A DNA stretch of 64,000 nucleotides, from NCBI RefSeq assembly GCF_003023845.1, contig NZ_PYFT01000001.1, positions 5,766,001 through 5,830,000 of the forward strand, in the 5' to 3' direction. The stretch is from Adhaeribacter arboris. GTDB taxonomy: Bacteria; Bacteroidota; Bacteroidia; Cytophagales; Hymenobacteraceae. Below the pieces are notes generated by a model. It did no database searches and had not been told where the DNA came from. It saw only the letters and a program-made list of their open reading frames with translations. Every line of letters starts with the position of its first letter. The stretch's first letter is position 1. Shown here piece after piece: positions 1 to 64,000 of this stretch. The position numbers were made by a program, and so were the translations under genes.

Positions 1-793
1 ATTTATCCAAATAAGTAGCTAATTGTTGTATCTCTAGTAATAAAGGTTTAATTTTTTCATCTTGGCTATGAAAGCTTGACATTGCTTTAGCTATGCTGTT
101 TATACGAATTATTGTCTGTTCAAATTTTAACTTAGTTCTTTGTTGAATTCCATATGTCCTTATTGCTTCGTATAAAGTCTGCTGAATTTGAGCAACGGAC
201 TGATAAAGCCTTTTTAGTGATGAAGTATTTCCATAAGAAGCTAATCCACCCTGATTGGCTTGAAAGTGCAGATAGTTATGTATACTGGCTAAGAATCTAT
301 ATGTACTGCGGCTAAGAGAATATAATTTATCATGATTATGCTCATCTAATGCTTTGTCAATTTGTTCGTCTATTAAATATAATTCCTTTTCAAAATCCAC
401 AATTCGACGTTGATGCTCGCTAGTATAAATAAGGCGGAGCATCGCTGATTGTCTTTCGGAAGCTATTTTACCAACAAATACTGCAATTAAGATTAATCCA
501 GAGAGAACTTGAAAAGAAGCCATAAATTTCCCAAATCCAATGGGAGCAATGTCTCCATATCCTAGGGAGCTAAATGTAATAACACAAAAGTATAATGAAT
601 CAAACCATCTTAAATTGGTAGTATTAGTGCCATGTCCATACGGATTTATTAACCAAAAGTATAATGAGCAAAAAAGTATGACACCAAAAATACAAGCACC
701 TATTGCAACATAGGATGTTTTGTCTATTGCTCCCCCTATAAATGTCGTAAGTGTTTGATTGTTTTTCTTTTTTATCATTATAAAATTAACCAT
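1..793 (-). CDS. Two-TM potassium channel family protein (3' end outside window)
   Basis: This reading frame runs off the left edge of the window; 264 codons are visible. Near residues 25-50 there is a hydrophobic helix. It is followed by a pore segment with the selectivity-filter-like motif SSLGYGDIAP (a TVGYGD variant) and a second hydrophobic helix (SGLILIAVFVGKIAS). This is the M1-pore-M2 layout of the Ion_trans_2 family. The cytoplasmic C-terminal part is polar, rich in E, Q and K and probably helical, with no recognisable RCK/TrkA-N domain in the visible part. Two in-frame ATG codons (793 and 778) could start it; an in-frame stop lies further upstream. The family conducts K+ or, less often, Na+. 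The channel fold is clear; ion specificity is inferred from the GYGD core. Confidence 0.75.
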   Translation of the reverse strand, partial: MVNFIMIKKKNNQTLTTFIGGAIDKTSYVAIGACIFGVILFCSLYFWLINPYGHGTNTTNLRWFDSLYFCVITFSSLGYGDIAPIGFGKFMASFQVLSGLILIAVFVGKIASERQSAMLRLIYTSEHQRRIVDFEKELYLIDEQIDKALDEHNHDKLYSLSRSTYRFLASIHNYLHFQANQGGLASYGNTSSLKRLYQSVAQIQQTLYEAIRTYGIQQRTKLKFEQTIIRINSIAKAMSSFHSQDEKIKPLLLEIQQLATYLDK

Positions 794-1447
794 AACTACC
801 GGATAAACGACATAACATACGCTTATCGGCACTATGTACAGAGTTTACATATCTATTTTTATAATATTTGTAACGGCTTGATGACTGGTTACAGCTACAT
901 TCATTTATAAGAGTATTAATATGCAGAAATTTATTTAATTGTTTTACTAGCGGCCGTTTTCTTTATAATGCGTTTTGCCGAGGATAGTTGGTTTTATTAA
1001 TATTTATAGCTGCTGTCTCCAGCGATTTTCTCCGTAGTTGAAAAATGGGGTATATCGATAAGAGGAAATAATTTAATGAAGACGATTTTTCTTCTAAAAT
1101 GCTGAGCCGTGTATTTACGCGGGTAATACCCGGATAACTCGTTTATAACATGGGTAAGTAAGTTTGAAATAAAATGAACCGATAAGTACCAAGTTGACTT
1201 TAAGTAAGGACTATTTTTAAAATTCTACTTACTAAAAGAATGGGAGAAGGCTTGGTCGTACTGGGGTTTTCGGCGGTATTTTGTTACTTCCGCAAATTAA
1301 TTTGTAGCTTAAATGTTCGGCTAAAGGGCGAGCTAAAGCTTTCGTAATAACGCTTAGTTTTAATAGTATGGATTTTAAAAAGGGCTACTTTAAACCAAGT
1401 AAGTACCATTCGCATACCTCAGCTGATTTTAACTTATCATCCAAAAA
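794..1447. other. Intergenic region, no supported gene
   Basis: About 650 bases separate the channel gene from the terminator of the sugar-catabolic array. I see no protein-like frame, RNA gene or clear repeat here. The short open frames on both strands have the composition of chance frames. Confidence 0.5.
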
Positions 1448-1487
1448 CAAAACGGGCCACCCATCACGTGATAGGTGGCCCGTTTTG
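1448..1487 (-). terminator. Intrinsic terminator of the GalNAc/GH109 gene array
   Basis: Arms of 14 bases (CAAAACGGGCCACC and its complement) flank a 12-base loop that is itself nearly palindromic (ATCACGTGAT). The stem lies 19 bases past the stop of the last minus-strand gene. A/T runs on both sides make it able to act in both directions. Confidence 0.85.
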
Positions 1488-1505
1488 CTTTTAATTAGCA
1501 GGCAT

Positions 1506-2843
1506 TTAAACAAAAGTAAGCGGCGTTCTTTCTTTCCATTTGCCGCGGGTAAAATCCGGGAAATCAACCGGGCGGCATTTGCCCGCCACCGAAGCTTCGG
1601 TAATCGGGGAGATGGCGCTGCTGGTAACAGAATCATACACATCCCAATCCGGCATTTTATTTTCCCGCAGGGCCATTACCAACCGGTGCCAGACAATGGG
1701 CGTTTGATTGGTACTGCCCCCGTGGCCGCGGGTAGCGCCACCTTTCCGGGGGGGCGGGTTGTAGTTTTTGGTCATGGGGTGTTCGTATTCTTTTAAATAC
1801 TTATCCGCTGGTTCCCACTGGTCGTGTTGCGGGCTCAAACCTTCGATGTAAATGCGTTTGGAATCTTTGTCGCCTAAATATACCCCTTTGGTACCTTGTA
1901 CCCGGTAGCTTTCCCGGGGGTGCGGAGTGTGGGTGTCATGGTTCAAAGTCATCATTTTGCCGTTTACTGTCCGGATGAGCGTGGCATTATAATCGCCCAG
2001 CTTAATGGGCATCTTGGCGTATTTTGAATCCGGACCGTACATTTTGGCGGCGTACTCATTGATCATCACGGATTTGGAGCTCATCGAAACCAAGAAATCA
2101 ATGCGGTCGCCGTGGTTAATATCCAGGGCTGGCAGCATTTTGTTCATCGGGTGGTCCGGGTACAAGTTACCGTTGCGATCTACGGCGTGCTGCAAACGCC
2201 AAGGTTCTTCTTCGGGGTCAAATTTTACGCGCCGCAGGTCGTGGATATAACCCGTTTCGGCGTGGATGATATCTCCCAGCACGCCCTTCCGGATCATGTT
2301 TAAAACGGCGGGTTCGCCAAATCCTTCCAGACCAATAGTAGCCCATTTTCCGGTTTTTTCGTAGGTTTCCACTATTTCCCAGGCTTCATCCACGGTTAAT
2401 ACAATCGGTACTTCGCACACCGCGTGCTTGTCGTGGCGCATGGCCGCTAAACAAATGGGAGCGTGAATGTCCCAGGGGGTGGAACAAATAACGGCATCTA
2501 ATTTATGATCGGAGCAAACTTTTAAATAATCCGTGTTGCCGCTGTACAGTTTCGGTTTGGGGCGCCCCGACTCCTTGACCCACGCGCCGGCCCGTTCCAG
2601 GCGCGAAGTGTTAATATCACAAACCACCGGTACTTCAACGCCCTCCATGCCCAGGGCGCAATCCAGGTGGTAAGAACCCCGGCCGCCCACGCCGATAAAG
2701 CCTAAGCGAATCGGTTTATTGGCCGCTTCTTTTTGCGCGAAGGTTTGCTGGGGTAAGATCAAGCCACCACCTAAAGCCAGGCTACCTAAGGCCGTGGTGG
2801 ATAATTTCAGAAAGTTTCTGCGATCAAAATTGTTATTGCCCAT
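1506..2843 (-). CDS. Tat-exported Gfo/Idh/MocA protein, GH109-like (third copy)
   Basis: 445 residues. The N-terminus carries a twin-arginine signal (DRRNFLK, residues 7-13, then a hydrophobic stretch), so it is probably exported folded with bound nucleotide. A Rossmann motif GVGGRG lies at 51-56, followed by STPWDIHAP near 121-129. The LYPDH motif puts a His at 231, equivalent to the catalytic-His region of GH109 NAD-dependent alpha-N-acetylgalactosaminidases. The C-terminal part has RGHGGS, WDVYD and PDFTRGKWK, also GH109-like. It is more diverged than the two upstream paralogues (for example YPDHPMN where they have YPxHGLG), so its substrate may differ. It is the last gene of the array and is followed by a terminator. 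The family call is strong; activity on GalNAc glycosides is inference from family resemblance and context. Confidence 0.75.
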   Translation of the reverse strand: MGNNNFDRRNFLKLSTTALGSLALGGGLILPQQTFAQKEAANKPIRLGFIGVGGRGSYHLDCALGMEGVEVPVVCDINTSRLERAGAWVKESGRPKPKLYSGNTDYLKVCSDHKLDAVICSTPWDIHAPICLAAMRHDKHAVCEVPIVLTVDEAWEIVETYEKTGKWATIGLEGFGEPAVLNMIRKGVLGDIIHAETGYIHDLRRVKFDPEEEPWRLQHAVDRNGNLYPDHPMNKMLPALDINHGDRIDFLVSMSSKSVMINEYAAKMYGPDSKYAKMPIKLGDYNATLIRTVNGKMMTLNHDTHTPHPRESYRVQGTKGVYLGDKDSKRIYIEGLSPQHDQWEPADKYLKEYEHPMTKNYNPPPRKGGATRGHGGSTNQTPIVWHRLVMALRENKMPDWDVYDSVTSSAISPITEASVAGKCRPVDFPDFTRGKWKERTPLTFV

Positions 2844-2867
2844 AGTTGTTCTGTTAAAAAATTAGTC

Positions 2868-3977
2868 TCACTTATTTTTACTGGTTTTAAGCATCCCGAA
2901 TAATTTCAAAGCATTTTTGTTGTAAATTTTTTCCAGCGCTTCATCCGGCAGGTACAATCCGTAAATCATCCAGCGGCCCTGCAAATGATGGCCCTCCGAG
3001 GGGTCGATGTATTCATCACTGGTTTCTAAAAAACGGTAGTAAATCCGGTAAGCTTCGGCGTTGGGTGGGGTGTCGGTGCCAAAGAGAATGCGGTCCTGGT
3101 GTTTAATCATAAACTTGCGAGCGGTGTAGGGCTGGCGACCTAATTCGCTGATGCGGGCGCTCATTTCCACGTAAAAATTCGGGTAAGTCGCCAGCCAGTT
3201 CGAAACTTTGCCCAGTTCTTCCGGTAAATTTCCCATGTGCGCTCCCACAAAAATGGTGTTGGGGTGCCGGGCCATTACCCGGTTGCGTTGGGCCAGAATT
3301 TCTTCTTTGGGTGGGTATTCGGGTCCGTAGGCCCAGTTGGGATGGCTGCCCAATTCGTCGTACCGTTCGTTAAATTGATCGACCGGCGTAAAAAAAGCTT
3401 TGGGATCCGAAACGTGCATGACAATCGGAATACCGAGTTCGCCGCACTTGGCCCAAATGGGATCAATGCGCGGATCGTCCACGGGTACTATTTTGCCGCT
3501 TTTATCTTTCACGGTTAAGCCCAGCGATTTAAAAATTTTCATGCCCCGGGCACCCAACTGCACGGCTTCTTCTAATTTTTTCGCTTCTTTTTGCCCAAAG
3601 TTGGGCTCGTCGATTTTACTGAAATCGGGGCTGAAAAAAACCAGGAATCTTTCTTTCGATACTTTTTGTGAGGCGGCTAAATGTTCTTTATAAAAATTTT
3701 CGGCGGAGCGGCCATCTAAACTAACGCACTGCCAAACGCCGGCTTTATCCATTTCCTCCAAATATTTAGCGGTATTTTTTAATTCGCGCAAATGATTGTG
3801 GATGTCAATCACCGGAAATTTGGGTTTCATGATTTTGGTTTCCGCCACTACCATCTGACTTTTGGGTTGCCAATCCAGCAGCTTTAAATCTTTGGTTTGG
3901 GCCAGCAAAACGTTGGCCAGCAGCAAGAGCGCGGGGGCGAGTAAATAGCGGCCGTTAAAAAGAAAAAACTTTACCAT
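2868..3977 (-). CDS. Secreted amidohydrolase (Amidohydro_2 type)
   Basis: 369 residues with a Sec-type signal (hydrophobic residues 12-25, then LAQ), so periplasmic. The TIM-barrel metal ligands are visible: HNH at 60-62, a His in IVMHVSDP, a His in VGAHMGN and the terminal Asp in FGTDTPP. This places it in the Amidohydro_2 (PF04909-like) group of metal hydrolases and decarboxylases. It starts 24 bases after the GH109-like gene ends on the coordinate map and lies 13 bases from the next amidohydrolase, consistent with one transcript. It is clearly related to, but more distant from, the other two amidohydrolases of the array. The substrate is unknown. Given the neighbours, a sugar lactone, N-acyl sugar or other product of the GH109 reaction is possible, but nothing in the sequence fixes this. 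Confidence 0.7.
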   Translation of the reverse strand: MVKFFLFNGRYLLAPALLLLANVLLAQTKDLKLLDWQPKSQMVVAETKIMKPKFPVIDIHNHLRELKNTAKYLEEMDKAGVWQCVSLDGRSAENFYKEHLAASQKVSKERFLVFFSPDFSKIDEPNFGQKEAKKLEEAVQLGARGMKIFKSLGLTVKDKSGKIVPVDDPRIDPIWAKCGELGIPIVMHVSDPKAFFTPVDQFNERYDELGSHPNWAYGPEYPPKEEILAQRNRVMARHPNTIFVGAHMGNLPEELGKVSNWLATYPNFYVEMSARISELGRQPYTARKFMIKHQDRILFGTDTPPNAEAYRIYYRFLETSDEYIDPSEGHHLQGRWMIYGLYLPDEALEKIYNKNALKLFGMLKTSKNK

Positions 3978-3990
3978 AGGACGTTGGCGG

Positions 3991-5100
3991 TTACAATTTT
4001 GCTTTGGTAAAACCAGGAAGCCATTTCTCGGCGTTTTTACAGTACAGCTTATCTACCACGGTCCGGGGCAGGTGCAAGCCTTTGTATGTGCTCTTATTGC
4101 TGTTAGTCAGCTGTTCGTCGGTCACAAAAAACTTCCAATCGCGCAGCCAGGCATTGTGGGTGTTTTGTCCAATCGCGGTGGGGTCGTTGTTATTATTGGT
4201 GGTGATATCGGAACCGTACAATATCCGGTCCTGGTACTTGATAAAGAAATCGTGCACTTTCGGCCAGTCAGTAACGGCCTGGTGCTGCAAATGCGCGATG
4301 CGGGCGGCAATATCTACGGCCAGGTTGGGGTATTTATCCAGGCGTTTGGCAATTTCGTCGACGCTCCACTCCAGGCTGGCCAGGTGCACACTCACTACTT
4401 TTAAATCGGGGTGTTTGGCCAGCATGTGGTCGCGGGCTTGCATCTGGGCTTCGTAACTCGGGTACTCCGGGTGCAAATACATGTGGTACTGGGGGTTTTT
4501 GCTGTAGTACCGCTTATTGCCTTCCACCGACATTTGGTCCAGGGGCAGCCAGCAATCTTTGGGCTCGCCCTGGTGACTAAGTAAGGTAATTTTGTTTTTA
4601 GCGATGTAATCGAAAACCGGATCAAACTTCGGATTATCGATCATCACGAATTTCCCATCTTTATCTTTCAACTCCATGCCGATGTTCTTCCACACTTTCA
4701 CCCCGATGGCTCCCTGCGCGAAGGAATTTTTTAAATAAGCAATGGTTTCTTTTTGCCAGTTATCCTGGTTAAAATTTTTGACCGAAATAGTAGTGGCGTA
4801 ATGCAGTTGCTTCGGAAATTCTTGCGCGTGCTTTACCGCTAAAGCTTGTTGTTCGGTGATAGGGGGGGAACCGGGAAAAAGATAACCGTTAATATCCAGC
4901 AGGTGAAAATTATCCTCTTGCGCTTGTTTAATAAAGGTGGCCTCCGGCGTATAAACGTGCACGTGGGTATCGTACTTTTTCACCGTTTTAAAATCTTCCA
5001 CTGAATAATAATCCGGGGCTAGCTTCGCCTCCTTTTTACCCGCGGGAGTGCCGTATAAGCCAGCAACCAGGATGGTAAGATAAACGAGTTTAAGATACAT
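3991..5100 (-). CDS. Secreted amidohydrolase (Amidohydro_2 type), paralogue of 7015-8169
   Basis: 369 residues. The N-terminus (MYLKLVYLTILVAGLYG) is a signal peptide without a lipobox Cys, so a soluble periplasmic enzyme is likely. Metal ligands: HVH at 46-48, a His in LLSHQGEP, a His in VSVHLAS and an Asp in YGSD. It shares long blocks with the amidohydrolase at 7015-8169, such as GAI(G/A)VKVWKNIG, HMYLHPEYPS and FFIKYQDR. The two therefore arose by duplication together with their GH109 neighbours. It follows the GH109-like gene at 5276-6688. The fold and metal dependence are solid; the substrate is unknown. Confidence 0.7.
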   Translation of the reverse strand: MYLKLVYLTILVAGLYGTPAGKKEAKLAPDYYSVEDFKTVKKYDTHVHVYTPEATFIKQAQEDNFHLLDINGYLFPGSPPITEQQALAVKHAQEFPKQLHYATTISVKNFNQDNWQKETIAYLKNSFAQGAIGVKVWKNIGMELKDKDGKFVMIDNPKFDPVFDYIAKNKITLLSHQGEPKDCWLPLDQMSVEGNKRYYSKNPQYHMYLHPEYPSYEAQMQARDHMLAKHPDLKVVSVHLASLEWSVDEIAKRLDKYPNLAVDIAARIAHLQHQAVTDWPKVHDFFIKYQDRILYGSDITTNNNNDPTAIGQNTHNAWLRDWKFFVTDEQLTNSNKSTYKGLHLPRTVVDKLYCKNAEKWLPGFTKAKL

Positions 5101-5275
5101 CTTGAAATCTTTTAGTGGTCACGGTTAGGCGGTTTTTGGCCGCTAGAATGAAGAATTTAAAAAAACATTTCGCCAACCCTCCTTTGAAAAAGCGAGGACT
5201 AACTTCCTCCGCGCTTTTGCCTCAGCGGTAAATAAACCGGGAGCAACGCAATGGCGTACCGGACGAAGCAAACAG

Positions 5276-6688
5276 TTACAACTTCACGTTGGTGTTGCCG
5301 CCTTGGGCCAGTAGTACATCCACGGGCTTGTTGTTTTTCCAGGAACCGTTGGTGAAATCGGGTATATCTACCGAATTGGAACGTTTGGCCACGGATTGTT
5401 CACTCAAAGGCCCAATGGCACTCCAAGCGGCGGCATCATACACGTCAATATCCAGGGGTAAGCCGTTGCGTAAACAATCTACCAGGCGCCAGTTCATCAA
5501 AAAATCCATGCCGCCGTGGCCGCCCACTTGCTTGGCCAGTTCGCCTACTTTTTTTACAATGGGAGGTTGGTATTTGGCTTCCAAATCTTTCATTTCCTGC
5601 TCCGTTAACCAATCTTTATGGCCCACCGAAACTTTGCCCGGCAATGGGTATTTTTGCGCGGCGCCTTTGGTGCCGCTAATGAGTTGGATGCGGGAATACA
5701 CACGGGGCGAGGATACGTCGTGTTGCAGCATAATGGAGCGGCCTTTGGCGGTACGAATCGTGGTGGTATTCATGTTGCCCCGGAACGATTTATTGGCGTA
5801 GGGTTTAAAAAAGTCGTCGGTGGCGGCTAGTTCTTTGGCCTTGGGGCCCATCATAAAATCGTTGCTCGACATGGCCACCAGGTAATCCATTTTGTCGCCC
5901 CGGTTAATGTCCATTACCTGCGCAACCGGTCCTAAACCGTGGCCGGGGTACAAGTTACCGTTGCGGCTGGCGTTTTGCTTGAGCCGCCACATGTCGTAGT
6001 AGCCGTCTTTTTTAAAATTTAGCTCCATCAGGTTATGAATGTAAGCCCCTTCGCCGTGGATAATATCCCCGAAGAAACCTTGGCGGGCCATGTTCAGCGT
6101 TAGTAATTCAAAAAAGTCGTAGCAGCAATTTTCCAGGTACATGCAATGCTTCTTCGTTTTCTCGGAAGTTTCGACCAATTGCCAGCATTCATCCAGGGTA
6201 ATAACGCCGGGTACTTCAATGGCTACGTGTTTGCCTTGCTCCATGGCGTATACCGCCATAGGCGCGTGCAAATGCCAGGGCGTAGAAATATAGACTAGGT
6301 CCACATCTTTCCGTTCGCACAGCTTTTTCCATTCGTTTTCTTTGCCGGAGTACATGGCTGGATTATGGTTGGCGCCTAGTTTTTCTTTCACGGCGCTTAC
6401 TTTTTCAGGCCGAATATCGCACAAAGCCGTAATTTGGACGCCTTCTACTTTGCTGGACCGGTAAGCATGCCCCGGCCCGCGCTGCCCTAAGCCAATAAAT
6501 CCCATCCGGACGGTTTCCAGCTTCGGCGCACCGTAGCCCGACATGTTAAATTTCTGGTTGCGCGGTGGAGCCGGCTCTAAATTACCCAGTACCTTGGCAC
6601 TGCTAACGGTGGGGGTAGCCAAGCCCGTCAGAAGGCCGGCTCCAACCAAGCCCGTAAATTTTAAAAAATCGCGGCGGTTGTCTTTCAT
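5276..6688 (-). CDS. Tat-exported GH109-like Gfo/Idh/MocA protein (second copy)
   Basis: 470 residues from the ATG at 6688. A longer in-frame start at 6754 exists but adds 22 residues unlike the paralogue, whereas MKDNRRDFLKFTG matches it, so 6688 is preferred. Twin-arginine signal NRRDFLK at 4-10 without a lipobox Cys; NAD-binding GLGQRG at 66-71; STPWHLHAP; LYPGHGLGP containing the GH109-type His; GGHGGMDF; and a PDFTNGSWK tail. These match the NAD-dependent alpha-N-acetylgalactosaminidases of GH109 (Elizabethkingia type), in which the sugar is transiently oxidised at C3. Its close paralogue lies at 8314-9726. Expected role: release of terminal alpha-GalNAc in the periplasm. Family assignment is from motif memory; the substrate is inference. 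Confidence 0.75.
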   Translation of the reverse strand: MKDNRRDFLKFTGLVGAGLLTGLATPTVSSAKVLGNLEPAPPRNQKFNMSGYGAPKLETVRMGFIGLGQRGPGHAYRSSKVEGVQITALCDIRPEKVSAVKEKLGANHNPAMYSGKENEWKKLCERKDVDLVYISTPWHLHAPMAVYAMEQGKHVAIEVPGVITLDECWQLVETSEKTKKHCMYLENCCYDFFELLTLNMARQGFFGDIIHGEGAYIHNLMELNFKKDGYYDMWRLKQNASRNGNLYPGHGLGPVAQVMDINRGDKMDYLVAMSSNDFMMGPKAKELAATDDFFKPYANKSFRGNMNTTTIRTAKGRSIMLQHDVSSPRVYSRIQLISGTKGAAQKYPLPGKVSVGHKDWLTEQEMKDLEAKYQPPIVKKVGELAKQVGGHGGMDFLMNWRLVDCLRNGLPLDIDVYDAAAWSAIGPLSEQSVAKRSNSVDIPDFTNGSWKNNKPVDVLLAQGGNTNVKL

Positions 6689-7014
6689 GGTATGTATAAA
6701 TAGTTGTTCCTTATGAGTTGTTCGTTGTTCGGCATATATGATTTTACAAATCAATAGATTAATCCAACCTATTCTTCTGGAAATTTCCGCCCAATTGCCT
6801 GGTTTAGAAACAGGGCGAATAAAGTTTATTGAGTTGAGCTTTTTTTTAATTTTAGAATAAAAAGCGGGTTAAACTTTGCAGGTAAGTTTTTGAGCGATAT
6901 AGCTAGTTCTAAGTACTTCGACATAATTTATTCAGCTTAAGCTTTGTATTAATTCGCTGCCTATTATAGTTTTATGGATCTAACAACGAGTAACGAGTAA
7001 CTAACAACTCCTTA
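6689..7014. other. Intergenic region inside the minus-strand array
   Basis: About 325 AT-rich bases between the second GH109-like gene and the upstream amidohydrolase. This is the largest gap in the array, so an internal promoter for the second and third modules is possible. I see no clear -7 box, hairpin or small gene. Confidence 0.4.
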
Positions 7015-8169
7015 TTAACTGGCTTGCTTGATGCTGGGAAACCATTTTTCGGCGTTGTGCAGGTAAATTTTATCCACTACTTCGCGGGGCAGATGTAAGC
7101 CGTTAAATTCTTTTTCCACCTTGGGGGTTTTCATTTTTTCGCCGGAAGTAAAAAATTTCCAGTGCCGCAGCCAATTTGCGTGAGCATCAATACTTACCTG
7201 TTCCGGCGACTTCGCGCCGGTTACGCCTTCGTCGGTTGCATAAATCAGGCGGTCCTGGTATTTAATAAAAAAGTCGTGTACTTTCTGCCAATCCGTTACA
7301 GCCTGGTATTGGAAGTGCGAAATCCTTTCGGCTAAATCTACCGCCATGTTGGGGTACTTATCCAGTCTTTTGGCCAGTTCGTTCACGTCCCATTCCAAAC
7401 TAGCTAAATGCGCGCCCACAAACCGCACGTTCGGGTGTTTTTCTAACATGTGATCGCGGGCCCGAATGATCTCTTCGTGCGAAGGATATTCCGGGTGCAG
7501 GTACATGTGGTATTGCGGGTGCTCACTGAAGTACTTCTTATCACCGGCCACCGTCATTTTATCCACCGGAAGCCAGGCGTTACGCGGCTCGGCCAGGTGC
7601 CCAATTAAGGTAATGTTGCTTTTTTCAATTAAATCAATGATCGGGTCGAATTTGGGGTCGTCGATCATCACGAATTTACCATTTGCATCTTTCAACTCCA
7701 GGCCAATGTTTTTCCAGACCTTCACGGCAATCGCGCCCTTGGCGAACGAATCTTTTAAATAAGCCAGCGTTTTTTGTTGCCAGTCGGGTTGGTTGAAACC
7801 TTCCAGGGAAAAAGTGGTGGCGTACAGGATATCGTTCGGTTTATCTTTTACCAGGCGCAGGGCCACTTCTTGTTGCTGCGCTACGGGCGGCGAAGAAGGC
7901 GAAGCCACGTTAATATTTAAAAATCGGAAATTATCTTTAGCTGCTTGGTTGATGAAAATCGTATCGTACAGCTTAATGTGGACGTGCGAATTAAATTTTT
8001 TAATTTTCGCAAAATCCTCGGGACCGTAAAATTCTTCCGTTGCATTACTGGCAACCGCGTTGTTATTGGCGCTTGCTTTTTCGCTTTTGCCCTGGGAACA
8101 ATTCTGCAAGAAAAATGAAAGAGAACAAAGAAGGACACTTAATTGGATGGACTTTAACAAGTTTTTCAT
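7015..8169 (-). CDS. Secreted amidohydrolase, probable lipoprotein (Amidohydro_2 type)
   Basis: 384 residues. The signal peptide ends in SFFLQNC with Cys24 followed by a polar, low-complexity linker (SQGKSEKASANNN). This suggests a lipoprotein, although Asn before the Cys is unusual. The barrel begins with HVH at 62-64. Further ligands are the His in LIGHLAEP, the His in VGAHLAS and the Asp in YATD. The mature part is a close paralogue of 3991-5100. It sits next to the GH109-like gene at 8314-9726, which also has a lipobox, so this pair may be membrane-anchored together. Catalysis is by a metal-activated water; the substrate is not known. Confidence 0.7.
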   Translation of the reverse strand: MKNLLKSIQLSVLLCSLSFFLQNCSQGKSEKASANNNAVASNATEEFYGPEDFAKIKKFNSHVHIKLYDTIFINQAAKDNFRFLNINVASPSSPPVAQQQEVALRLVKDKPNDILYATTFSLEGFNQPDWQQKTLAYLKDSFAKGAIAVKVWKNIGLELKDANGKFVMIDDPKFDPIIDLIEKSNITLIGHLAEPRNAWLPVDKMTVAGDKKYFSEHPQYHMYLHPEYPSHEEIIRARDHMLEKHPNVRFVGAHLASLEWDVNELAKRLDKYPNMAVDLAERISHFQYQAVTDWQKVHDFFIKYQDRLIYATDEGVTGAKSPEQVSIDAHANWLRHWKFFTSGEKMKTPKVEKEFNGLHLPREVVDKIYLHNAEKWFPSIKQAS

Positions 8170-8313
8170 TCGCTAGGCTTTTCGGGTGAATAGTAATTTT
8201 CGGGGTGTGCTTTCCTTTTAAAGCCACCCGGTTACAGGTTTTTCAAGTGGCAAGCTGGGCAGATAAAGCATAAATCAGGGTCAGTTCTAAAAAAGGAAAG
8301 TACCTTTTAAACC

Positions 8314-9726
8314 TTACAGCTTTATTTCGGTGTTGCCGCCTTTTACCATGGATATATCCACGGGGGAGTTGGTTTTCCAACTGCCCGCCGTAAAATCTGG
8401 CACATCCACGGAATTAGAGCGATTGGCAACGGAAAATTCACTCAAAGGGGCCATGGAACTCCAAAGCACGCCATCGTACACGTCCATGTCCATGGGTAAA
8501 CCGTTGCGGAAACAGTCTATAATGCGCCAGTTCATTAAAAAATCTTTACCCCCGTGCCCACCTACTTGCTTGGCTAATTCGCCTACTTTTTTAACAATGG
8601 CGGGTTGGTATTTTTCTTCTAACGCTTTTACTTCGGCTTCCGGCAGCCAATCTTGGTGGCCGGTAGCAATGCGGCCCGGCAACGGAAATTTTAACGCCGA
8701 CGCTTTGGTACCACTCACCAAATGAATCCGAGAATACACGCGGGGCGAGGTGACGTCGTGTTGCAGCATAATCGTTCGGCCGCTGTTCGTGCGGATAGTA
8801 GTGGTGTTCATGTTGCCCCGGAAAGTTTTGTTGGCGTAGGGTTTAAAAAAGTCGTCAGTAGCAGCTAATTCTTTGGCTTTCGGTCCCATCATAAAATCGT
8901 TGCTCGACATGGAAACCAAGTAATCCATTTTATCGCCCCGGTTCACATTCATTATTTGGCAAATAGGCCCTAAGCCATGAGTCGGATATAAATTTCCGTT
9001 TCGGTTGGCATTCTGTTTCAACCGCCACATATCTTGGTACTGGGTTTTCGAGAAATTCATGTCGAAGAGATCATGAATGTACGCGCATTCGCCGTGAATA
9101 ATTTCGCCAAAAAATCCTTGCCGAACCATGTTCAGGGTCATTAATTCAAAAAAGTCGTAACAGTTATTTTCCAGCATCACGCAATGCTTGCGGGTGCGTT
9201 CGGAGGTTTCCACTAGCTGCCAGCATTCTTCGAGGGTAGTAGCCGCCGGAATTTCGACGCAAACGTGTTTGCCTTGTTCCATAGCATATAGCGCCATGGG
9301 GGTATGCAAGTGCCACGGCGTAGCAATATAAATAACGTCGATATCCTTCCGGTCGCAAACTTTCTTCCATTCTTCTGCACCACTCGTGTATATTTCCGGC
9401 TTGTGGCCCAGGCCTTTCATGCGTTTTTGCGCCGCCGTGATGCTTTCGGGCCGCAAATCACACAAGGCTTTTATTTCGACGCCACCCAAAAGACTGGCAT
9501 TGTTTAAATGCCCGGGACCACGACTACCCAAGCCAATAAAACCCAGCCGTACCGTTTCCATGCCGGGAGCGGCGTAGCCAGTCATGTTGAATACTTGTTT
9601 CCGCTCTTTTTTAGAAATAGTACTCGCCGCCGAACTAACTTTTATTTCTTTCGGAGAACATCCGGTTAATAAACCCGCTCCCGCCAGACCGGTAAATTTT
9701 AAAAAATCTCTTCGGTTATTTTTCAT
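8314..9726 (-). CDS. GH109-like Gfo/Idh/MocA protein, Tat lipoprotein (first copy)
   Basis: 470 residues. NRRDFLK at 4-10 is a twin-arginine motif, and the hydrophobic stretch ends in LLTGC (Cys23), a good lipobox, so it is a predicted Tat-exported lipoprotein. GLGSRG at 65-70 binds NAD(P); TPWHLHTP follows near 137-144; LYPTHGLG gives the GH109-type His at about 250; the end has GGHGGKDF and PDFTAGSWK. Residues from about 267 to 320 (around SSNDFMMGPKAKELAATDDF) are almost identical to the paralogue at 5276-6688. It is the first GH109-like gene after the aldolase. Likely periplasmic alpha-N-acetylgalactosaminidase or related NAD-dependent glycosidase; the exact substrate is inference. Confidence 0.77.
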   Translation of the reverse strand: MKNNRRDFLKFTGLAGAGLLTGCSPKEIKVSSAASTISKKERKQVFNMTGYAAPGMETVRLGFIGLGSRGPGHLNNASLLGGVEIKALCDLRPESITAAQKRMKGLGHKPEIYTSGAEEWKKVCDRKDIDVIYIATPWHLHTPMALYAMEQGKHVCVEIPAATTLEECWQLVETSERTRKHCVMLENNCYDFFELMTLNMVRQGFFGEIIHGECAYIHDLFDMNFSKTQYQDMWRLKQNANRNGNLYPTHGLGPICQIMNVNRGDKMDYLVSMSSNDFMMGPKAKELAATDDFFKPYANKTFRGNMNTTTIRTNSGRTIMLQHDVTSPRVYSRIHLVSGTKASALKFPLPGRIATGHQDWLPEAEVKALEEKYQPAIVKKVGELAKQVGGHGGKDFLMNWRIIDCFRNGLPMDMDVYDGVLWSSMAPLSEFSVANRSNSVDVPDFTAGSWKTNSPVDISMVKGGNTEIKL

Positions 9727-9849
9727 ATCAGAATGCTTATTCGATTAAAAAAATAGGATGTTGATGCTATAATATATTTTAAAAAGTGGTTAACCTTTGT
9801 TCCGGAAATTTAAAAAAGTGGCTTTTAATTCTTGCCGGCAAATGGTATT

Positions 9850-10683
9850 TTACTGACTTACTAATTCATTCTTTACAATTTCTAATTTTTCTTTTACCAG
9901 GTTGGTTACGGCCTGAATAGCGGGTGGAAAAACTTTGCGCAAGTCAATTTCGTCGCTTTTTAACAGGTCGGCCTTTAGCTGGTACATGAATATATTTTTA
10001 ATTTCCGTAGCCAGATTAATTTTACAAATACCCCGTTGAATAGCTTCTTGCAGCATATTGCCGGCTATACCGGAACCGCCGTGTAAGACCAACGCCGCAT
10101 CGGTAACCGCATGTATCTGGCTCAATCTTTCCAAATCCAGTTGGGGTTCTTCGGTGTAAAAACCATGTGCCGAGCCAATGGCTACTGCCAGCGCATCAAT
10201 GCCGGTTTCCTGCACAAAAGAATGGGCCTCATCTGGTTCCGTAAAGCCCATTTTTTCTTTGGATTGACCTAGTTTGGCCACGTATCCTAGTTCTGCTTCT
10301 ACATTGGCGCCGTACTTTTGGGCCAAAGCAACTACCCGTTGCGTTAAGGCAATATTTTCCTGAATGGGTTTTTCACTGGCATCAATCATCACCGAATCGA
10401 AACCAGCGTCTAAGCACTGGGCTACTAAATCGTAAGAATCCGAATGATCTAAATGCAGCCAACCTTCTACGCGATGCTCTTGCAAGGCGCTGCGGGCCAT
10501 TTTTACGGCCACCGGCAAGGTCATGTAATCGATGGAACTTTTGGTTAATTGTAATATAATAGGTTGCTGCATACTGGAGGCAGCTTCCAGTATGCCCTTG
10601 AGGGTTTCGTAATTGTAAAAATTGGTGGCCAGTAACGAAGCTTTTTTGGCTTGCATTCTCTGTAATCTCTCTTGTAGTGTCAT
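9850..10683 (-). CDS. Class II tagatose/fructose-bisphosphate aldolase (GatY/KbaY type)
   Basis: 277 residues from the ATG at 10683. A longer frame reaches 10797 but would overlap the kinase gene by 113 bases, whereas MTLQERLQRM begins one base past the kinase stop and matches the usual family start. Zn2+ ligands are visible: His80 in HLDHSD, His173 in GSAHGFY and His201 in LHGGSG. The GGSG loop binds phosphate. The enzyme cleaves tagatose-1,6- or fructose-1,6-bisphosphate to dihydroxyacetone phosphate and glyceraldehyde-3-phosphate. Its place after agaS and two PfkB kinases favours tagatose-bisphosphate, the last step of galactosamine breakdown. The aldolase family is certain; the preference for tagatose is from context. 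Confidence 0.85.
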   Translation of the reverse strand: MTLQERLQRMQAKKASLLATNFYNYETLKGILEAASSMQQPIILQLTKSSIDYMTLPVAVKMARSALQEHRVEGWLHLDHSDSYDLVAQCLDAGFDSVMIDASEKPIQENIALTQRVVALAQKYGANVEAELGYVAKLGQSKEKMGFTEPDEAHSFVQETGIDALAVAIGSAHGFYTEEPQLDLERLSQIHAVTDAALVLHGGSGIAGNMLQEAIQRGICKINLATEIKNIFMYQLKADLLKSDEIDLRKVFPPAIQAVTNLVKEKLEIVKNELVSQ

Positions 10684-10684
10684 G

Positions 10685-11629
10685 TTAGAGGGCATATCCA
10701 AATTTTTCCTGAGCAATTCTTTTGATTTTGTTATAGTCGGTAAAAGCCGTGGTACCGCCCGACTCTGTGGTTGAAATTGCGCCGGTGAGATTGCCAAATC
10801 GCTGACATTCTTCTAAAGAGGAGCCTTGAATGTATTTGTATATGAAGCCGGCGTTAAAGCTGTCGCCGGCGCCAATAGCATCCACTACCTCTTTATTTAA
10901 AAACGACTCCATGGGCAATACTTTGCCTTGACACCAGGAAACGGAACCTTTATTTCCCATTTTAACCAAAACTAAATGGGCGTTTTTGGGTAAAGTGGCC
11001 AGCGCCTCCGATAGAGTGTTCGTTTGCGTTAATCGTAATAGTTCTTTTTCGTTGGGTAGAAATACATCTACCAAAGGAAGTAATTCCGTCAGATTGAGAT
11101 CCCATTTTTCTTGCGGGTCCCATTGGGTATCGAAAGAGGTAGTTAAACCGAGTGACTTAGCCAGCTGAAATAACGTAGGAAGCCCATTTTTTAAACCGGG
11201 TTGTAGAAAGTAAGAGGAAAAATGCAGGTGCCTGGCGCGAGCCAAATGTTCCGGTGAAATATCGGTTAACCGCAACTCGTCCATTGCTCCCGGGTGGGTT
11301 ACCATGGCCCGGTCCTCGTCGAAATTTAAGACTACGGTGAGGCCGGTGTTTAAAGCAGGACTTTGCAGGATTAAGCTAGTATCTACGCCTTTATTCTGCA
11401 GGCTTTGTAAAACAACTTTCCCAAACTGATCTTGGCCTATTTTACCGATGAAAGAAACTTTAGCCCCTAAGCTGCTTAAGTTACTGGCAAATATTGCCGA
11501 AGAACTGCCCAGCGTCAAGGTCATTTGGTGCGCTAACTTTTCCTTCCCGATTTCCGGAAAAGAATGCATCTGGTTTAAAACCAAATCCACGTTTAGTTCT
11601 CCCACTACAATTACATCTATATCTTTCAT
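10685..11629 (-). CDS. PfkB-family sugar kinase
   Basis: 314 residues. It opens with DVIVVGELNVDLVL and the second PfkB signature is GAGDSFNAG near residue 252, whose Asp is the catalytic base. It is ribokinase/fructokinase-like rather than 1-phosphofructokinase-like, so it probably phosphorylates a free sugar. In this operon a galactosamine or N-acetylgalactosamine kinase would fill the step before AgaS; that is inference. It lies 12 bases from the upstream kinase gene and one base from the aldolase start, so translation is tightly coupled. Confidence 0.8.
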   Translation of the reverse strand: MKDIDVIVVGELNVDLVLNQMHSFPEIGKEKLAHQMTLTLGSSSAIFASNLSSLGAKVSFIGKIGQDQFGKVVLQSLQNKGVDTSLILQSPALNTGLTVVLNFDEDRAMVTHPGAMDELRLTDISPEHLARARHLHFSSYFLQPGLKNGLPTLFQLAKSLGLTTSFDTQWDPQEKWDLNLTELLPLVDVFLPNEKELLRLTQTNTLSEALATLPKNAHLVLVKMGNKGSVSWCQGKVLPMESFLNKEVVDAIGAGDSFNAGFIYKYIQGSSLEECQRFGNLTGAISTTESGGTTAFTDYNKIKRIAQEKFGYAL

Positions 11630-11641
11630 CGTTTTCTCGCT

Positions 11642-12583
11642 TCAGGAAACAGAATTGGTTACACTCGTTTTGGCGGACTTATTTATAAGCACTTGTTTTT
11701 TTAAAATTTCTACATCTGATTGATAAAGCAACCCCAATTCGGGACGGATGCAGTTGGCGGCCCCACAAGCCACTGCCAGTTGAGCCACTGCTTGAATATC
11801 TAGTTCCCGGTTAAAAGCTACGGCTAAGCCCGCCAAGAGGCAATCGCCGCTACCTACCGCGCTGTACACATCTTCTACCGGGCATTGAGCATGTATTAAT
11901 TCATCGCCTGCAACCAAGTATAAACCATCCGCCCCTGCTGTGACAGCCGCATAGGTACATTGCTTGGCCAGAAGAAAAGCTATTTGTTCCGGTGATTCTT
12001 CTTCGAATAATTTTTGACCTTCCCGACGATTTATATGCACCGAAAAAGGTTTTTGAATTAAGGCTTGATTCAACTGTTCACCGGCACAATCCAGAAAGAT
12101 TTTTTTCCCCGCTTTATTTGCCAATGAAACTAATTGCGCATAAGCATCCACTGGTGCTCCTTTTGGCCAAGAACCACTCATCGTAATACAATCGGCTTTT
12201 GGTAAGATTTGAATAAAAGTGTTTCGAAAGCTTTCGAAATCTGCCGACGAGATAGTCGGCCCACTTCCTAATAGCTCCGTATCGTCAAAGTAAGTATCTG
12301 ATTTAAGGATTAAACATGTTCGGGTCCAATCTTTTAATTCTGGTCCATAACACTCAATACCTTTAGATTCACAATTTTCCTTAACCCATTGGCCCGTTGG
12401 GCCGCCCCAAAATCCAAGTAGCATTACTTGCTCCTCTAATTCCGCAACTGCTAATGCTACGTGCACCCCTTTGCCGCCCGGAAACCGCTCTTCTTTTGTA
12501 ATGCTATTGGCTTGTCCGGCTTGTAACGTGTTTAACCAGGCATACATATCAATAGAAGGATTTGGGCACAGGCACAGGATCAT
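11642..12583 (-). CDS. 1-PfkB-family hexose-phosphate kinase, likely tagatose-6-phosphate kinase
   Basis: 313 residues. The start MILCLCPNPSID and the GGKGVHVA motif are typical of the 1-phosphofructokinase/LacC branch. GSGDCLLAG near 242 carries the catalytic Asp. This branch adds a second phosphate to fructose-1-P or tagatose-6-P. Next to an AgaS homologue and a class II bisphosphate aldolase, the tagatose-6-phosphate kinase role fits best and would give tagatose-1,6-bisphosphate. It begins one base after the agaS-like gene stop. 1-Phosphofructokinase is the main alternative. Confidence 0.78.
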   Translation of the reverse strand: MILCLCPNPSIDMYAWLNTLQAGQANSITKEERFPGGKGVHVALAVAELEEQVMLLGFWGGPTGQWVKENCESKGIECYGPELKDWTRTCLILKSDTYFDDTELLGSGPTISSADFESFRNTFIQILPKADCITMSGSWPKGAPVDAYAQLVSLANKAGKKIFLDCAGEQLNQALIQKPFSVHINRREGQKLFEEESPEQIAFLLAKQCTYAAVTAGADGLYLVAGDELIHAQCPVEDVYSAVGSGDCLLAGLAVAFNRELDIQAVAQLAVACGAANCIRPELGLLYQSDVEILKKQVLINKSAKTSVTNSVS

Positions 12584-12584
12584 A

Positions 12585-13847
12585 TCAGGAAATTATTTTT
12601 GCTGCTTTCGTATTGGAAGATGCATTCGCCATGGCTGGAAGATCAAAGGAATAAATGGTTACTCCCTGCACTACCCGGGTGATAGTGTCGGAGACGGACG
12701 GAGAATCTGGCTTTAGTTTTAAATGCAATGCTTTAAAGAAGCCAAGCATCTGGGCCGGCATAACACTACATACAGCTAATAACTCTTCCTCTATTTTATC
12801 TGCTCCGTCGGAAAGCTCAATCAAAAGATCTACTTCTAAATTAGAATCTTTCTCTGCCGATTCAATAATTCCAATTCGGTATAATCCTTTTTCTCCATCA
12901 TTTATGTTATTGATTAGATCAACTTCATATTGATGGACATATTCCCTGTTCGAAAATAAATAGACCAGTAACGTATGAGTATCTATAACCGCTTTGGGAC
13001 CGTGCCGGAAACCTAAGAAAGAATCATGTTTGCAGATTATATTGCCATCTGTTAGCTCCTGTACCTTTAAGTCCGACTCCCGGGCTGTCCCGTACAAAGG
13101 ACCAGAACCTAAAAAAATAGCCCGGGTAAAGTCTAAAGAAGCTACCTCCTGAAGCTTAGTGGTATACTTTTTTAAAATATTCTTGCCGTATTCCGCTAGC
13201 TTTTGTACTTGATATTTAAGATCATCTATAAAAGAAAGGCGAGAAATTAATAGTCCGGCCAATAACATAGAAGAGAAACTTCCGGTCATGGCTAAACTTA
13301 GATCATTGGCTTCGGGAGGTAAAAGAAACACCGCCGTTTGATTTTGACTTTTATTCGTTACCAAATCACCAGATGGATTGCAGGTAATTATCAAATGGTA
13401 AATTTTGCGGCAAATTTTATCGGCTAAAACAACAACTGCCTTGCTTTCTGGGCTATTGCCCGATCTAGCGAAAGATATTAGTAAGGTGGGTACATCTTGC
13501 TGGAAGTATCCTTCCGGATGAGAAACCAGATCGGTGGAGGCGATAGCACGCGTTCTTTTTCCGGAATTCCGTTGAAAAGGTCCTTCCAGTACAGTGCCGA
13601 TAAAAGCGGAAGTACCGGCACCCGTTAAAATTACCTCTAAATCAGGGTGAGCATAAGCTTCTTCCAGAAAGCTCTCCAAATAATATCGCTTTTGGGCAAC
13701 CAAATTCCAAGTATCTAACCAAAGTGTTGGTTGCTCTGAAATTTCCTTAGCTGTAAAAATGGCTCCTTGGTCTTCTAGTTCCGCCAAACTGTAATTCAGA
13801 TACTCCTTTGTTTCCTTTGGTTCGGCTACGCCCGTAATCTTAATCAT
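12585..13847 (-). CDS. agaS: AgaS-type SIS-domain D-galactosamine-6-phosphate deaminase/isomerase
   Basis: 420 residues with two SIS domains. Recognisable blocks are LTGAGTSAF, SFARSGNSPES (sugar-phosphate-binding Ser loop), the CNPSGDL stretch, LPPEANDLSLAMT and FLGSGPLYG. These match the AgaS branch of sugar-phosphate isomerases. The enzyme converts galactosamine-6-phosphate to tagatose-6-phosphate with loss of ammonia. It is the first gene of the ten-gene minus-strand array, directly divergent from a DeoR-family regulator. The family call is confident; the substrate follows from the family and the downstream kinase and aldolase. Confidence 0.85.
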   Translation of the reverse strand: MIKITGVAEPKETKEYLNYSLAELEDQGAIFTAKEISEQPTLWLDTWNLVAQKRYYLESFLEEAYAHPDLEVILTGAGTSAFIGTVLEGPFQRNSGKRTRAIASTDLVSHPEGYFQQDVPTLLISFARSGNSPESKAVVVLADKICRKIYHLIITCNPSGDLVTNKSQNQTAVFLLPPEANDLSLAMTGSFSSMLLAGLLISRLSFIDDLKYQVQKLAEYGKNILKKYTTKLQEVASLDFTRAIFLGSGPLYGTARESDLKVQELTDGNIICKHDSFLGFRHGPKAVIDTHTLLVYLFSNREYVHQYEVDLINNINDGEKGLYRIGIIESAEKDSNLEVDLLIELSDGADKIEEELLAVCSVMPAQMLGFFKALHLKLKPDSPSVSDTITRVVQGVTIYSFDLPAMANASSNTKAAKIIS

Positions 13848-14118
13848 AAAAAATGTGTTTCATTTCCGTTCGATGTAAACATACATATTTATTATTTCCT
13901 TGTCAAATACTATTTAAATATTTTTATTATCTTTCGAAATCTTTTATCAAAGTTATTTTATCTTTTCAACATTACATGTACAAAGCCACTCGCTCATACT
14001 TAGAAAAGAATTATTAAAAGTTTTAGATAGCTAACCAAAGTTTTATTTGTATTTAAATTTCGAAAAAGGAATATTGCGAAGTATACTATCTTTCGTAAAC
14101 CTTGTAATAAATAGAATA
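13848..14118. promoter_or_regulatory. Divergent control region between agaS and the DeoR-type regulator
   Basis: This AT-rich spacer must hold both promoters. It contains repeated (A)TCTTTY motifs: ATCTTTCGAA at 13929-13938, ATCTTTTATC about ten bases later, ATCTTTTCAA near 13960, and ATCTTTCGTA at 14088-14097 just before the regulator start. TTTC-rich direct repeats are typical of AgaR/DeoR-family operators, so these are the best candidates for the binding sites. The TATCTTTC at 14087-14094 is also close to the Bacteroidota -7 box TAnnTTTG. Confidence 0.45.
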
Positions 14119-14898
14119 ATGTTAGAGTTAGATAAAAAATCAACGGTAAAGCGCCGAGCTTTTATTTTAGAGAAGTTGGAAACCGATGGGCAAGTAGATG
14201 TTAATACTTTAAGTAGTGAGCTACAGGTTAGTGAAGTCACGATTCGTAATGACTTGAGCAAACTGGAAGAAAAGAATATGCTTATCCGGGCCCGAGGCGG
14301 TGCTATAAAATTAGACCGAGTAGGAATTGATTTTGCGCTTTCGGATAAAAACAAGCAGCACTACGAAGAAAAGAAAAACATTGGTCAGGCAGCGGCTCAA
14401 CTAGTGGAAGAAGGTGATACCATTATTTTAGATTCTGGTACCACTACTTTAGAAATAGCTAAAAATTTACAAAAGTTTACGGATTTAACTGTAATTACCA
14501 ATGCCTTGAATGTGGCTAACCAATTAGCCGAGCATAAGAATGCTAATGTAATTATTCCAGGAGGCTTTTTAAGGAAAAATTCTTTATCGCTTGTAGGATC
14601 TACGGCTGAGGAAAGTTTTCGAAATTATTTCTGTGACAAGTTATTTCTGGCGGTAGATGGCCTTAGTACCACGCATGGGCTATCAACTCCGAATGTAGAG
14701 GAAGCTCATTTAAACCGAATAATGATTCAAATTTCTAAAAAAGTTATTGTGGTGGCGGATTCTAGTAAATTTTTGAAAAGAAGCTTCGCTTTTATTGCCC
14801 CTATAACAGAAATAGATGTGGTGGTAACGGATGCCGGAATTTTACTGGAAGAACAGAAAAAACTGGAAAACATGGGCATACAAGTAATTATAGCCTAA
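14119..14898 (+). CDS. DeoR/AgaR-family transcriptional regulator
   Basis: 259 residues from the ATG at 14119 (MLELDKKSTVKRR). An upstream in-frame ATG at 14047 would add 24 residues unlike the family and run through the putative operator, so it was not chosen. An N-terminal winged helix has the DeoR signature VSEVTIRNDLSKLEEKNML and RARGGA. A sugar-phosphate-sensing domain follows with DSGTTTLEIA, VITNAL, GGFLRKNSLSLVG and VVADSSKF. Family members are usually repressors released by a sugar phosphate. It faces away from the AgaS array, so it is most likely the local repressor, sensing tagatose-6-P or GalN-6-P. Confidence 0.85.
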   Translation: MLELDKKSTVKRRAFILEKLETDGQVDVNTLSSELQVSEVTIRNDLSKLEEKNMLIRARGGAIKLDRVGIDFALSDKNKQHYEEKKNIGQAAAQLVEEGDTIILDSGTTTLEIAKNLQKFTDLTVITNALNVANQLAEHKNANVIIPGGFLRKNSLSLVGSTAEESFRNYFCDKLFLAVDGLSTTHGLSTPNVEEAHLNRIMIQISKKVIVVADSSKFLKRSFAFIAPITEIDVVVTDAGILLEEQKKLENMGIQVIIA

Positions 14899-14941
14899 CA
14901 AGGCTTCCTTATAATATTATGTAATATAAATACTTATACAA

Positions 14942-15801
14942 ATGACGAGACAACCTTGGGTGCTTTATACTTTTATAACTACTCTGTTTTGGGGGGTTTG
15001 GGGAGCCTTTATTGAAGTTCCTGAAAAAGCTGGCTTTCCGGCTACTCTTGGTTATTCCGTCTGGGCCATTACCATGATTCCTTGTGCAATAGTAGCCCTC
15101 TTAAATAGTAATTGGCAACTGGAATATGATACCCGATCCATATTTTTGGGTTCGGCGGTAGGTTTGCTCGGAGCGGCCGGACAGTTAATTTTATTTCAGG
15201 CTTTACGTACCGGCCCGGCCTATATAGTATTTCCTTTTATTTCCCTTTTTCCGGTAGTTACTGTTTTTCTTTCTGCCCTATTTTTAGGGGAAAGAACTAC
15301 CAGAAAACATTGGATTGGCATTATTCTATCGCTAATTGCTATATTTTGCCTTTCGTACCAAGAACCAAATAATAAAATGTAACCGGTTCTACTTGGTTGT
15401 GGCTTTCCATAATTGTTTTTTTCATGTGGGGCATACAAGCTTATGCTATGAAATTCTCTAATAACACCATGAAGGCAGAAAGCATTTTTTTCTATATGAT
15501 GCTAACGGCAGTTTTAATGATTCCCGTAGCTGTGCTAATGACTGATTTTTCGCAGAAAATTAATTGGGGAATAAAAGGCCCTTATTTAGCGGGTTTGATT
15601 CAAGTATTTAATGCTATTGGTGCCCTTACCTTGGTCTATGCTTTACGATATGGCAAAGCAATAATTGTAGTACCTATCACAGCGCTTGCCCCGGTAATTA
15701 CCATTATAATTTCCCTGATTTTATACGCGGTATTTCCCCACTGGATAGTTTTAACGGGGATGGTTTTAGCCGTAATTGCTATTTATATATTAGCTGAATA
15801 A
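14942..15801 (+). pseudogene. EamA/DMT-family transporter split by a one-base frameshift
   Basis: Two frames together give one ten-helix EamA transporter. The first (14942-15382) ends YQEPNNKM-stop. The second, offset by one base, is open from 15376 and reads NVTGSTWLWLSIIVFFMWG to 15801. Adding a single A to the AAAA run at 15374-15377 joins them without loss, giving about 286 residues, a normal length for the family. The first half has helices plus the GPAYIVFPFISLFPVVTV loop; the second has GKAIIVVPITALAPVITI, the paired EamA repeats. Position after the DeoR-type gene suggests sugar uptake (GlcU-like). It may be a true null, a sequencing or assembly error, or less likely a slippage site. 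Confidence 0.8.
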
Positions 15802-16930
15802 GCTTAAGCTATTTTACTTAAAAAAGTTAAATTTTTCCAGGCTGGATGGGAGCTGAAGCAGTTAAGATTGTTAAACTAAATAGTAATGGTGAGATCGAAG
15901 GAAATTAACTCCAGGAAAAATTTAATTAAACGTGTTTCCAATATATTAGGGAGTAGCCATCCTGAAGGACTTGACGGAAAACAAACTATGAAGAATGAAC
16001 ATGTAAGATATTTATTAGAGCATTCCTCTTTTCTCGGTAGGCCTCTTCCTTAATTTTATGCTAATTAATTTTGCTACTGACATACTTGATGTTTTACTCC
16101 GTTATGTGAGAAATTAGGGTAATCTTTGAATAAATGATTAAATCAAAATATTCGCTCCTTCGCTTTTAGGTGTCTTCCTTCTTTCGCCATGTGCCTGTTC
16201 GTATTGTTAGTTCAGATACCTATAAGCTTGCCGGGAGTACTATTTTGGGGTATTAAAATATTTCAGGAAATGGCCAGTAGAACTTACAAAAATATTCTGC
16301 AAGTGAATCGGCAATAATCATGTATTAGAGTTCCCTTTATACTTAATCTAATGGCAGAGAGCAAATTATTACATATGATGTATAAAGGTGAAAGTCTTGA
16401 GCAACATTTAACAATAAACCTAGCAGGAGTAAAAGAGTATTGGTTTTATAATTCCCTTTGCTGATGATACTCATAAATAGGCAATAACTTATTTGGATGG
16501 GTCTAAACGTATTTTCACTAGATCATCGGCAAAGTAAATTTTTAATACTTTAGGTTCGCGTTTTAACCCTAAACACTCGAGGCAGATAGTAAAATAATTC
16601 CTATCCGTAGTTAATTAAATTTTAAAAGTCTTCACTACCCCGAGGGCTTTTTTATGACCCAAAAGCAACCCACCTTTCTCCTTAAGCTTTTCTACTGCTT
16701 CTTATCGTTGCACATATCTTAGCTTCGACAGTACCCCCACAATTCGGTAGTTTTAAGTTATGTTAAAGAAAGGCGACATATGGCTGCTGCATTTAAACAA
16801 CCTTATTCAAACAAGTCAGTTAAGAATAATACCAGGATAGAATACATTGGGATGTGTGACTTTGAATCATTTACAGGTAGAGAATTCTTTCCCCCATGAT
16901 ATAGAGCTGTGGGCAAATTGTGTGCGAACA
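15802..16930. other. Long intergenic region with weak small frames
   Basis: Over 1.1 kb without a convincing gene. Two short plus-strand frames were looked at: 15886-16053 (55 residues, basic, no recognised motif) and 16189-16317 (42 residues, one hydrophobic helix around MCLFVLLVQIPISLPGVLFW). The second could be a remnant of a membrane protein. An imperfect 13-base inverted repeat (CTTTGCTGATGAT with its near complement) spans about 16457-16536. None is strong enough to call. Confidence 0.4.
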
Positions 16931-16966
16931 AAAAAGCACTTACAGAAATTTATCTATAAGTGCTTG
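16931..16966 (-). terminator. Terminator of tRNA-Ala
   Basis: On the minus strand, AAGCACTTA and TAAGTGCTT form a nine-base stem with a 14-base loop, followed by a T run. It lies just past the 3' end of the tRNA gene. Confidence 0.75.
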
Positions 16967-16974
16967 AAAATCAG

Positions 16975-17048
<74 letters not shown>

Positions 17049-17121
17049 TTGCGTTTGGTGCTACAAAAGTAACAGAAACTTTTAAAAGTAGTACGAGTTG
17101 CAGTGAAAATTATTTTAAAAT

Positions 17122-17150
17122 AAAAAAGCCCGCCACTAGGGGGCGGGCTC
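17122..17150 (-). terminator. Terminator of the TonB-dependent receptor gene
   Basis: On the minus strand GAGCCCGCC and GGCGGGCT form a GC-rich stem with a short CCCTAGT loop followed by TTTTTT. It lies about 25 bases past the receptor stop codon. Confidence 0.85.
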
Positions 17151-17174
17151 ATGTTAAATCCTAAGCAAAATTCA

Positions 17175-20100
17175 TTAGAAACTATAACGTACCCCTAACT
17201 GCATTCTCCAGGTAGCCGTGTTGTTAAAAGTATTTCGGAAAGGGGTAGTGGGCAGCACGGTATTTCCTTTTTCATCCGTAATAGTGATCATATTAAAGGT
17301 TGGCACACCATCAGGTGTGACGCTGGCAACATTTAACAAGGGATAGTTAAAGCTAGAACCGCTGTTAAGTTGGTCAGAAATACCCCAATTAGAGTTTAGG
17401 AGATTGCCTACGTTTTGTACGTCCAAGCTTAATTGCAGCGTATGCCGATTTTTACCAATATCCGTAAATACATCTTGCAGCAAACGGAAATCAAAACGGT
17501 TTAGCCAAGGCAGTAATCCATTATTTCGTAATACGTAGTCGCCTTTACTGTTTTTCAGAACTTTGCTGTTGTTTACAAATTGGTTAAAAGCAGCTCGTTG
17601 CTGGTCAGCAGTAAAAGTTACTCCATTAACGGTTCTATCGGCAAAGTTTAATTCCGAAGCATTATTTGGAATGTATAGCAAATCTAAAGTTACGCCGTCC
17701 AGGTTTAAATCGCCGTTGGTAGTATAAGCAAAGCGGCCTTGGTTAGAGCCATCATAAAACAAGGAAATGGTAGTACCTAAATGGTTCAGGTATTCTTTGC
17801 GGTAAGAAATACTACCCACAATGCGGTGCGGAATAGCATACTGCGAAATACCCAATAACTGCTCGTTCGGATCATTAATGGAATAATTACTCTGCCACAC
17901 CGAGGAAGCCGTTGAACCCGGATTACCGGTTATATCCTTCGCATTGGTATAGGTGTAATATAAGGAACCGAAGAAACCATTCTGATTGGGTAAGGTAATT
18001 CCTACCGTAGCCGCTAGCGAATAGCCTTTTTTAGAATTAGCCAACACCGTAGCAATATTACCCGTGGCCGGATTGTACCGGGCATTAGCGCTGCCACCCC
18101 AGAAATCCCGAGTATCACCAGAGTAATTCATTGTTAGCGTGGCGGGTTTCCGGTTAGCGTTAAATTGGTAAACCGACCGGATATCTTTTGTAAATAATAA
18201 GTCGGTAGTCGCTACTAAAGGAGTACCCGGAATGCTGTAATCCGCGCCTAAGCTACTTCGCCAAACCTGCGGCATTTTAAAATTTTTGTCAACTAAAGCA
18301 ATACTGCTGGGGGTACCAGAACTGGGAGAACGTAAGAAAACCGTTTCGGGACCATTGTTATACCAATAGAGTGGATCGGGATTAAATCTAATACTTTCCA
18401 GAGCGGTGGCGGGCGCTGGGTCTAAGGTATTCGTAATTAAACCGGTAGCTCCAGGCATGTTGGTAAAATAAACAAACGGAATACGGCCGGCAAAAATACC
18501 CGTTCCCCCGCGCAGTTTAATAGTTCCATCGCCGGCGGCATCAAAGTTAAAACCAATCCGAGGTGATAACATTACCCGGGATTTAGGCCAGGAACCGCTG
18601 GAATAAGTAGTAGGTTTACCGTCCTGATCTAATAATTCTAACTGATCAATTTGGGGGTTAGCGCCAATATCATTCAGGTAAACGGGTAACTCTGCCCGTA
18701 AGCCAGCAGTTATGTCTAATTGGTTATTAATGGAATATCTATCCTGAACATAAAGACCGCCTAAACCAAAACTAACCCGCGTATACCGATCCTGGCCCGG
18801 ATACGCATAGGAAAGACCGTAAGAAGTAGGTTGAGCATTGTTAATAAAATCATCTACCGAAGCATAGCGATAGTAAGAAGTGGCATTCCGTAAAAATAAA
18901 TTACCGTACTTAATTAATTCATAACTCGCCCCGGCGGTAAAGGTATGTTTGCCCGCCAAGTAAGTAAAGTTATCGATAAAAGAATAGTTGTCGTTGATCA
19001 AATCGTTGGCGCCGGAGAAAAGTTCGGTACCAAAGCTGATGTAATTATCGCCCCCTTGCCAAATATCTACAAACGGAAAGGTTGATCCCGGCGTAGTACG
19101 GGTAGCTTGGTTAAAGCTGTAGGTAGCCAGAATCTGGTTGGAAATTTTAGACGTTATGGTGCTGTTTAATTCACCGGTAAGGGAGCGAACTTTGTTTAAG
19201 AAACTATAATTAGCATTCTCAAACGCCAAAGCATTAGAACCAATCCGGGCAGAGCTGGCCCGGGGGTTGGGAGCAGAAGTAGCATTTACCGTTTGGTCGC
19301 TGGTTCCTTCGGCATAATTGTAACGAACACTTAACCGGTGGTTATTTGTAATGTTCCAGTCAAGGCGAGCCAGGTACCGGGTACTGGTATTAGCAAATTC
19401 GTTGGCGTAGTTTTCGTAAGCGCCTGGGTCGTAGTTGTAAGTGTTAATTAAATGCTGGCGAACTCTTTCTAAATCCACCGCAGTAGTGCGCGATACGTTA
19501 CCGGTGGCTCCCGGACGATTAGCCACCCAAGTTACTCCCGGAAAAATTTCGTTTTCGTGCTCGAAGTTGGCGAAGAAGAATAATTTATTTTTTATGATTG
19601 GTCCGGCTAACCGAGCCCCGTAAGTTAAGGTACTGTTATCGGGCTGGGTTGGTAGTTCCCGGCCGGCAACATTCGTTCCTCTTAAATCCTGATTCCGGTA
19701 AAAAGTGTAAGCCGAGCCGGTAAAGGTATTGGTACCGCTGCGGGTTATGGCATTAATACCAGCTCCCGTAAAGCCAGACTGACGTACATCGTAGGGCGCA
19801 ATGTTTACCTGTACTTCTTCAATGGCGTCAATAGAAATAGGACGGGTGCTTCCCCCGGGTAATAAATCGCTAGAGCTGGTACCAAAGGCGTTGTTAAAGT
19901 TAGCGCCATCAATCTGTAAATTGTTATACCGGTTATCGCGACCAGCAAATCCTACACCATTAGCCTGGGGAGTAAGACGAGTAAAATCTTCTAAACTTCT
20001 GGTTACAGTGGGCAGAGTAGCAATTTGCTGGGTGCTAATGTTGGTGGCGGCGCCGGTTTTATTGGCATTAAACACGTCGGTCCGGTCGGCGGTAATCTCT

Positions 20101-20450
20101 ACTTCTTGTAAAGCAGTGCTGGCCTGGCCTATTCGAGCATCCAGTGCGTACGGTACTCCTAAAGCTAAAGAGATATTGTTGTAGGTTTGAGTTTGATAAC
20201 CAATATAACTAACCTCAACGGCATAGGGACCACCTACCCGCATATTTTGAATGTTAAACCGTCCATCGATATTAGTAACGGTACCGTATACGGTACCGGA
20301 AGGCTGGTGAGTAGCCTTAACAGTGGCGCCAATCAGGGCTTCTCCGTTAGCATCTCTGACCGAGCCGGTTATACTACTAGTTGTTACCTGGGCATACAGA
20401 CTTGCTGCACCTAGTAACAATAGGAGGATAGTAAGTAAGTACTTTCTCAT
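17175..20450 (-). CDS. Oar-like TonB-dependent outer membrane receptor
   Basis: 1,091 residues. A signal peptide (MRKYLLTILLLLLGAASLYAQ) is followed by a carboxypeptidase-regulatory-like domain at about 22-110 (SSITGSVRDANGEALIGATV). Next comes a plug domain (TLPTVTRSLEDFTRLTPQ, then RDNRYNNLQIDGANFNNAFG) and a large beta-barrel ending in WRMQLGVRYSF with the C-terminal Phe used by the BAM machinery. The layout matches Oar (Myxococcus OmpA-related) receptors rather than SusC. No SusD-like lipoprotein is adjacent, so this is an orphan receptor. The ligand is unknown; Oar-like proteins have been linked to peptide or protein uptake or export. It is a single-gene unit with its own terminator. Confidence 0.85.
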   Translation of the reverse strand: MRKYLLTILLLLLGAASLYAQVTTSSITGSVRDANGEALIGATVKATHQPSGTVYGTVTNIDGRFNIQNMRVGGPYAVEVSYIGYQTQTYNNISLALGVPYALDARIGQASTALQEVEITADRTDVFNANKTGAATNISTQQIATLPTVTRSLEDFTRLTPQANGVGFAGRDNRYNNLQIDGANFNNAFGTSSSDLLPGGSTRPISIDAIEEVQVNIAPYDVRQSGFTGAGINAITRSGTNTFTGSAYTFYRNQDLRGTNVAGRELPTQPDNSTLTYGARLAGPIIKNKLFFFANFEHENEIFPGVTWVANRPGATGNVSRTTAVDLERVRQHLINTYNYDPGAYENYANEFANTSTRYLARLDWNITNNHRLSVRYNYAEGTSDQTVNATSAPNPRASSARIGSNALAFENANYSFLNKVRSLTGELNSTITSKISNQILATYSFNQATRTTPGSTFPFVDIWQGGDNYISFGTELFSGANDLINDNYSFIDNFTYLAGKHTFTAGASYELIKYGNLFLRNATSYYRYASVDDFINNAQPTSYGLSYAYPGQDRYTRVSFGLGGLYVQDRYSINNQLDITAGLRAELPVYLNDIGANPQIDQLELLDQDGKPTTYSSGSWPKSRVMLSPRIGFNFDAAGDGTIKLRGGTGIFAGRIPFVYFTNMPGATGLITNTLDPAPATALESIRFNPDPLYWYNNGPETVFLRSPSSGTPSSIALVDKNFKMPQVWRSSLGADYSIPGTPLVATTDLLFTKDIRSVYQFNANRKPATLTMNYSGDTRDFWGGSANARYNPATGNIATVLANSKKGYSLAATVGITLPNQNGFFGSLYYTYTNAKDITGNPGSTASSVWQSNYSINDPNEQLLGISQYAIPHRIVGSISYRKEYLNHLGTTISLFYDGSNQGRFAYTTNGDLNLDGVTLDLLYIPNNASELNFADRTVNGVTFTADQQRAAFNQFVNNSKVLKNSKGDYVLRNNGLLPWLNRFDFRLLQDVFTDIGKNRHTLQLSLDVQNVGNLLNSNWGISDQLNSGSSFNYPLLNVASVTPDGVPTFNMITITDEKGNTVLPTTPFRNTFNNTATWRMQLGVRYSF

Positions 20451-20987
20451 AAAAAGATTTTTGTTTTTGTTGTGTGTTTAAGCAAATAGAAAATTAAGTA
20501 GGATAGAAAATAAAACGATTAATTACAGGATTGGTTATTAAGTATTTAGCCAGAATTAAGTTGATTGTATCTATAAAGGAACTTAAAACCTTAAAAAATA
20601 AAGCTCTTTACTAAAATTTATTATTTTAGTAATACAAAATTAATTTAAGTTTTTGGTATTTATGTTAAAAAAATATTAATAAATAACAAAAACCTTTTAA
20701 AAAAATGTAATGAGTTGGAATAGAATAATTTAAAAGCTTATCCTAAAACTTTACTTGGAATCAATTTTTCTAGATAGGAAAAAAGGCTCTCACTTTTTTA
20801 TAACAGTACCTTTTCAGATGCTTAAAGGGCAAAGTGGGTTCCGTATCTTTTATGGAGCAGTTATTCGAAAGTAATTCTACAAACTGAAATCAAAGCAAGA
20901 ACTTTGGGTTTAATCTTTACTATAAGACAAGCTTTGTTGCAGAGTTGCTTTAATAAAAGAAAAGGATTTTGGATAATGAATAAGAAT
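20451..20987. other. Intergenic region upstream of the receptor gene
   Basis: About 540 very AT-rich bases. It must contain the promoter of the receptor gene and the end of the NlpC/P60 gene unit. I see no clear box, hairpin or small gene. Confidence 0.4.
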
Positions 20988-21617
20988 TTAAATTTTAGGC
21001 CGTACGGCTTTTATAAAAATTTTCTGGTAATAGCGCGAGTATAAATTATCTTCAATTACTCCCAAACTGGAAGAGGCATGAATAAACATTATCTGGTCTT
21101 TACTTTTTACGTCGGTTACCATACCTACGTGCGTAATTCGATTGCTGAATTTGCTGGCGCCAAAGAAAACTAAATCCCCTTCTCGAATCTCGCGTTCTCG
21201 TACCGGGCGGCCAAACTTACTCTGATCGGTAGAGTTGCGGGGTAGGGTTACATTAATAGTTTTAAAAGAAGTACAAAGCAGGCCGGAACAATCCATGCCG
21301 ATGCGGGTAGTGCCGCCAAAACGATAAGGGGTACCCCGGTAAGAACGAGCCACTTGAATTACTTTAGATACTTTCCTGTCTATTCGGGTTTTAGCTAAAC
21401 GAGCATTCCGGCGCTCCATACGGCGGGCAATGCGCTCTAGCTTGCGGGATTTTTTTAGAAATGCTTTTTCCAGTAAGCGCTGGCTGGTATCTACGGCCAT
21501 ACCCGACGGTCGCCGGCCAAAGCTAACGGTTTGCCTGGCGGAACGACAGGAAGCCATAGCCAGTAAAGTGCCTAATAAAATAGTAATGTATAATTTAAAT
21601 AATTCTCTCCGCAACAT
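20988..21617 (-). CDS. NlpC/P60 (C40) peptidoglycan hydrolase, lipoprotein
   Basis: 209 residues. The signal peptide ends LLAMASC, a lipobox with Cys24, followed by a basic, Arg-rich linker to about residue 80. The NlpC/P60 domain has YRGTPYRFGG, the catalytic Cys in MDCSG, the catalytic His in THVGMV and the third polar residue in MFIHASS. Such enzymes cut the D-Glu to diaminopimelate bond in stem peptides during cell-wall turnover. It is monocistronic. All three active-site residues are present, so it is probably active. It resembles Spr/MepS-type lipoproteins. Confidence 0.88.
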   Translation of the reverse strand: MLRRELFKLYITILLGTLLAMASCRSARQTVSFGRRPSGMAVDTSQRLLEKAFLKKSRKLERIARRMERRNARLAKTRIDRKVSKVIQVARSYRGTPYRFGGTTRIGMDCSGLLCTSFKTINVTLPRNSTDQSKFGRPVREREIREGDLVFFGASKFSNRITHVGMVTDVKSKDQIMFIHASSSLGVIEDNLYSRYYQKIFIKAVRPKI

Positions 21618-22217
21618 AGCCCGACACGTTTAGCGATAGGGGTAAAAATAAAAATTCCGGCAGTGCAAAGAAACGAATCCTTCTTTAAAATTTATCCACG
21701 ATAATTTAAGACAATTGTGGAATAGTATGTGTATAAAATAAACGTTTATAAACCAATTGCTTACCTTTTGTTTTTCAATGAAGTATGTTTAATTTAATTA
21801 ATGATAGGAAAAAATTATCTTATTTTTGTAAAACAAGGCTCGAAAAATCAGATAAAATTTTAGGATACTAACAGCAAAGTATTCTATAAATGAACTACCC
21901 TCGCGTAAAAACCAATACGCCAAAGAATTGCTTTAGGCCTTTTTGTTTAGTAAAAAGATGCGGAACCCGAAAGAAGCATTAAGCGTTTGAAGCCATAAAC
22001 AATATGGTGCATCTATACTATTTAACCAGCAACACTTTAATTTTACCGTATTATTCTTCCGGGTTATAATTCTTCGTTCATAACCATTAGCAAAACCTGT
22101 TTTTACCAGTTAGATACTAATCTATTTAAGCTAGGTTGTGGCGTTAGCGTGCCGGATGCCATATAATAAGGTGAGGGTTGAGTTAAATAGTTTCGGGATA
22201 TCTAGTAATTTTGCCTC
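21618..22217. other. Intergenic region between divergent nlpC-like and asparagine synthase genes
   Basis: Six hundred bases separate two genes that point away from each other, so both promoters lie here. A TAATTTTG match to the -7 box lies at 22206-22213, but only four bases before the asparagine synthase start. No hairpin or small gene was convincing. Confidence 0.4.
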
Positions 22218-24122
22218 ATGTGCGGAATATCAGGAGTATATGCTTTCAGCGACAAAGGACGCGAGTCAATTATAAAATTAAAGAATTCAACGGATGCCAT
22301 TGCAAGCCGGGGACCAGATTCTCAAGGTCAATATGTGTACGATAAAGTAGGCTTAGGGCACCGGCGCTTATCCATCCTGGATTTAAGCTCAGACGGGGAC
22401 CAGCCTATGGTAGACGAATCAGGACGTTATACTATCGTATTTAATGGTGAAATATTTAATTTTCTGGAGTTAAAAAGGAAGCTGATTAATAATGGCTACA
22501 CTTTCTTTTCAGGAACGGATACCGAAGTATTATTGAAGCTTTATATCACCGAAGGCAAAGATTTCTTAAAAAGACTAAATGGTTTTTTTGCTTTTGCTAT
22601 CTACGATAAAGAAGAAGATTCCTTGTTTATTGCTCGTGACCGTATGGGCGTAAAGCCGTTGTTGGTTTACAAAGACGAAGATCAATTGTTATTTGCCTCC
22701 GAAATGAAAGCCATGCTGGCTTTTGGTATTCAGCGAAAGATTGATTTTGTATCGTTGTACCAATATTTGCAGTTCAATTATATTCCCGGACCGGCCTCTA
22801 TATTTAAAGGAGTAAAAAAACTGGAGCCAGGGCACTACTTATATATCAAGAAAAACCGGGTTCTAAAAAAAGCCTGGTACCGCATTCCTTACGACCGGAA
22901 AAAAGCCCGTAAAAACGACTTGTCGTACGAAGAACAACAGAAAAAGCTGGTTAATTTACTCGATGATGCTGTACAGCGTCGCTTGATTGCCGATGTTCCT
23001 TTGGGCGCTTTTCTTAGCGGCGGCATTGATTCGTCGGTAATTGTGGCTTTAGCCTCCCGGCATACGCAGCATTTAAATACTTTTTCTATTGGTTATAAAG
23101 ACGAGCCATTTTTTGACGAAACCCGATACGCGCAATTAGTAGCCGATAAGTATAAGACCAACCACACGGTATTTTCGCTTACCAATCAGGATTTATACGA
23201 TCATCTATTCGACGTATTAAATTATACCGATGAGCCCTTTGCCGATTCATCCGCACTGGCAGTATATATTTTAAGTAAACGCACCCGCGAAAAAGTTACC
23301 GTGGCTTTGTCCGGAGATGGTGCCGATGAGTTGTTTGCTGGGTACAACAAGCACCTGGGCGATTTTAAAGTAAGAAAAGGAGGCTTTGTAGCCGAAGTCG
23401 TTACTTTCTTAGGACCCCTCTGGGATGTATTGCCCAAGTCGCGCAACTCTGCCTTGGGTAACCGGGTACGCCAATTTAAGCGCTTTTCCGAAGGAATGCT
23501 GGTGTCCGCCAAGGACCGGTATTACAATTGGGCCACTCTTGCTGACGAAGAGGAAGCTAATCTTTTATTAAGTAAACGTATCCGTCGGGCTCTTTCTAAA
23601 AACATCTACAAAAAACGGAAAAAACATATTCTGGAACATATCCATCAGGAAGGTGACTTAAATGAAGTGCTTTACACGGATATGCAACTGGTATTACCCA
23701 ACGACATGCTAACGAAAGTAGATTTAATGTCGATGGCTAATAGTCTGGAAGTTCGCACTCCTTTTCTGGATTACAAAGTGGTGAATTTTGCTTTCACGTT
23801 GCCTCAATCGTCTAAAATAGATGCTGATATAAAGAAAAGGATTGTGCAGGACGCCTTCCGACCTCTATTACCTGCCGAACTGTACAAACGACCCAAACAC
23901 GGTTTTGAAGTGCCTTTACTTAAATGGTTCCGAAACGAACTCCAGCCATTGATTACAAACGAGTTACTTTCCGATGATTTTATTCATTCCCAAGATATTT
24001 TTAGCGTAAATGAAATCCGGAAATTGAAAGCTAAGTTATTTTCATCAAACCCGGAGGACGTTCATGCCCGCATTTGGGCGTTGATAGTGTTTCAGCACTG
24101 GTGGAAAAAATGGATGATGTAA
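22218..24122 (+). CDS. asnB: Asparagine synthase (glutamine-hydrolysing)
   Basis: 634 residues. The start is fixed by MCGISGVY: Cys2 becomes the N-terminal nucleophile of the class II glutaminase domain (about 1-210), with RGPDSQG and GHRRLSI. The synthetase domain follows, with the PP-loop AFLSGGIDSS for ATP, then ALSGDGADELFAGYN and the conserved RTPFLDYKVV. It makes asparagine from aspartate, glutamine and ATP. Homologues inside polysaccharide clusters can amidate other carboxylates; the next two genes make UDP-glucuronate and UDP-xylose, so a surface-polysaccharide role is possible. Confidence 0.92.
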   Translation: MCGISGVYAFSDKGRESIIKLKNSTDAIASRGPDSQGQYVYDKVGLGHRRLSILDLSSDGDQPMVDESGRYTIVFNGEIFNFLELKRKLINNGYTFFSGTDTEVLLKLYITEGKDFLKRLNGFFAFAIYDKEEDSLFIARDRMGVKPLLVYKDEDQLLFASEMKAMLAFGIQRKIDFVSLYQYLQFNYIPGPASIFKGVKKLEPGHYLYIKKNRVLKKAWYRIPYDRKKARKNDLSYEEQQKKLVNLLDDAVQRRLIADVPLGAFLSGGIDSSVIVALASRHTQHLNTFSIGYKDEPFFDETRYAQLVADKYKTNHTVFSLTNQDLYDHLFDVLNYTDEPFADSSALAVYILSKRTREKVTVALSGDGADELFAGYNKHLGDFKVRKGGFVAEVVTFLGPLWDVLPKSRNSALGNRVRQFKRFSEGMLVSAKDRYYNWATLADEEEANLLLSKRIRRALSKNIYKKRKKHILEHIHQEGDLNEVLYTDMQLVLPNDMLTKVDLMSMANSLEVRTPFLDYKVVNFAFTLPQSSKIDADIKKRIVQDAFRPLLPAELYKRPKHGFEVPLLKWFRNELQPLITNELLSDDFIHSQDIFSVNEIRKLKAKLFSSNPEDVHARIWALIVFQHWWKKWMM

Positions 24123-24139
24123 GTTGATTTCTTTTGTAG

Positions 24140-24199
24140 AGAAGTTAGAACGCTACTTTTGTTTTTTACCTAAAAAACAAAAGTAGCGTTCTAACTTCT
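24140..24199 (+). terminator. Perfect 29-bp inverted repeat with 2-base loop, probable terminator
   Basis: Arms 24140-24168 and 24171-24199 are exact reverse complements around a CC loop. It lies 18 bases after the asparagine synthase stop. The stem is much longer than a usual intrinsic terminator. It separates two plus-strand genes by some 380 bases, so they probably have separate transcripts. Confidence 0.65.
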
Positions 24200-24585
24200 G
24201 CTAAAATTAACAATTATCCCCTAGTTTCCGGCTGAAGTTACCTTCCTGTATCTTGTTTTAAATTATTTTATTAAATAATTGCAGATTTTTAACACTTATC
24301 AAACTTTTTTATAAAAATCGGAACAATAATTGTAAAGACTGGCAAATATATAAAAATTCCTTTTTAATAATGTCTAGATAATGTATTAGTAATTAGTAAT
24401 GAACTGTTTATAATAAATATATCGTTTAGCTTATTAAAATTTATCACTATCATATTATCTAAATGTAAAATTTTTTACAAAGAATATCGTTTTTCATCTT
24501 TTTTCTTTCATTCAAAAATAATTAGTAATTTTATATCTTAAAATCTTGTATAACCAAAAATTTCTAACTAATAACTTAAAATAAT
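24200..24585. other. AT-rich leader of the UDP-sugar genes
   Basis: Very AT-rich spacer that should hold the promoter of the UDP-glucose dehydrogenase gene. No clear box or structured leader was found by eye. Confidence 0.4.
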
Positions 24586-25929
24586 ATGAAAATTGCAGTT
24601 GTAGGAACAGGCTACGTAGGCCTGGTTACTGGAACCTGTCTGGCCGAAGTGGGCATGGATGTTACCTGTATTGACATTGACGTTAAAAAAATTGAAAACC
24701 TGAAGAAAGGTATCTTACCAATCTATGAGCCAGGATTAGAAGAAATGGTGTTACGGAACACCGCTCAAGGCCGTCTGCAGTTTTCAAACGACATTGAAGC
24801 CAGCATTCAGGACGCTGACGTAGCATTTATTGCTGTTGGAACCCCTCCCGGCGAAGATGGCAGCGCTGATTTAAAATATGTATTAGCTGTTGCCCGGAGC
24901 ATCGGTAAATACATGAACAATTACATTGTAGTAGTAACCAAAAGTACAGTACCAGTTGGTACAGCTATTAAAGTTAAAGCTGCTATCACCGAAGAATTAG
25001 CTTTACGCAATTCTTATGAGGAGTTTGATGTGGCTTCTAACCCTGAGTTCCTAAAAGAAGGAGCTGCTATCGAAGACTTCCTGAAACCAGATCGTATTGT
25101 AGTTGGTGTTGAGTCTGCTCGTGCTGAAGAAGTAATGCGCCGTCTGTACAAGCCTTTCTTATTGAATGGTCACCCGATTATTTTCATGGACGTACCTTCC
25201 GCTGAAATGACTAAATATGCCGCTAACTCTATGCTGGCTACTAAAATTTCCTTTATGAACGATATCGCTAACCTTTGCGAAATTATGGGTGCTGATGTGA
25301 ATATGGTGCGCAAAGGTATTGGTAGCGATCCCCGGATTGGTAATAAATTTATTTACCCAGGTATTGGTTACGGTGGTTCTTGCTTCCCGAAAGATGTGAA
25401 AGCATTAATTAAAACTGCATCTGAAAATGGGTATAGCATGCAGATTTTAAAAGCAGTAGAATCCGTTAACGAAAACCAAAAATCAGTATTATTTAACAAA
25501 GTGTTGGAGCATTTTGGTGGTGAACTTGCCGGTAAAACGTTTGCCTTATGGGGACTTTCCTTTAAGCCAAAAACCGACGACATGCGTGAAGCGCCGTCTT
25601 TAGTTATTATTGAAAAGTTATTAGCAGCGGGTGCCAACGTACGGGCTTACGATCCAGTGGCTATGAACGAAGCAAAACATACTTTAGGTGATACTATTGT
25701 TTTTGCTAAAGATCAGCACGATGCCCTGATTGATGCCGATGCTTTGTTAATTATTACCGAATGGCCTGAGTTCCGTACTCCTAATCTGAAAGTTTTAGGC
25801 AAGTTAATGAATGATAAAGTAATTTTTGACGGTAGAAATATTTATGAAGCCAAAGAGATCCAGGAAGCAGGATTTGCGTATTATTGCATCGGCGTGAAGA
25901 CTAATCTTCACGATGTAGCAACCGTCTAA
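24586..25929 (+). CDS. UDP-glucose 6-dehydrogenase
   Basis: 447 residues. The N-terminal Rossmann motif is [11 protein letters not shown]. The catalytic Cys is at 266 in [14 protein letters not shown], preceded by a GIGSDPRIG loop. The C-terminal UDP-binding domain has [19 protein letters not shown]. The enzyme oxidises UDP-glucose to UDP-glucuronate with two NAD+. It is followed seven bases later by a UDP-glucuronate decarboxylase gene, so the product is probably passed on to UDP-xylose. Codon choice looks that of a well-expressed gene. Confidence 0.93.
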
Positions 25930-25936
25930 ATTATTA

Positions 25937-26875
25937 ATGACTAGAAAACGCGTACTTATTACCGGCGGAGCCGGCTTCTTAGGCTCGCATCTCTGCGACC
26001 GCTTTATCCGGGAAGGTTACCATGTTATTGCCATGGATAACCTTATCACCGGTGATTTGCGCAACATCGAGCATTTGTTTAAGCTCGAACAATTTGAATT
26101 TTATCATCACGACGTATCCAAATACGTGCACGTGCCCGGTCATTTGGATTACATCTTACATTTTGCCTCTCCGGCAAGTCCTATCGATTATTTGCGTATT
26201 CCTATTCAGACCCTGAAAGTAGGGTCTTTGGGTACGCATAATCTGTTGGGTTTAGCCAAAGGAAAAGATGCCCGGATGTTGATTGCTTCCACTTCGGAAG
26301 TATACGGCGATCCGGAAGTTCACCCGCAGGTAGAAGAATACTGGGGGCACGTAAACCCCGTGGGACCCCGTGGTTGTTACGACGAAGCAAAGCGTTTCCA
26401 GGAAGCTATGACAATGGCGTACCACATGCACCACGGTTTGGAAACCCGCATTGTCCGGATATTTAATACGTATGGCCCGCGCATGCGCCTGGATGATGGT
26501 CGTGTATTGCCGGCTTTTATTACGCAGGCTTTACGGGGGGAAGAGTTGTCTATTTTTGGCGATGGTTCACAAACGCGTTCTTTCTGCTACGTAGATGATT
26601 TAATTGAAGGCATTTACCGTTTACTGCTTAGTGATTATCCTTTACCGGTTAACATTGGCAACCCTGATGAAATTACTATTAAAGAGTTTGCCGAAGAGAT
26701 TTGTAATATTACCGGAGTGCCGCTCAACTTAGGATACCAGCCTTTACCAAAAGATGATCCACAGAAGCGTCGACCGGACATAACGAAAGCGAAAGAGATT
26801 CTCGGTTGGGAACCGAAAGTTTCGCGGGCAGAAGGCTTAAAACGTACTTTAGAATACTTTAAAGAACACGTATAG
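25937..26875 (+). CDS. UDP-glucuronate decarboxylase (UDP-xylose synthase, SDR family)
   Basis: 312 residues. The extended SDR fold shows [14 protein letters not shown] at 9-22, [21 protein letters not shown], the catalytic Tyr and Lys in GCYDEAKR near 147-151, and [11 protein letters not shown]. These are the marks of the UXS branch, as opposed to the RmlB or GalE branches. The enzyme converts UDP-glucuronate to UDP-xylose using tightly bound NAD+. It is in an operon with UDP-glucose dehydrogenase, and both supply sugar nucleotides for exopolysaccharide or LPS. Confidence 0.92.
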
Positions 26876-26910
26876 TTAAGAAAAAGAACTTACTAAAATA
26901 AGAATCAATA

Positions 26911-26985
26911 ATTTCTTTTAACTTGTATAAATAAAAACACCGCAGATGTTCTGCGGTGTTTTTATTTATACAAGTTAAAAGAAAT
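26911..26985. terminator. Perfect 35-bp inverted repeat, bidirectional terminator
   Basis: Arms 26911-26945 and 26951-26985 are exact reverse complements around the loop ATGTT. The GC-rich core (ACACCGCAG) is flanked by T-rich outer arms. It lies between convergent genes, so it can end both. Confidence 0.8.
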
Positions 26986-27009
26986 ATAAGGCAATAGATC
27001 AGAAAGCTG

Positions 27010-28248
27010 TTAATGTTCCTTTTCTGCTTTTTCCATCATGGGTACTAATCTCCAGAAGCCAAGAGCAGCTAAAGAAGCCAAAGCTCCGGTAAACCACCAC
27101 AGCCCCGAAAAGCCAAAGTGGGTAATTAAACTGGAGCCCAGGTAAGGCCCTACTACAAAAGCAACGGAATACGATAAAGTAAACATACCCATATAAGCTC
27201 CGCGGTTATCTGATTGGGATTGCAGCACCGGTACAGTTGCCATAAATGGCATGGCTAAAATTTCGGCTATACTTAATATAAACATGGCCAGGTACAATAC
27301 CCATATACCTTGAAACCAGATAAACAGGATAAAAGAAAAGCCGGCCAATAAGGTACCCGCACTAATTAGATGTGTTAACTGGTAGCGTTTACCAATGAGG
27401 TAGACTAATACCATTTCTAAAGAAAAAACGACCAGTCCGTTAAGAGCGAAAAGTATTCCAATAGTTGTTCCGGGTAAAAAGTATACTTGTCGGTAGTACA
27501 GAGGCAAATTTGAAAAAAACTGGAAGAAAACTATTCCAAAGCAGCAACTCAATAAAGCATATAAAATAAATTTTGTGTCGCGGTAAGGCAACTTATTTGG
27601 TGCTAAAACAACTGCTTTTGACTTTATTGTTGAAACTGCTCTCCTACCCGAACGATGGCGAAAGTAAAAGTAAAAAAATAGCCCGGCAGCCAGACTGCTA
27701 CATCCATCGGCAATAAACAACCACTGAAACGAATAAGTAGCCAATAAACCTCCCAGAGCGGGACCAATAGAAAAGCCCAGGTTAACCGCCATCCGGTTCA
27801 GGGAAAATGCACGGGTAATATTAGTGTTGTTGGTGTAAAAACTAACGGAGGCTGAATTAGCTGGTCGTAGACACTCGGTAATTAAACTAAGTACAAAAAC
27901 ACCTGTGGCAAAGGAGATAAATGTTTTCAAAGTTAGAAGTAAAAAGAAAAAGCTGCCGCCTAACATTAAACTAATTATCTGAACCCAAAAATGGCCAAAC
28001 TTATCGGTAAGCCAACCACCCAGAAACGAACCGAACATAGATCCTAAACCAAATAAACTTAGCGTAAAACCCACCTGTTGCACCGTAAAATGCAGAGTCT
28101 CGGTGAGATAAACGCTAAGGAAGGGCAATACCATTGCCCCGCATCGGTTAATAAACATAACCAAAGCCAGCATCCAGGCCGCCCGCGATAAGCCGCCAAA
28201 GGCATTGCGGTAAAGGTTATAAATGGAAGTGGAGACAAGGTGGATCAC
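27010..28248 (-). CDS. MFS transporter (drug exporter type)
   Basis: 412 residues with about 12 hydrophobic helices. The loop between helices 2 and 3 has GGWLTDKFGH, the family A motif (GxLaDrxGrk). An N-terminal MVLPFLSVYLTETL helix matches the YdeR/MdtG-like MFS_1 group. A central cytoplasmic loop (HRSGRRAVSTIKSKA) divides the two six-helix halves. Probable proton-driven efflux at the inner membrane; the substrate is unknown. It converges with the UDP-sugar genes and ends at the shared hairpin. Confidence 0.8.
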   Translation of the reverse strand: MIHLVSTSIYNLYRNAFGGLSRAAWMLALVMFINRCGAMVLPFLSVYLTETLHFTVQQVGFTLSLFGLGSMFGSFLGGWLTDKFGHFWVQIISLMLGGSFFFLLLTLKTFISFATGVFVLSLITECLRPANSASVSFYTNNTNITRAFSLNRMAVNLGFSIGPALGGLLATYSFQWLFIADGCSSLAAGLFFYFYFRHRSGRRAVSTIKSKAVVLAPNKLPYRDTKFILYALLSCCFGIVFFQFFSNLPLYYRQVYFLPGTTIGILFALNGLVVFSLEMVLVYLIGKRYQLTHLISAGTLLAGFSFILFIWFQGIWVLYLAMFILSIAEILAMPFMATVPVLQSQSDNRGAYMGMFTLSYSVAFVVGPYLGSSLITHFGFSGLWWFTGALASLAALGFWRLVPMMEKAEKEH

Positions 28249-28435
28249 GCACCAAATTAATGATTTTAATAAAATATGTAAGACTAACTTAAGGTTGTAA
28301 AAGCATTTATATAGGCTAGGCGACTCTCAGGCTACCGCAACTTGCTATTATCAAATAGTTCAGATACATAAAGTTGCGCGTATAAGTATAAATTTAAAGT
28401 AATCCCGTACCGAATAGTTTTAAGAACCTTAAAAG

Positions 28436-28615
28436 TTAATGGATAATGTGGTTTAAATTTCTCGTTAATTCTAACAGCTTCTTCTGATGATAATCTTCTA
28501 GTAATTTAGTTAAAGGTATGGATTCGCCTCTTTCGTTATAAACAAAACGCTCCTGCTCGTACTCGCCAAAAACACGTTCTCTTCTTAAATATTCAGGTGC
28601 ATTTATTGTTTCCAT
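28436..28615 (-). CDS. Small hypothetical protein
   Basis: 59 residues, METINAPEYLRRER followed by VFGEYEQERFVYNERGES and a C-terminal helix LLEDYHQKKLLELTRN. It is acidic and soluble with no signal peptide. The amino-acid composition is protein-like, which is why it is listed, but no family is recognised. It lies 187 bases beyond the start of the MFS gene. A short plus-strand frame (28614-28796) begins at the same place and looks less protein-like. Confidence 0.4.
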   Translation of the reverse strand: METINAPEYLRRERVFGEYEQERFVYNERGESIPLTKLLEDYHQKKLLELTRNLNHIIH

Positions 28616-28939
28616 GGCTATTTACAGTTTAAACTCTACATTGATTAATATCCATAATCAGGAAAGGTTAACCAGCGAATACCAAAAAAATCAGGAAACT
28701 TTCAGCAATTTTCACCTGGAAGGTAGATTCGTAGATCTTTATAAATTGTTAATCTTAACTCTTCTTGAAACTATTATTCCGGTAAAATCAGGTTAAATCA
28801 GTTTTAATCCAAATAGGGTTGATTTAACAGAAAATCATCCGCAAAAAGAAAAAGCTGTGTTCTTACTTTGTTTTTATTACTAATAATTGCTCAATCTAAT
28901 ATTAACGCCAAAAAATACGGCTTGGCAAAGCTTGCAACT
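28616..28939. other. Intergenic region, weak plus-strand frame only
   Basis: A 60-codon plus-strand frame (28614-28796) starts here. It lacks recognisable motifs and was not accepted as a gene. Nothing else is visible before the tandem repeat. Confidence 0.35.
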
Positions 28940-28996
28940 TGTAACCTGTAACTTCTAATCTGTAACTTCTAATCTGTAACTTCTAATCTGTAACTT
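28940..28996. repeat. 14-bp tandem repeat (AATCTGTAACTTCT)
   Basis: About three and a half near-perfect copies of a 14-base unit containing TGTAACTTCT lie immediately before the stop codon of the ABC transporter gene on the minus strand. Such arrays change length by slippage and would alter only the 3' untranslated region here. Confidence 0.8.
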
Positions 28997-29004
28997 ACAA
29001 CTAC

Positions 29005-30876
29005 TTACTGGTATCCTTTGGCTTGGAGCCGGAACAATTCGGCATAACGGCCATCTTTTGCCAGTAATTCAATGTGAGAGCCAATTTCCAGAAGTTGTCC
29101 GTTTTCAATAACTAAAATGCGATCGGCCATGCGTACCGTAGAGAATCGGTGGGAAATAAGCACGGCAGTTTTACCATGCGTTAATTCGGCAAAACGCTGA
29201 AATACTTCGTGTTCGGCACGGGCATCCAAGGCGGCGGTTGGTTCGTCCAGAATAAGTAGTTGGGCATTGCGCATGTAAGCCCGGCCCAGTGCCATCTTCT
29301 GCCATTCACCACCCGATAATTCTACTCCTTTGGCAAAGCGACGACCAATCATCTGGTCGTAACCCCCGGGTAATTTCTGAATAACCGAATCGGCCAGGCT
29401 TTGAGCTGCCGATGTTTGAATACGAGAAAGATTTTCTTTTTCCTCAATCCGACCTACGGCAATATTGTTTGAAGCGGTCATTTGAAACCGGACAAAATCT
29501 TGAAATATCACCCCAATTTCTTTGCGTAAATCTTCCGGATTATATTCGCGTAAATCGTAACCGTCAAGTAAAATGCGACCTTCGCTGGGGTCATAGAGGC
29601 GAGCCAGTAATTTAACCAGGGTAGTTTTACCGGCCCCGTTTTCCCCCACCAGAGCCAGTTTTTCGCCGGCCGCGAGAGTAAAGTTCAAATGCCGGATGGC
29701 CCATTTATCCGGTGAGTTAGCGTATTTAAAGCCGACATTATCAAAGGTAAACCCGTGCCGGATAGGTTGGGGAAAAGGCCGGGATTGTGGGTTCGTTTTA
29801 ATGTGTGGCGTTAATTGGAAGAAATCGAAAAAATCCTGAAGATACAAAGCTCCTTCGGCAATGCTGGAAAACCGGTTTAAAATACCTTCCAGCAGACCCC
29901 GTAACCGCGCAAACGAACCGGATAAAAAAGTTAGCTGCCCAATACTAATCTGGCCATTGATGGTTTGGTAAATAATATACAAGTAAGCACCGTAATAGCC
30001 AATACTACCCAGAGCAGCAAAAACACTGCCCCAGGCGGCTCTTCTTAAAGCTAGTTTTTTATTGTCGTTATAGAATTTATCAGAAAGTTCTTGAAACCGG
30101 TTAATGAGAAAATCGGCTAGCCCGAAAATTTTAATTTCTTTGGCCGTTTCGTCGCTGGCTCCGGTTAAACGCAGGTAATCAAGTTCGCGGCGTTCGGGTG
30201 TCCAGCTGTGCACGAGTGAATAGCTTCGTTCGTTAAAATGCGATTCTCCTAGAAACGCTGGAATTACGGCCACTAGCAACAGTAAAATTAACCACGGATT
30301 AAAAGCAATTAAGCCAACGGCCAGAAATCCCATGGTTATAATATCTTGCATCTGCCCCAAAACCTGCGACATTAAAATGGTCCGGCTCAAAGTCTGACGT
30401 CGGGCGCGTTCCAGTTTATCGTAAAACACCGAATCTTCAAACTGTGCCATGTCTAAGGTGGCAGCGTGTTTCATTAGTTCTACGGAGCTTTTATTGGCAA
30501 ATAAATCTCCCAGCAAACTGTCGAGTAAAGCGGTGCCCCGGTTTAGAATATCCGAAAAAATAGCCAGGCCAAATTCCAGTGCTACCAGCGAGAGGAGGTA
30601 GGAAGTGTTTACATCATCCGGAGACTGGGTAATCCGGATTACTTCGTCGATAATGAGCTTGGCAATGTATAAAGTCGCTAGCGGAATAGCCGAACGAATA
30701 AGCCGTAAAAAAATGTTGCCCGCTGCCAGAGCAGCATTGGTTTGCCAGATCAGTTTTAAAAAAGCCGGTATATTTTTCAGCGCATTTACCCGCTCTTTTA
30801 AGCTTAAAGGCGATTTATCCGCAGATTTAGCACTGGTTAAACGAGTAAAATTTTTTATTCTGGACCAGAAAGACAT
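29005..30876 (-). CDS. ABC exporter, fused permease and ATPase
   Basis: 623 residues in the usual half-transporter layout. Residues about 50-330 hold six hydrophobic helices. The nucleotide-binding domain follows with Walker A GENGAGKT near 409-416, the ABC signature ELSGGEWQK near 515-523, Walker B LLILDEPTAALD near 535-546 and the switch His in ISHRFSTV. It should work as a homodimer exporting lipid, peptide or drug across the inner membrane. All ATPase motifs are intact. It is monocistronic, so the substrate cannot be inferred. Confidence 0.88.
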   Translation of the reverse strand: MSFWSRIKNFTRLTSAKSADKSPLSLKERVNALKNIPAFLKLIWQTNAALAAGNIFLRLIRSAIPLATLYIAKLIIDEVIRITQSPDDVNTSYLLSLVALEFGLAIFSDILNRGTALLDSLLGDLFANKSSVELMKHAATLDMAQFEDSVFYDKLERARRQTLSRTILMSQVLGQMQDIITMGFLAVGLIAFNPWLILLLLVAVIPAFLGESHFNERSYSLVHSWTPERRELDYLRLTGASDETAKEIKIFGLADFLINRFQELSDKFYNDNKKLALRRAAWGSVFAALGSIGYYGAYLYIIYQTINGQISIGQLTFLSGSFARLRGLLEGILNRFSSIAEGALYLQDFFDFFQLTPHIKTNPQSRPFPQPIRHGFTFDNVGFKYANSPDKWAIRHLNFTLAAGEKLALVGENGAGKTTLVKLLARLYDPSEGRILLDGYDLREYNPEDLRKEIGVIFQDFVRFQMTASNNIAVGRIEEKENLSRIQTSAAQSLADSVIQKLPGGYDQMIGRRFAKGVELSGGEWQKMALGRAYMRNAQLLILDEPTAALDARAEHEVFQRFAELTHGKTAVLISHRFSTVRMADRILVIENGQLLEIGSHIELLAKDGRYAELFRLQAKGYQ

Positions 30877-31239
30877 GTAAAATGGAAAAGTGGTGTATTA
30901 ATTATACGGAATAAGATTTCATTATTTAAAATAGAAACGTAACAAAATACTCGTGCAGAGAGAATAACACAATTATTAAAAAAGAATATCCCTGCTATTA
31001 GATTAAAAAAACAGCCGTTTGCTACTCATTTTAGAATTAAGAGTACTACAACTATTTATTGTATTAACTCAGCACCTTAATAAGGTTAAACTAAGTAGAA
31101 GCTTATTTGTTTAAGAAGAACACCTCTCAACTGCTTGTCGTTTGCTAGTAAAATTTATTTATTGTTGAAAGTTTATCAAGGATTTATTAATTCTAATAAA
31201 AATTAATAAAAATAATTAGGTAAAAGTTAAAACTCCTGT
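30877..31239. other. Intergenic region between divergent ABC exporter and TetR genes
   Basis: About 360 AT-rich bases carrying the upstream region of the ABC exporter gene. No hairpin, small gene or repeat was identified apart from the TetR promoter and operator annotated next to it. Confidence 0.4.
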
Positions 31240-31247
31240 TAGTTTTG
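31240..31247 (+). promoter_or_regulatory. -7 promoter box TAGTTTTG of the tetR gene
   Basis: An exact match to the Bacteroidota -7 consensus TAnnTTTG, 50 bases before the tetR start codon and eight bases before the palindromic operator. No clear -33 TTTG is seen at the usual distance. Confidence 0.5.
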
Positions 31248-31254
31248 CGCCCTC

Positions 31255-31274
31255 CCGAATGAACGTTCGTTCGG
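31255..31274. promoter_or_regulatory. Palindromic TetR-family operator
   Basis: CCGAATGAACGTTCGTTCGG is a 20-base palindrome with a single mismatched pair. It lies between the putative -7 box and the tetR start, at or just past the expected transcription start. A repressor bound here would block tetR transcription, and possibly the downstream efflux operon. Confidence 0.7.
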
Positions 31275-31297
31275 TTGAAGAAATGAGAAGATAGCAG

Positions 31298-31870
31298 GTG
31301 GAACAAATTACCGATAAAAAGAAAATAATCTTCGCCACCACTTTGGCGCTTGTCCGGGAAAATGGGTTTCATGGTACTACCATGAGCATGCTCATTAAAA
31401 ACTCGGGAGTAGCAGCCGGTACTATTTACCATTATTTTGATTCGAAAGATACTCTTATAATGGACCTGCATGCTTATATCCGGGAAATAATGGCTAATGC
31501 CATTTTGGAGGGCGACGATGAGAATAAAAATTTTAAAGATCGGTTTAGCGCTTTCTGGACCCACCAATGGGAGTTTTATACCCAACATCCGGACGCTTTA
31601 TACTTTATTGAGCAGTTTGTGAATTCGCCTTACATCCATCGGTGCCCCCAAAATGGTAATGATCGCTGCCAGAATATTATCACCCAATTTGTAAAAACGG
31701 GAATTGATACCGGAATTTTGAAACCAATGAATTATAAACTTATGGGTACTATGGTGCACAGCAGTGTCATTACGGCCGCCAAGGTAAAGCTGAATAACCG
31801 GCTCCCTTTAAGCGACGAAGAATTGAAACAGGTAGTAGATATGGTTTGGGATGGAATTGTAAAGGATTAA
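31298..31870 (+). CDS. TetR/AcrR-family repressor of the efflux operon
   Basis: 190 residues from a GTG start. The N-terminal helix-turn-helix has the family pattern ATLALVRENGFHGTTMSMLIKNSGVAAGTIYHYF split over residues 11-45, followed by SKDTLI. The C-terminal ligand domain (from about 55) is variable, with FYTQHPDALYFIEQF typical of the AcrR group. It stands 93 bases before a TolC/MFP/RND operon on the same strand and has a clear palindromic site in front of it, so it most likely represses itself and the pump until a toxic compound binds. Confidence 0.85.
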   Translation: MEQITDKKKIIFATTLALVRENGFHGTTMSMLIKNSGVAAGTIYHYFDSKDTLIMDLHAYIREIMANAILEGDDENKNFKDRFSAFWTHQWEFYTQHPDALYFIEQFVNSPYIHRCPQNGNDRCQNIITQFVKTGIDTGILKPMNYKLMGTMVHSSVITAAKVKLNNRLPLSDEELKQVVDMVWDGIVKD

Positions 31871-31963
31871 AATTTAACTAATACCTATTGCTTGTAAAGC
31901 AATGCAGGGTAAAAAAGTAGTAAAAAGTATGATTAAAGATTACTTAAATCGGCAAAAAGCTTT

Positions 31964-33310
31964 ATGAAAAAAATAAAATGGTGGGCATGCCGGGTGGCAT
32001 TGGGATGCTTGTTCGCTCCTTTAAACTTATTAGCGCAGGTAAACACCCCAAACACAGCTAATGGACTTACCCTGGAGCAATGCATCGAATTAGCGCTTAA
32101 AAATCAGCCGGCAGTACAGCAGGCGCTCATTGATGAAGAAATAGGCGAGCGGGAGATTAACATTGGTTTGGCGGGTTGGATGCCCCAGTTAAATGCGCAG
32201 TATAATTTTCAGCATTACTTAAAAATGCCGGTTACCTTCTTCCCGAATGATGCCGGGGTACCTACTCCGCGCACGATTGGGGTAGCGAATACCTCTACGC
32301 TGCAGTTACAAGCTAACCAAACTTTATACAGCAACGACGTATTGCTGGCATCGCGGGCAGCCCGGTTTATTCGGTTACAAGACGATCAAAATACGCAGAA
32401 CGTAAAAATAAGCACGGTAGTAAATGTAAGTAAGGCTTTTTACGATATTCTGCTTACCCAGGAGCAGCTACGTATTCTGGCCGAAGCTATAGTGAGACAA
32501 GAAAAGCAACAAAAAGATGCTCTGGCACAATATGAAAACGGCATCGTAGATAAAACCGACTATCAGCGGGCAACTATTTCGCTGCGGAATACCCTTAGCG
32601 ACCGGAAAAGAACTCAAGAGTCCATTAAATCCAAAACTGCTTTCCTGAAAGAGTTATTGGGTTATCAGCCCGAAACTGGTTTGCAATTAGCTTTTGAGCG
32701 TAATAAGATGGAACAAAATATTCTGGCAGATACCACCGAAGCGCTAAATTTTGCTAACCGGGTAGAATTTCAGCAACTGCAAACGCAAAAACAACTGCAA
32801 AATTTGAATGTTACCTACTACCGATGGGGCTTTTTACCAACTGTTTCCGCTTTTTTAAACTACAATATTGTTAATCAGAACAATGAATTCTCGGAAGTAT
32901 TTAAACAGACTTTTCCTAATTCATTAGTTGGGTTAAGTGTGGGCTTACCTATTTTCCAAGGTACCCGTCGTATTCAAAACTTACGCCGGGCTCAATTGCA
33001 AAATCAGCGGTTAGAGGTAGGAATAGCGAATACCAAAAATATAATTAATACCGAATACCAAGAGGCTCTGGCCAATTATAAAAGTGATCTGAATGAGTAT
33101 AATACTACCAAAAGTAACGTGGCAGTAGCCGAAGATGTATACCGTATTATTAAACTACAGTACGACGAAGGTATTAAAACCTACCTGGAAGTAATTACCG
33201 CCGAAACTGATTTACGTACTACCCAGCTGAATTACTTCAATTCGCTTTATCGGTTGCTCGCCAGTAAATTAGACTTACAGCGTGCTCAGGGAACAATTAA
33301 TGTAAACTAA
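31964..33310 (+). CDS. TolC-family outer membrane efflux protein
   Basis: 448 residues. A signal peptide (ends LNLLAQ) is followed by LTLEQCIELALKNQPAVQQA, the typical first helix of outer membrane factors. Two OEP repeats follow with long coiled-coil helices, beta-strand segments around LQANQTLYSND and VGLSVGLPIFQGTRR, and a C-terminal IITAETDLRTTQLNY-like stretch. It forms the trimeric exit duct of a tripartite pump. The periplasmic adaptor gene begins 28 bases later, so the three genes form one operon. Confidence 0.9.
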   Translation: MKKIKWWACRVALGCLFAPLNLLAQVNTPNTANGLTLEQCIELALKNQPAVQQALIDEEIGEREINIGLAGWMPQLNAQYNFQHYLKMPVTFFPNDAGVPTPRTIGVANTSTLQLQANQTLYSNDVLLASRAARFIRLQDDQNTQNVKISTVVNVSKAFYDILLTQEQLRILAEAIVRQEKQQKDALAQYENGIVDKTDYQRATISLRNTLSDRKRTQESIKSKTAFLKELLGYQPETGLQLAFERNKMEQNILADTTEALNFANRVEFQQLQTQKQLQNLNVTYYRWGFLPTVSAFLNYNIVNQNNEFSEVFKQTFPNSLVGLSVGLPIFQGTRRIQNLRRAQLQNQRLEVGIANTKNIINTEYQEALANYKSDLNEYNTTKSNVAVAEDVYRIIKLQYDEGIKTYLEVITAETDLRTTQLNYFNSLYRLLASKLDLQRAQGTINVN

Positions 33311-33338
33311 TTCTCAAGTAAACATTCTGAAACTTATC

Positions 33339-34478
33339 ATGAATAGCAATTTATTTTCTTTGGCAACTGGCATTATGTTTACGGTTGGGCTGGCGGCTTG
33401 CAACAAATCTCAAAATGCGGGTCAACCTAATCCCCTGAACGCCCCAGTGCCGGTTAATGCTTATACCGTAGCGCAGGAAAAGGTAGTAGGTACCGATACC
33501 TACCCCGGAACCGTAGTAGCTTTAAACGAAGTAGAGCTTCGCCCGCAAGTAGCCGGTTATATTACAAACATGTATGTGCAAGACGGACAAATGGTAACGA
33601 AAGGCCAGAAACTGTACGAAATTGACCGCACCCAGTACCAGGCTACTTATAACCAAGCGCAGGCAAATTTACGGAGTGCTCAGGCTAACCTGGAAAGAGC
33701 CCGGCAAGATGCAGAACGCTACGAGAATTTAGCGAAGCAAGATGCGGTAGCCCGGCAACGGGTAGATTACGCGCGTGCTGAATTAGGTACGGCCGAGGCG
33801 CAAGTAGCGGCGGCTCAGGCGGGTGTTTCCGGAGCGTCAACTAATTTACGGTATTCTATTATTACCGCTCCTATGAGTGGCCGGATTGGCATTGCCCAAG
33901 TTAAAGTAGGTTCGCAGGTTTCGCCAGGAACCACGCTTATTAATACTATTTCGGCGGATAATCCTATTGCCGTGGATATTGTAATTAATGAAAGTGAGGT
34001 GCCGCGTTTTATCCGGTTACGAAATAAATCCGCTGCTGATTCTACTTTTACCATTCAATTTACAGATGGCAGCGTTTATCCGTATCCGGGTAAAATCCAG
34101 GCGATTGACCGTGCTATCAACCCACAGACGGGTACCATAACCGTGCGGGTAGGCTTTCCCAATAAGGAGCGCCAGTTAATTCCCGGCATGATTGCCGTTT
34201 TACGAGTACGAAACGCCGATATTGGAGAACAGTTGGTTATTCCAAACAAGGCAATTACAGAGCAGATGGGTGAGTTTTATGCCTATGTTATCCAGGGAGA
34301 TTCGGTTATTCAGAACAAAGTGGCTTTGGGTAGTAGAGTGGCCGATAAGGTAGTAATCCGCGAAGGTTTAAAAGCCGGCGACAAAGTAGTGGTAGAAGGA
34401 ACGCAAAAACTGCGGCCCGGCGCTAAAATTACGTTAGGTGCCCCAACCGCTGCCGCCGGTCCAGCTACTGGTAGGTAG
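33339..34478 (+). CDS. RND efflux periplasmic adaptor (MFP)
   Basis: 379 residues. The signal peptide ends in GLAAC, a lipobox, so it is an inner-membrane lipoprotein like AcrA/MexA. The lipoyl half-motifs surround a coiled-coil hairpin (NQAQANLRSAQANLERARQ); then come the conserved TAPMSGRIG segment, the beta-barrel domain and a membrane-proximal domain ending ALGSRVADKVVI. It links the RND pump to the TolC-type duct. Only a 184-base repeat-rich gap separates it from the pump gene. Confidence 0.92.
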   Translation: MNSNLFSLATGIMFTVGLAACNKSQNAGQPNPLNAPVPVNAYTVAQEKVVGTDTYPGTVVALNEVELRPQVAGYITNMYVQDGQMVTKGQKLYEIDRTQYQATYNQAQANLRSAQANLERARQDAERYENLAKQDAVARQRVDYARAELGTAEAQVAAAQAGVSGASTNLRYSIITAPMSGRIGIAQVKVGSQVSPGTTLINTISADNPIAVDIVINESEVPRFIRLRNKSAADSTFTIQFTDGSVYPYPGKIQAIDRAINPQTGTITVRVGFPNKERQLIPGMIAVLRVRNADIGEQLVIPNKAITEQMGEFYAYVIQGDSVIQNKVALGSRVADKVVIREGLKAGDKVVVEGTQKLRPGAKITLGAPTAAAGPATGR

Positions 34479-34482
34479 AATT

Positions 34483-34619
34483 TTGAATGAGTGGATGAGT
34501 GAATACTAACAACTTGATAAGGAATATGAAGTCTTGTACATTTTTAATCCTTAGTTTACTATTTTAAGTTATTCATCCGGTTATTCCTGCATTCAAAATC
34601 CACTTATCCACTCATTCAA
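34483..34619. repeat. 14-bp inverted repeat between adaptor and pump genes
   Basis: TTGAATGAGTGGAT (34483-34496) recurs as its reverse complement at 34606-34619, and further ATTCA/CTCATT words fill the flanks. The spacer is about 110 bases. It could form a large hairpin in the operon mRNA between the MFP and RND cistrons and affect pump expression, or be a decayed mobile repeat. Confidence 0.5.
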
Positions 34620-34662
34620 CATTCGCTTATTCCAACATTCACTCATTATATTTATTTAGAAA

Positions 34663-37600
34663 ATGATTTCAGAAGTATTTATAAGAAGACCCGTTACGGC
34701 TATTGTTATATCCCTTGTAATTTTACTGGTGGGTACTCTGGCTATATTAAACCTGCCCATCAGCCAATACCCTAATATTTCGCCGCCGGTAGTTTCTATC
34801 CAAGGCAACTATACGGGGGCCGATGCGCAAACGGTAGAACAAACCGTTACTACTCCCGTGGAAACCCAAGTAAATGGTACCCCTGGCATGACTTACTTGT
34901 CATCCAACAGTACCAGCACCGGGCAAATGTCCATGGATGTAAACTTTGAAGTAGGTACCGATGTAGACATTGCTACCCTGGATGTGCAGAACCGGGCTAG
35001 TATTGCTGAACCCCGGTTACCCGAAGAAGTGCGCCGCTTAGGCTTAACCGTCCGGAAGCGGAATCCTACTATCATGATGGTAGTAACTTTTTACTCACCC
35101 AATGGTACGCACGATATTAAATTCCTGGATAACTACACTAACATTTACATCCGCGATGCTATTTTGCGGGTAAAAGGGGTAGGTGATATAAACACTGTAG
35201 GCGAAGAGTTTAGTATGCGGGTTTGGTTGCAACCAGATAAACTTTCGCAATTAGGAATAGCTCCTACCGAGGTAGCTGCTGCTTTACGGGAACAAAACGT
35301 ACAGGTAGCTGCCGGTTCGGTGGGCGGAGCGCCGCAATTTTCAACTCAAGCTTTCGAATACCCCTTAACGGTAAACGGGCGCTTAACCGGCCAGGAACAA
35401 TTCGAAAATATCGTGGTGCGTACCCGTCCCGAAGATGGCTCCGTTGTTTACCTGCGGGATGTGGCCCGTTTAGAATTAGGTAGTTTTGGATATACGCGGC
35501 AAGCCTTTATCAACGGCAAACCGGCTACCTTTTTACTCATCTATCAATCACCGGGTAGCAATGCCTTGGATACCGCCGAAGGTGTTTATGCCGCTCTGGC
35601 CAACCTGAAGAAAACCTTTCCGGCCGATATGGATTATAAAGTTTCGTTTGAGACGGTTTCGGTGGTGGAGGTTTCCATTGAAGAAGTAATCCATACCTTG
35701 GTAGAAGCTTTGGTGCTGGTAATTTTAGTGGTATTTATTTTCCTGCAAAACTGGCGGGCAACCCTGGTACCTATTCTGGCTATTCCGGTTTCTATTATTG
35801 GTACCTTTATTTTCTTTATTCCGCTTGGGTTTACTATTAATACGCTTACCTTATTTGGTTTCGTGTTAGCTATTGGTATTGTGGTGGACGACGCTATTGT
35901 GGTGGTAGAGGCCGTACAACATTACATTGACCACGAGCGGCTTTCGGCGAAGGAAGCTACCCGCAAAGCCATGAAAGATATCACGGCACCGGTAATTGCT
36001 ATTGCCTTAGTTTTGGCGGCGGTATTTATTCCGGTAGGGTTTATTCCGGGTATTGTGGGCCGTTTGTACCAGCAATTTGCGATTACTATTGCTATTTCGG
36101 TGCTTATTTCGGCTTTTGTGGCGCTTACTTTAACTCCCGCATTGTGCTCTTTAATGTTAAAGCCTATGAATTTGAATAGAAATTCACGCGGTATAAATAA
36201 GCTCTTTTATAAATTTAACCGTTGGTTTGCCCGGGTTACGCATGGTTATTCTAATGGTGTTCGGAAGAGCATAAAGGCAGCTCCTTTGGTGTTGATTTTG
36301 CTGGTATGTATTTATGTCGGCACTTTTGCCTTATTCCGCACCAAACCCACCGGCTTTATTCCAACCGAAGACGAAGGCCGTTTATTTGTAACTTTTGAAT
36401 TGCCTCAGGCGGCATCCAGTACTCGTACCATTGCCGTTTTAAAAGAAATATCCGAACATTTAAGAACTACACCGGGGGTTAACAATTACTCGGCCATTGC
36501 CGGATTAAACGTTTTAAACTTCTCCATTAAATCGAACAGCGGTACTATTTTCGTGCAATTAAAACCGTGGGCCGAACGGAAGAATGCTGAACAGCAGCTT
36601 TTTGCGATTATTGGCACCTTGCAGCAGAAATTTGCTACCGTTAAGGATGCGAACATTGTAGTAGTGCCCCCGCCGGCAGTTCCGGGCTTAGGTCGTACGG
36701 GTGGTTTTAGTTTTATTTTGCAGCAGCGCGAAAGTACCGATGATATCAAAGCGTTTGAAGGCGTAGTAAATAACTTTTTGGCGGAAGTCCGGAAACGTCC
36801 CGAAATAACCGGGGCCTTTTCCTTCTTTACCGCCCGGGCGCCGGGCTATCAACTCCAGGTAGACCGCGAGAAAGTAAAGAAAATGGGTGTTTCCCTTTCA
36901 GACGTTTTTTCAACCATGTCAACGTACATGGGCAGCCAGTACGTCAACGATTTTACCATGTACGGTCGTAACTTCCGGGTAGTAGCTCAAGCCGATACTG
37001 CCTTCCGCGACGATATTAAAGATTTAAGTCAATATTACGTATTAAACCGCCAAGGAGTATCGGTGCCACTAAGTGCGCTGGTATCGCACCAGGTAACGGA
37101 AAGCGCGCCGGTAGTAACGCATTTTAATTTGTTCCGGTCCACCGAAATAAATGGTAACCCGGCTCCGGGCTATAGTAGTGGTCAGGCCATTCAGGCTCTG
37201 GAAGAAGTAGCCGCTAAAGTGCTCCCGGCCGGTTATGGCTACGAATTCTCCGGGTTAAGCCGCGAGGAATTATCGTCGGGCAATACCACAATTTACATTT
37301 TCGCTTTATCTATTACCTTAGTATTCCTGTTAATGGCGGCCCTTTACGAAAGCTGGTCGGTGCCGTTTTCGGTTTTGTTGGCCGTGCCGTTAGGGGCTTT
37401 CGGGGCAATTTTGGCTTTAACTTTTCTGCCGAAGTTATCCAATAATATTTACGCGCAGATTGGTTTAATTACTTTGATTGGATTGGCGGCGAAGAACGCT
37501 ATTCTGATTGTGGAGTTTGCCAAAGAACGGGTGGACCATGGTATGGAAATATTAGCGGCTACGATAGATGCCGTTAAATTACGTCTTCGTCCTATTATCA

Positions 37601-37842
37601 TGACTTCATTGGCTTTTATTCTGGGAGTACTGCCTTTGGCCTTTTCATCGGGAGCAGGAGCGGTAGCCCGGCAAACCATTGGCTGGACGGTAGTAGGGGG
37701 TATGCTTTCGGCTACTTTCTTAGCGCTTTTTGCGGTTCCAGTGCTGTTTATTGTCATTACTAAATTTGCCTACGGTAAAAAGCAATTAGAAGAATTACAA
37801 AAATCCCATCCAAAGGTAAATTACGATCACGCGGGAGCTTAA
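34663..37842 (+). CDS. RND multidrug efflux pump (AcrB/MexB, HAE1 family)
   Basis: 1,059 residues. It starts MISEVFIRRPV as in AcrB. Twelve membrane helices are arranged as one plus five in each half, with two large periplasmic loops. The proton-relay pair Asp409-Asp410 is present in GIVVDDAIVVVEAV. LYESWSVPFSVLLAVPLG and GLAAKNAILIVEFAKE in the second half match the HAE1 group. It exports amphiphilic drugs using the proton gradient, together with the adaptor and duct encoded upstream. It is full length with all key residues, and a terminator follows. Confidence 0.95.
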   Translation: MISEVFIRRPVTAIVISLVILLVGTLAILNLPISQYPNISPPVVSIQGNYTGADAQTVEQTVTTPVETQVNGTPGMTYLSSNSTSTGQMSMDVNFEVGTDVDIATLDVQNRASIAEPRLPEEVRRLGLTVRKRNPTIMMVVTFYSPNGTHDIKFLDNYTNIYIRDAILRVKGVGDINTVGEEFSMRVWLQPDKLSQLGIAPTEVAAALREQNVQVAAGSVGGAPQFSTQAFEYPLTVNGRLTGQEQFENIVVRTRPEDGSVVYLRDVARLELGSFGYTRQAFINGKPATFLLIYQSPGSNALDTAEGVYAALANLKKTFPADMDYKVSFETVSVVEVSIEEVIHTLVEALVLVILVVFIFLQNWRATLVPILAIPVSIIGTFIFFIPLGFTINTLTLFGFVLAIGIVVDDAIVVVEAVQHYIDHERLSAKEATRKAMKDITAPVIAIALVLAAVFIPVGFIPGIVGRLYQQFAITIAISVLISAFVALTLTPALCSLMLKPMNLNRNSRGINKLFYKFNRWFARVTHGYSNGVRKSIKAAPLVLILLVCIYVGTFALFRTKPTGFIPTEDEGRLFVTFELPQAASSTRTIAVLKEISEHLRTTPGVNNYSAIAGLNVLNFSIKSNSGTIFVQLKPWAERKNAEQQLFAIIGTLQQKFATVKDANIVVVPPPAVPGLGRTGGFSFILQQRESTDDIKAFEGVVNNFLAEVRKRPEITGAFSFFTARAPGYQLQVDREKVKKMGVSLSDVFSTMSTYMGSQYVNDFTMYGRNFRVVAQADTAFRDDIKDLSQYYVLNRQGVSVPLSALVSHQVTESAPVVTHFNLFRSTEINGNPAPGYSSGQAIQALEEVAAKVLPAGYGYEFSGLSREELSSGNTTIYIFALSITLVFLLMAALYESWSVPFSVLLAVPLGAFGAILALTFLPKLSNNIYAQIGLITLIGLAAKNAILIVEFAKERVDHGMEILAATIDAVKLRLRPIIMTSLAFILGVLPLAFSSGAGAVARQTIGWTVVGGMLSATFLALFAVPVLFIVITKFAYGKKQLEELQKSHPKVNYDHAGA

Positions 37843-37876
37843 AGCTTTACCCTTTACTAAGATTTTAGAATAAAAC

Positions 37877-37914
37877 AAAACCCTGAACACTGTTTAAGCT
37901 GCGTTCGGGGTTTT
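37877..37914 (+). terminator. Terminator of the RND operon
   Basis: AAAACCCTGAAC pairs with GTTCGGGGTTTT (one T-G pair) around a 14-base loop, ending in a T run, about 35 bases past the pump stop codon. Confidence 0.8.
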
Positions 37915-38035
37915 ACTATTTTGGACTGTTACTTTCTTATTTCTACTGCAATAATTTTCTACTGCAACAATTATTTTAAGGTGCTAACGTAAGAGATTAC
38001 CAATACCCAATTACCTTTAACTTATTTTCTACGAA

Positions 38036-38275
38036 TTAGAGAGTAGTAGATTTTGGTCCAGGTAAAATTTTAATTGATTCTGGCAATTCTTTATCTAATT
38101 GTACTAATCGATTCTCTAAGCTTATTTTGTAAAAATAATATTTCACTATTCTATCCAAAGAAGTTTCCTGCTCCGTTATTTCTTTTAAGTATATCAAATG
38201 ATTTAAAATTTCGTTTCTATCTAAGCTTTTAGGATCTAAATTTTGATAAATCCAATCTGTTAATCCAGCGGACAT
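38036..38275 (-). CDS. Small hypothetical protein
   Basis: 79 residues starting MSAGLTDWIYQNLDPKSLD. It is mainly charged and apparently helical (EILNHLIYLKEITEQETSLDRIV), soluble, without a signal. No family is recognised. Protein-like composition and its position between operons support it modestly. Confidence 0.5.
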   Translation of the reverse strand: MSAGLTDWIYQNLDPKSLDRNEILNHLIYLKEITEQETSLDRIVKYYFYKISLENRLVQLDKELPESIKILPGPKSTTL

Positions 38276-38658
38276 GCTACATTTTAATTAAAATATTTGT
38301 AAACTACTATGAACAAGTAACATGCCCGCCGGAATAGATAAATGCGGAATTAGTTTGTATGAATACGGAAACAAAATAATAATTAAAGCAACTAACTTTA
38401 GTAAAGAAGAGCAGTTTTTAAAATGGATAAATTTTGCTCCTTAAGATCTATAGTAGGCAAATGGTTTTACTTAAAAATCTGGTCGGTTTATTTTATGGCT
38501 TATTCTTATGCTGCCCAGCTTATGTTGCCAGATATTTCGTGTAACAACATTCTTTATCTTAAGTAAACCCATTTGAAACTTAAAGGCAGGTTCACTAAAA
38601 TAGCTGGTACCTTAACCTAGTCGAAAATGAAACATAATTACTTTACTGGGCTGGATTT
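38276..38658. other. Intergenic region with a possible 40-residue frame
   Basis: A plus-strand frame at 38322-38444 (MPAGIDKCGISLYEYGNK, ending FLKWINFAP) looks protein-like but is only 40 codons and has no known relative to my knowledge. It could be a remnant. The rest shows nothing. Confidence 0.3.
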
Positions 38659-39069
38659 GTGGGAAAGATTGAATTAAAAAAAGAAAACGGCGACGTGTTC
38701 TTAATTGCCGAACGAATGCCGGATAATTCGTATGTTCTGGCGCAATGGATTGGCATACAAACTTTAGATACCGTAAGGCAAGGGGGCAATCATTATATAA
38801 AAATGTTGCAGAACCAGCCTTGCGCTAAACTATTAAACAGCCACGCCGAATTAATTGGTCCCTGGACGGTTGCCAACGACTGGATTGTACAGGTTTGGAC
38901 CCCTAAAGTACAAGCCTTAGGACTACGTTACATGGCCCAGGTACTAGCCCCCGGGGTTTATGGGCAAATGTCGTTTCACCAACTGCACCAGCGCCTTAGT
39001 AATACCTGGGAAATTAAAATGTTTGATGATGAGCCTTCTGCCCGGGATTGGCTGCTTTCTTTACCATAG
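38659..39069 (+). CDS. Hypothetical protein, possibly STAS/SEC14-like
   Basis: 136 residues from a GTG start; an in-frame stop lies 24 bases upstream and no ATG fits. It is soluble with mixed alpha/beta character. Notable stretches are WIGIQTLDTVRQGG, NSHAELIGPWTVANDW and YMAQVLAPGVYGQMSF, ending KMFDDEPSARDWL. The layout (strand, helix, ANDW, helix, strand, final DEPSARDWL helix) resembles STAS/SEC14-type proteins of Cytophagales, which are of unknown function. The call is from general resemblance. Confidence 0.6.
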   Translation: MGKIELKKENGDVFLIAERMPDNSYVLAQWIGIQTLDTVRQGGNHYIKMLQNQPCAKLLNSHAELIGPWTVANDWIVQVWTPKVQALGLRYMAQVLAPGVYGQMSFHQLHQRLSNTWEIKMFDDEPSARDWLLSLP

Positions 39070-39159
39070 AAAATTTTCTGGTATTAATATGAATTCCGCT
39101 ACGAACCAATTTTATAAAAAAGGAAAACCTAACTTTTATTACTGCTCTTTTAACACCTG

Positions 39160-39960
39160 TTTTCATGGAGCAGGTGTATTTTAATTTTCTGGGAGTTACG
39201 CAAAGTGATGAATGAATGCACGCTGTACGGTGAGGAAAAGCGTTCGTGGCAGCGCATACACATTCCAATTGAGCCTCTGAAAAGCAGGTAACACCCAGAA
39301 GAGATGGTTCTGGACAGCTTAGGTGCGGCGGATAAAGAAATGCTGAGCATGACGTTCTTGTTTAACAGTACGGAAACATTTCTCTATGTTCCAGCGCCGG
39401 GCTTTTACTTGCTCCAACTGCTGGCGACTGACTGATCAGCATTGCTCATCATGGTGGAGTAAATACAGGGCATAGTGTCTCACGTAGTCTTCTTAAGTCC
39501 ACCGTCCGAAACACTTTCCCGAAATCAAAACCCTTTAAGTGAGTAAACAATCTCTCTTCTGACAAGAGTTCTATTTGGCCCACCTGCCCATAACGACCGG
39601 GTATGGTGGAGGCGAGGCAATTAGTCTCCAGCCTTATTAGAAAACCCACCTCCTGGTTTCTCAGGAACTTTAAGTTCTCTAGTCAGGCATACCAACTATT
39701 CGCCGTTACCCAGTTCGGACGCAGCCCCCACTGCCAACACTCCTAGACTATTTCCTGAAAATAGGCGTGTTTACTTTTTCTCTCCTGAAGGTGGTATATC
39801 CGGAAGTTAACCGGCAAACCCAAACCCCTCGCATCGGTGTAAAACAAAGTAATCAAGTTGATGCCTTTCACGGTTCGATGATGCCGGCCCGACCAGAAAT
39901 AATTCACCATGAGAGTTAACCAGCACTTCACGAGCCTTCATCCAACTTAGCTTGCGGAGC
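39160..39960 (-). pseudogene. Decayed IS transposase (DDE, IS4/IS701-like)
   Basis: The minus strand carries consecutive pieces of one transposase in different frames: VNYFWSGRHHRTVKGINLITLFY (39931-39743 frame), NWVTANSWYA-stop-LENLKFLRNQEVGFLIRLE, and FDFGKVFRTVDL. These are followed by ARRWNIEKCFRTVKQ in the 39350-39430 part, the usual C-terminal block of this transposase group. Internal stops and frame changes break it at least three times. Terminal inverted repeats were not identified, so the element edges are approximate. It is a dead insertion sequence. Confidence 0.75.
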
Positions 39961-40716
39961 TCACTTACAAATAAGCAATACTTGGGCAGTTCCCATCTTT
40001 TTGTCTAAGTACCTTCTTTTTGTTTTGGGCCTAACTCCTATTATTATCCAAATATTTAAGCAGGCTCAAGAGAAGCTATTATTGTTTAAACGTAGTAATG
40101 GATAATCTTATTAAATAATTATGCGGATAGCTGAACTTAATCAAGGACTTACTAATTACCAAAAGGTGAGGTGTAAAGCTGCAAATTCTACCTGAATAAT
40201 ATCGGGGAGGGTATTTTAATTAGTTCATTCGTAAATAAGAAATTTATTCTCAGCATCTGCAAATTTAAAAACTTTTCCTTCTTTTATATAATTGGTTTAA
40301 TAAAATATTTATTTATCTTAATTTTAATATATTTATTTTCAGTATCTTAGCATTTATATATTAAAATAAATAAAAAAATTATATGAGAACTGCAACTTGC
40401 GCATCATTCTTGTTAAAGGGTATAAAATTATTTTGATTTTATATTATAAAACTAATTAACGCATACTGCCAACAATTACCTTGAAAACTACAATCATTAG
40501 AAATTATCATATTAAATCCATGAAAAACTTCTACTAACCAATCTAATTAACAAGCAAACCAATTGAGTATTTTCTCGCCATATTCAAGAAAATCGACCTA
40601 ATCTATCTTACTACCTTAATCAACCAATACCATTATATTATTGATAACTTTTTAGTTAACAATAAATTAGAAAAGAAACTTACAAAACAATTACTTAACC
40701 AGATTTAAAAATCAGT
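39961..40716. other. AT-rich upstream region of the giant surface-protein gene
   Basis: About 750 bases, becoming extremely A/T-rich from 40260. It presumably contains the promoter and a long leader of the giant gene. No TAnnTTTG box stands out. Confidence 0.4.
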
Positions 40717-43700
40717 ATGAAAAAGGGATACTCCTTTATTCAAAATCCGAATCGATATCTCTCTCGATTTTGGTTAGCAGTTATAGTAACCGGATTGCTC
40801 ATTAGTTTGCAATCTAATGCCTTCCACCTCGCCAAAAAATATACGGCAGGGTTGGCAACTAGTATTTTAAGCGAAATAAATGTAATCGCTGCCAATGCCG
40901 CTCCCATTATTGTGTCTTCCCCGGAGGCTCAAACCTTGAGCGGAGGCCAAGCCTTTTCCTTCAAAACCGGTACTTTCTCCGACCCAGATGTGGGGGATGT
41001 GCTGACTTATTCGGCTACTATGTCGGATGGAAAAGCATTACCCAACTGGCTTAAGTTTGATGCCGCTACTCAAACTTTCAGTGGAACAGCTCCTGCTACC
41101 GCGAGCATGTCCTTGGTTCGGGTTACGGCTACCGATAACTCCCAAGCATCAATTAGTGCATCTTTTTCCGTAAATGTAGAACCAACTGCTCCCGTGGTAG
41201 CTTGTTCGCCGGTAAGTACTTTGCCGTGTGCAGAAATTGGTGTTTCCTTGCCGTACATGTTAATTTTTGACAGCAGTGAAGGAGGTTTAGCCGATAAAAA
41301 CGGTGCTAAAATTGGTTTTACAATGGTAGATGCCCCATCTGCCCGATTAACCAGCGATGGTACTGCTGCTTATTCTTCGGTTCCGGGTTATGAGCCTGGA
41401 AAGTTAACCCTTGATCCTTCCGGTACTGGAAAACTCACTATTACTACCACCCCGGGGATAGCTTACTTGCGTAACGGCAGTACTTCAACCACTACTACAG
41501 CCACCAACTCGCAATTAAATGCTTTAGGAGTAGGTGTAGAAACCAGTAATCAGGATGTGGTAATTGAAACTACCCTTTTACAACCGAATGCAGGTACGAA
41601 CAAGTCGGAACAAGCTGGTTTGTGGTTTGGCCTGGACGAAGATAATTTTGTGAAAATAGATGTGGTTTCAGCCGCTAACTTAAGAAGCAATATTGAATTT
41701 CGTCGGGAAGTGAATGGCCTATCGGGAACTACCGATCAGGCAACTACTGCTTCTACCTTAGCCTTAAGTAAAAGTGTAGTAAAATTAAAACTTATTGTTA
41801 AACGCGGCACTACTGCCGAAGCCGATGGCATTGTAGAAGGGATTTATTCTATTAACGGAGGAGCTGAGGTTTCTTTAGGTACTTTGCCGTTACCGGCAAA
41901 ATTTGTAAACGGGAAACAAATCGGCGAAAAAAATCTTTCTTATGCCGGTATCTTTGCTACTCACCGCCGAGCTACTACAGCTGTTGATTATTCTTTCGAC
42001 GATTTTAGTGTAAAACCATTAGAAGTTAAATCAGATAAAACTTTAGCGTTCTTACCAAGCGCCCTTGATTTTTACGCTGTACAAGGCGGAACGGTGGCCA
42101 CTAAGTCAACTGTGCTTTCGGCCAGTAAAGACCAGCCGGTAGTAACATTTAGCCAGACCTCTGCTAGTTGGTTAACTTTACCTAACGCTAAATTAGGTAC
42201 TATCTCTTTTGGACCAAGCAACTTCAGTTCAACCATGGCTCCTGGTATTTACGAAGCCATTGTTACTGCTACTGCCGAAGGTTATGAACCCGCTACTCTC
42301 CGTATTAATTTAACTGTATCCGTACCTGCTATTGCTCAAGAAGTAAAAGTAAACTTCCAGGATCCGGCCACGGTACCACCAACCGGTTGGGTAAGAGATT
42401 ACGGTCAGGCGTTTGGTTTAAGAACCGGCCAATATCAGGGTGAAAATTTGGAATATGGTTGGAGAAAACGCAGCGATGGTTCGAATCTGGATTTATCGGT
42501 GGGTGGTTCTACCCCTGGTAACGGCCGGAACCGGAATTCTACGCTTAACCCGGATATTGATGTGCTGCAAGCTACTTTCATGCACATGCAAGCCAATCAA
42601 ATTACTGGTTCTGCCTTTTCCGGTACTACCGTTGAAGGTTATTGGGAGTTAAAAGTAGCCAATGGCCAGTACGATGTAACCGTGAGTGTCGGGGATGCCG
42701 TTTCAAGCTCTACTCCGGAGAGTCATAGCCTTAATGTAGAAGGAGTAAGTGCCATCAGCGGGTTTGTGCCTAGCGGAGCATCAGGAAGTGCTACCCGGTT
42801 TAAATCGAATAAAGTGCGGGTAACTGTAACCGATGGCTATCTCACCATTAACGCCGATGGCGGTACCAATACTAAAATTAACTCGGCTCTTATTACCCCG
42901 GTAGATACAAAACCATATCTTTTGTGGTCGGCAAGTTCGCATAGCCTGGTAATTGAAAAAGGAACTACCAGCACCAATAAAACTTTCTCCTTAGATTTAA
43001 ATAATTCTGGTACCGACGAAAACTTAGCCGTTGCTTTAAACGCTACTTACAGCGATGAAGCTACTGATTGGTTAAGCTTTGACGCTACTCATATTAACAG
43101 CGAACCAAACGTAATTTTTGACTATACCGCGGCGAAGAACCTGCCGGAAGGTACCTATACGGCTACCGTAATTGCTTCGGCAACGGGTTACAGCAGTGCC
43201 AGTACTTTGGTGCAAGTTACGGTAGTAGCACCGGGGAGTAATCAACCTTACGTTATATCATCTACCCCGGCTAATGGCGCTACTAATGTTAGCGTAAATA
43301 CCGCCAGCATTGCCGCGAACAATTTGTACGTACCCGAAGTATCTGGCTTTAAAGGGGGAGTAGATAATGCTACTTTAAATGCTTCTACCGTAAAATTATT
43401 AAAAATAACGGGTGGTTCTTCCTCCGAACTCCAAGGTGTTATTCAGGGAACCGGTGGTGGCGATGCCATCAGCTTCTCTCCCTCTTATGCCTTAGAACCA
43501 AATACAACCTACAAATTTGTTATTACTAGTGGAGTAAAATCATATAGTGGTGCGGCTTTCTTGCCCTATCAAGCTACCTTTACTACTGGTAGTGTTTCTG
43601 CTCCTAACAACACAGCCGCCATTGAGTTTGCCAAACAAACTATTCCGGGTACTACCGGTAAAAAATACACGAGTTTAACTTTTGGTCCGGATGGCAAATT

Positions 43701-46700
43701 TTACGCTTTGCGTTTAGATGGGGTAATTGAGCGTTTTGATGTTAACCGGGAGACCGGTATGCTATCGAATGCTTTTGAAATAAACTCCTTAGTAGTGAAA
43801 CGGGGAGCCCGTTCGGCAGTTGGATTAGTCTTTGATCCTGCTTCTACGGCTTCAAATTTAATTGCCTGGGTATCGCATTGCAGCGCTGGTTTAACCAATG
43901 CTCCCGAGTTTGATGGCAATATCTCTAAACTTTCCGGTCCTGAATTGGGCAGCGAAGAGTTAGTAGTTACTAAACTGCCACGTTCCCAGAAAGACCACTT
44001 AGTAAATAATATTGTATTCGGTCCGGATGGCGCTTTGTATTTCTGTCAAGGTAGTAACAGCTCCATGGGTAACTACGATGGAACCTGGCAGCGGGACGAG
44101 AGCTTATTAGCCGGAGCGGTTTTACGTCTGGATATGGAAAAGCTAGCGGGTGTAACTTTACCATTAGATGTTAGAACTACGGCTAACCAAAGTGTTATAA
44201 ATGCGGCTCCAGCGAATAACATACGTATGTCGGATGGAACATACAATCCTTATGCGACCAACTCGCCTTTGACTATTTACGCTTCTGGTGTTCGTAATGC
44301 CTACGACTTAGTATGGCATTCTAACGGCCAGTTGTATGTGCCAACCAATGGCTCGGCTGCGGGCGGCAACTCGCCGGCTTCGGTAAAAGGTACCCGCCGA
44401 CCAAACGGCACCTTTTACGATGGTCCGACTATTCCGGCTACCAACGGAGTGCAAGTACAACCTGACTGGCTGTTCCGGGTTAATCCATTAAAACCAGTAG
44501 GCTTTTACGGTCATCCAAACCCATTAAGAGGAGAATATGCTGCTCACCGTGGTTATGTGGATAATCCAAAATATCCTTCTACCGTGGTACCGGATGTAAA
44601 CTACCGGGGAGCCGCTTTTAATTTTGAGTTGAACAAATCGCCTAATGGTGTAATTGAGTACAAGAGCAATGCGTTTAATGGAGCTTTAAAAGGTAGAATA
44701 TTAGTGTGCCGTTTTAGTGGTGGCAGCGATATTATCGTGCTGGAGCCAGGTACTTTGGTGAAAGATCCGTCTGTTAACTCAGCTACTGCCGATGATAAAA
44801 TTTATGATATCGTAAATGCCCGGACGGGCTCTGGAACCAACGGGATTACCGGTCTGGGTGGATTTGTGAACCCACTGGATTTAACCGAAGACGTACAAAC
44901 CGGTAATTTATACGTAATTGAGTATAACTGGAATAACTCTACTGGTAAAACCTCTCAGATAACTTTACTGAAAGCTACTGCTCCATCGGCATTAGCCGGT
45001 ATAACTACCGTTAGCCCGAGTGAAGTAGTGGATAACGATGTAATAGGTGGCGCCGCTGGTAAAAACCATACCATTACCGTGGCTAATACCGGTAACAGCA
45101 GTTTGCAGGTAACCGGCATTGCCCTCGACGGTTTAAATAAAACTGAGTTTCAATTAGTGGGTGCTCCTTCACCAACGGCGGCAGCTCCCGTTGTAATTGC
45201 CCCTAATAGTGCCATGACTTTTACTCTGGTGTTTAATCCAGCTACGGTTGGGGTTAAAACGGCTAAAATCGTGGTAACTAGTGCCAACAATCCAGTAAAA
45301 GAAATAGCCTTAAGTGGTTTAGGTACAAGCGGTTTATCTGGTACTAACGAACCATCTTTACAAGCAGTACTGGATGTACACGGAGTTAAAGTGAACGTAG
45401 GGGACGATAATAAGTCAACTAACATCATTCACAGCACTAATTTTAAAGCGGCATTATTAGGTGAAGAAATTGCTGCTCAAAAATTTATTCGGGCAGAAGA
45501 CGGACCAGTAACCATACAGCCACTGTCGGTATTTGGACCACAGCATAGTGCTGGTATTGTTACCGCTTTTGGCTGGTATACTTCCGGCGATGCTACGGCT
45601 AAAAACGAACTATTCACGGTAGATAATACTAATTACCAAACAGTAGATGTACAAACTAACGGTAGCCTATCGTTCGACCCAGGTGCCCTTAATTTTGGGT
45701 TCTACTCGCGCTGGCCATACTTCGAAAACCGTCATTTATACAGCGAAGATGCTTTAAATAATTTTTCGGGCGCTGTTCCGCATCACGTACGGGTATACCC
45801 ACTTAAAAACGCGGATGGTACTTTGGTGCAAAACGCTTACATTATTGCCACCGAAGAACATATTTCCGGCTTCGATTACCAAGATATTGTGGTAGCAGTG
45901 TATAACATTAAGCCTGCAAATTCTATCGTAGTAAAAGAACTTAAATTCTCCGGCGAATCCCTGGCCTTTAGTTATACTCCTGGTACAGCTACAGCGGCTA
46001 AAACGGTAGTATTATCAGCTACCACGGGTACTCCGGCCGTTACGCTTACTCAATCAGAAGGCAGCAGCCAGTGGTTAAAAATTCCGCAATCAGCATTGGG
46101 AGCTTTACCGTTCAACATTCAGGATGCGGGCTTAGCCGCTGGTACGTATACCGCAACTATTACTGCTTCTGCTGAGGGTTATACGCCGGCCACGCTTAAG
46201 ATTAACTTAGAAGTAGTACAAGTAGGTAACCCCGTGCCAAGCAATGCCAATTTGGTAGTGGAGAACCTGAACAAGTTCCCGGCAAATGACCGTCTTACCT
46301 TCTCTTTGGTGCAAGCACCTTGGGCTCGTAAGAATGATGATGGTACGTACACTCCTTTTAATCAAAATCACGATAGCGTAACGGTTAAAATCAGCAACCG
46401 TGGCTACGGAGTTTTGACTATCAAAGATTTAAAGTTATCGAATGCTACCTCTTGGAAGATTACCGATATTGATAGTGTAACTTACAATGCCGCTACCAGT
46501 CTGCCTATTACTATTAATCCGGGCGGCTCGATAAATGCTACTATTCAATTCATTGCCCGTAATCAGTCTACCCGGGTGAAAGTACTGAATGATACGCTCC
46601 AGATTGTTTCTAATGATGATGTAGCACCTAAAAAGAATATTGTGCTGCACGGTTTGTGGCAGATTAAAGGAGAAGGCGTGAACGAACCTTATTTACAAGA

Positions 46701-49700
46701 AATCATCGACGCTTTCGGCTTCAAAACCAAAGTAGGTTTCACGCACATTGATGGGAATAAGGGTACCAAAGTTATTGCAAATTCCGACGAAATATTCTCT
46801 GAGTTCTTTGTTCGGGCCGATGCTTCTAAACCGGCTTATGCTACTCAGATGGCCGCGTATCACGGTTGCTGCGCGTCTAAAGAATCCTTCCAGTGGTTCC
46901 TGCAAGGCGCTACTACCAATACCAACATATTTACCCATCGTGCTCTCGACGGACAATCCTTACTGCCTTTGAAGAACTTAACTAAAATTCTTGCAGAAGG
47001 AAACTTCTCTCCAACTGGTGCTTTTGGTTTTAGATCAAGTGCACAGTATACCGAACTTGCCCGTAATTCAGAAGGTAGAATTGGTTTCCGGGTATATAAA
47101 GCCGTTGATAACAATGGTAATGTTATTCCGAATGCCTACATCATCGGACACGATTATATCGGAAATCCAGGAGTAACAAATTACGATTACCAGGACAATG
47201 TTTATTACGTAACGAATATAAGACCTCTAAATGGTCCGGCGAATTACTCGGAGTTAGCTGCCGCACCATCGGCCCAGGACTTTGGCTCTGGCCAGGTGGG
47301 TACTACCACTACCCGGACGATTACATTAAACAACCTGGGTCAAATTTACTCCGCTGGCAGCGATCCCGCAGTTGTAATTAAAAATGTAACCATTGTGGGT
47401 GATAACCGCTCCGAATTTAGCGTAGCAACCCCAACTGCAACTACTATAGCAGCGCAGGGAACGGCTACGGTGAATGTAACCTTCCAACCTAGCAGCCAAG
47501 GTATTAAAAATGCCGCTTTGCTCGTGTACTACAACAATGCTCTTTCCCCACTACGGATACCACTTTACGGAATCGGCGATAATAACTGTGCAGCTATTAC
47601 CTTAGTAAAAAGGATTAAGAGTGCGGCTGATGCTAGTGTTACCATTAATGGCAAGGTTTGGGAAGCAGATAAAGCTTTCCGGCAAGGATCCATCAAATTA
47701 GATAAACCAGCGGTTACGCCAATAGCTGGCACCGAAGATGATGCCGTATATCAAACGTATTTATCCTCTGCTGCTGATTTAGCGGAAACTCGTTATCAGA
47801 TTCCATTAGCAAATGGGAATTATATGGTCCGGATGCACTTTGTAGAGAACTTCTTCAACGTAGCAGGTGGCCGGGTATTCAGTGTAGGTATCGAAGGCGA
47901 AACTCGTTTGTCTAACCTGGATATTTACCGGGAAGTAGGTTATAAAGCAGCCATGGTGAAAGACTTTGCGGTAAGTTTAACCGATGGTAAACTGGACTTG
48001 AAATTTAATCCTACGGCTAACCGCCTGGCAATTGCCGGTCTGGAAATATTCTCGGTTTCTGGTGGTCAAAGTACCTTAGTATTGAATCAGCAAGCAGTTA
48101 CCGGGGCTCAGTGTAACTTAGCCAATGGCTCTATTACCTTAAGCGTATCTAATACTACGGCTACTGCCTTCCAGTATAAATTAGGCGCGAATGGTACGTA
48201 CCAGTCTTCACCGGTATTCGAGAACCTGGCCGCTGGTGTATATACCTTCTTTGTAAAAGAAAATTCTACGGGAGCCTGCGAGACGTCTAAAACCTTAACT
48301 ATTCCGGTTCGGGAGAATAACATGGCCTTTACTGTAACGGCTCCATTGGTTAGTTGCGATGCTTCAACAGGTTCTGCTACCGTAAGCAATATCACGGGTG
48401 GAACAGGTAACTACACTATTTCCTGGAGTACAGCTCCGGTACAAACCGGAGAAACGGCTACTGGTTTAGCTCCTGGAGTTTATACAGTAACGGTACAGGA
48501 TGCAGCTGGTTGCAGCAAATCGCAGCAAGTTACCGTAAACCGTGACCAAAACTGCGCGGTGTCAGCTATTCGAATAAATGCTGGCGGACCAGTCTTTAAT
48601 GCTACTAATAACCGGACCTTTATTGCCGATGCTTATTACGGCGGAGTAGATCGGGTAGGTGCTCCTATAACAGCTGCTATTGCTAACACTACCGATGATG
48701 CTTTATATCAGACCTATCGTTCGTCTACGGCGTTTAACTACAGCATTCCGGTACAAAACGGAACCTTCAATGTGGTGCTACACTTCGCCGAAGTTTACTT
48801 CAGCGCCGCTGGTAAGCGGCAGTTTAACGTAGACATCGAAGGACTCCGTAAATTAACCAACTACGATATTTTTGCGAAAGCCGGCGGATTACGGATTGCT
48901 ATACAGGAAACCTTCCAGGTAACCGTAACGGATGGAGTATTGAATATTGACTTTACCAGCGGTGCCGTGAACTTGCCAGCTTTAGCAGCTATTGAAGTGG
49001 TAGCTACCACCACCAGCACGAACCAGGCACCGGTATTAACTGCCATTGGTAATAAATCGGTAATCACAGGCCAGGAGCTTACTTTTACCGCTAGCGCCAC
49101 GGATGCGGATGCCAACCAGACGAAAGCTTATTCCTTAGTAGATGCCCCAAGTGGAGCCGTTATCAATGCTTCCACCGGTGTGTTCAACTGGACGGCAGTT
49201 ACCGCAGGTACGTACACCTTTACCGTAAAAGTAACGGATAACGGCTCCCCAGCATTATCGGATGACGAACAGATTACCGTAACGGTAAATGATAACGTAG
49301 AGGTAAACCAAGCTCCGGTATTAGCAGAAATTGGTAACAAAACAACTAATGTAAACCAAACTCTTACCTTTACCGCTAATGCCACCGATGCAGATGTAAA
49401 TCAAGTAAAAGCATACTCTTTAGTAGATGCCCCAACGGATGCCGTTATCAATGCTTCAACGGGTGTCTTTACTTGGACTCCTACAACAGCCGGAACGTTT
49501 ACCTTTACGGTAAGAGTAACGGATAATGGCTCACCAGCATTATCTGATGAGAAACCAGTTACTGTAACAGTAAACACTATTTCTGCTGAAGCTATCCGAA
49601 TAAATGCCGGCGGTCCTGCCTTCAACGCTACCAATAACCGGACATTTATGGCGGATGCGTACTACGGAGGGGTGGATAGAGTAGGAGCTCCGGTTACAGT

Positions 49701-50367
49701 GGCTATCGCCAACACTACCGATGATGCCTTGTATCAGACCTACCGTTCATCTACGGCATTTAACTACAGCATCCCGGTACAAAACGGTACCCTGAATGTA
49801 GTACTGCACTTTGCCGAAGTGTACTTCGGGGCAGCGGGTAAGCGGCAATTCAACGTCGACATGGAGGGAAGCCGCAAACTGACTAACTACGATATCTACG
49901 CCAAAGCAGGCGGTATCCGGAAAGCCATCCAAGAAACTTTCCAGGTAACGGTTACCGATGGCGTGTTGAACATTGACTTTATCAGTGGTGCCGTGAACTT
50001 ACCAGCTTTATCTGCCATTGAAGTACTGCCAGCGGGAACCACAAATGCACCCGCAGCGCCTCTCTCTTCGCCGCAAGTAACTACTAGCGTGAACAGCACT
50101 CCATTGGCTTCCGTTAACTTGTATCCGAATCCAAGTACCGGTGAGAGCATAGGAGTGGACTTAAGCAACTTTGAAGCAGAAGAGCAAGTAACTTTAACCC
50201 TGCGCGATTTACAAGGTCAAATAATCCAAACGCAAAACGTAGTAACGGATCAAAACGGAATTATATCTACCCGTTTAGCATTTGCTAATCCGTTACCGCA
50301 AGGACAATATATCCTGGTAGCAGTTTCTCAAACGAAACAAGTAAGCACCAAGCTGATTGTGCAATAA
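40717..50367 (+). CDS. Giant T9SS-secreted multidomain protein with malectin, Ig-like and glucose/sorbosone dehydrogenase-like domains
   Basis: 3,216 residues. After a signal region (about 1-40) the order is: putative Ig domain (62-155); concanavalin-like beta-sandwich (about 165-430); BACON-like domain (442-538); malectin-like carbohydrate-binding domain (543-732); second BACON-like (733-840); SbsA-type Ig domain (843-958); beta-propeller resembling glucose/sorbosone dehydrogenases (968-1422, e.g. FGPDGALYF, SGVRNAYDL); choice-of-anchor D domain (1427-1539); unassigned block (1543-1737); BACON-like (1742-1834); anchor-D-like (1837-1982); second copy of the unassigned block (1984-2177); anchor D (2179-2289); malectin (2294-2449); SprB-like repeats (2449-2615); malectin (2618-2765); two Ig-like repeats (2769-2955); malectin (2960-3106); Por-sorting domain (3129-3216, LYPNPSTGE). 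It is probably a cell-surface, polysaccharide-binding protein. Domain edges are approximate. Confidence 0.88.
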   Translation: MKKGYSFIQNPNRYLSRFWLAVIVTGLLISLQSNAFHLAKKYTAGLATSILSEINVIAANAAPIIVSSPEAQTLSGGQAFSFKTGTFSDPDVGDVLTYSATMSDGKALPNWLKFDAATQTFSGTAPATASMSLVRVTATDNSQASISASFSVNVEPTAPVVACSPVSTLPCAEIGVSLPYMLIFDSSEGGLADKNGAKIGFTMVDAPSARLTSDGTAAYSSVPGYEPGKLTLDPSGTGKLTITTTPGIAYLRNGSTSTTTTATNSQLNALGVGVETSNQDVVIETTLLQPNAGTNKSEQAGLWFGLDEDNFVKIDVVSAANLRSNIEFRREVNGLSGTTDQATTASTLALSKSVVKLKLIVKRGTTAEADGIVEGIYSINGGAEVSLGTLPLPAKFVNGKQIGEKNLSYAGIFATHRRATTAVDYSFDDFSVKPLEVKSDKTLAFLPSALDFYAVQGGTVATKSTVLSASKDQPVVTFSQTSASWLTLPNAKLGTISFGPSNFSSTMAPGIYEAIVTATAEGYEPATLRINLTVSVPAIAQEVKVNFQDPATVPPTGWVRDYGQAFGLRTGQYQGENLEYGWRKRSDGSNLDLSVGGSTPGNGRNRNSTLNPDIDVLQATFMHMQANQITGSAFSGTTVEGYWELKVANGQYDVTVSVGDAVSSSTPESHSLNVEGVSAISGFVPSGASGSATRFKSNKVRVTVTDGYLTINADGGTNTKINSALITPVDTKPYLLWSASSHSLVIEKGTTSTNKTFSLDLNNSGTDENLAVALNATYSDEATDWLSFDATHINSEPNVIFDYTAAKNLPEGTYTATVIASATGYSSASTLVQVTVVAPGSNQPYVISSTPANGATNVSVNTASIAANNLYVPEVSGFKGGVDNATLNASTVKLLKITGGSSSELQGVIQGTGGGDAISFSPSYALEPNTTYKFVITSGVKSYSGAAFLPYQATFTTGSVSAPNNTAAIEFAKQTIPGTTGKKYTSLTFGPDGKFYALRLDGVIERFDVNRETGMLSNAFEINSLVVKRGARSAVGLVFDPASTASNLIAWVSHCSAGLTNAPEFDGNISKLSGPELGSEELVVTKLPRSQKDHLVNNIVFGPDGALYFCQGSNSSMGNYDGTWQRDESLLAGAVLRLDMEKLAGVTLPLDVRTTANQSVINAAPANNIRMSDGTYNPYATNSPLTIYASGVRNAYDLVWHSNGQLYVPTNGSAAGGNSPASVKGTRRPNGTFYDGPTIPATNGVQVQPDWLFRVNPLKPVGFYGHPNPLRGEYAAHRGYVDNPKYPSTVVPDVNYRGAAFNFELNKSPNGVIEYKSNAFNGALKGRILVCRFSGGSDIIVLEPGTLVKDPSVNSATADDKIYDIVNARTGSGTNGITGLGGFVNPLDLTEDVQTGNLYVIEYNWNNSTGKTSQITLLKATAPSALAGITTVSPSEVVDNDVIGGAAGKNHTITVANTGNSSLQVTGIALDGLNKTEFQLVGAPSPTAAAPVVIAPNSAMTFTLVFNPATVGVKTAKIVVTSANNPVKEIALSGLGTSGLSGTNEPSLQAVLDVHGVKVNVGDDNKSTNIIHSTNFKAALLGEEIAAQKFIRAEDGPVTIQPLSVFGPQHSAGIVTAFGWYTSGDATAKNELFTVDNTNYQTVDVQTNGSLSFDPGALNFGFYSRWPYFENRHLYSEDALNNFSGAVPHHVRVYPLKNADGTLVQNAYIIATEEHISGFDYQDIVVAVYNIKPANSIVVKELKFSGESLAFSYTPGTATAAKTVVLSATTGTPAVTLTQSEGSSQWLKIPQSALGALPFNIQDAGLAAGTYTATITASAEGYTPATLKINLEVVQVGNPVPSNANLVVENLNKFPANDRLTFSLVQAPWARKNDDGTYTPFNQNHDSVTVKISNRGYGVLTIKDLKLSNATSWKITDIDSVTYNAATSLPITINPGGSINATIQFIARNQSTRVKVLNDTLQIVSNDDVAPKKNIVLHGLWQIKGEGVNEPYLQEIIDAFGFKTKVGFTHIDGNKGTKVIANSDEIFSEFFVRADASKPAYATQMAAYHGCCASKESFQWFLQGATTNTNIFTHRALDGQSLLPLKNLTKILAEGNFSPTGAFGFRSSAQYTELARNSEGRIGFRVYKAVDNNGNVIPNAYIIGHDYIGNPGVTNYDYQDNVYYVTNIRPLNGPANYSELAAAPSAQDFGSGQVGTTTTRTITLNNLGQIYSAGSDPAVVIKNVTIVGDNRSEFSVATPTATTIAAQGTATVNVTFQPSSQGIKNAALLVYYNNALSPLRIPLYGIGDNNCAAITLVKRIKSAADASVTINGKVWEADKAFRQGSIKLDKPAVTPIAGTEDDAVYQTYLSSAADLAETRYQIPLANGNYMVRMHFVENFFNVAGGRVFSVGIEGETRLSNLDIYREVGYKAAMVKDFAVSLTDGKLDLKFNPTANRLAIAGLEIFSVSGGQSTLVLNQQAVTGAQCNLANGSITLSVSNTTATAFQYKLGANGTYQSSPVFENLAAGVYTFFVKENSTGACETSKTLTIPVRENNMAFTVTAPLVSCDASTGSATVSNITGGTGNYTISWSTAPVQTGETATGLAPGVYTVTVQDAAGCSKSQQVTVNRDQNCAVSAIRINAGGPVFNATNNRTFIADAYYGGVDRVGAPITAAIANTTDDALYQTYRSSTAFNYSIPVQNGTFNVVLHFAEVYFSAAGKRQFNVDIEGLRKLTNYDIFAKAGGLRIAIQETFQVTVTDGVLNIDFTSGAVNLPALAAIEVVATTTSTNQAPVLTAIGNKSVITGQELTFTASATDADANQTKAYSLVDAPSGAVINASTGVFNWTAVTAGTYTFTVKVTDNGSPALSDDEQITVTVNDNVEVNQAPVLAEIGNKTTNVNQTLTFTANATDADVNQVKAYSLVDAPTDAVINASTGVFTWTPTTAGTFTFTVRVTDNGSPALSDEKPVTVTVNTISAEAIRINAGGPAFNATNNRTFMADAYYGGVDRVGAPVTVAIANTTDDALYQTYRSSTAFNYSIPVQNGTLNVVLHFAEVYFGAAGKRQFNVDMEGSRKLTNYDIYAKAGGIRKAIQETFQVTVTDGVLNIDFISGAVNLPALSAIEVLPAGTTNAPAAPLSSPQVTTSVNSTPLASVNLYPNPSTGESIGVDLSNFEAEEQVTLTLRDLQGQIIQTQNVVTDQNGIISTRLAFANPLPQGQYILVAVSQTKQVSTKLIVQ
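48568..49005 (+). repeat. Malectin-domain repeat, copy 1 of a diverged direct duplication
   Basis: This segment encodes IRINAGGPVFNATNNRTF through AAIEV. Its partner is at 49594-50028. The proteins differ at about 13 of 143 positions, while the DNA differs at many third codon positions. Confidence 0.85.
49594..50028 (+). repeat. Malectin-domain repeat, copy 2 of a diverged direct duplication
   Basis: This segment encodes IRINAGGPAFNATNNRTF through SAIEV, nearly the same protein as 48568-49005. The two Ig-like repeats lie between the copies, so the duplicated unit may have been malectin plus Ig. Confidence 0.85.
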
Positions 50368-50419
50368 TTTAAGCGGACAAAAGGAATTTGCTCCTTAGCA
50401 AATTCCAGATAGTTCAATC

Positions 50420-50467
50420 AAAGAAAAAGCATCCGGTAGTTTAATCTGCCGGATGCTTTTTCTTTTT
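50420..50467 (+). terminator. Terminator of the giant gene
   Basis: Exact 17-base arms (AAAGAAAAAGCATCCGG and its complement) with a 12-base loop and a terminal T run, about 50 bases after the stop codon. Confidence 0.85.
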
Positions 50468-50532
50468 TAGAATTTTGGGGTAGATAACGTATAGTTTATT
50501 CTAGATTGAAATATAAAAGCTGCATAAACTGT

Positions 50533-50686
50533 TTTTTACTTGGAGCCTTTTCCCATCTCCCGGCTTCGGTGCTATCTTGTTTGAACCGTCCGAGAGAGCC
50601 AAACGAGGCCGGCCAGGAGGCATACAATGCCTGATGAAGCGCATCAGAACTGTTCATTGGAGACTGGCACAGGCTCCAAGTAAAAA
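50533..50686. repeat. Interspersed repeat copy A (154 bp, 16-bp terminal inverted repeats)
   Basis: TTTTTACTTGGAGCCT at the left end is exactly inverted at the right end. The GC-rich interior (CCGTCCGAGAGAGCCAAACG, then TGTTCATTGGAGACT) matches half of copy C at 53107-53305. Both ends are of the same 'ACTTGGAGCC' type, so this copy looks like a recombinant or deletion product of the larger element. It has no coding potential. The rest of 50368-50909 is AT-rich and empty. Confidence 0.8.
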
Positions 50687-50909
50687 CTAATTTTTGGTTA
50701 ACCTACTTGTTAACTAATACCCTTTGATACAAGTAGAATTTCAAGTAAATAGAATCGGTTTTAACCAGTGAAAAGAGAAAATTTACAATGTCGGATTATA
50801 CCAGATATAATTGGGTATACTAAATAGTTGAGGTGTTATACTAAAATAAGTAGTAAATATATAACCTTTGAAGTAACTTTTCGTAAAATTTTAGTAAAAA
50901 TAATTAGCT

Positions 50910-51278
50910 ATGAAAGTAAAACTAAATGAAAAACCTTTTTTACCGGATGGCCGCCATGTGGTAACTATCACCGAAGTGGAAGAGGGTACCAGCGAAAATA
51001 AGAATGTTCCTTTTATAAATTGCCGCTTAGAAAACGAAGAAGGTTTTGTAAACCAACGTTTTTACTTAAGTGAACCTGGCCAGCCTATTTTAGCCGGTTT
51101 CCTGAAAGCAGCCGGTATTGAAAAAGAAGAAGTAGATACCAAGGAGTTAAAAGGAAAAACTCTTTCCGTAGAAGTAGAAGAACGCAGCTACCAGGATGCG
51201 GAAGGTAAAGAAAAAACAATTAAACAAGCCACTAATTTTCAAGTTGCCGGTAAAGCAACTACCTCCAACAAATTTTAA
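50910..51278 (+). CDS. Small hypothetical protein, DUF669-like
   Basis: 122 residues, MKVKLNEKPFLPDGRH, with VTEVEEG-like strands, a central KAAGIEKEEVDTKELKGKTLSVEVEE segment and a flexible Lys/Thr/Ser tail. It is acidic and soluble, with predicted beta content. The pattern (strands, then KELKGK, then a strand of alternating E and V) is reminiscent of DUF669 and single-strand-binding OB-like proteins of phage origin, but no diagnostic motif is present. It is monocistronic with its own terminator. Confidence 0.55.
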   Translation: MKVKLNEKPFLPDGRHVVTITEVEEGTSENKNVPFINCRLENEEGFVNQRFYLSEPGQPILAGFLKAAGIEKEEVDTKELKGKTLSVEVEERSYQDAEGKEKTIKQATNFQVAGKATTSNKF

Positions 51279-51289
51279 AGTACCAATCA

Positions 51290-51317
51290 AAAAAAGGAGC
51301 ACCAACGCTCCTTTTTT
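51290..51317 (+). terminator. Terminator after 50910-51278
   Basis: AAAAAAGGAGC and GCTCCTTTTTT form an 11-base stem with a six-base loop, 11 bases past the stop codon. Confidence 0.85.
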
Positions 51318-51476
51318 ATTTATTTTTCGCTGAACAAATAGCCACTTCATTACCAATATACCTGCCAGTAAAAGCACCGGTAACTTCTGCTTTTCGCCGG
51401 CAGCTTCCGAAAATTTGCCGAAAATACTTTTTATTTCCTGGGGCAAGCATCTATTTTAGATTTTTAAAGTAAAACT

Positions 51477-52733
51477 ATGGCCGGTAAACGCAAAGCAGCC
51501 CTCGGGTTTATTTTTGTAACACTTCTTATTGATGTTATTGGATTCGGAATAATCATTCCGGTAATTCCCAAGCTAATCACTCACTTAATTAATGGCAACT
51601 TAAGCGATGCCTCGCGGTACGGAGGCTGGCTCATGTTTGCTTTTTCGGTAATGCAGTTTTTGTTTTCTCCCGTATTAGGTAACCTCAGCGACCGGTATGG
51701 GCGGCGGCCCGTCTTACTGATTTCTTTGTTTGGCTTTGGTTTGGATTACTTGTTTGTGGCTTTTGCTCCTAGCTTGGCCTGGTTGTTTGTAGGTCGCTTA
51801 ATTGCGGGCATTACCGGCGCCAGCATGACTACCGCCGCTGCTTATATTGCCGATATTAGTACCCCCGAAAAAAGGGCGCAGAACTTTGGCATGGTAGGAG
51901 CCGCTTTTGGTTTGGGCTTTATTATCGGACCAGTTATTGGCGGGGTTCTGGGGCAGTTTGGGCCGCGAGTTCCTTTTCTGGCGGCGGCAGCTCTTACTTT
52001 TATAAATTGGTTGTATGGCTACTTTATTCTACCGGAATCTTTAGCGCCGGAAAATCGCCGGCCTTATAGCTGGAAAAGGGCTAATCCCGTTGGATCGCTG
52101 TTACACCTGAAACGTTACCCGGTAATTCTCGGCTTAGTAAGTTGTTTAATTTTTATCTACATCGGGGCGCACGCTACCCAAAGTACCTGGTCGTATTACA
52201 CTATGGAAAAGTTTAAATGGAACGAAGCTTGGGTAGGATACTCGCTGGGAGCCATTGGCGCCTTGGTCGCCATTGTGCAGGGGGGCTTAATCCGGTATAT
52301 AAATCCTAAATTAGGGGCTAAGCGTTCGGTTTACCTGGGACTGGCCCTATACACCATTGGCTTTATTTTATTTGCTTTCGCTACCAAAGGCTGGATGATG
52401 TTTGCTTTTTTGGTGCCTTATTGTGTGGGCGGAATTGCTGGTCCGGCGGTACAAGGTATTATTTCGGGTCAGGTTCCGGCCAATGAGCAAGGGGAACTGC
52501 AAGGAGCTTTAACCAGTCTCATTAGCTTAACTTCCATTGTGGGCCCGCCGCTCATGACTAATTTGTTCGCGTATTTTACCTCGGCAAAAGCCCCGGTTTA
52601 CTTTCCGGGCGCTCCTTTCCTGATGGGGGCAGTTTTAACTTTAATCAGTTTGTTATTAGCCATGCGGTCTCTGGCCAGTTACCAAGCCAAGCAGCCTGCA
52701 ACCGTTCCGGAAACTGTTCTTACGGAAGGATAG
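51477..52733 (+). CDS. MFS transporter, TetA-like drug:proton antiporter group
   Basis: 418 residues with 12 predicted helices. The first helix has [20 protein letters not shown], and the loop 2-3 motif is [14 protein letters not shown], the TetA/DHA1 form of the MFS A motif. Motif C is present as [23 protein letters not shown] in helix 5, typical of antiporters. A central loop ([13 protein letters not shown]) splits the halves. Likely drug or metabolite efflux; tetracycline is only one of many substrates in the group. No regulator is adjacent. Confidence 0.85.
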
Positions 52734-52765
52734 GGGAATAATTTTATAAAAAGTATACTTATTTA

Positions 52766-52968
52766 AACTGTTTTAACTTGGAGCCTGTTCCAGTCCCCAG
52801 GTTACGGTGCTATCTTGTTTGATGAGTACCCTGTATGCCTCGTGGCCGGCGGGCCTCGTTTGGCTCTCTCGGACGGTTTAGCGAACCTGGGCTCACTCCG
52901 TTGCGCCCTGCCTCCTGCGTCGGCACCGGAACGCTAAAAGGTCCTCCATAGCCAAACTGGTGTTAGTT
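52766..52968 (+). repeat. Interspersed repeat copy B
   Basis: Begins AAACTGTTTTAACTTGGAGCC and ends CCAAACTGGTGTTAG. The GC-rich interior contains GCCTCGTGGCCGGCGGGCCT. It is the near-exact reverse complement of copy C, and together they form a large palindrome with a spacer of about 140 bases. Confidence 0.85.
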
Positions 52969-53106
52969 GCTGGTAGCTACTGCTTATTCAATTATCAGTT
53001 ATAGTTTAAGAATTTGGAAAAACATTTTTCTTGTTTTTTGTGATGATTACTATTTCGATTTCTCTAACCGTTAGAACTAGTTAGTAAGGTAGCCAAGAAG
53101 AATTAA

Positions 53107-53305
53107 CACCAGTTTGGCTGTGGAGGGCCTTCTAAGGTTCCGGTGCCGACGCAGGAGGCATGGCGCAACGGAGTGAGCCAAGGTTCGCTAAACCGTCCGA
53201 GAGAGCTAAACGAGGCCCGCCGGCCACGAGGCAAACAGGGTACGGCTCCACCGCATCAGCACTGTTCATTGGAGACTTGAAAAGGCTCGAAGTTAAAAAC
53301 AGTTT
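53107..53305 (-). repeat. Interspersed repeat copy C (inverted relative to B)
   Basis: Begins CACCAGTTTGGCTGTGGAGG and ends GGCTCGAAGTTAAAAACAG. Read on the minus strand it follows copy B along its length with scattered differences; a middle stretch (TGAACAGTGCTGATGCGGTG) differs. It lies 75 bases before the VOC gene start. Confidence 0.85.
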
Positions 53306-53379
53306 ATGCATCTTTTTATATAAAATCTAATGCCACCAAAATTTTAAACGTATCTAACACATAAAAAACTCTTATAATA

Positions 53380-53802
53380 ATGGAACCACGTCTTACACTA
53401 ATTACCCTAGGAGTAACCAATTTAGCCGCATCTACCCAGTTTTACGAACAAAATTTTGGCTGGCGACGACTACCCGCCAGTAACGAAGGTATCGTATTTT
53501 TTCAACTGAACGGCATGCAGCTCGCGCTCTTTCCGGACCGCGAGTTAGCTGCCGATGCCGGAGTTGCCGCCGACAATAGAGGATTTAAAAGTTTTAGCTT
53601 GGCTCATAACCTGCGGAGTGAACAAGAAGTAGATAAATTAATTCGAGAGTTAGAAAACAAAGGCGTTACTATTGTAAAAAGGCCCCAAAAGGTATTTTGG
53701 GGAGGTTACAGCAGCTATGTATCCGATCCGGACGGATTTTTATGGGAAATTGCTTTTAATCCTTTTTTACCTTTGGATGAGAAAGGAAATGTTGTATCCT
53801 AA
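53380..53802 (+). CDS. VOC (glyoxalase/dioxygenase) superfamily protein
   Basis: 140 residues. Two beta-alpha-beta-beta-beta modules are visible: LTLITLGVTNLAASTQFYEQNFGW at the start, and DKLIRELENKGVTIVKRPQK with YVSDPDGFLWEIAFNP at the end. The closing DPDGFLWEI holds the metal-ligand Glu of the fold. The superfamily includes glyoxalase I, resistance proteins and dioxygenases; the substrate cannot be told. Its start lies directly downstream of repeat copy C, so its promoter may lie in or beside the repeat. Confidence 0.85.
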   Translation: MEPRLTLITLGVTNLAASTQFYEQNFGWRRLPASNEGIVFFQLNGMQLALFPDRELAADAGVAADNRGFKSFSLAHNLRSEQEVDKLIRELENKGVTIVKRPQKVFWGGYSSYVSDPDGFLWEIAFNPFLPLDEKGNVVS

Positions 53803-53971
53803 TTTTTCTATTTAGAGTTTGTAATGAAGGCTATTATCCGAAATAATTAGAGGAAGAAAAGCATTTATTAGGTTTAAACAGGAATCTTATCAAATTTTGC
53901 TGTTATGGTTATCTGCAGGAATACGGAAAACCTAATGACTGCTTTCGTAGTTTAAACCGTAAAATAGCACC

Positions 53972-54949
53972 GTGAATCAAAATACCTTCGATATTCTTAT
54001 TATTGGCGCCGGACCAATCGGGCTGGCGTGCGGCTTAGAAGCCCGGCAAGCCGGATACTCGTACCTGATCGTGGAGAAAGGGTGCTTGGTAAATTCTTTG
54101 TATAAATATCCGCTTAACATGACTTTTTTCTCCACGGCCGATCGCCTGGAGATTGGGGGAATTCCATTTGCCTCTATCCAGCCAAAACCTAACCGGCCCG
54201 AAGCTTTGGAGTATTACCGCCGGGTAACCGATTCGCAAAAGCTCAACGTTAACTTGTTCGAGGAGGTAGTAGCTTTAACATCTGCCGGAGAAAGGTACCA
54301 GGTAACAACCTCTAAAGCCACCTATCTGGCCCGACACGTTATTATTGCCATTGGCTTCTACGACGTGCCTAATTTACTCAACATTCCCGGCGAGGATCTC
54401 CCGAAAGTAAGGCATTATTATTTCGACCCGCATTTTTATTACAAACAAAAGATAGTAGTAATTGGCGCGAACAATTCGGCGGCCGATGTTGCCCTGGAAA
54501 CTTTCCGCAAAGGAGCGGAGGTAACCATGATTATCCGGGAAGCAGAACTGGGCCGCATCAAGTACTGGACCAAACCCGATCTGGAAAATCGAATTGCCGA
54601 AGGTTCCATTAAAGCGTATTTTCAATCGCACCTCACGCAAATCCGGGAAAGAGAAGTAGAGGTGCAAACCCCAACTGGAAAGATTACTTTAGCCAACGAT
54701 TACGTTTTAGCCATGACCGGCTACCAACCCCAGTTTGGCCTACTACAAAATTTCGGGATTACTTTGTCGCCGGATTTTAAACGCCACCCGTACTACCATC
54801 CTGAAACTATGGAAACCAACTTAAGAAATGTATTCCTGGCGGGAGTTATCTGCGGCGGCATGGATACCCACATTTGGTTCATCGAAAACTCGCGGGAGCA
54901 CGCCGTTAAAATTATCCGGCACATTCAGGGGCAAAAGCAGGAAGTATAA
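53972..54949 (+). CDS. ypdA: YpdA-like bacillithiol disulfide reductase
   Basis: 325 residues from a GTG start. An N-terminal FAD motif is present as ILIIGAGPIGLACGLEA (9-25), a second nucleotide motif as VIGANNSAADVALE, and the C-terminal FAD segment as NVFLAGVICGGMDTH. The stretch VNSLYKYPLNMTFFSTAD is characteristic of YpdA, which reduces oxidised bacillithiol with NADPH and, unlike thioredoxin reductase, lacks a CxxC pair. None is seen here. Bacillithiol is known in some Bacteroidota, which fits. Confidence 0.88.
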   Translation: MNQNTFDILIIGAGPIGLACGLEARQAGYSYLIVEKGCLVNSLYKYPLNMTFFSTADRLEIGGIPFASIQPKPNRPEALEYYRRVTDSQKLNVNLFEEVVALTSAGERYQVTTSKATYLARHVIIAIGFYDVPNLLNIPGEDLPKVRHYYFDPHFYYKQKIVVIGANNSAADVALETFRKGAEVTMIIREAELGRIKYWTKPDLENRIAEGSIKAYFQSHLTQIREREVEVQTPTGKITLANDYVLAMTGYQPQFGLLQNFGITLSPDFKRHPYYHPETMETNLRNVFLAGVICGGMDTHIWFIENSREHAVKIIRHIQGQKQEV

Positions 54950-55087
54950 CGAAGTACGTATTATCTATTTCGTTTTTAGAATATGTTTTTAAGTATGCCT
55001 GGAAGGATTTAAGAAGAGCAGAGATGGTTGGGAATCCTATTAAATTCTAAAATGAAATATAAAGAGTGGATGGCTACTCTTAATTAT

Positions 55088-55575
55088 TTTACTTGGAACC
55101 TTCTCAAGTCTCCAGTTGGCGGTGCTAACGCGGTGGAGCAGTACTCTGTTTGCCAGCACCGGCGGGTTTCGTTTGACCCTTCTGCCCTCTGGGCACTTCT
55201 CCTAAAAACTAACGATTAGAACCCTTATTTTCTTATCAGTTCCTGTTTCCCGTTTTCAACTGGGAACTACTGATAGCCGCCAGTTTACAACTGTCAGGAG
55301 GCGCAAAACACGTAACTAGGCGAACAGGCGAATATAAATTATTGTTCCGCCAGTTAGAAACGGACGAAATAGAAAGCTCCCAGTTACAAACGGGAACCAG
55401 GAAAACGCAGGAAAGATACTTCTTCTAATTACCTGTCCTAATCGTAGTCCTAAAAACAGGGGAGGGGAGGCGGCACTACTTCTTTTCCTTACCTCAATTA
55501 ATTTAGCAGAATGCTCAAGCACCGCAACCTTAGAAGGCTCTCCATCGCCAAACGGGTGTCCGTTGCCAGTAGTTA
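55088..55575. repeat. Interspersed repeat copy D, interrupted in the middle
   Basis: The left part (55088 to about 55205, ATTTTACTTGGAACCTTCTC to GGCGGGTTTCGTTTGACCC) and right part (about 55510-55575, AGCACCGCAACCTTAGAAGG to CCAAACGGGTGT) match the two halves of copy B. About 300 bases in between hold a cluster of short imperfect palindromes of the CAGTTnnnAACTG and CCCGTTTTCAACTGGG kind. One repeat family seems to have grown inside another. Confidence 0.7.
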
Positions 55576-56592
55576 TTAGTTCTACCAAATAGAGATAGTA
55601 AAATTAGGAAGCAAGTCTTGCTTATTTCCATTTGATTGGTAGTAAATGCTGAATACTTTCGGAGAGAAGTGGCTCTGCTGATGGTAGGTTATTAAGTACT
55701 CTTGAAAAAGGAAGGAAGCGTCTATAGCGAACGCCCGCGGTTGTGGTTTAAAGGTACTATCGCAAACGTCCTCGTTTGTAACGATTAGGGGTAGGCATCT
55801 CGCTAACGCTGGCTAAGGCCAGCCCATAAGAATCCACAAACACGGACGCCTACAACAGCAAGAACAGAATTTAAATAGGTTAGCTTCCAGGGAGTAGAGC
55901 AGTTGAGTCCTGTTGGTAAAAGCATTTCTGGCGCGGGTGTCCCGACCGTTTTCTCTCATTCTCCGACCTCTGGCCAGTGGAAATATAAAATTTAAATTTT
56001 AAAGAAAGTCTATCGGTTGGCTCGGCCAGAGGCCTACTAATACCAAATAGTAAAAAGTAGCTGCCCTAGAAAGAGCAGTTACTGCTTTCTCAGCCTCTCT
56101 TTGGAGACTTAAAAAGGCTCCAAAGAAAAGCCGTCGTAAACGCGACAAGACTCTGTATGGCACCTTCTATTTACTAACTGGTATAAATTATAGCCACGAG
56201 CGTAGACGCTCGCGCCACAAAATTGCTTTTACCAGCGGATTGAATGAATTTAGCTTTTAAAGGGAATGCTTACCTTAAGACTTAAAATTCTAAATAGATT
56301 CATCATTCAAAATCCCTTCCTAACTTTAGGCCCATTTAAATTTTAGATTTATTCCGGTACGTTTAACAATTAAAATTTTTAGTTTAATTGCTATGCTTTT
56401 GAAAAAGACATTAGACCCAATGAAAGAAATAAGTCGTAACGGGCCATTCGGATACCATAACTATCTTTTGTAATAAACTGTAGCTAAGAAAAACTAATAC
56501 CAGTTTGGCTGTGAAGTACTTTCTATGCTTTCACTGAAACTAAAATACACTTAAATCAAAAAGTTAAATAAAGGAGAAATTATAAAAACAGT
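55576..56592. other. Gene-poor repeat-containing region
   Basis: No convincing gene over about 1 kb. It contains small palindromes of GTTTGTAAC type (55751-55785), a GAGCG-TAGA-CGCTC hairpin (near 56197-56210), a fragment of the repeat end (TTGGAGACTTAAAAAGGCTCC, 56101-56121) and a fragment of the other end (ACCAGTTTGGCTGTG, around 56500-56515). Confidence 0.55.
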
Positions 56593-56793
56593 AACTAAGA
56601 AGAATTGACCCCAGTTTGGCGGTGGAGGGCCTTCTAAGGTTCCGGTGCCGCAGGCATTCCGACGCCAGGAGGAAAGGAAGCTTAGACCCGCCCGGAAAAG
56701 CCAAACGAGGCCCGCCGGCCACGAGGCAAACGGGTTACGGCTCCATCGCATCAGCACCGCTGCCTGGAGCCGGGAACCGGCTCCAAGTAAAAC
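56593..56793 (-). repeat. Interspersed repeat copy F
   Basis: Starts AACTAAGAAGAATTGACCCCAGTTTGGC and ends GGCTCCAAGTAAAAC, the same polarity as copy C. The middle differs by an insertion around GCAGGCATTCCGACGCC. It lies about 80 bases before the DUF4184 gene. Confidence 0.85.
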
Positions 56794-56876
56794 AATATGA
56801 GTAGCACCATGCCTGCTACAGTAATGAAAGTAAATCAAACTGAACCGCTATTTTTATTATAAAAAAAAATCAAAGC

Positions 56877-57629
56877 ATGCCTTTTACCTTTTCTCATCCC
56901 GCCGTTGTTTTACCGCTTTACTATTTGCCTAAAAAATTAAGATCGGTTACCGGGTTAGTAATCGGCAGCATCGTGCCGGATTTTGAAAAGTTCTTCCGGA
57001 TGAGCATTCACGATGGTTTCAGTCATACCTGGCCCGCTATTTTTTACTTTAATTTACCTTTAGCTGTTCTGCTGAGTTTTGCTTTTCACCAAATAGTTCG
57101 GGACCCTTTCATTGATAACCTGCCCTTATTTTTGAAGAGAAAATTGCTGTTCTTTAAAACTTTTGATTGGCTCAGTTATTTCAAGAAACACTACCTGCTG
57201 GTTATAGCTTCTATTTTAATGGGGGTTTTATCGCATCTTACCTGGGATAGCTTCACGCATCCCGGTGGGAAATTGGCTATGAGGCTACCATTTTTATCAG
57301 AATGGATCGAAGTTTTTAATCACTACATGCTGCTATCTACTTTTTTTGATCGGGTAAGTTCCGTTTTAGGGGAGATAATAATTATAGGAGTGGTTCTAAG
57401 CTTGCCCACCCAAAAAATGTCCCGGGGACTAAATAACAAAAAAAAATCTTTCTGGTTTATTACCGTACTACTTACACTGTTAATTATTACTTTAAGATGG
57501 TGGGTAGGAATAGAACCGCAATATTTTATCTGGGATTTACTAGTATCGATGATATCTGCTTCCCTGTTAGGTTTATTGATTACTGCTTATGGAATAAAAG
57601 TATTTAGCAGTACTAGTAAAATCTGGTAA
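56877..57629 (+). CDS. DUF4184 family membrane protein
   Basis: 250 residues. The start MPFTFSHPAVVLPL and the block GSIVPDFEKFFRM are diagnostic of DUF4184. SHLTWDSFTHPGG and the helix IGVVLSLPTQ follow. There are five or six hydrophobic helices. The conserved His and Asp residues (SHP, PDFE, SHLTWD) recall the metal site of the related YdjM/LexA-regulated hydrolase group, so a membrane-bound metal hydrolase is possible, but the function of the family is unknown. Confidence 0.85.
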   Translation: MPFTFSHPAVVLPLYYLPKKLRSVTGLVIGSIVPDFEKFFRMSIHDGFSHTWPAIFYFNLPLAVLLSFAFHQIVRDPFIDNLPLFLKRKLLFFKTFDWLSYFKKHYLLVIASILMGVLSHLTWDSFTHPGGKLAMRLPFLSEWIEVFNHYMLLSTFFDRVSSVLGEIIIIGVVLSLPTQKMSRGLNNKKKSFWFITVLLTLLIITLRWWVGIEPQYFIWDLLVSMISASLLGLLITAYGIKVFSSTSKIW

Positions 57630-57942
57630 AGAATAAATTTGGAGCCAGGCTTGCCTTATATAAACCAGAATATTTTATTGGAAAGCGATACCCCTGATAC
57701 CTTATTTCAACTTGATTCCTTTGTAGTAGAATCCGGAATTATTAAATTCTTACGCCTTCTTTATTACGAGGTAAAGTTTTGAATTAATTTTTGAAGGCGA
57801 GAAAATAACCAGACTAAACCATAAAATATATAAAAGTATAATTTGTTGCCAGTGTAAATTTGCGCTGATTTTCAGCAAATAATGGGTTAATATCATTATA
57901 GACTACCTGATTTTAAATTTTTCTATCATATTAGCTCTACAC
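57630..57942. other. Spacer containing the uncertain start of the next gene
   Basis: About 310 bases before the TTG taken as start. The frame of the following gene is open from 57883 and reads a hydrophobic helix ([18 protein letters not shown]) before the TTG, but there is no ATG. A TAA at 57880-57882 stops further extension. Confidence 0.6.
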
Positions 57943-59247
57943 TTGGATGGCACCATTTCTTTAACAAATAGTCTATCCGATTTGCATAAGTTAAACTTCC
58001 TTATATTAAATCTATTTTGGTTTTACTGCGCTAAATTAATTGGACTTTATAGCAACGTTTTAAAACGGGATGCTGGTCCTACAATGAAAGATACGGCGCT
58101 TACTTTGTTTTTTTATTTTATCTCTATTTACACCCTTAGTAATTACTTCTTCTTTCTGGATTTTTCTCCTGGGTTTTTAATTCTTTCCTCCATATTTATT
58201 ACGTTTTTAATAGTAGCCTGGAAATTCTACTTTCTTGCGCTTAGGCGGGCTCAACGAAGATTTTGGGTAGAACGCACCCGCATTGTAATTTTAGGAGCAA
58301 ACCGGGCGGGTAGGGAAATAAGTAAATACTTGAATGCGAATCCTCAATTAGGCTATAAAGTAGAGGGGATTTTTGATGATTATGTTCCACCGGTATTAGA
58401 AGGCCAAAAGTTGTTGGGTAAAATAGAGGATTGTTTTAATTATATGAAAACAACGGGTATATCGGAAGTATACTGCGTTTTGCCCAATAAAGAAATAAGT
58501 CGGATAAAGTTGTTGATGCAAGAAGCAGATAAACTGATGATCCGGTTTAAATTAGTGCCAGACATTAACGATTTTATCGAACACAATGTATTTACCGGCA
58601 AAAACCTAAAGTTCTCTTTACTCACACATCGTACGGAGCCTCTGGAAAACAAAGCCAATGAAGTGCGTAAACGAATATTTGACGTGGTTTTTTCTTTATT
58701 GGTAGTCGCTGGTCTGCTAAGTTGGTTAATACCTATTTTGGGGTTAATGATAAAGTGGGATTCAAAAGGCCCCGTGTTTTTTAAACAATTACGTTCCGGA
58801 AGGGATAACCGACCTTTTTACTGCTTTAAGTTTAGAACCATGGCGGTTAACTACGATGCGGATAGAAAACAAACGCAGAAAGGAGATGCGCGCGTAACCC
58901 GAGTAGGCGCCTTCCTCCGGAAAACCAGTATGGATGAACTGCCCCAGTTTATTAATGTATTGCTAGGGGATATGTCGGTAGTAGGGCCCCGGCCCCATAT
59001 GTTGAAACATACCGAAGATTATTCAGTTTTAATTGATAAATACATGGTACGCCAGTTCCTTACTCCGGGAATTACCGGATGGGCCCAGGTAAATGGATTT
59101 AGAGGCGAAACCAAAGAAACGGAATCTATGTCGAAGCGGGTTGAAGCCGATTTATGGTATCTGGAGAATTGGTCCTTATTTTTAGATATCCGGATTGTAT
59201 TATTAACTGTATGGCAAGCAATGAAAGGCAGTGAAAATGCTTACTAG
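57943..59247 (+). CDS. WcaJ-type undecaprenyl-phosphate glycosyl-1-phosphate transferase (start uncertain)
   Basis: 434 residues from a provisional TTG. An N-terminal set of hydrophobic helices is followed by a CoA-binding-like domain ([17 protein letters not shown] near 109-125). A further helix then leads into the C-terminal sugar transferase domain: [44 protein letters not shown] and [16 protein letters not shown]. It transfers a sugar phosphate, often glucose-1-P or galactose-1-P, to undecaprenyl phosphate and starts exopolysaccharide repeat assembly. The first helix probably begins before this start (open to 57883), so the N-terminus may be truncated by mutation, or begin with a rare codon. 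Confidence 0.85.
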
Positions 59248-59268
59248 TTCTTAACTTATGTTAAACAG

Positions 59269-59433
59269 TTACGGAGTAAAAATAGTACTTAAAAGAAGCA
59301 TCATGTAACTAATTAGCGAAGAAACGAGGTTATTTCTCCACAAAGCTTTGCTAATTATTCTGGTTATAGAGGCTAATACAAGGCCTAGTAATGCTCCCGT
59401 TGTACCATAAACTAAAATCTCTAGTAAACTCAT
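59269..59433 (-). CDS. Small two-helix membrane protein
   Basis: 54 residues, MSLLEILVYGTTGALLGLVL, then ITRIISKALWRNNLVSS and a second hydrophobic stretch LISYMMLLLSTIFTP. Two membrane helices with a short basic turn (KALWRN) are a clean small-protein layout. It converges on the WcaJ-type gene with 21 bases between stops. No family is recognised. It overlaps the start of a longer plus-strand frame (59391-59753) that looks less protein-like. Confidence 0.45.
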   Translation of the reverse strand: MSLLEILVYGTTGALLGLVLASITRIISKALWRNNLVSSLISYMMLLLSTIFTP

Positions 59434-60221
59434 TCTTTATTTTTCAATTTCTAGCAATTTTAACTTTAGCCCTTTTAAACGAAAAAGTTAAATTTTGGTT
59501 TCGGAAAACAGCTCTACCTGTTGTGGATTACCTAGGTTTAAACAACTTAGATTTCAACCATAGAAATGTTTCGCTTCGGATAAATAAAGTGGCTCATTCA
59601 TCTACCCGCAACTTCAATTTTTACGACCTCTATCTTCTTCAAACAACTACTAAATATAGTATTATTTCTATTTTGCTTACGATGCTTTTACCTGACTTGT
59701 ATTATTTAAACGATATTCTCGTTATTTCTATAACTTTTCAGAGATATTTTTAATAATACCGGCACTTTAAAAATGTATAGCTGTTTATCTGAAGGAACAG
59801 TTAAAGTTTGTTTTACAGATAGTAGTTGAATTATAGAAAGATACTTTACTTAAAAGGGAAATTCATCTAGCGATTTTGCGGTAGAAATTATGGATTCATT
59901 TAAATTAGGTGTTTATAAGTAAGTTGTATAAAAAGAAGACGGAGATAGTAGTAACTTCTTATTTTTGAAAGTTTACTATTTTGTTTGATGGCAGTATTTA
60001 TTAAGTAGCCCATAGCGTTATAAATTTGATAAGATGATTCTTTTTAACTGGTGCTTCATAGGTAAACACGCCGGCATACTTAAAATAAATTTTATCTGTA
60101 AAAAAATGGAATTAAGTAGCTTATTAGGAACGCTATAAACCTTGATGATTAGATAAGTATTCATACTAACCGGTTATAATCAAGTTCAGCGGAAAAGTAG
60201 GAAAGTGCCCGTAATTGTAAG
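59434..60221. other. Intergenic region before the hybrid kinase
   Basis: Nearly 800 AT-rich bases. A 120-codon plus-strand frame at 59391-59753 has no recognised domain and was not accepted. I see no hairpin or clear promoter box before the kinase start. Confidence 0.4.
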
Positions 60222-63200
60222 ATGAAACAACTTCTTTTAAGTATATTTTTTTATTTCTGCACCCTGGTCGTTTTCGCGCAAGCGCCAGATTTAAAATTTA
60301 CTCATTTAACTAACGCGCAAGGTTTGTCCCAGAGTACGGTAATGTGTATTCTGAAAGATAAGTTCGGGTTTATGTGGTTTGGTACTATGGATGGGCTAAA
60401 TAAGTACGATGGTTACAATTTTACCGTGTACCAGCACGACCCTACTAAACCAGGCAGCATTCCGGCTAGCGATATCATGGCGCTTTACGAAGACAAAGCC
60501 GGTAATTTATGGGTGGGCACCAACGGTGGAACGTTAAGCCGCTACGATCGGGCCAGCGATACTTTTGTGCATTACCAGGCAAATCCAAAGGATAAGCAAG
60601 CCATCAGCGATAAAGCCGTTACCGCTATTTTTGAAGATAGGAAAGGAAATTTTTGGTTAGGTACTATTGCGGGCTTAAACCTGTTCGACCGGAAAACGGG
60701 GAAAGCTACCCGGTTTATGGCGGGCCCCCGGAATTCAAACCATTTAAGTAACAGCAGTATTAACGCTATCACCGAAGATACCGCGGGCAATTTGTGGATT
60801 GGTACGAATAATGGCCTGAATTGCTTTGATGCCCGGACGAAAACCTTTACTCAATTTCTGCACCACGATAGTAAAGACCAAAGCCTTGCTTACAACTATG
60901 TTACTGCTCTGTTGCCGGCCGCTAATGGTAACGTTTGGGTGGGTACCTATGGTGGGTTGGATTTATACAATGCTGATACCAAAACTTTTACGCATTTCCG
61001 GCAAAACCCGGGTGCCCCGCATAATTTGAGTAGTAATACCATTTATGCGCTTACCCATGCTGCCCCGGGAAAAATTTGGATTGGCACCGAGCAAGGATTA
61101 AATCTCTACGACAGCGAAACCAACCAATTTCAAAGCTACACTAAAAAAGCTTACGACGCAGCCAGTCTGAGTCATAATTCTGTTATTTCGTTGCTCCAGG
61201 ATAAGCAAGGAATTTTATGGGTGGGTACTAATTCCAGCGGTTTAAATAAATACGATCCCAATTTATCTTCGTTTACCTTATTCCAGAGCCATAACCTGGG
61301 TCCGGGGAGTTTAAGTTTTAATATTGTATCCTCCTTTGCTGAAAAAGATAACAATAACGTTTGGATAGGTACGGACGGGGGTGGGTTAAATCTTTTTAAT
61401 CGGACTACCCGAAAATTCACCCATTGGCTTCCTAAAGCTGGTAACAAAAATTCGCTGTCGAATGCGGCGGTGCTGGCTTTAGTGCAGAGCCGGAAAACCG
61501 ACAATCTCTGGATTGGTATGTTTGATGGCGGCCTGGACCGCTACAATTGGAAAACAAAAACTTTTACGCATTATAAAGCCGGTAACACACCTTATCATTT
61601 AAGCCACAACTCGGTATTCCGGTTACTGGAAGACCAGCAGGGTAACATCTGGATTGGTACCGGTGGCGGCGGATTAAATAAGCTGGATGTTAAAACCCAA
61701 AAAATTACCCGCTACCAGTACGATCCGGCCAACTCCAATAGTCTTAGTAGCGATTATATCCGGGCTTTGTACCAAGACAAAAACGGAAATATCTGGATTG
61801 GTACTTATTCGGGTAGTCTGAATAAATTGAATCCCCAGACACAAACCTTTACGCGGTACAATAAAGAAAATAGTAATCTGAGCCACGATGTAGTTATATC
61901 CATAACCGAGGACCGGCAGGGGAATCTGTGGGTAGGTACCATGGGCGGCGGCTTAAACGTCTTGAACAAGAAAACAAACAAGTTTACTTCTTTTAAGGAA
62001 GAACAGGGTTTACCCAGCAATGTTATTAATAGCATTGTGGAAGATACCGCTGGTTTTTTGTGGTTGAGCACCAATAACGGAGTAAGCCGGTTTCATCCTA
62101 AAAACAAAACGTTTAAGAATTATAGTCCTTACAATGGTTTGCAAAGTTACGAATTTACCGATGGGGCGGGAATGATTACCTGGGATGGAGAAATATATTT
62201 GGGGGGTAGTAACGGTTTTAACGCATTCCGGCCCGAGCAAATAGTAGATAATAAGAATGTGCCGCCGGTTATACTTACCGATTTGAATTTATTTAATAAA
62301 TCGGTGAATATTGGGGGCAATTCTCCTTTGCAGCAGCATATCAGCCAGACCAAAACCATTACTTTGCCGTACGACCAGGCCGTTTTTGCACTGGAATACG
62401 CTGCTCTGAGTTATACCATTCCCGAGAAAAACGAATATGCTTACCTTCTGGAAGGCTTTGATAAACAGTGGAACCACGTAGGAACAGAGCGAAAAGCTAC
62501 CTATACCAACCTCGATCCGGGTACCTACATTTTCCGGGTAAAGGCGGCCAACAACGATGGAGTCTGGAATCCGGAAGCCACCACTTTAGAAATAATTATT
62601 GCTCCTCCTTACTGGATGACCTGGTGGTTCCGGCTGCTGCTAGCCGGGGTGGTAGTGGGAGGCATTTTTGCTTTTTACCGCAGCCGGTTACAAATTATCC
62701 GGGAGCAGCAAGCCAAACTAGAGCAGCAAGTACAGGAACGTACGGCTCAGGTAAGTCACCAGAAAGAAGAACTGGAAAGCCAGGCTGTTCATTTAAAACA
62801 GTTGAATGAGCAATTACAAGACCAGCAGGAATACGAAAAACAAGCCAAAGAAGAGGCCGAGCAAGCTCGTCAGGAAGCCGAAAAAGCCAACCAGGCCAAG
62901 AGTATCTTTCTGGCTACTATGAGCCACGAGATCCGTACACCGTTAAATGGGGTAATTGGGATGACTGCTTTACTCGCGGAAACGAACCTGGATGCTGAAC
63001 AACGCCACTTTACCGAAATTATTAGCCACTCGGGTAAAAACTTACTTTCCGTCATTAACGATGTGCTCGATTTTTCAAAAATTGAATCGGGCAAGATGGA
63101 ATTGGAACAGCAGCCTTTCCAGTTGCGGGAATGCCTGGAAGAAGTGTTGAACATGTTTGCGAATAAGGCCGCCCAGCAAAAATTAGAGTTACTTTACGAT

Positions 63201-64000
63201 CTCGATTTCAGTTTACCCGACTACATTGTGGGGGATTACAGCCGTCTGCAACAAATTTTAATAAACCTGGTCGGCAACGCGGTTAAGTTTACTTCCGAAG
63301 GCGAGATTGTGGTAACCGTAAGGCCGGTACAAAAATTAGAAAATAACCAATTAGAACTAAGCTTTACCGTACAGGATACGGGAATTGGCTTTTCGCCGGA
63401 AAAATCCGCGCATTTATTTCAAGCCTTTTCTCAACTCGATTCCTCGACTACGCGCAAGTTTGGCGGTACGGGTTTAGGTTTGGCTATTTGCAAAAGATTA
63501 GTAGAATTAATGGGCGGCCAGATTAGCGCTGCTAGTGAACCTGGGGAGGGCACTACTTTCCGGTTTACTCTGTTTACAACAGCGGCTACCAATCTTACTA
63601 CCGAAAAAATAACTTTTGAGAAAGGCCTGAGTGGTAAAAATATTTTGGTAGTTGCCCCGAATGCCACTTTTAGGCAGTTACTGCACCAGCAACTAGCCTA
63701 CTGGCAGTATAAACCCGTTGTGGTAGCATCCGCCCGCGAAGCGCTCGCGGTGGTGAAAGAACAAACTTTTGCTGCGGTACTCACCGACCGGCAATTACCC
63801 GGTATGGACGGGGTGTCCCTGGCCCTGGCTTTGCGGCAGCAATATCCTAATCTGCCGCTTATTTTGTTTTGTAATTTAGGCAGCGATCTGGATGCGGAAG
63901 CACGTACCCTTTTTAGCTGTATCTTGAATAAACCGATAAAGTACCAGGCTTTACAGCAAGCATTAATTGATGGTCTGGAACAAAGGCTACCTGAAGCCCA
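60222..64000 (+). CDS. Hybrid two-component sensor histidine kinase with periplasmic propeller (3' end outside window)
   Basis: 1,259 codons are visible from the ATG at 60222. A signal peptide (ends VVFAQ) is followed by about 13 propeller repeats of the form [10 protein letters not shown] or [14 protein letters not shown] (about 45-640). Then come a Y_Y_Y domain (near 715-790, with [12 protein letters not shown] and [13 protein letters not shown]), one membrane helix ([18 protein letters not shown]), a coiled coil ([11 protein letters not shown]), and a HisKA domain with the phospho-acceptor His905 in [11 protein letters not shown]. The ATPase domain has [15 protein letters not shown] and [10 protein letters not shown] receiver starts near 1135 with Asp1189 in [11 protein letters not shown], but has VVAPNA where receivers have acidic residues. 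It resembles sugar-sensing hybrid systems; no DNA-binding part is seen before the window ends. Confidence 0.9.

Follow-up and report, generated by a model that had tools for sequence, protein, structure and literature searches.

Gene content of the locus

The window (the whole stretch of Adhaeribacter arboris DNA analysed, 64,000 nucleotides long) contains at positions 1506-9726, on the minus strand, six genes, three encoding GH109-like proteins (G1-G3) and three encoding Amidohydro_2 proteins (A1-A3), in the transcription order G3-A3, G2-A2, A1-G1. All six products score above the Pfam cut-offs, in agreement with the first-pass annotation, which had read them as GH109/amidohydrolase pairs that might form a system of their own. 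The pairs are real but do not stand alone: they continue a same-strand operon, probably for GalNAc/galactosamine, in the single-strand run agaS-PfkB1-PfkB2-KbaY-G3-A3-G2-A2-A1-G1. That annotation had left out the four GalNAc-catabolism genes immediately upstream (9850-13847), as well as two further genes, one for a DeoR regulator (14047-14898) and one, split, for an EamA permease (14942-15801). The features are:

14942..15801, plus strand: EamA/DMT-type permease gene, in two pieces owing to a frame change (tblastn against the L106 gene; EamA name by eye)
14047..14898, plus strand: DeoR-family regulator, AgaR-like, divergent from agaS (ORF; family name by eye)
12585..13847, minus strand: agaS-type GalN-6-phosphate deaminase/isomerase (TIGR02815 368 bits, curated cut-off 529; SIS domain above cut-off)
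11642..12583, minus strand: PfkB1, LacC-like hexose-phosphate kinase (TIGR03168 222.7 bits, cut-off 216.4; lacC TIGR01231 134 bits, below cut-off)
10685..11629, minus strand: PfkB2, PfkB-family sugar kinase (PF00294 179.6 bits)
9850..10695, minus strand: KbaY/GatY-like class II ketose-bisphosphate aldolase (PF01116 280 bits; TIGR00167 227.9 bits, cut-off 215.6)
8314..9726, minus strand: G3, GH109 with predicted Tat export (PF21252 148.9 bits; TAT_signal)
7015..8169, minus strand: A3, Amidohydro_2 with predicted export, candidate GalNAc deacetylase (PF04909 45.8 bits)
5276..6688, minus strand: G2, GH109 with predicted Tat export (PF21252 135.5 bits)
3991..5100, minus strand: A2, Amidohydro_2 with predicted export (PF04909 50.8 bits)
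2868..3977, minus strand: A1, Amidohydro_2 with predicted export, second subfamily (PF04909 101.5 bits)
1506..2843, minus strand: G1, divergent GH109-like protein (PF21252 168 bits)

The best NCBIfam matches correspond to the three enzymes by which an aga operon is recognised, namely AgaS, a tagatose-6-phosphate kinase and an aldolase in one operon, all of them below the strict cut-offs (AgaS 368 against 529 bits, lacC 134 against 410, GatY 248 against 383). PfkB1 is likely the tagatose-6-phosphate kinase. PfkB2, which we propose to be an amino-sugar kinase, has homologues in 25 of the 29 AgaS neighbourhoods compared (28 loci and the window), including all 18 in which an A-type Amidohydro_2 gene (hereafter A) lies directly behind KbaY. 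No PTS component was found among the ten cluster genes scanned with Pfam. The DeoR gene has an 87% identical homologue adjoining the aga operon of locus L106. Two candidate regulator motifs near agaS, TTTCGAAA and GGAAATGAAAC, are not more frequent in the window than expected by chance, and so give no sign that DeoR controls the GH109 and A genes. The two tblastn pieces of the EamA gene meet at 15358-15376 and show 78% and 82% identity to the unbroken counterpart in L106, which has only weak NCBIfam transporter matches and was labelled EamA by eye; we propose that this permease is an amino-sugar importer.

The GH109-like and Amidohydro_2 proteins

The Glyco_hydro_109_C domain (PF21252) is found in G1 (168 bits), G2 (~136) and G3 (149) well above its Pfam cut-off of 27, and the Gfo/Idh/MocA Rossmann domain (PF01408) exceeds its own cut-off in all three. 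For G2, the longest ORF begins at a TTG at 6754, but translation more likely starts from an ATG at 6688; the profile scans used 5279-6685, one Met short of the likely ORF. Relatives of G3 with solved structures include 6t2b and 2ixa. The latter carries the motifs EVxGA, ENxCY and NRNGxLYPTHG, which we take to be GH109 active-site motifs with catalytic roles. In G3 the Glu, Tyr and YPTHG positions are all retained, G2 reads YPGHG in place of YPTHG, and most of the motif region is kept in both; G1 has no Tyr aligning with that of ENxCY, and YPDHP instead of YPTHG. Against the NCBIfam equivalog for the glycoside 3-dehydrogenase BT_2158 (score 750), G1, G2 and G3 reach only 41.9, 30.2 and 37 bits. 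Tat export, which the first-pass annotation had ascribed to every GH109-like protein, is predicted by Pfam/TIGR01409 for G2 and G3, whereas G1 has a twin-arginine stretch recognised by eye and matches no model.

The three amidohydrolases match PF04909 (A1 101.5, A2 50.8 and A3 45.8 bits; cut-off 26.4) and have hydrophobic N-termini (A2 and A3 by sequence analysis, A1 by eye), consistent with the secretion previously suggested. A1 is ~30% identical to A2/A3, and its homologues adjoin G1-type GH109 genes in L036 and L040. The putative metal ligands of A3 (H62, H64, H191, H254 and D313) are invariant in 61 of 61 aligned rows, and the same HxH/H/H/D residues in all 13 rows of a second set. No NCBIfam model, including NagA TIGR00221, matched A1, A2, A3 or the A of L049 at E<=0.01, and a search of the A3 profile against solved structures gave no relative at E<=0.001. 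In the A3 structure model (pLDDT 92.2), the predicted fold is about equally distant (9-15% identity) from decarboxylases, hydratases and other hydrolases; among solved structures the nearest folds belong to decarboxylases and hydratases or have no known function, and lactonases were also matched. The first-pass annotation had named placement in a well-defined, unrelated decarboxylase clade (COG2159 would be the group in question) as a refuting outcome; these comparisons give no such placement, nor do they set A clearly apart from decarboxylases. We know of no proven deacetylase in the Amidohydro_2 Pfam family.

The idea that two of the pairs are recent duplicates finds no support. G2 and G3 are 69% and A2 and A3 52% identical, whereas A3 shares 71% and 66% of its residues with the two Adhaeribacter aerolatus copies and G3 shares 87% with a copy from Adhaeribacter. 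Since A3 and G3 are closer to these copies than to their paralogues, both duplications look, from these identities, older than the split from other Adhaeribacter.

Linkage of A to aga operons and the missing deacetylase

Among 296 genomes of the phylum, a close relative of A occurs in 16 and AgaS in 18; AgaS is present in 14 of the 16 A genomes and strong A in 14 of the 18 AgaS genomes, and in all 14 genomes carrying both they lie less than 6 kb apart, start to start. These counts, whose association P values ignore phylogeny, are based on 27 A places of at least 165 bits (leaving out weaker rows, including the second fragment G119:C78:16371 and A1/AmiB-like rows) and 18 AgaS rows of at least 150 bits (that of G147 partial; weaker rows left out). 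A class-wide AgaS survey of 395 genomes gave four strong matches, all already in the set, and thus added no independent loci. In 18 of the 29 AgaS neighbourhoods A lies directly behind KbaY, the intergenic distance being -4 to +14 bp in 15 of them. Among the other 11, L086, L087 and L089 have no A; in L038, L039, L043, L046, L092, L154, L175 and the window, the gene order differs, KbaY was not found or A was missed in the choice of ORF.

Co-location of GH109 and Amidohydro_2 genes elsewhere is above chance: GH109 lies within 10 kb of A in 12 of the 16 strong-A genomes (within 30 kb in 14 of 16) and is the same-strand neighbour of A in 20 of 79 named loci, selected for A similarity. Because this linkage holds elsewhere, the refuting outcome named by the first-pass annotation, an absence of co-location, did not come about. 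Where A is missing from an AgaS genome, as in four cases, the 30 kb on either side of AgaS contain no GH109 gene. Neither AgaS/KbaY nor GH109 lies near A in 38 of the 79 loci, within the stretch examined, which in some cases reaches a contig end. A also occurs outside aga operons: of 15 loci with a NagX-like gene, 13 have A directly beside it, and acetylation of amino sugars has been proposed for NagX (PMC9007349).

The usual deacetylase of the pathway, NagA/AgaA, was not found in this genome (G000, 99.85% complete; best match 29.8 bits). NagA of at least 150 bits is present in five of the 20 genomes examined (G158, G162, G171, G194 and G203); it is absent from 11 of the 14 genomes with both AgaS and A, this one included, and present in three. 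The aga DeoR gene of G203 has beside it, ~11 kb from AgaS, a pair of NagB-NagA type whose 177.7 bits fall short of the NagA cut-off, and in G171 a Tat-type NagA lies ~21 kb from AgaS; NagA is near A also in L108, L117 and L124. The control set was the class of the gammaproteobacterial MAG behind L175, in which four of 312 genomes have a strong AgaS. Three of their aga clusters contain NagA, in genomes without A; the fourth (G640, L175) has an A lipoprotein and a 36-bit NagA piece that lies inside no NagA gene. Both genes are missing from the aga loci of G009 and G147, which shows that such an operon need not include a deacetylase. PIG-L proteins, an alternative source of the activity, were not preferred, the five genes in the genome being unlinked to the operon (the nearest ~170 kb off); PIG-L genes were seen by eye near A in L154, L182 and L041.

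By elimination from this operon context, with the usual NagA absent and A in the operon, A is most likely the missing GalNAc deacetylase. Counting against this assignment are the nearest solved folds, the loci where A lacks AgaS/KbaY and GH109, its NagX-like neighbours, the NagA genes near A or AgaS, the aga loci lacking both A and NagA, and the PIG-L alternatives. That A might instead be a decarboxylase or hydratase, a mere passenger in carbohydrate loci, would agree with the decarboxylases among its closest folds and with its occurrence as a single gene in Algoriphagus-type contexts, and is made highly improbable by its tight coupling to KbaY and by AgaS accompanying it in nearly all A genomes.

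Substrate of A and a proposed GalNAc pathway

The 18 A proteins encoded behind KbaY comprise eight without a signal sequence, predicted to be cytosolic, and ten with one, predicted to be exported. When 32 A proteins, taken from loci that match AgaS or KbaY, are placed on a tree, at least three switches between signal-bearing and signal-less forms are implied. These repeated switches argue for a non-phosphorylated substrate, and A, being predicted on both sides of the membrane, probably uses free GalNAc before phosphorylation. A cytosolic AgaA-like GalNAc-6-phosphate deacetylase whose exported paralogues took another role would fill the operon position of the missing step, and in L175 a BadF/NagK-like kinase (81.5 bits; NagK cut-off 370) lies between agaS and A. 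Yet the A of L175 itself bears a lipoprotein signal, and GalNAc-6-phosphate is not expected where the ten exported proteins reside, so that we regard this option as quite improbable.

Alternatively, A could deacetylate glycan-bound GalNAc, after which the divergent GH109-like proteins would free galactosamine, in the manner of FpGalNAcDeAc/FpGalNase of Flavonifractor plautii. The same-strand GH109 neighbours of A, the absence of one active-site Tyr in G1 and the precedent of GalNAc removal by a deacetylase and a galactosaminidase, documented in parts of PMC11762096, agree with this scheme. We nevertheless judge it decidedly unlikely, as a cytosolic A in the same operon position would meet only free or imported sugar, and G2 and G3 retain most of the GH109 motif region. 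The first-pass annotation had offered three reactions, deacetylation of GalNAc, opening of a lactone and action on a 3-keto intermediate, of which the operon context favours the first. An oxidised sugar (3-keto derivative or lactone) produced by Gfo/Idh/MocA, GMC or DUF1080-type enzymes would be attacked elsewhere than at the acetamide; lactonases are among the fold matches of A3, and genes for GMC oxidoreductase, AP_endonuc_2, Gfo/Idh/MocA and 3-keto-disaccharide hydrolase proteins lie, in L036, L041, L043 and L148, close to genes for exported proteins of the A, A1 or AmiB type (named by Pfam for one of each type, otherwise by similarity or eye). Such a substrate is unlikely, since the compact operons L047-L053 have no such oxidoreductase between agaS and the cytosolic A, and neither a lactone nor a keto acid is formed at any step of the aga pathway. 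Relatives of the A1 and AmiB types may likewise be deacetylases, or may have other derivatives as substrates.

We therefore lean, somewhat beyond even chances, towards a GalNAc-utilisation locus in which A-type Amidohydro_2 deacetylates GalNAc before phosphorylation and replaces AgaA/NagA, a reading derived from sequence. Tat-exported GH109 would, judging from its family, free alpha-GalNAc in the periplasm. A, to which the reaction is assigned by elimination, would then remove the acetyl group, in the periplasm here and in the cytosol for the signal-less clade predicted in other aga operons. Galactosamine may enter through the EamA permease, whose gene is split here, and be converted to GalN-6-phosphate by a PfkB kinase. 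By family, AgaS would deaminate and isomerise this to tagatose-6-phosphate, a LacC-like kinase or the host phosphofructokinase would make tagatose-1,6-bisphosphate, and the KbaY-type aldolase would cleave it. A would thus be a non-orthologous stand-in for AgaA/NagA, and deacetylation would come before phosphorylation, the opposite of the sequence in E. coli. The "two-enzyme periplasmic system" first suggested is accordingly too narrow a description, as A would be part of an aga pathway and many operons encode a form predicted to stay in the cytosol. More tentatively, and with slightly less than even confidence, A may be the first Amidohydro_2 amino-sugar deacetylase, acting on free GalNAc and switching repeatedly between cytosol and periplasm within the same operon, with deacetylation before uptake or phosphorylation.

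Published pathway reconstructions (PMC5583593, PMC4694137) let agaA decide whether a genome can use GalNAc; in one of them, among the gut genomes analysed, no phyla other than Actinobacteria, Firmicutes and Proteobacteria had the pathway. If A is the deacetylase, agaA-based rules overlook a route for GalNAc in this phylum, a testable function is found for a large and uncharacterised family of amidohydrolases, and GH109 gains a natural processing partner.

The F. plautii enzymes FpGalNAcDeAc and FpGalNase act on the A antigen and, to our knowledge, belong to other protein families and have no aga operon. Leyn et al. reportedly described in 2012 AgaA-II of Shewanella, a non-canonical GalNAc-6-phosphate deacetylase in place of AgaA. 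The gene name AgaA-II stands in a table of PMC2996990, and the F. plautii pair, as presented in excerpts of PMC11762096, has the two-enzyme use of GalNAc deacetylation in common with what is proposed for our locus. According to parts of PMC12017989, the GlcNAc1A deacetylase OngB is, like the proposed A, an amidohydrolase-superfamily enzyme with a non-phosphorylated amino sugar substrate; it differs in being a D-aminoacylase-like subtype V protein with a Cys/His/His site, whereas A is an Amidohydro_2 protein with HxH/H/H/D. Among the matches listed from the open-licence literature, no title or abstract opening describes a GH109-amidohydrolase pairing. The earlier statement that GH109 has no described partner is contradicted by the Bacteroides thetaiotaomicron PUL BT4240-50, where, as proposed here, a periplasmic GH109 is tied to GalNAc metabolism; it works with a GalNAc-specific kinase, the key enzyme, and the main text mentions no "deacetylase" or "amidohydrolase" (PMC11992087). 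With the aga pathway of E. coli and Streptococcus (AgaA-AgaS-AgaZ/LacC-KbaY), as outlined in parts of PMC4694137 and PMC12118421, our locus shares, judging from its best family matches, AgaS, the tagatose-6-phosphate kinase type and the aldolase, and the E. coli pathway also has a DeoR-type regulator like the one beside this locus. In contrast to these pathways, here an Amidohydro_2 gene would take the place of NagA/AgaA, and GH109 and EamA-type genes are attached.

Aga genes beside the GH109/amidohydrolase block

Six genes of the window, recognised from open reading frames and Pfam matches above cut-off, carry Glyco_hydro_109_C (G1, G2 and G3) or Amidohydro_2 (A1, A2 and A3, beside them). The first-pass annotation, which read these three pairs as a possible undescribed two-enzyme periplasmic system, passed over agaS, two PfkB kinase genes, a KbaY/GatY-like aldolase gene, and DeoR and EamA-type genes next to them.

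Features of the block and its upstream neighbours
1506-9726, minus strand: G1-G3 and A1-A3
9850-10695, same strand: KbaY/GatY-like aldolase gene
Between aldolase and agaS, same strand: LacC-like PfkB kinase gene and second PfkB kinase gene
12585-13847, same strand, directly upstream: agaS
Divergent from agaS: DeoR regulator gene (by eye and similarity)
14942-15801, adjoining DeoR: EamA-type permease gene, interrupted by a frame change at 15358-15376

As identified by family profiles, agaS, the PfkB kinases and the aldolase would encode the downstream steps of GalNAc/galactosamine catabolism. A closely similar locus in Adhaeribacter aerolatus contains DeoR, AgaS, LacC, PfkB2, KbaY, two close relatives of the A3-type amidohydrolase (hereafter A, the proposed GalNAc deacetylase), A1 and then three GH109-type genes. 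Unsplit EamA/DMT-type homologues, each a single open frame, flank aga genes in loci L106, L112, L144, L151, L159, L175 and L177.

G2 and G3 share 69% identity and A2 and A3 52%, with A1 at ~30% to both. The solved structures nearest to G3 are the GH109 proteins 6t2b and 2ixa; G1 diverges more and is devoid of the Tyr at the position aligned to the ENxCY motif. The whole genome encodes a fourth GH109 outside the window and seven Amidohydro_2 proteins in total. Another exported paralogue, 60% identical to A3 (L004 5312-6475; G000:C1:3637332-3638447), is isolated among a sulfatase, a GH65-like and a DUF1080-like gene (names assigned by eye).

Co-occurrence of A, AgaS and GH109

Among 296 genomes evenly drawn across the phylum, 84 encode GH109, 18 AgaS (>=150 bits) and 16 strong relatives of A. 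All 16 A genomes possess GH109, located <=10 kb from A in 12 and <=30 kb in 14, and 14 of them possess AgaS, in every case <=6 kb from an A (hypergeometric P = 1e-18 for the A-AgaS association, uncorrected for phylogeny). In the four genomes that possess AgaS but no strong A, GH109 is absent <=30 kb from AgaS; two (G158 and G282) encode a more distant AmiB-type amidohydrolase ~18 and ~8 kb from AgaS, respectively, and the others (G009 and G147) have no A relative whatever at E<=0.001. The aga operons of G009 and G158 (L086 and L087), lacking A and GH109, bear DUF4832-type genes (assigned to DUF4832/DUF4874 by Pfam in L086 and by eye in L087) that possibly act in the breakdown of a galactosamine polymer, for which no deacetylase would be required.

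We also inspected 79 named loci, many ending at contig ends; being selected by A similarity, they do not provide unbiased rates for GH109 (31 loci), AgaS (13), GH109 or AgaS/KbaY (41), or A and GH109 adjacent on the same strand (20 loci, 21 pairs, gaps of 9-164 bp). Multi-copy GH109, several amidohydrolase types and a GMC oxidoreductase occur together in L036, L040, L041, L043 and L146, and genome G203 has eight GH109 matches. In L097, L098 and L100, GH109 homologues 59-64% identical to G2/G3 lie amid enolase-, DHDPS- and short-chain dehydrogenase-type genes (by eye), which suggests that some GH109-like proteins serve a different pathway.

Operon position of A and the usual deacetylase family

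A lies just 3' of KbaY in 18 of 29 AgaS rows (28 loci plus the window), with a gap of -4 to +14 bp in 15 of these 18. A signal sequence is present in ten of the 18 proteins and absent in eight (L047-L053 and L130). For the 32 A proteins whose loci have AgaS or KbaY hits, the tree requires at least three changes of localisation; eight were counted over all 112 leaves, a figure that wrong start codons could swell. Since a phosphorylated substrate is not expected in the periplasm, free GalNAc would be the simplest common substrate of cytosolic and exported A.

No NagA-type deacetylase was found in the A. arboris genome (99.85% complete; best match 29.8 bits). At >=150 bits, NagA occurs in five of 20 genomes checked and is absent from 11 of the 14 genomes with AgaS and A, the exceptions being G162, G171 and G203. 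It shares the A neighbourhood in two of these three, as a NagB-NagA-type pair adjoining the aga DeoR gene (G203, L189 3749-5452) and as a Tat-type NagA amidohydrolase together with NagB (G171, L042 12048-13364), a predicted second deacetylase type within two A-bearing clusters. NagA is also near A in L108, L117 and L124. In the class of the gammaproteobacterial MAG G640, the source of locus L175, four of 312 genomes have strong AgaS; three carry a NagA-family gene inside the aga cluster and no A. The fourth, G640, has AgaS and a BadF/NagK-like kinase next to an A lipoprotein that shares 51% identity with A3; its only NagA match is a 36-bit piece, and no NagA gene was found at that spot.

Conflicting neighbourhoods and known pathways

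Some gene contexts, the NagA genes near A among them, are at odds with A acting as a deacetylase. A NagX-like gene directly adjoins A in 13 of the 15 named NagX-bearing loci, and NagX has been proposed to acetylate periplasmic glucosamine (PMC9007349), an activity that looks opposed to deacetylation; one such neighbour scored 115 bits against NagX_SO_3504 (cut-off 480). NagX-like transmembrane acetyltransferase homologues stand beside exported A and GH109 in L107, L113, L115, L116, L119, L120, L121, L124, L128, L143 and L169, in hosts including Daejeonella, Segetibacter and Ferruginibacter. Some exported amidohydrolase genes have Gfo/Idh/MocA, 3-keto-disaccharide hydrolase, GMC oxidoreductase and AP_endonuc_2 genes nearby, a hint that part of the family is involved in the chemistry of oxidised sugars. 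The case for a deacetylase is strongest for A within operons and least secure for A1, AmiB and copies that stand alone.

An AgaA-II was reportedly described by Leyn et al. in 2012. Reviews and reconstructions ascribe the deacetylation step to AgaA, or to NagA instead (PMC12118421, PMC5583593, PMC4694137). In B. theta, GH109 is used together with a GalNAc-specific kinase (PMC11992087).
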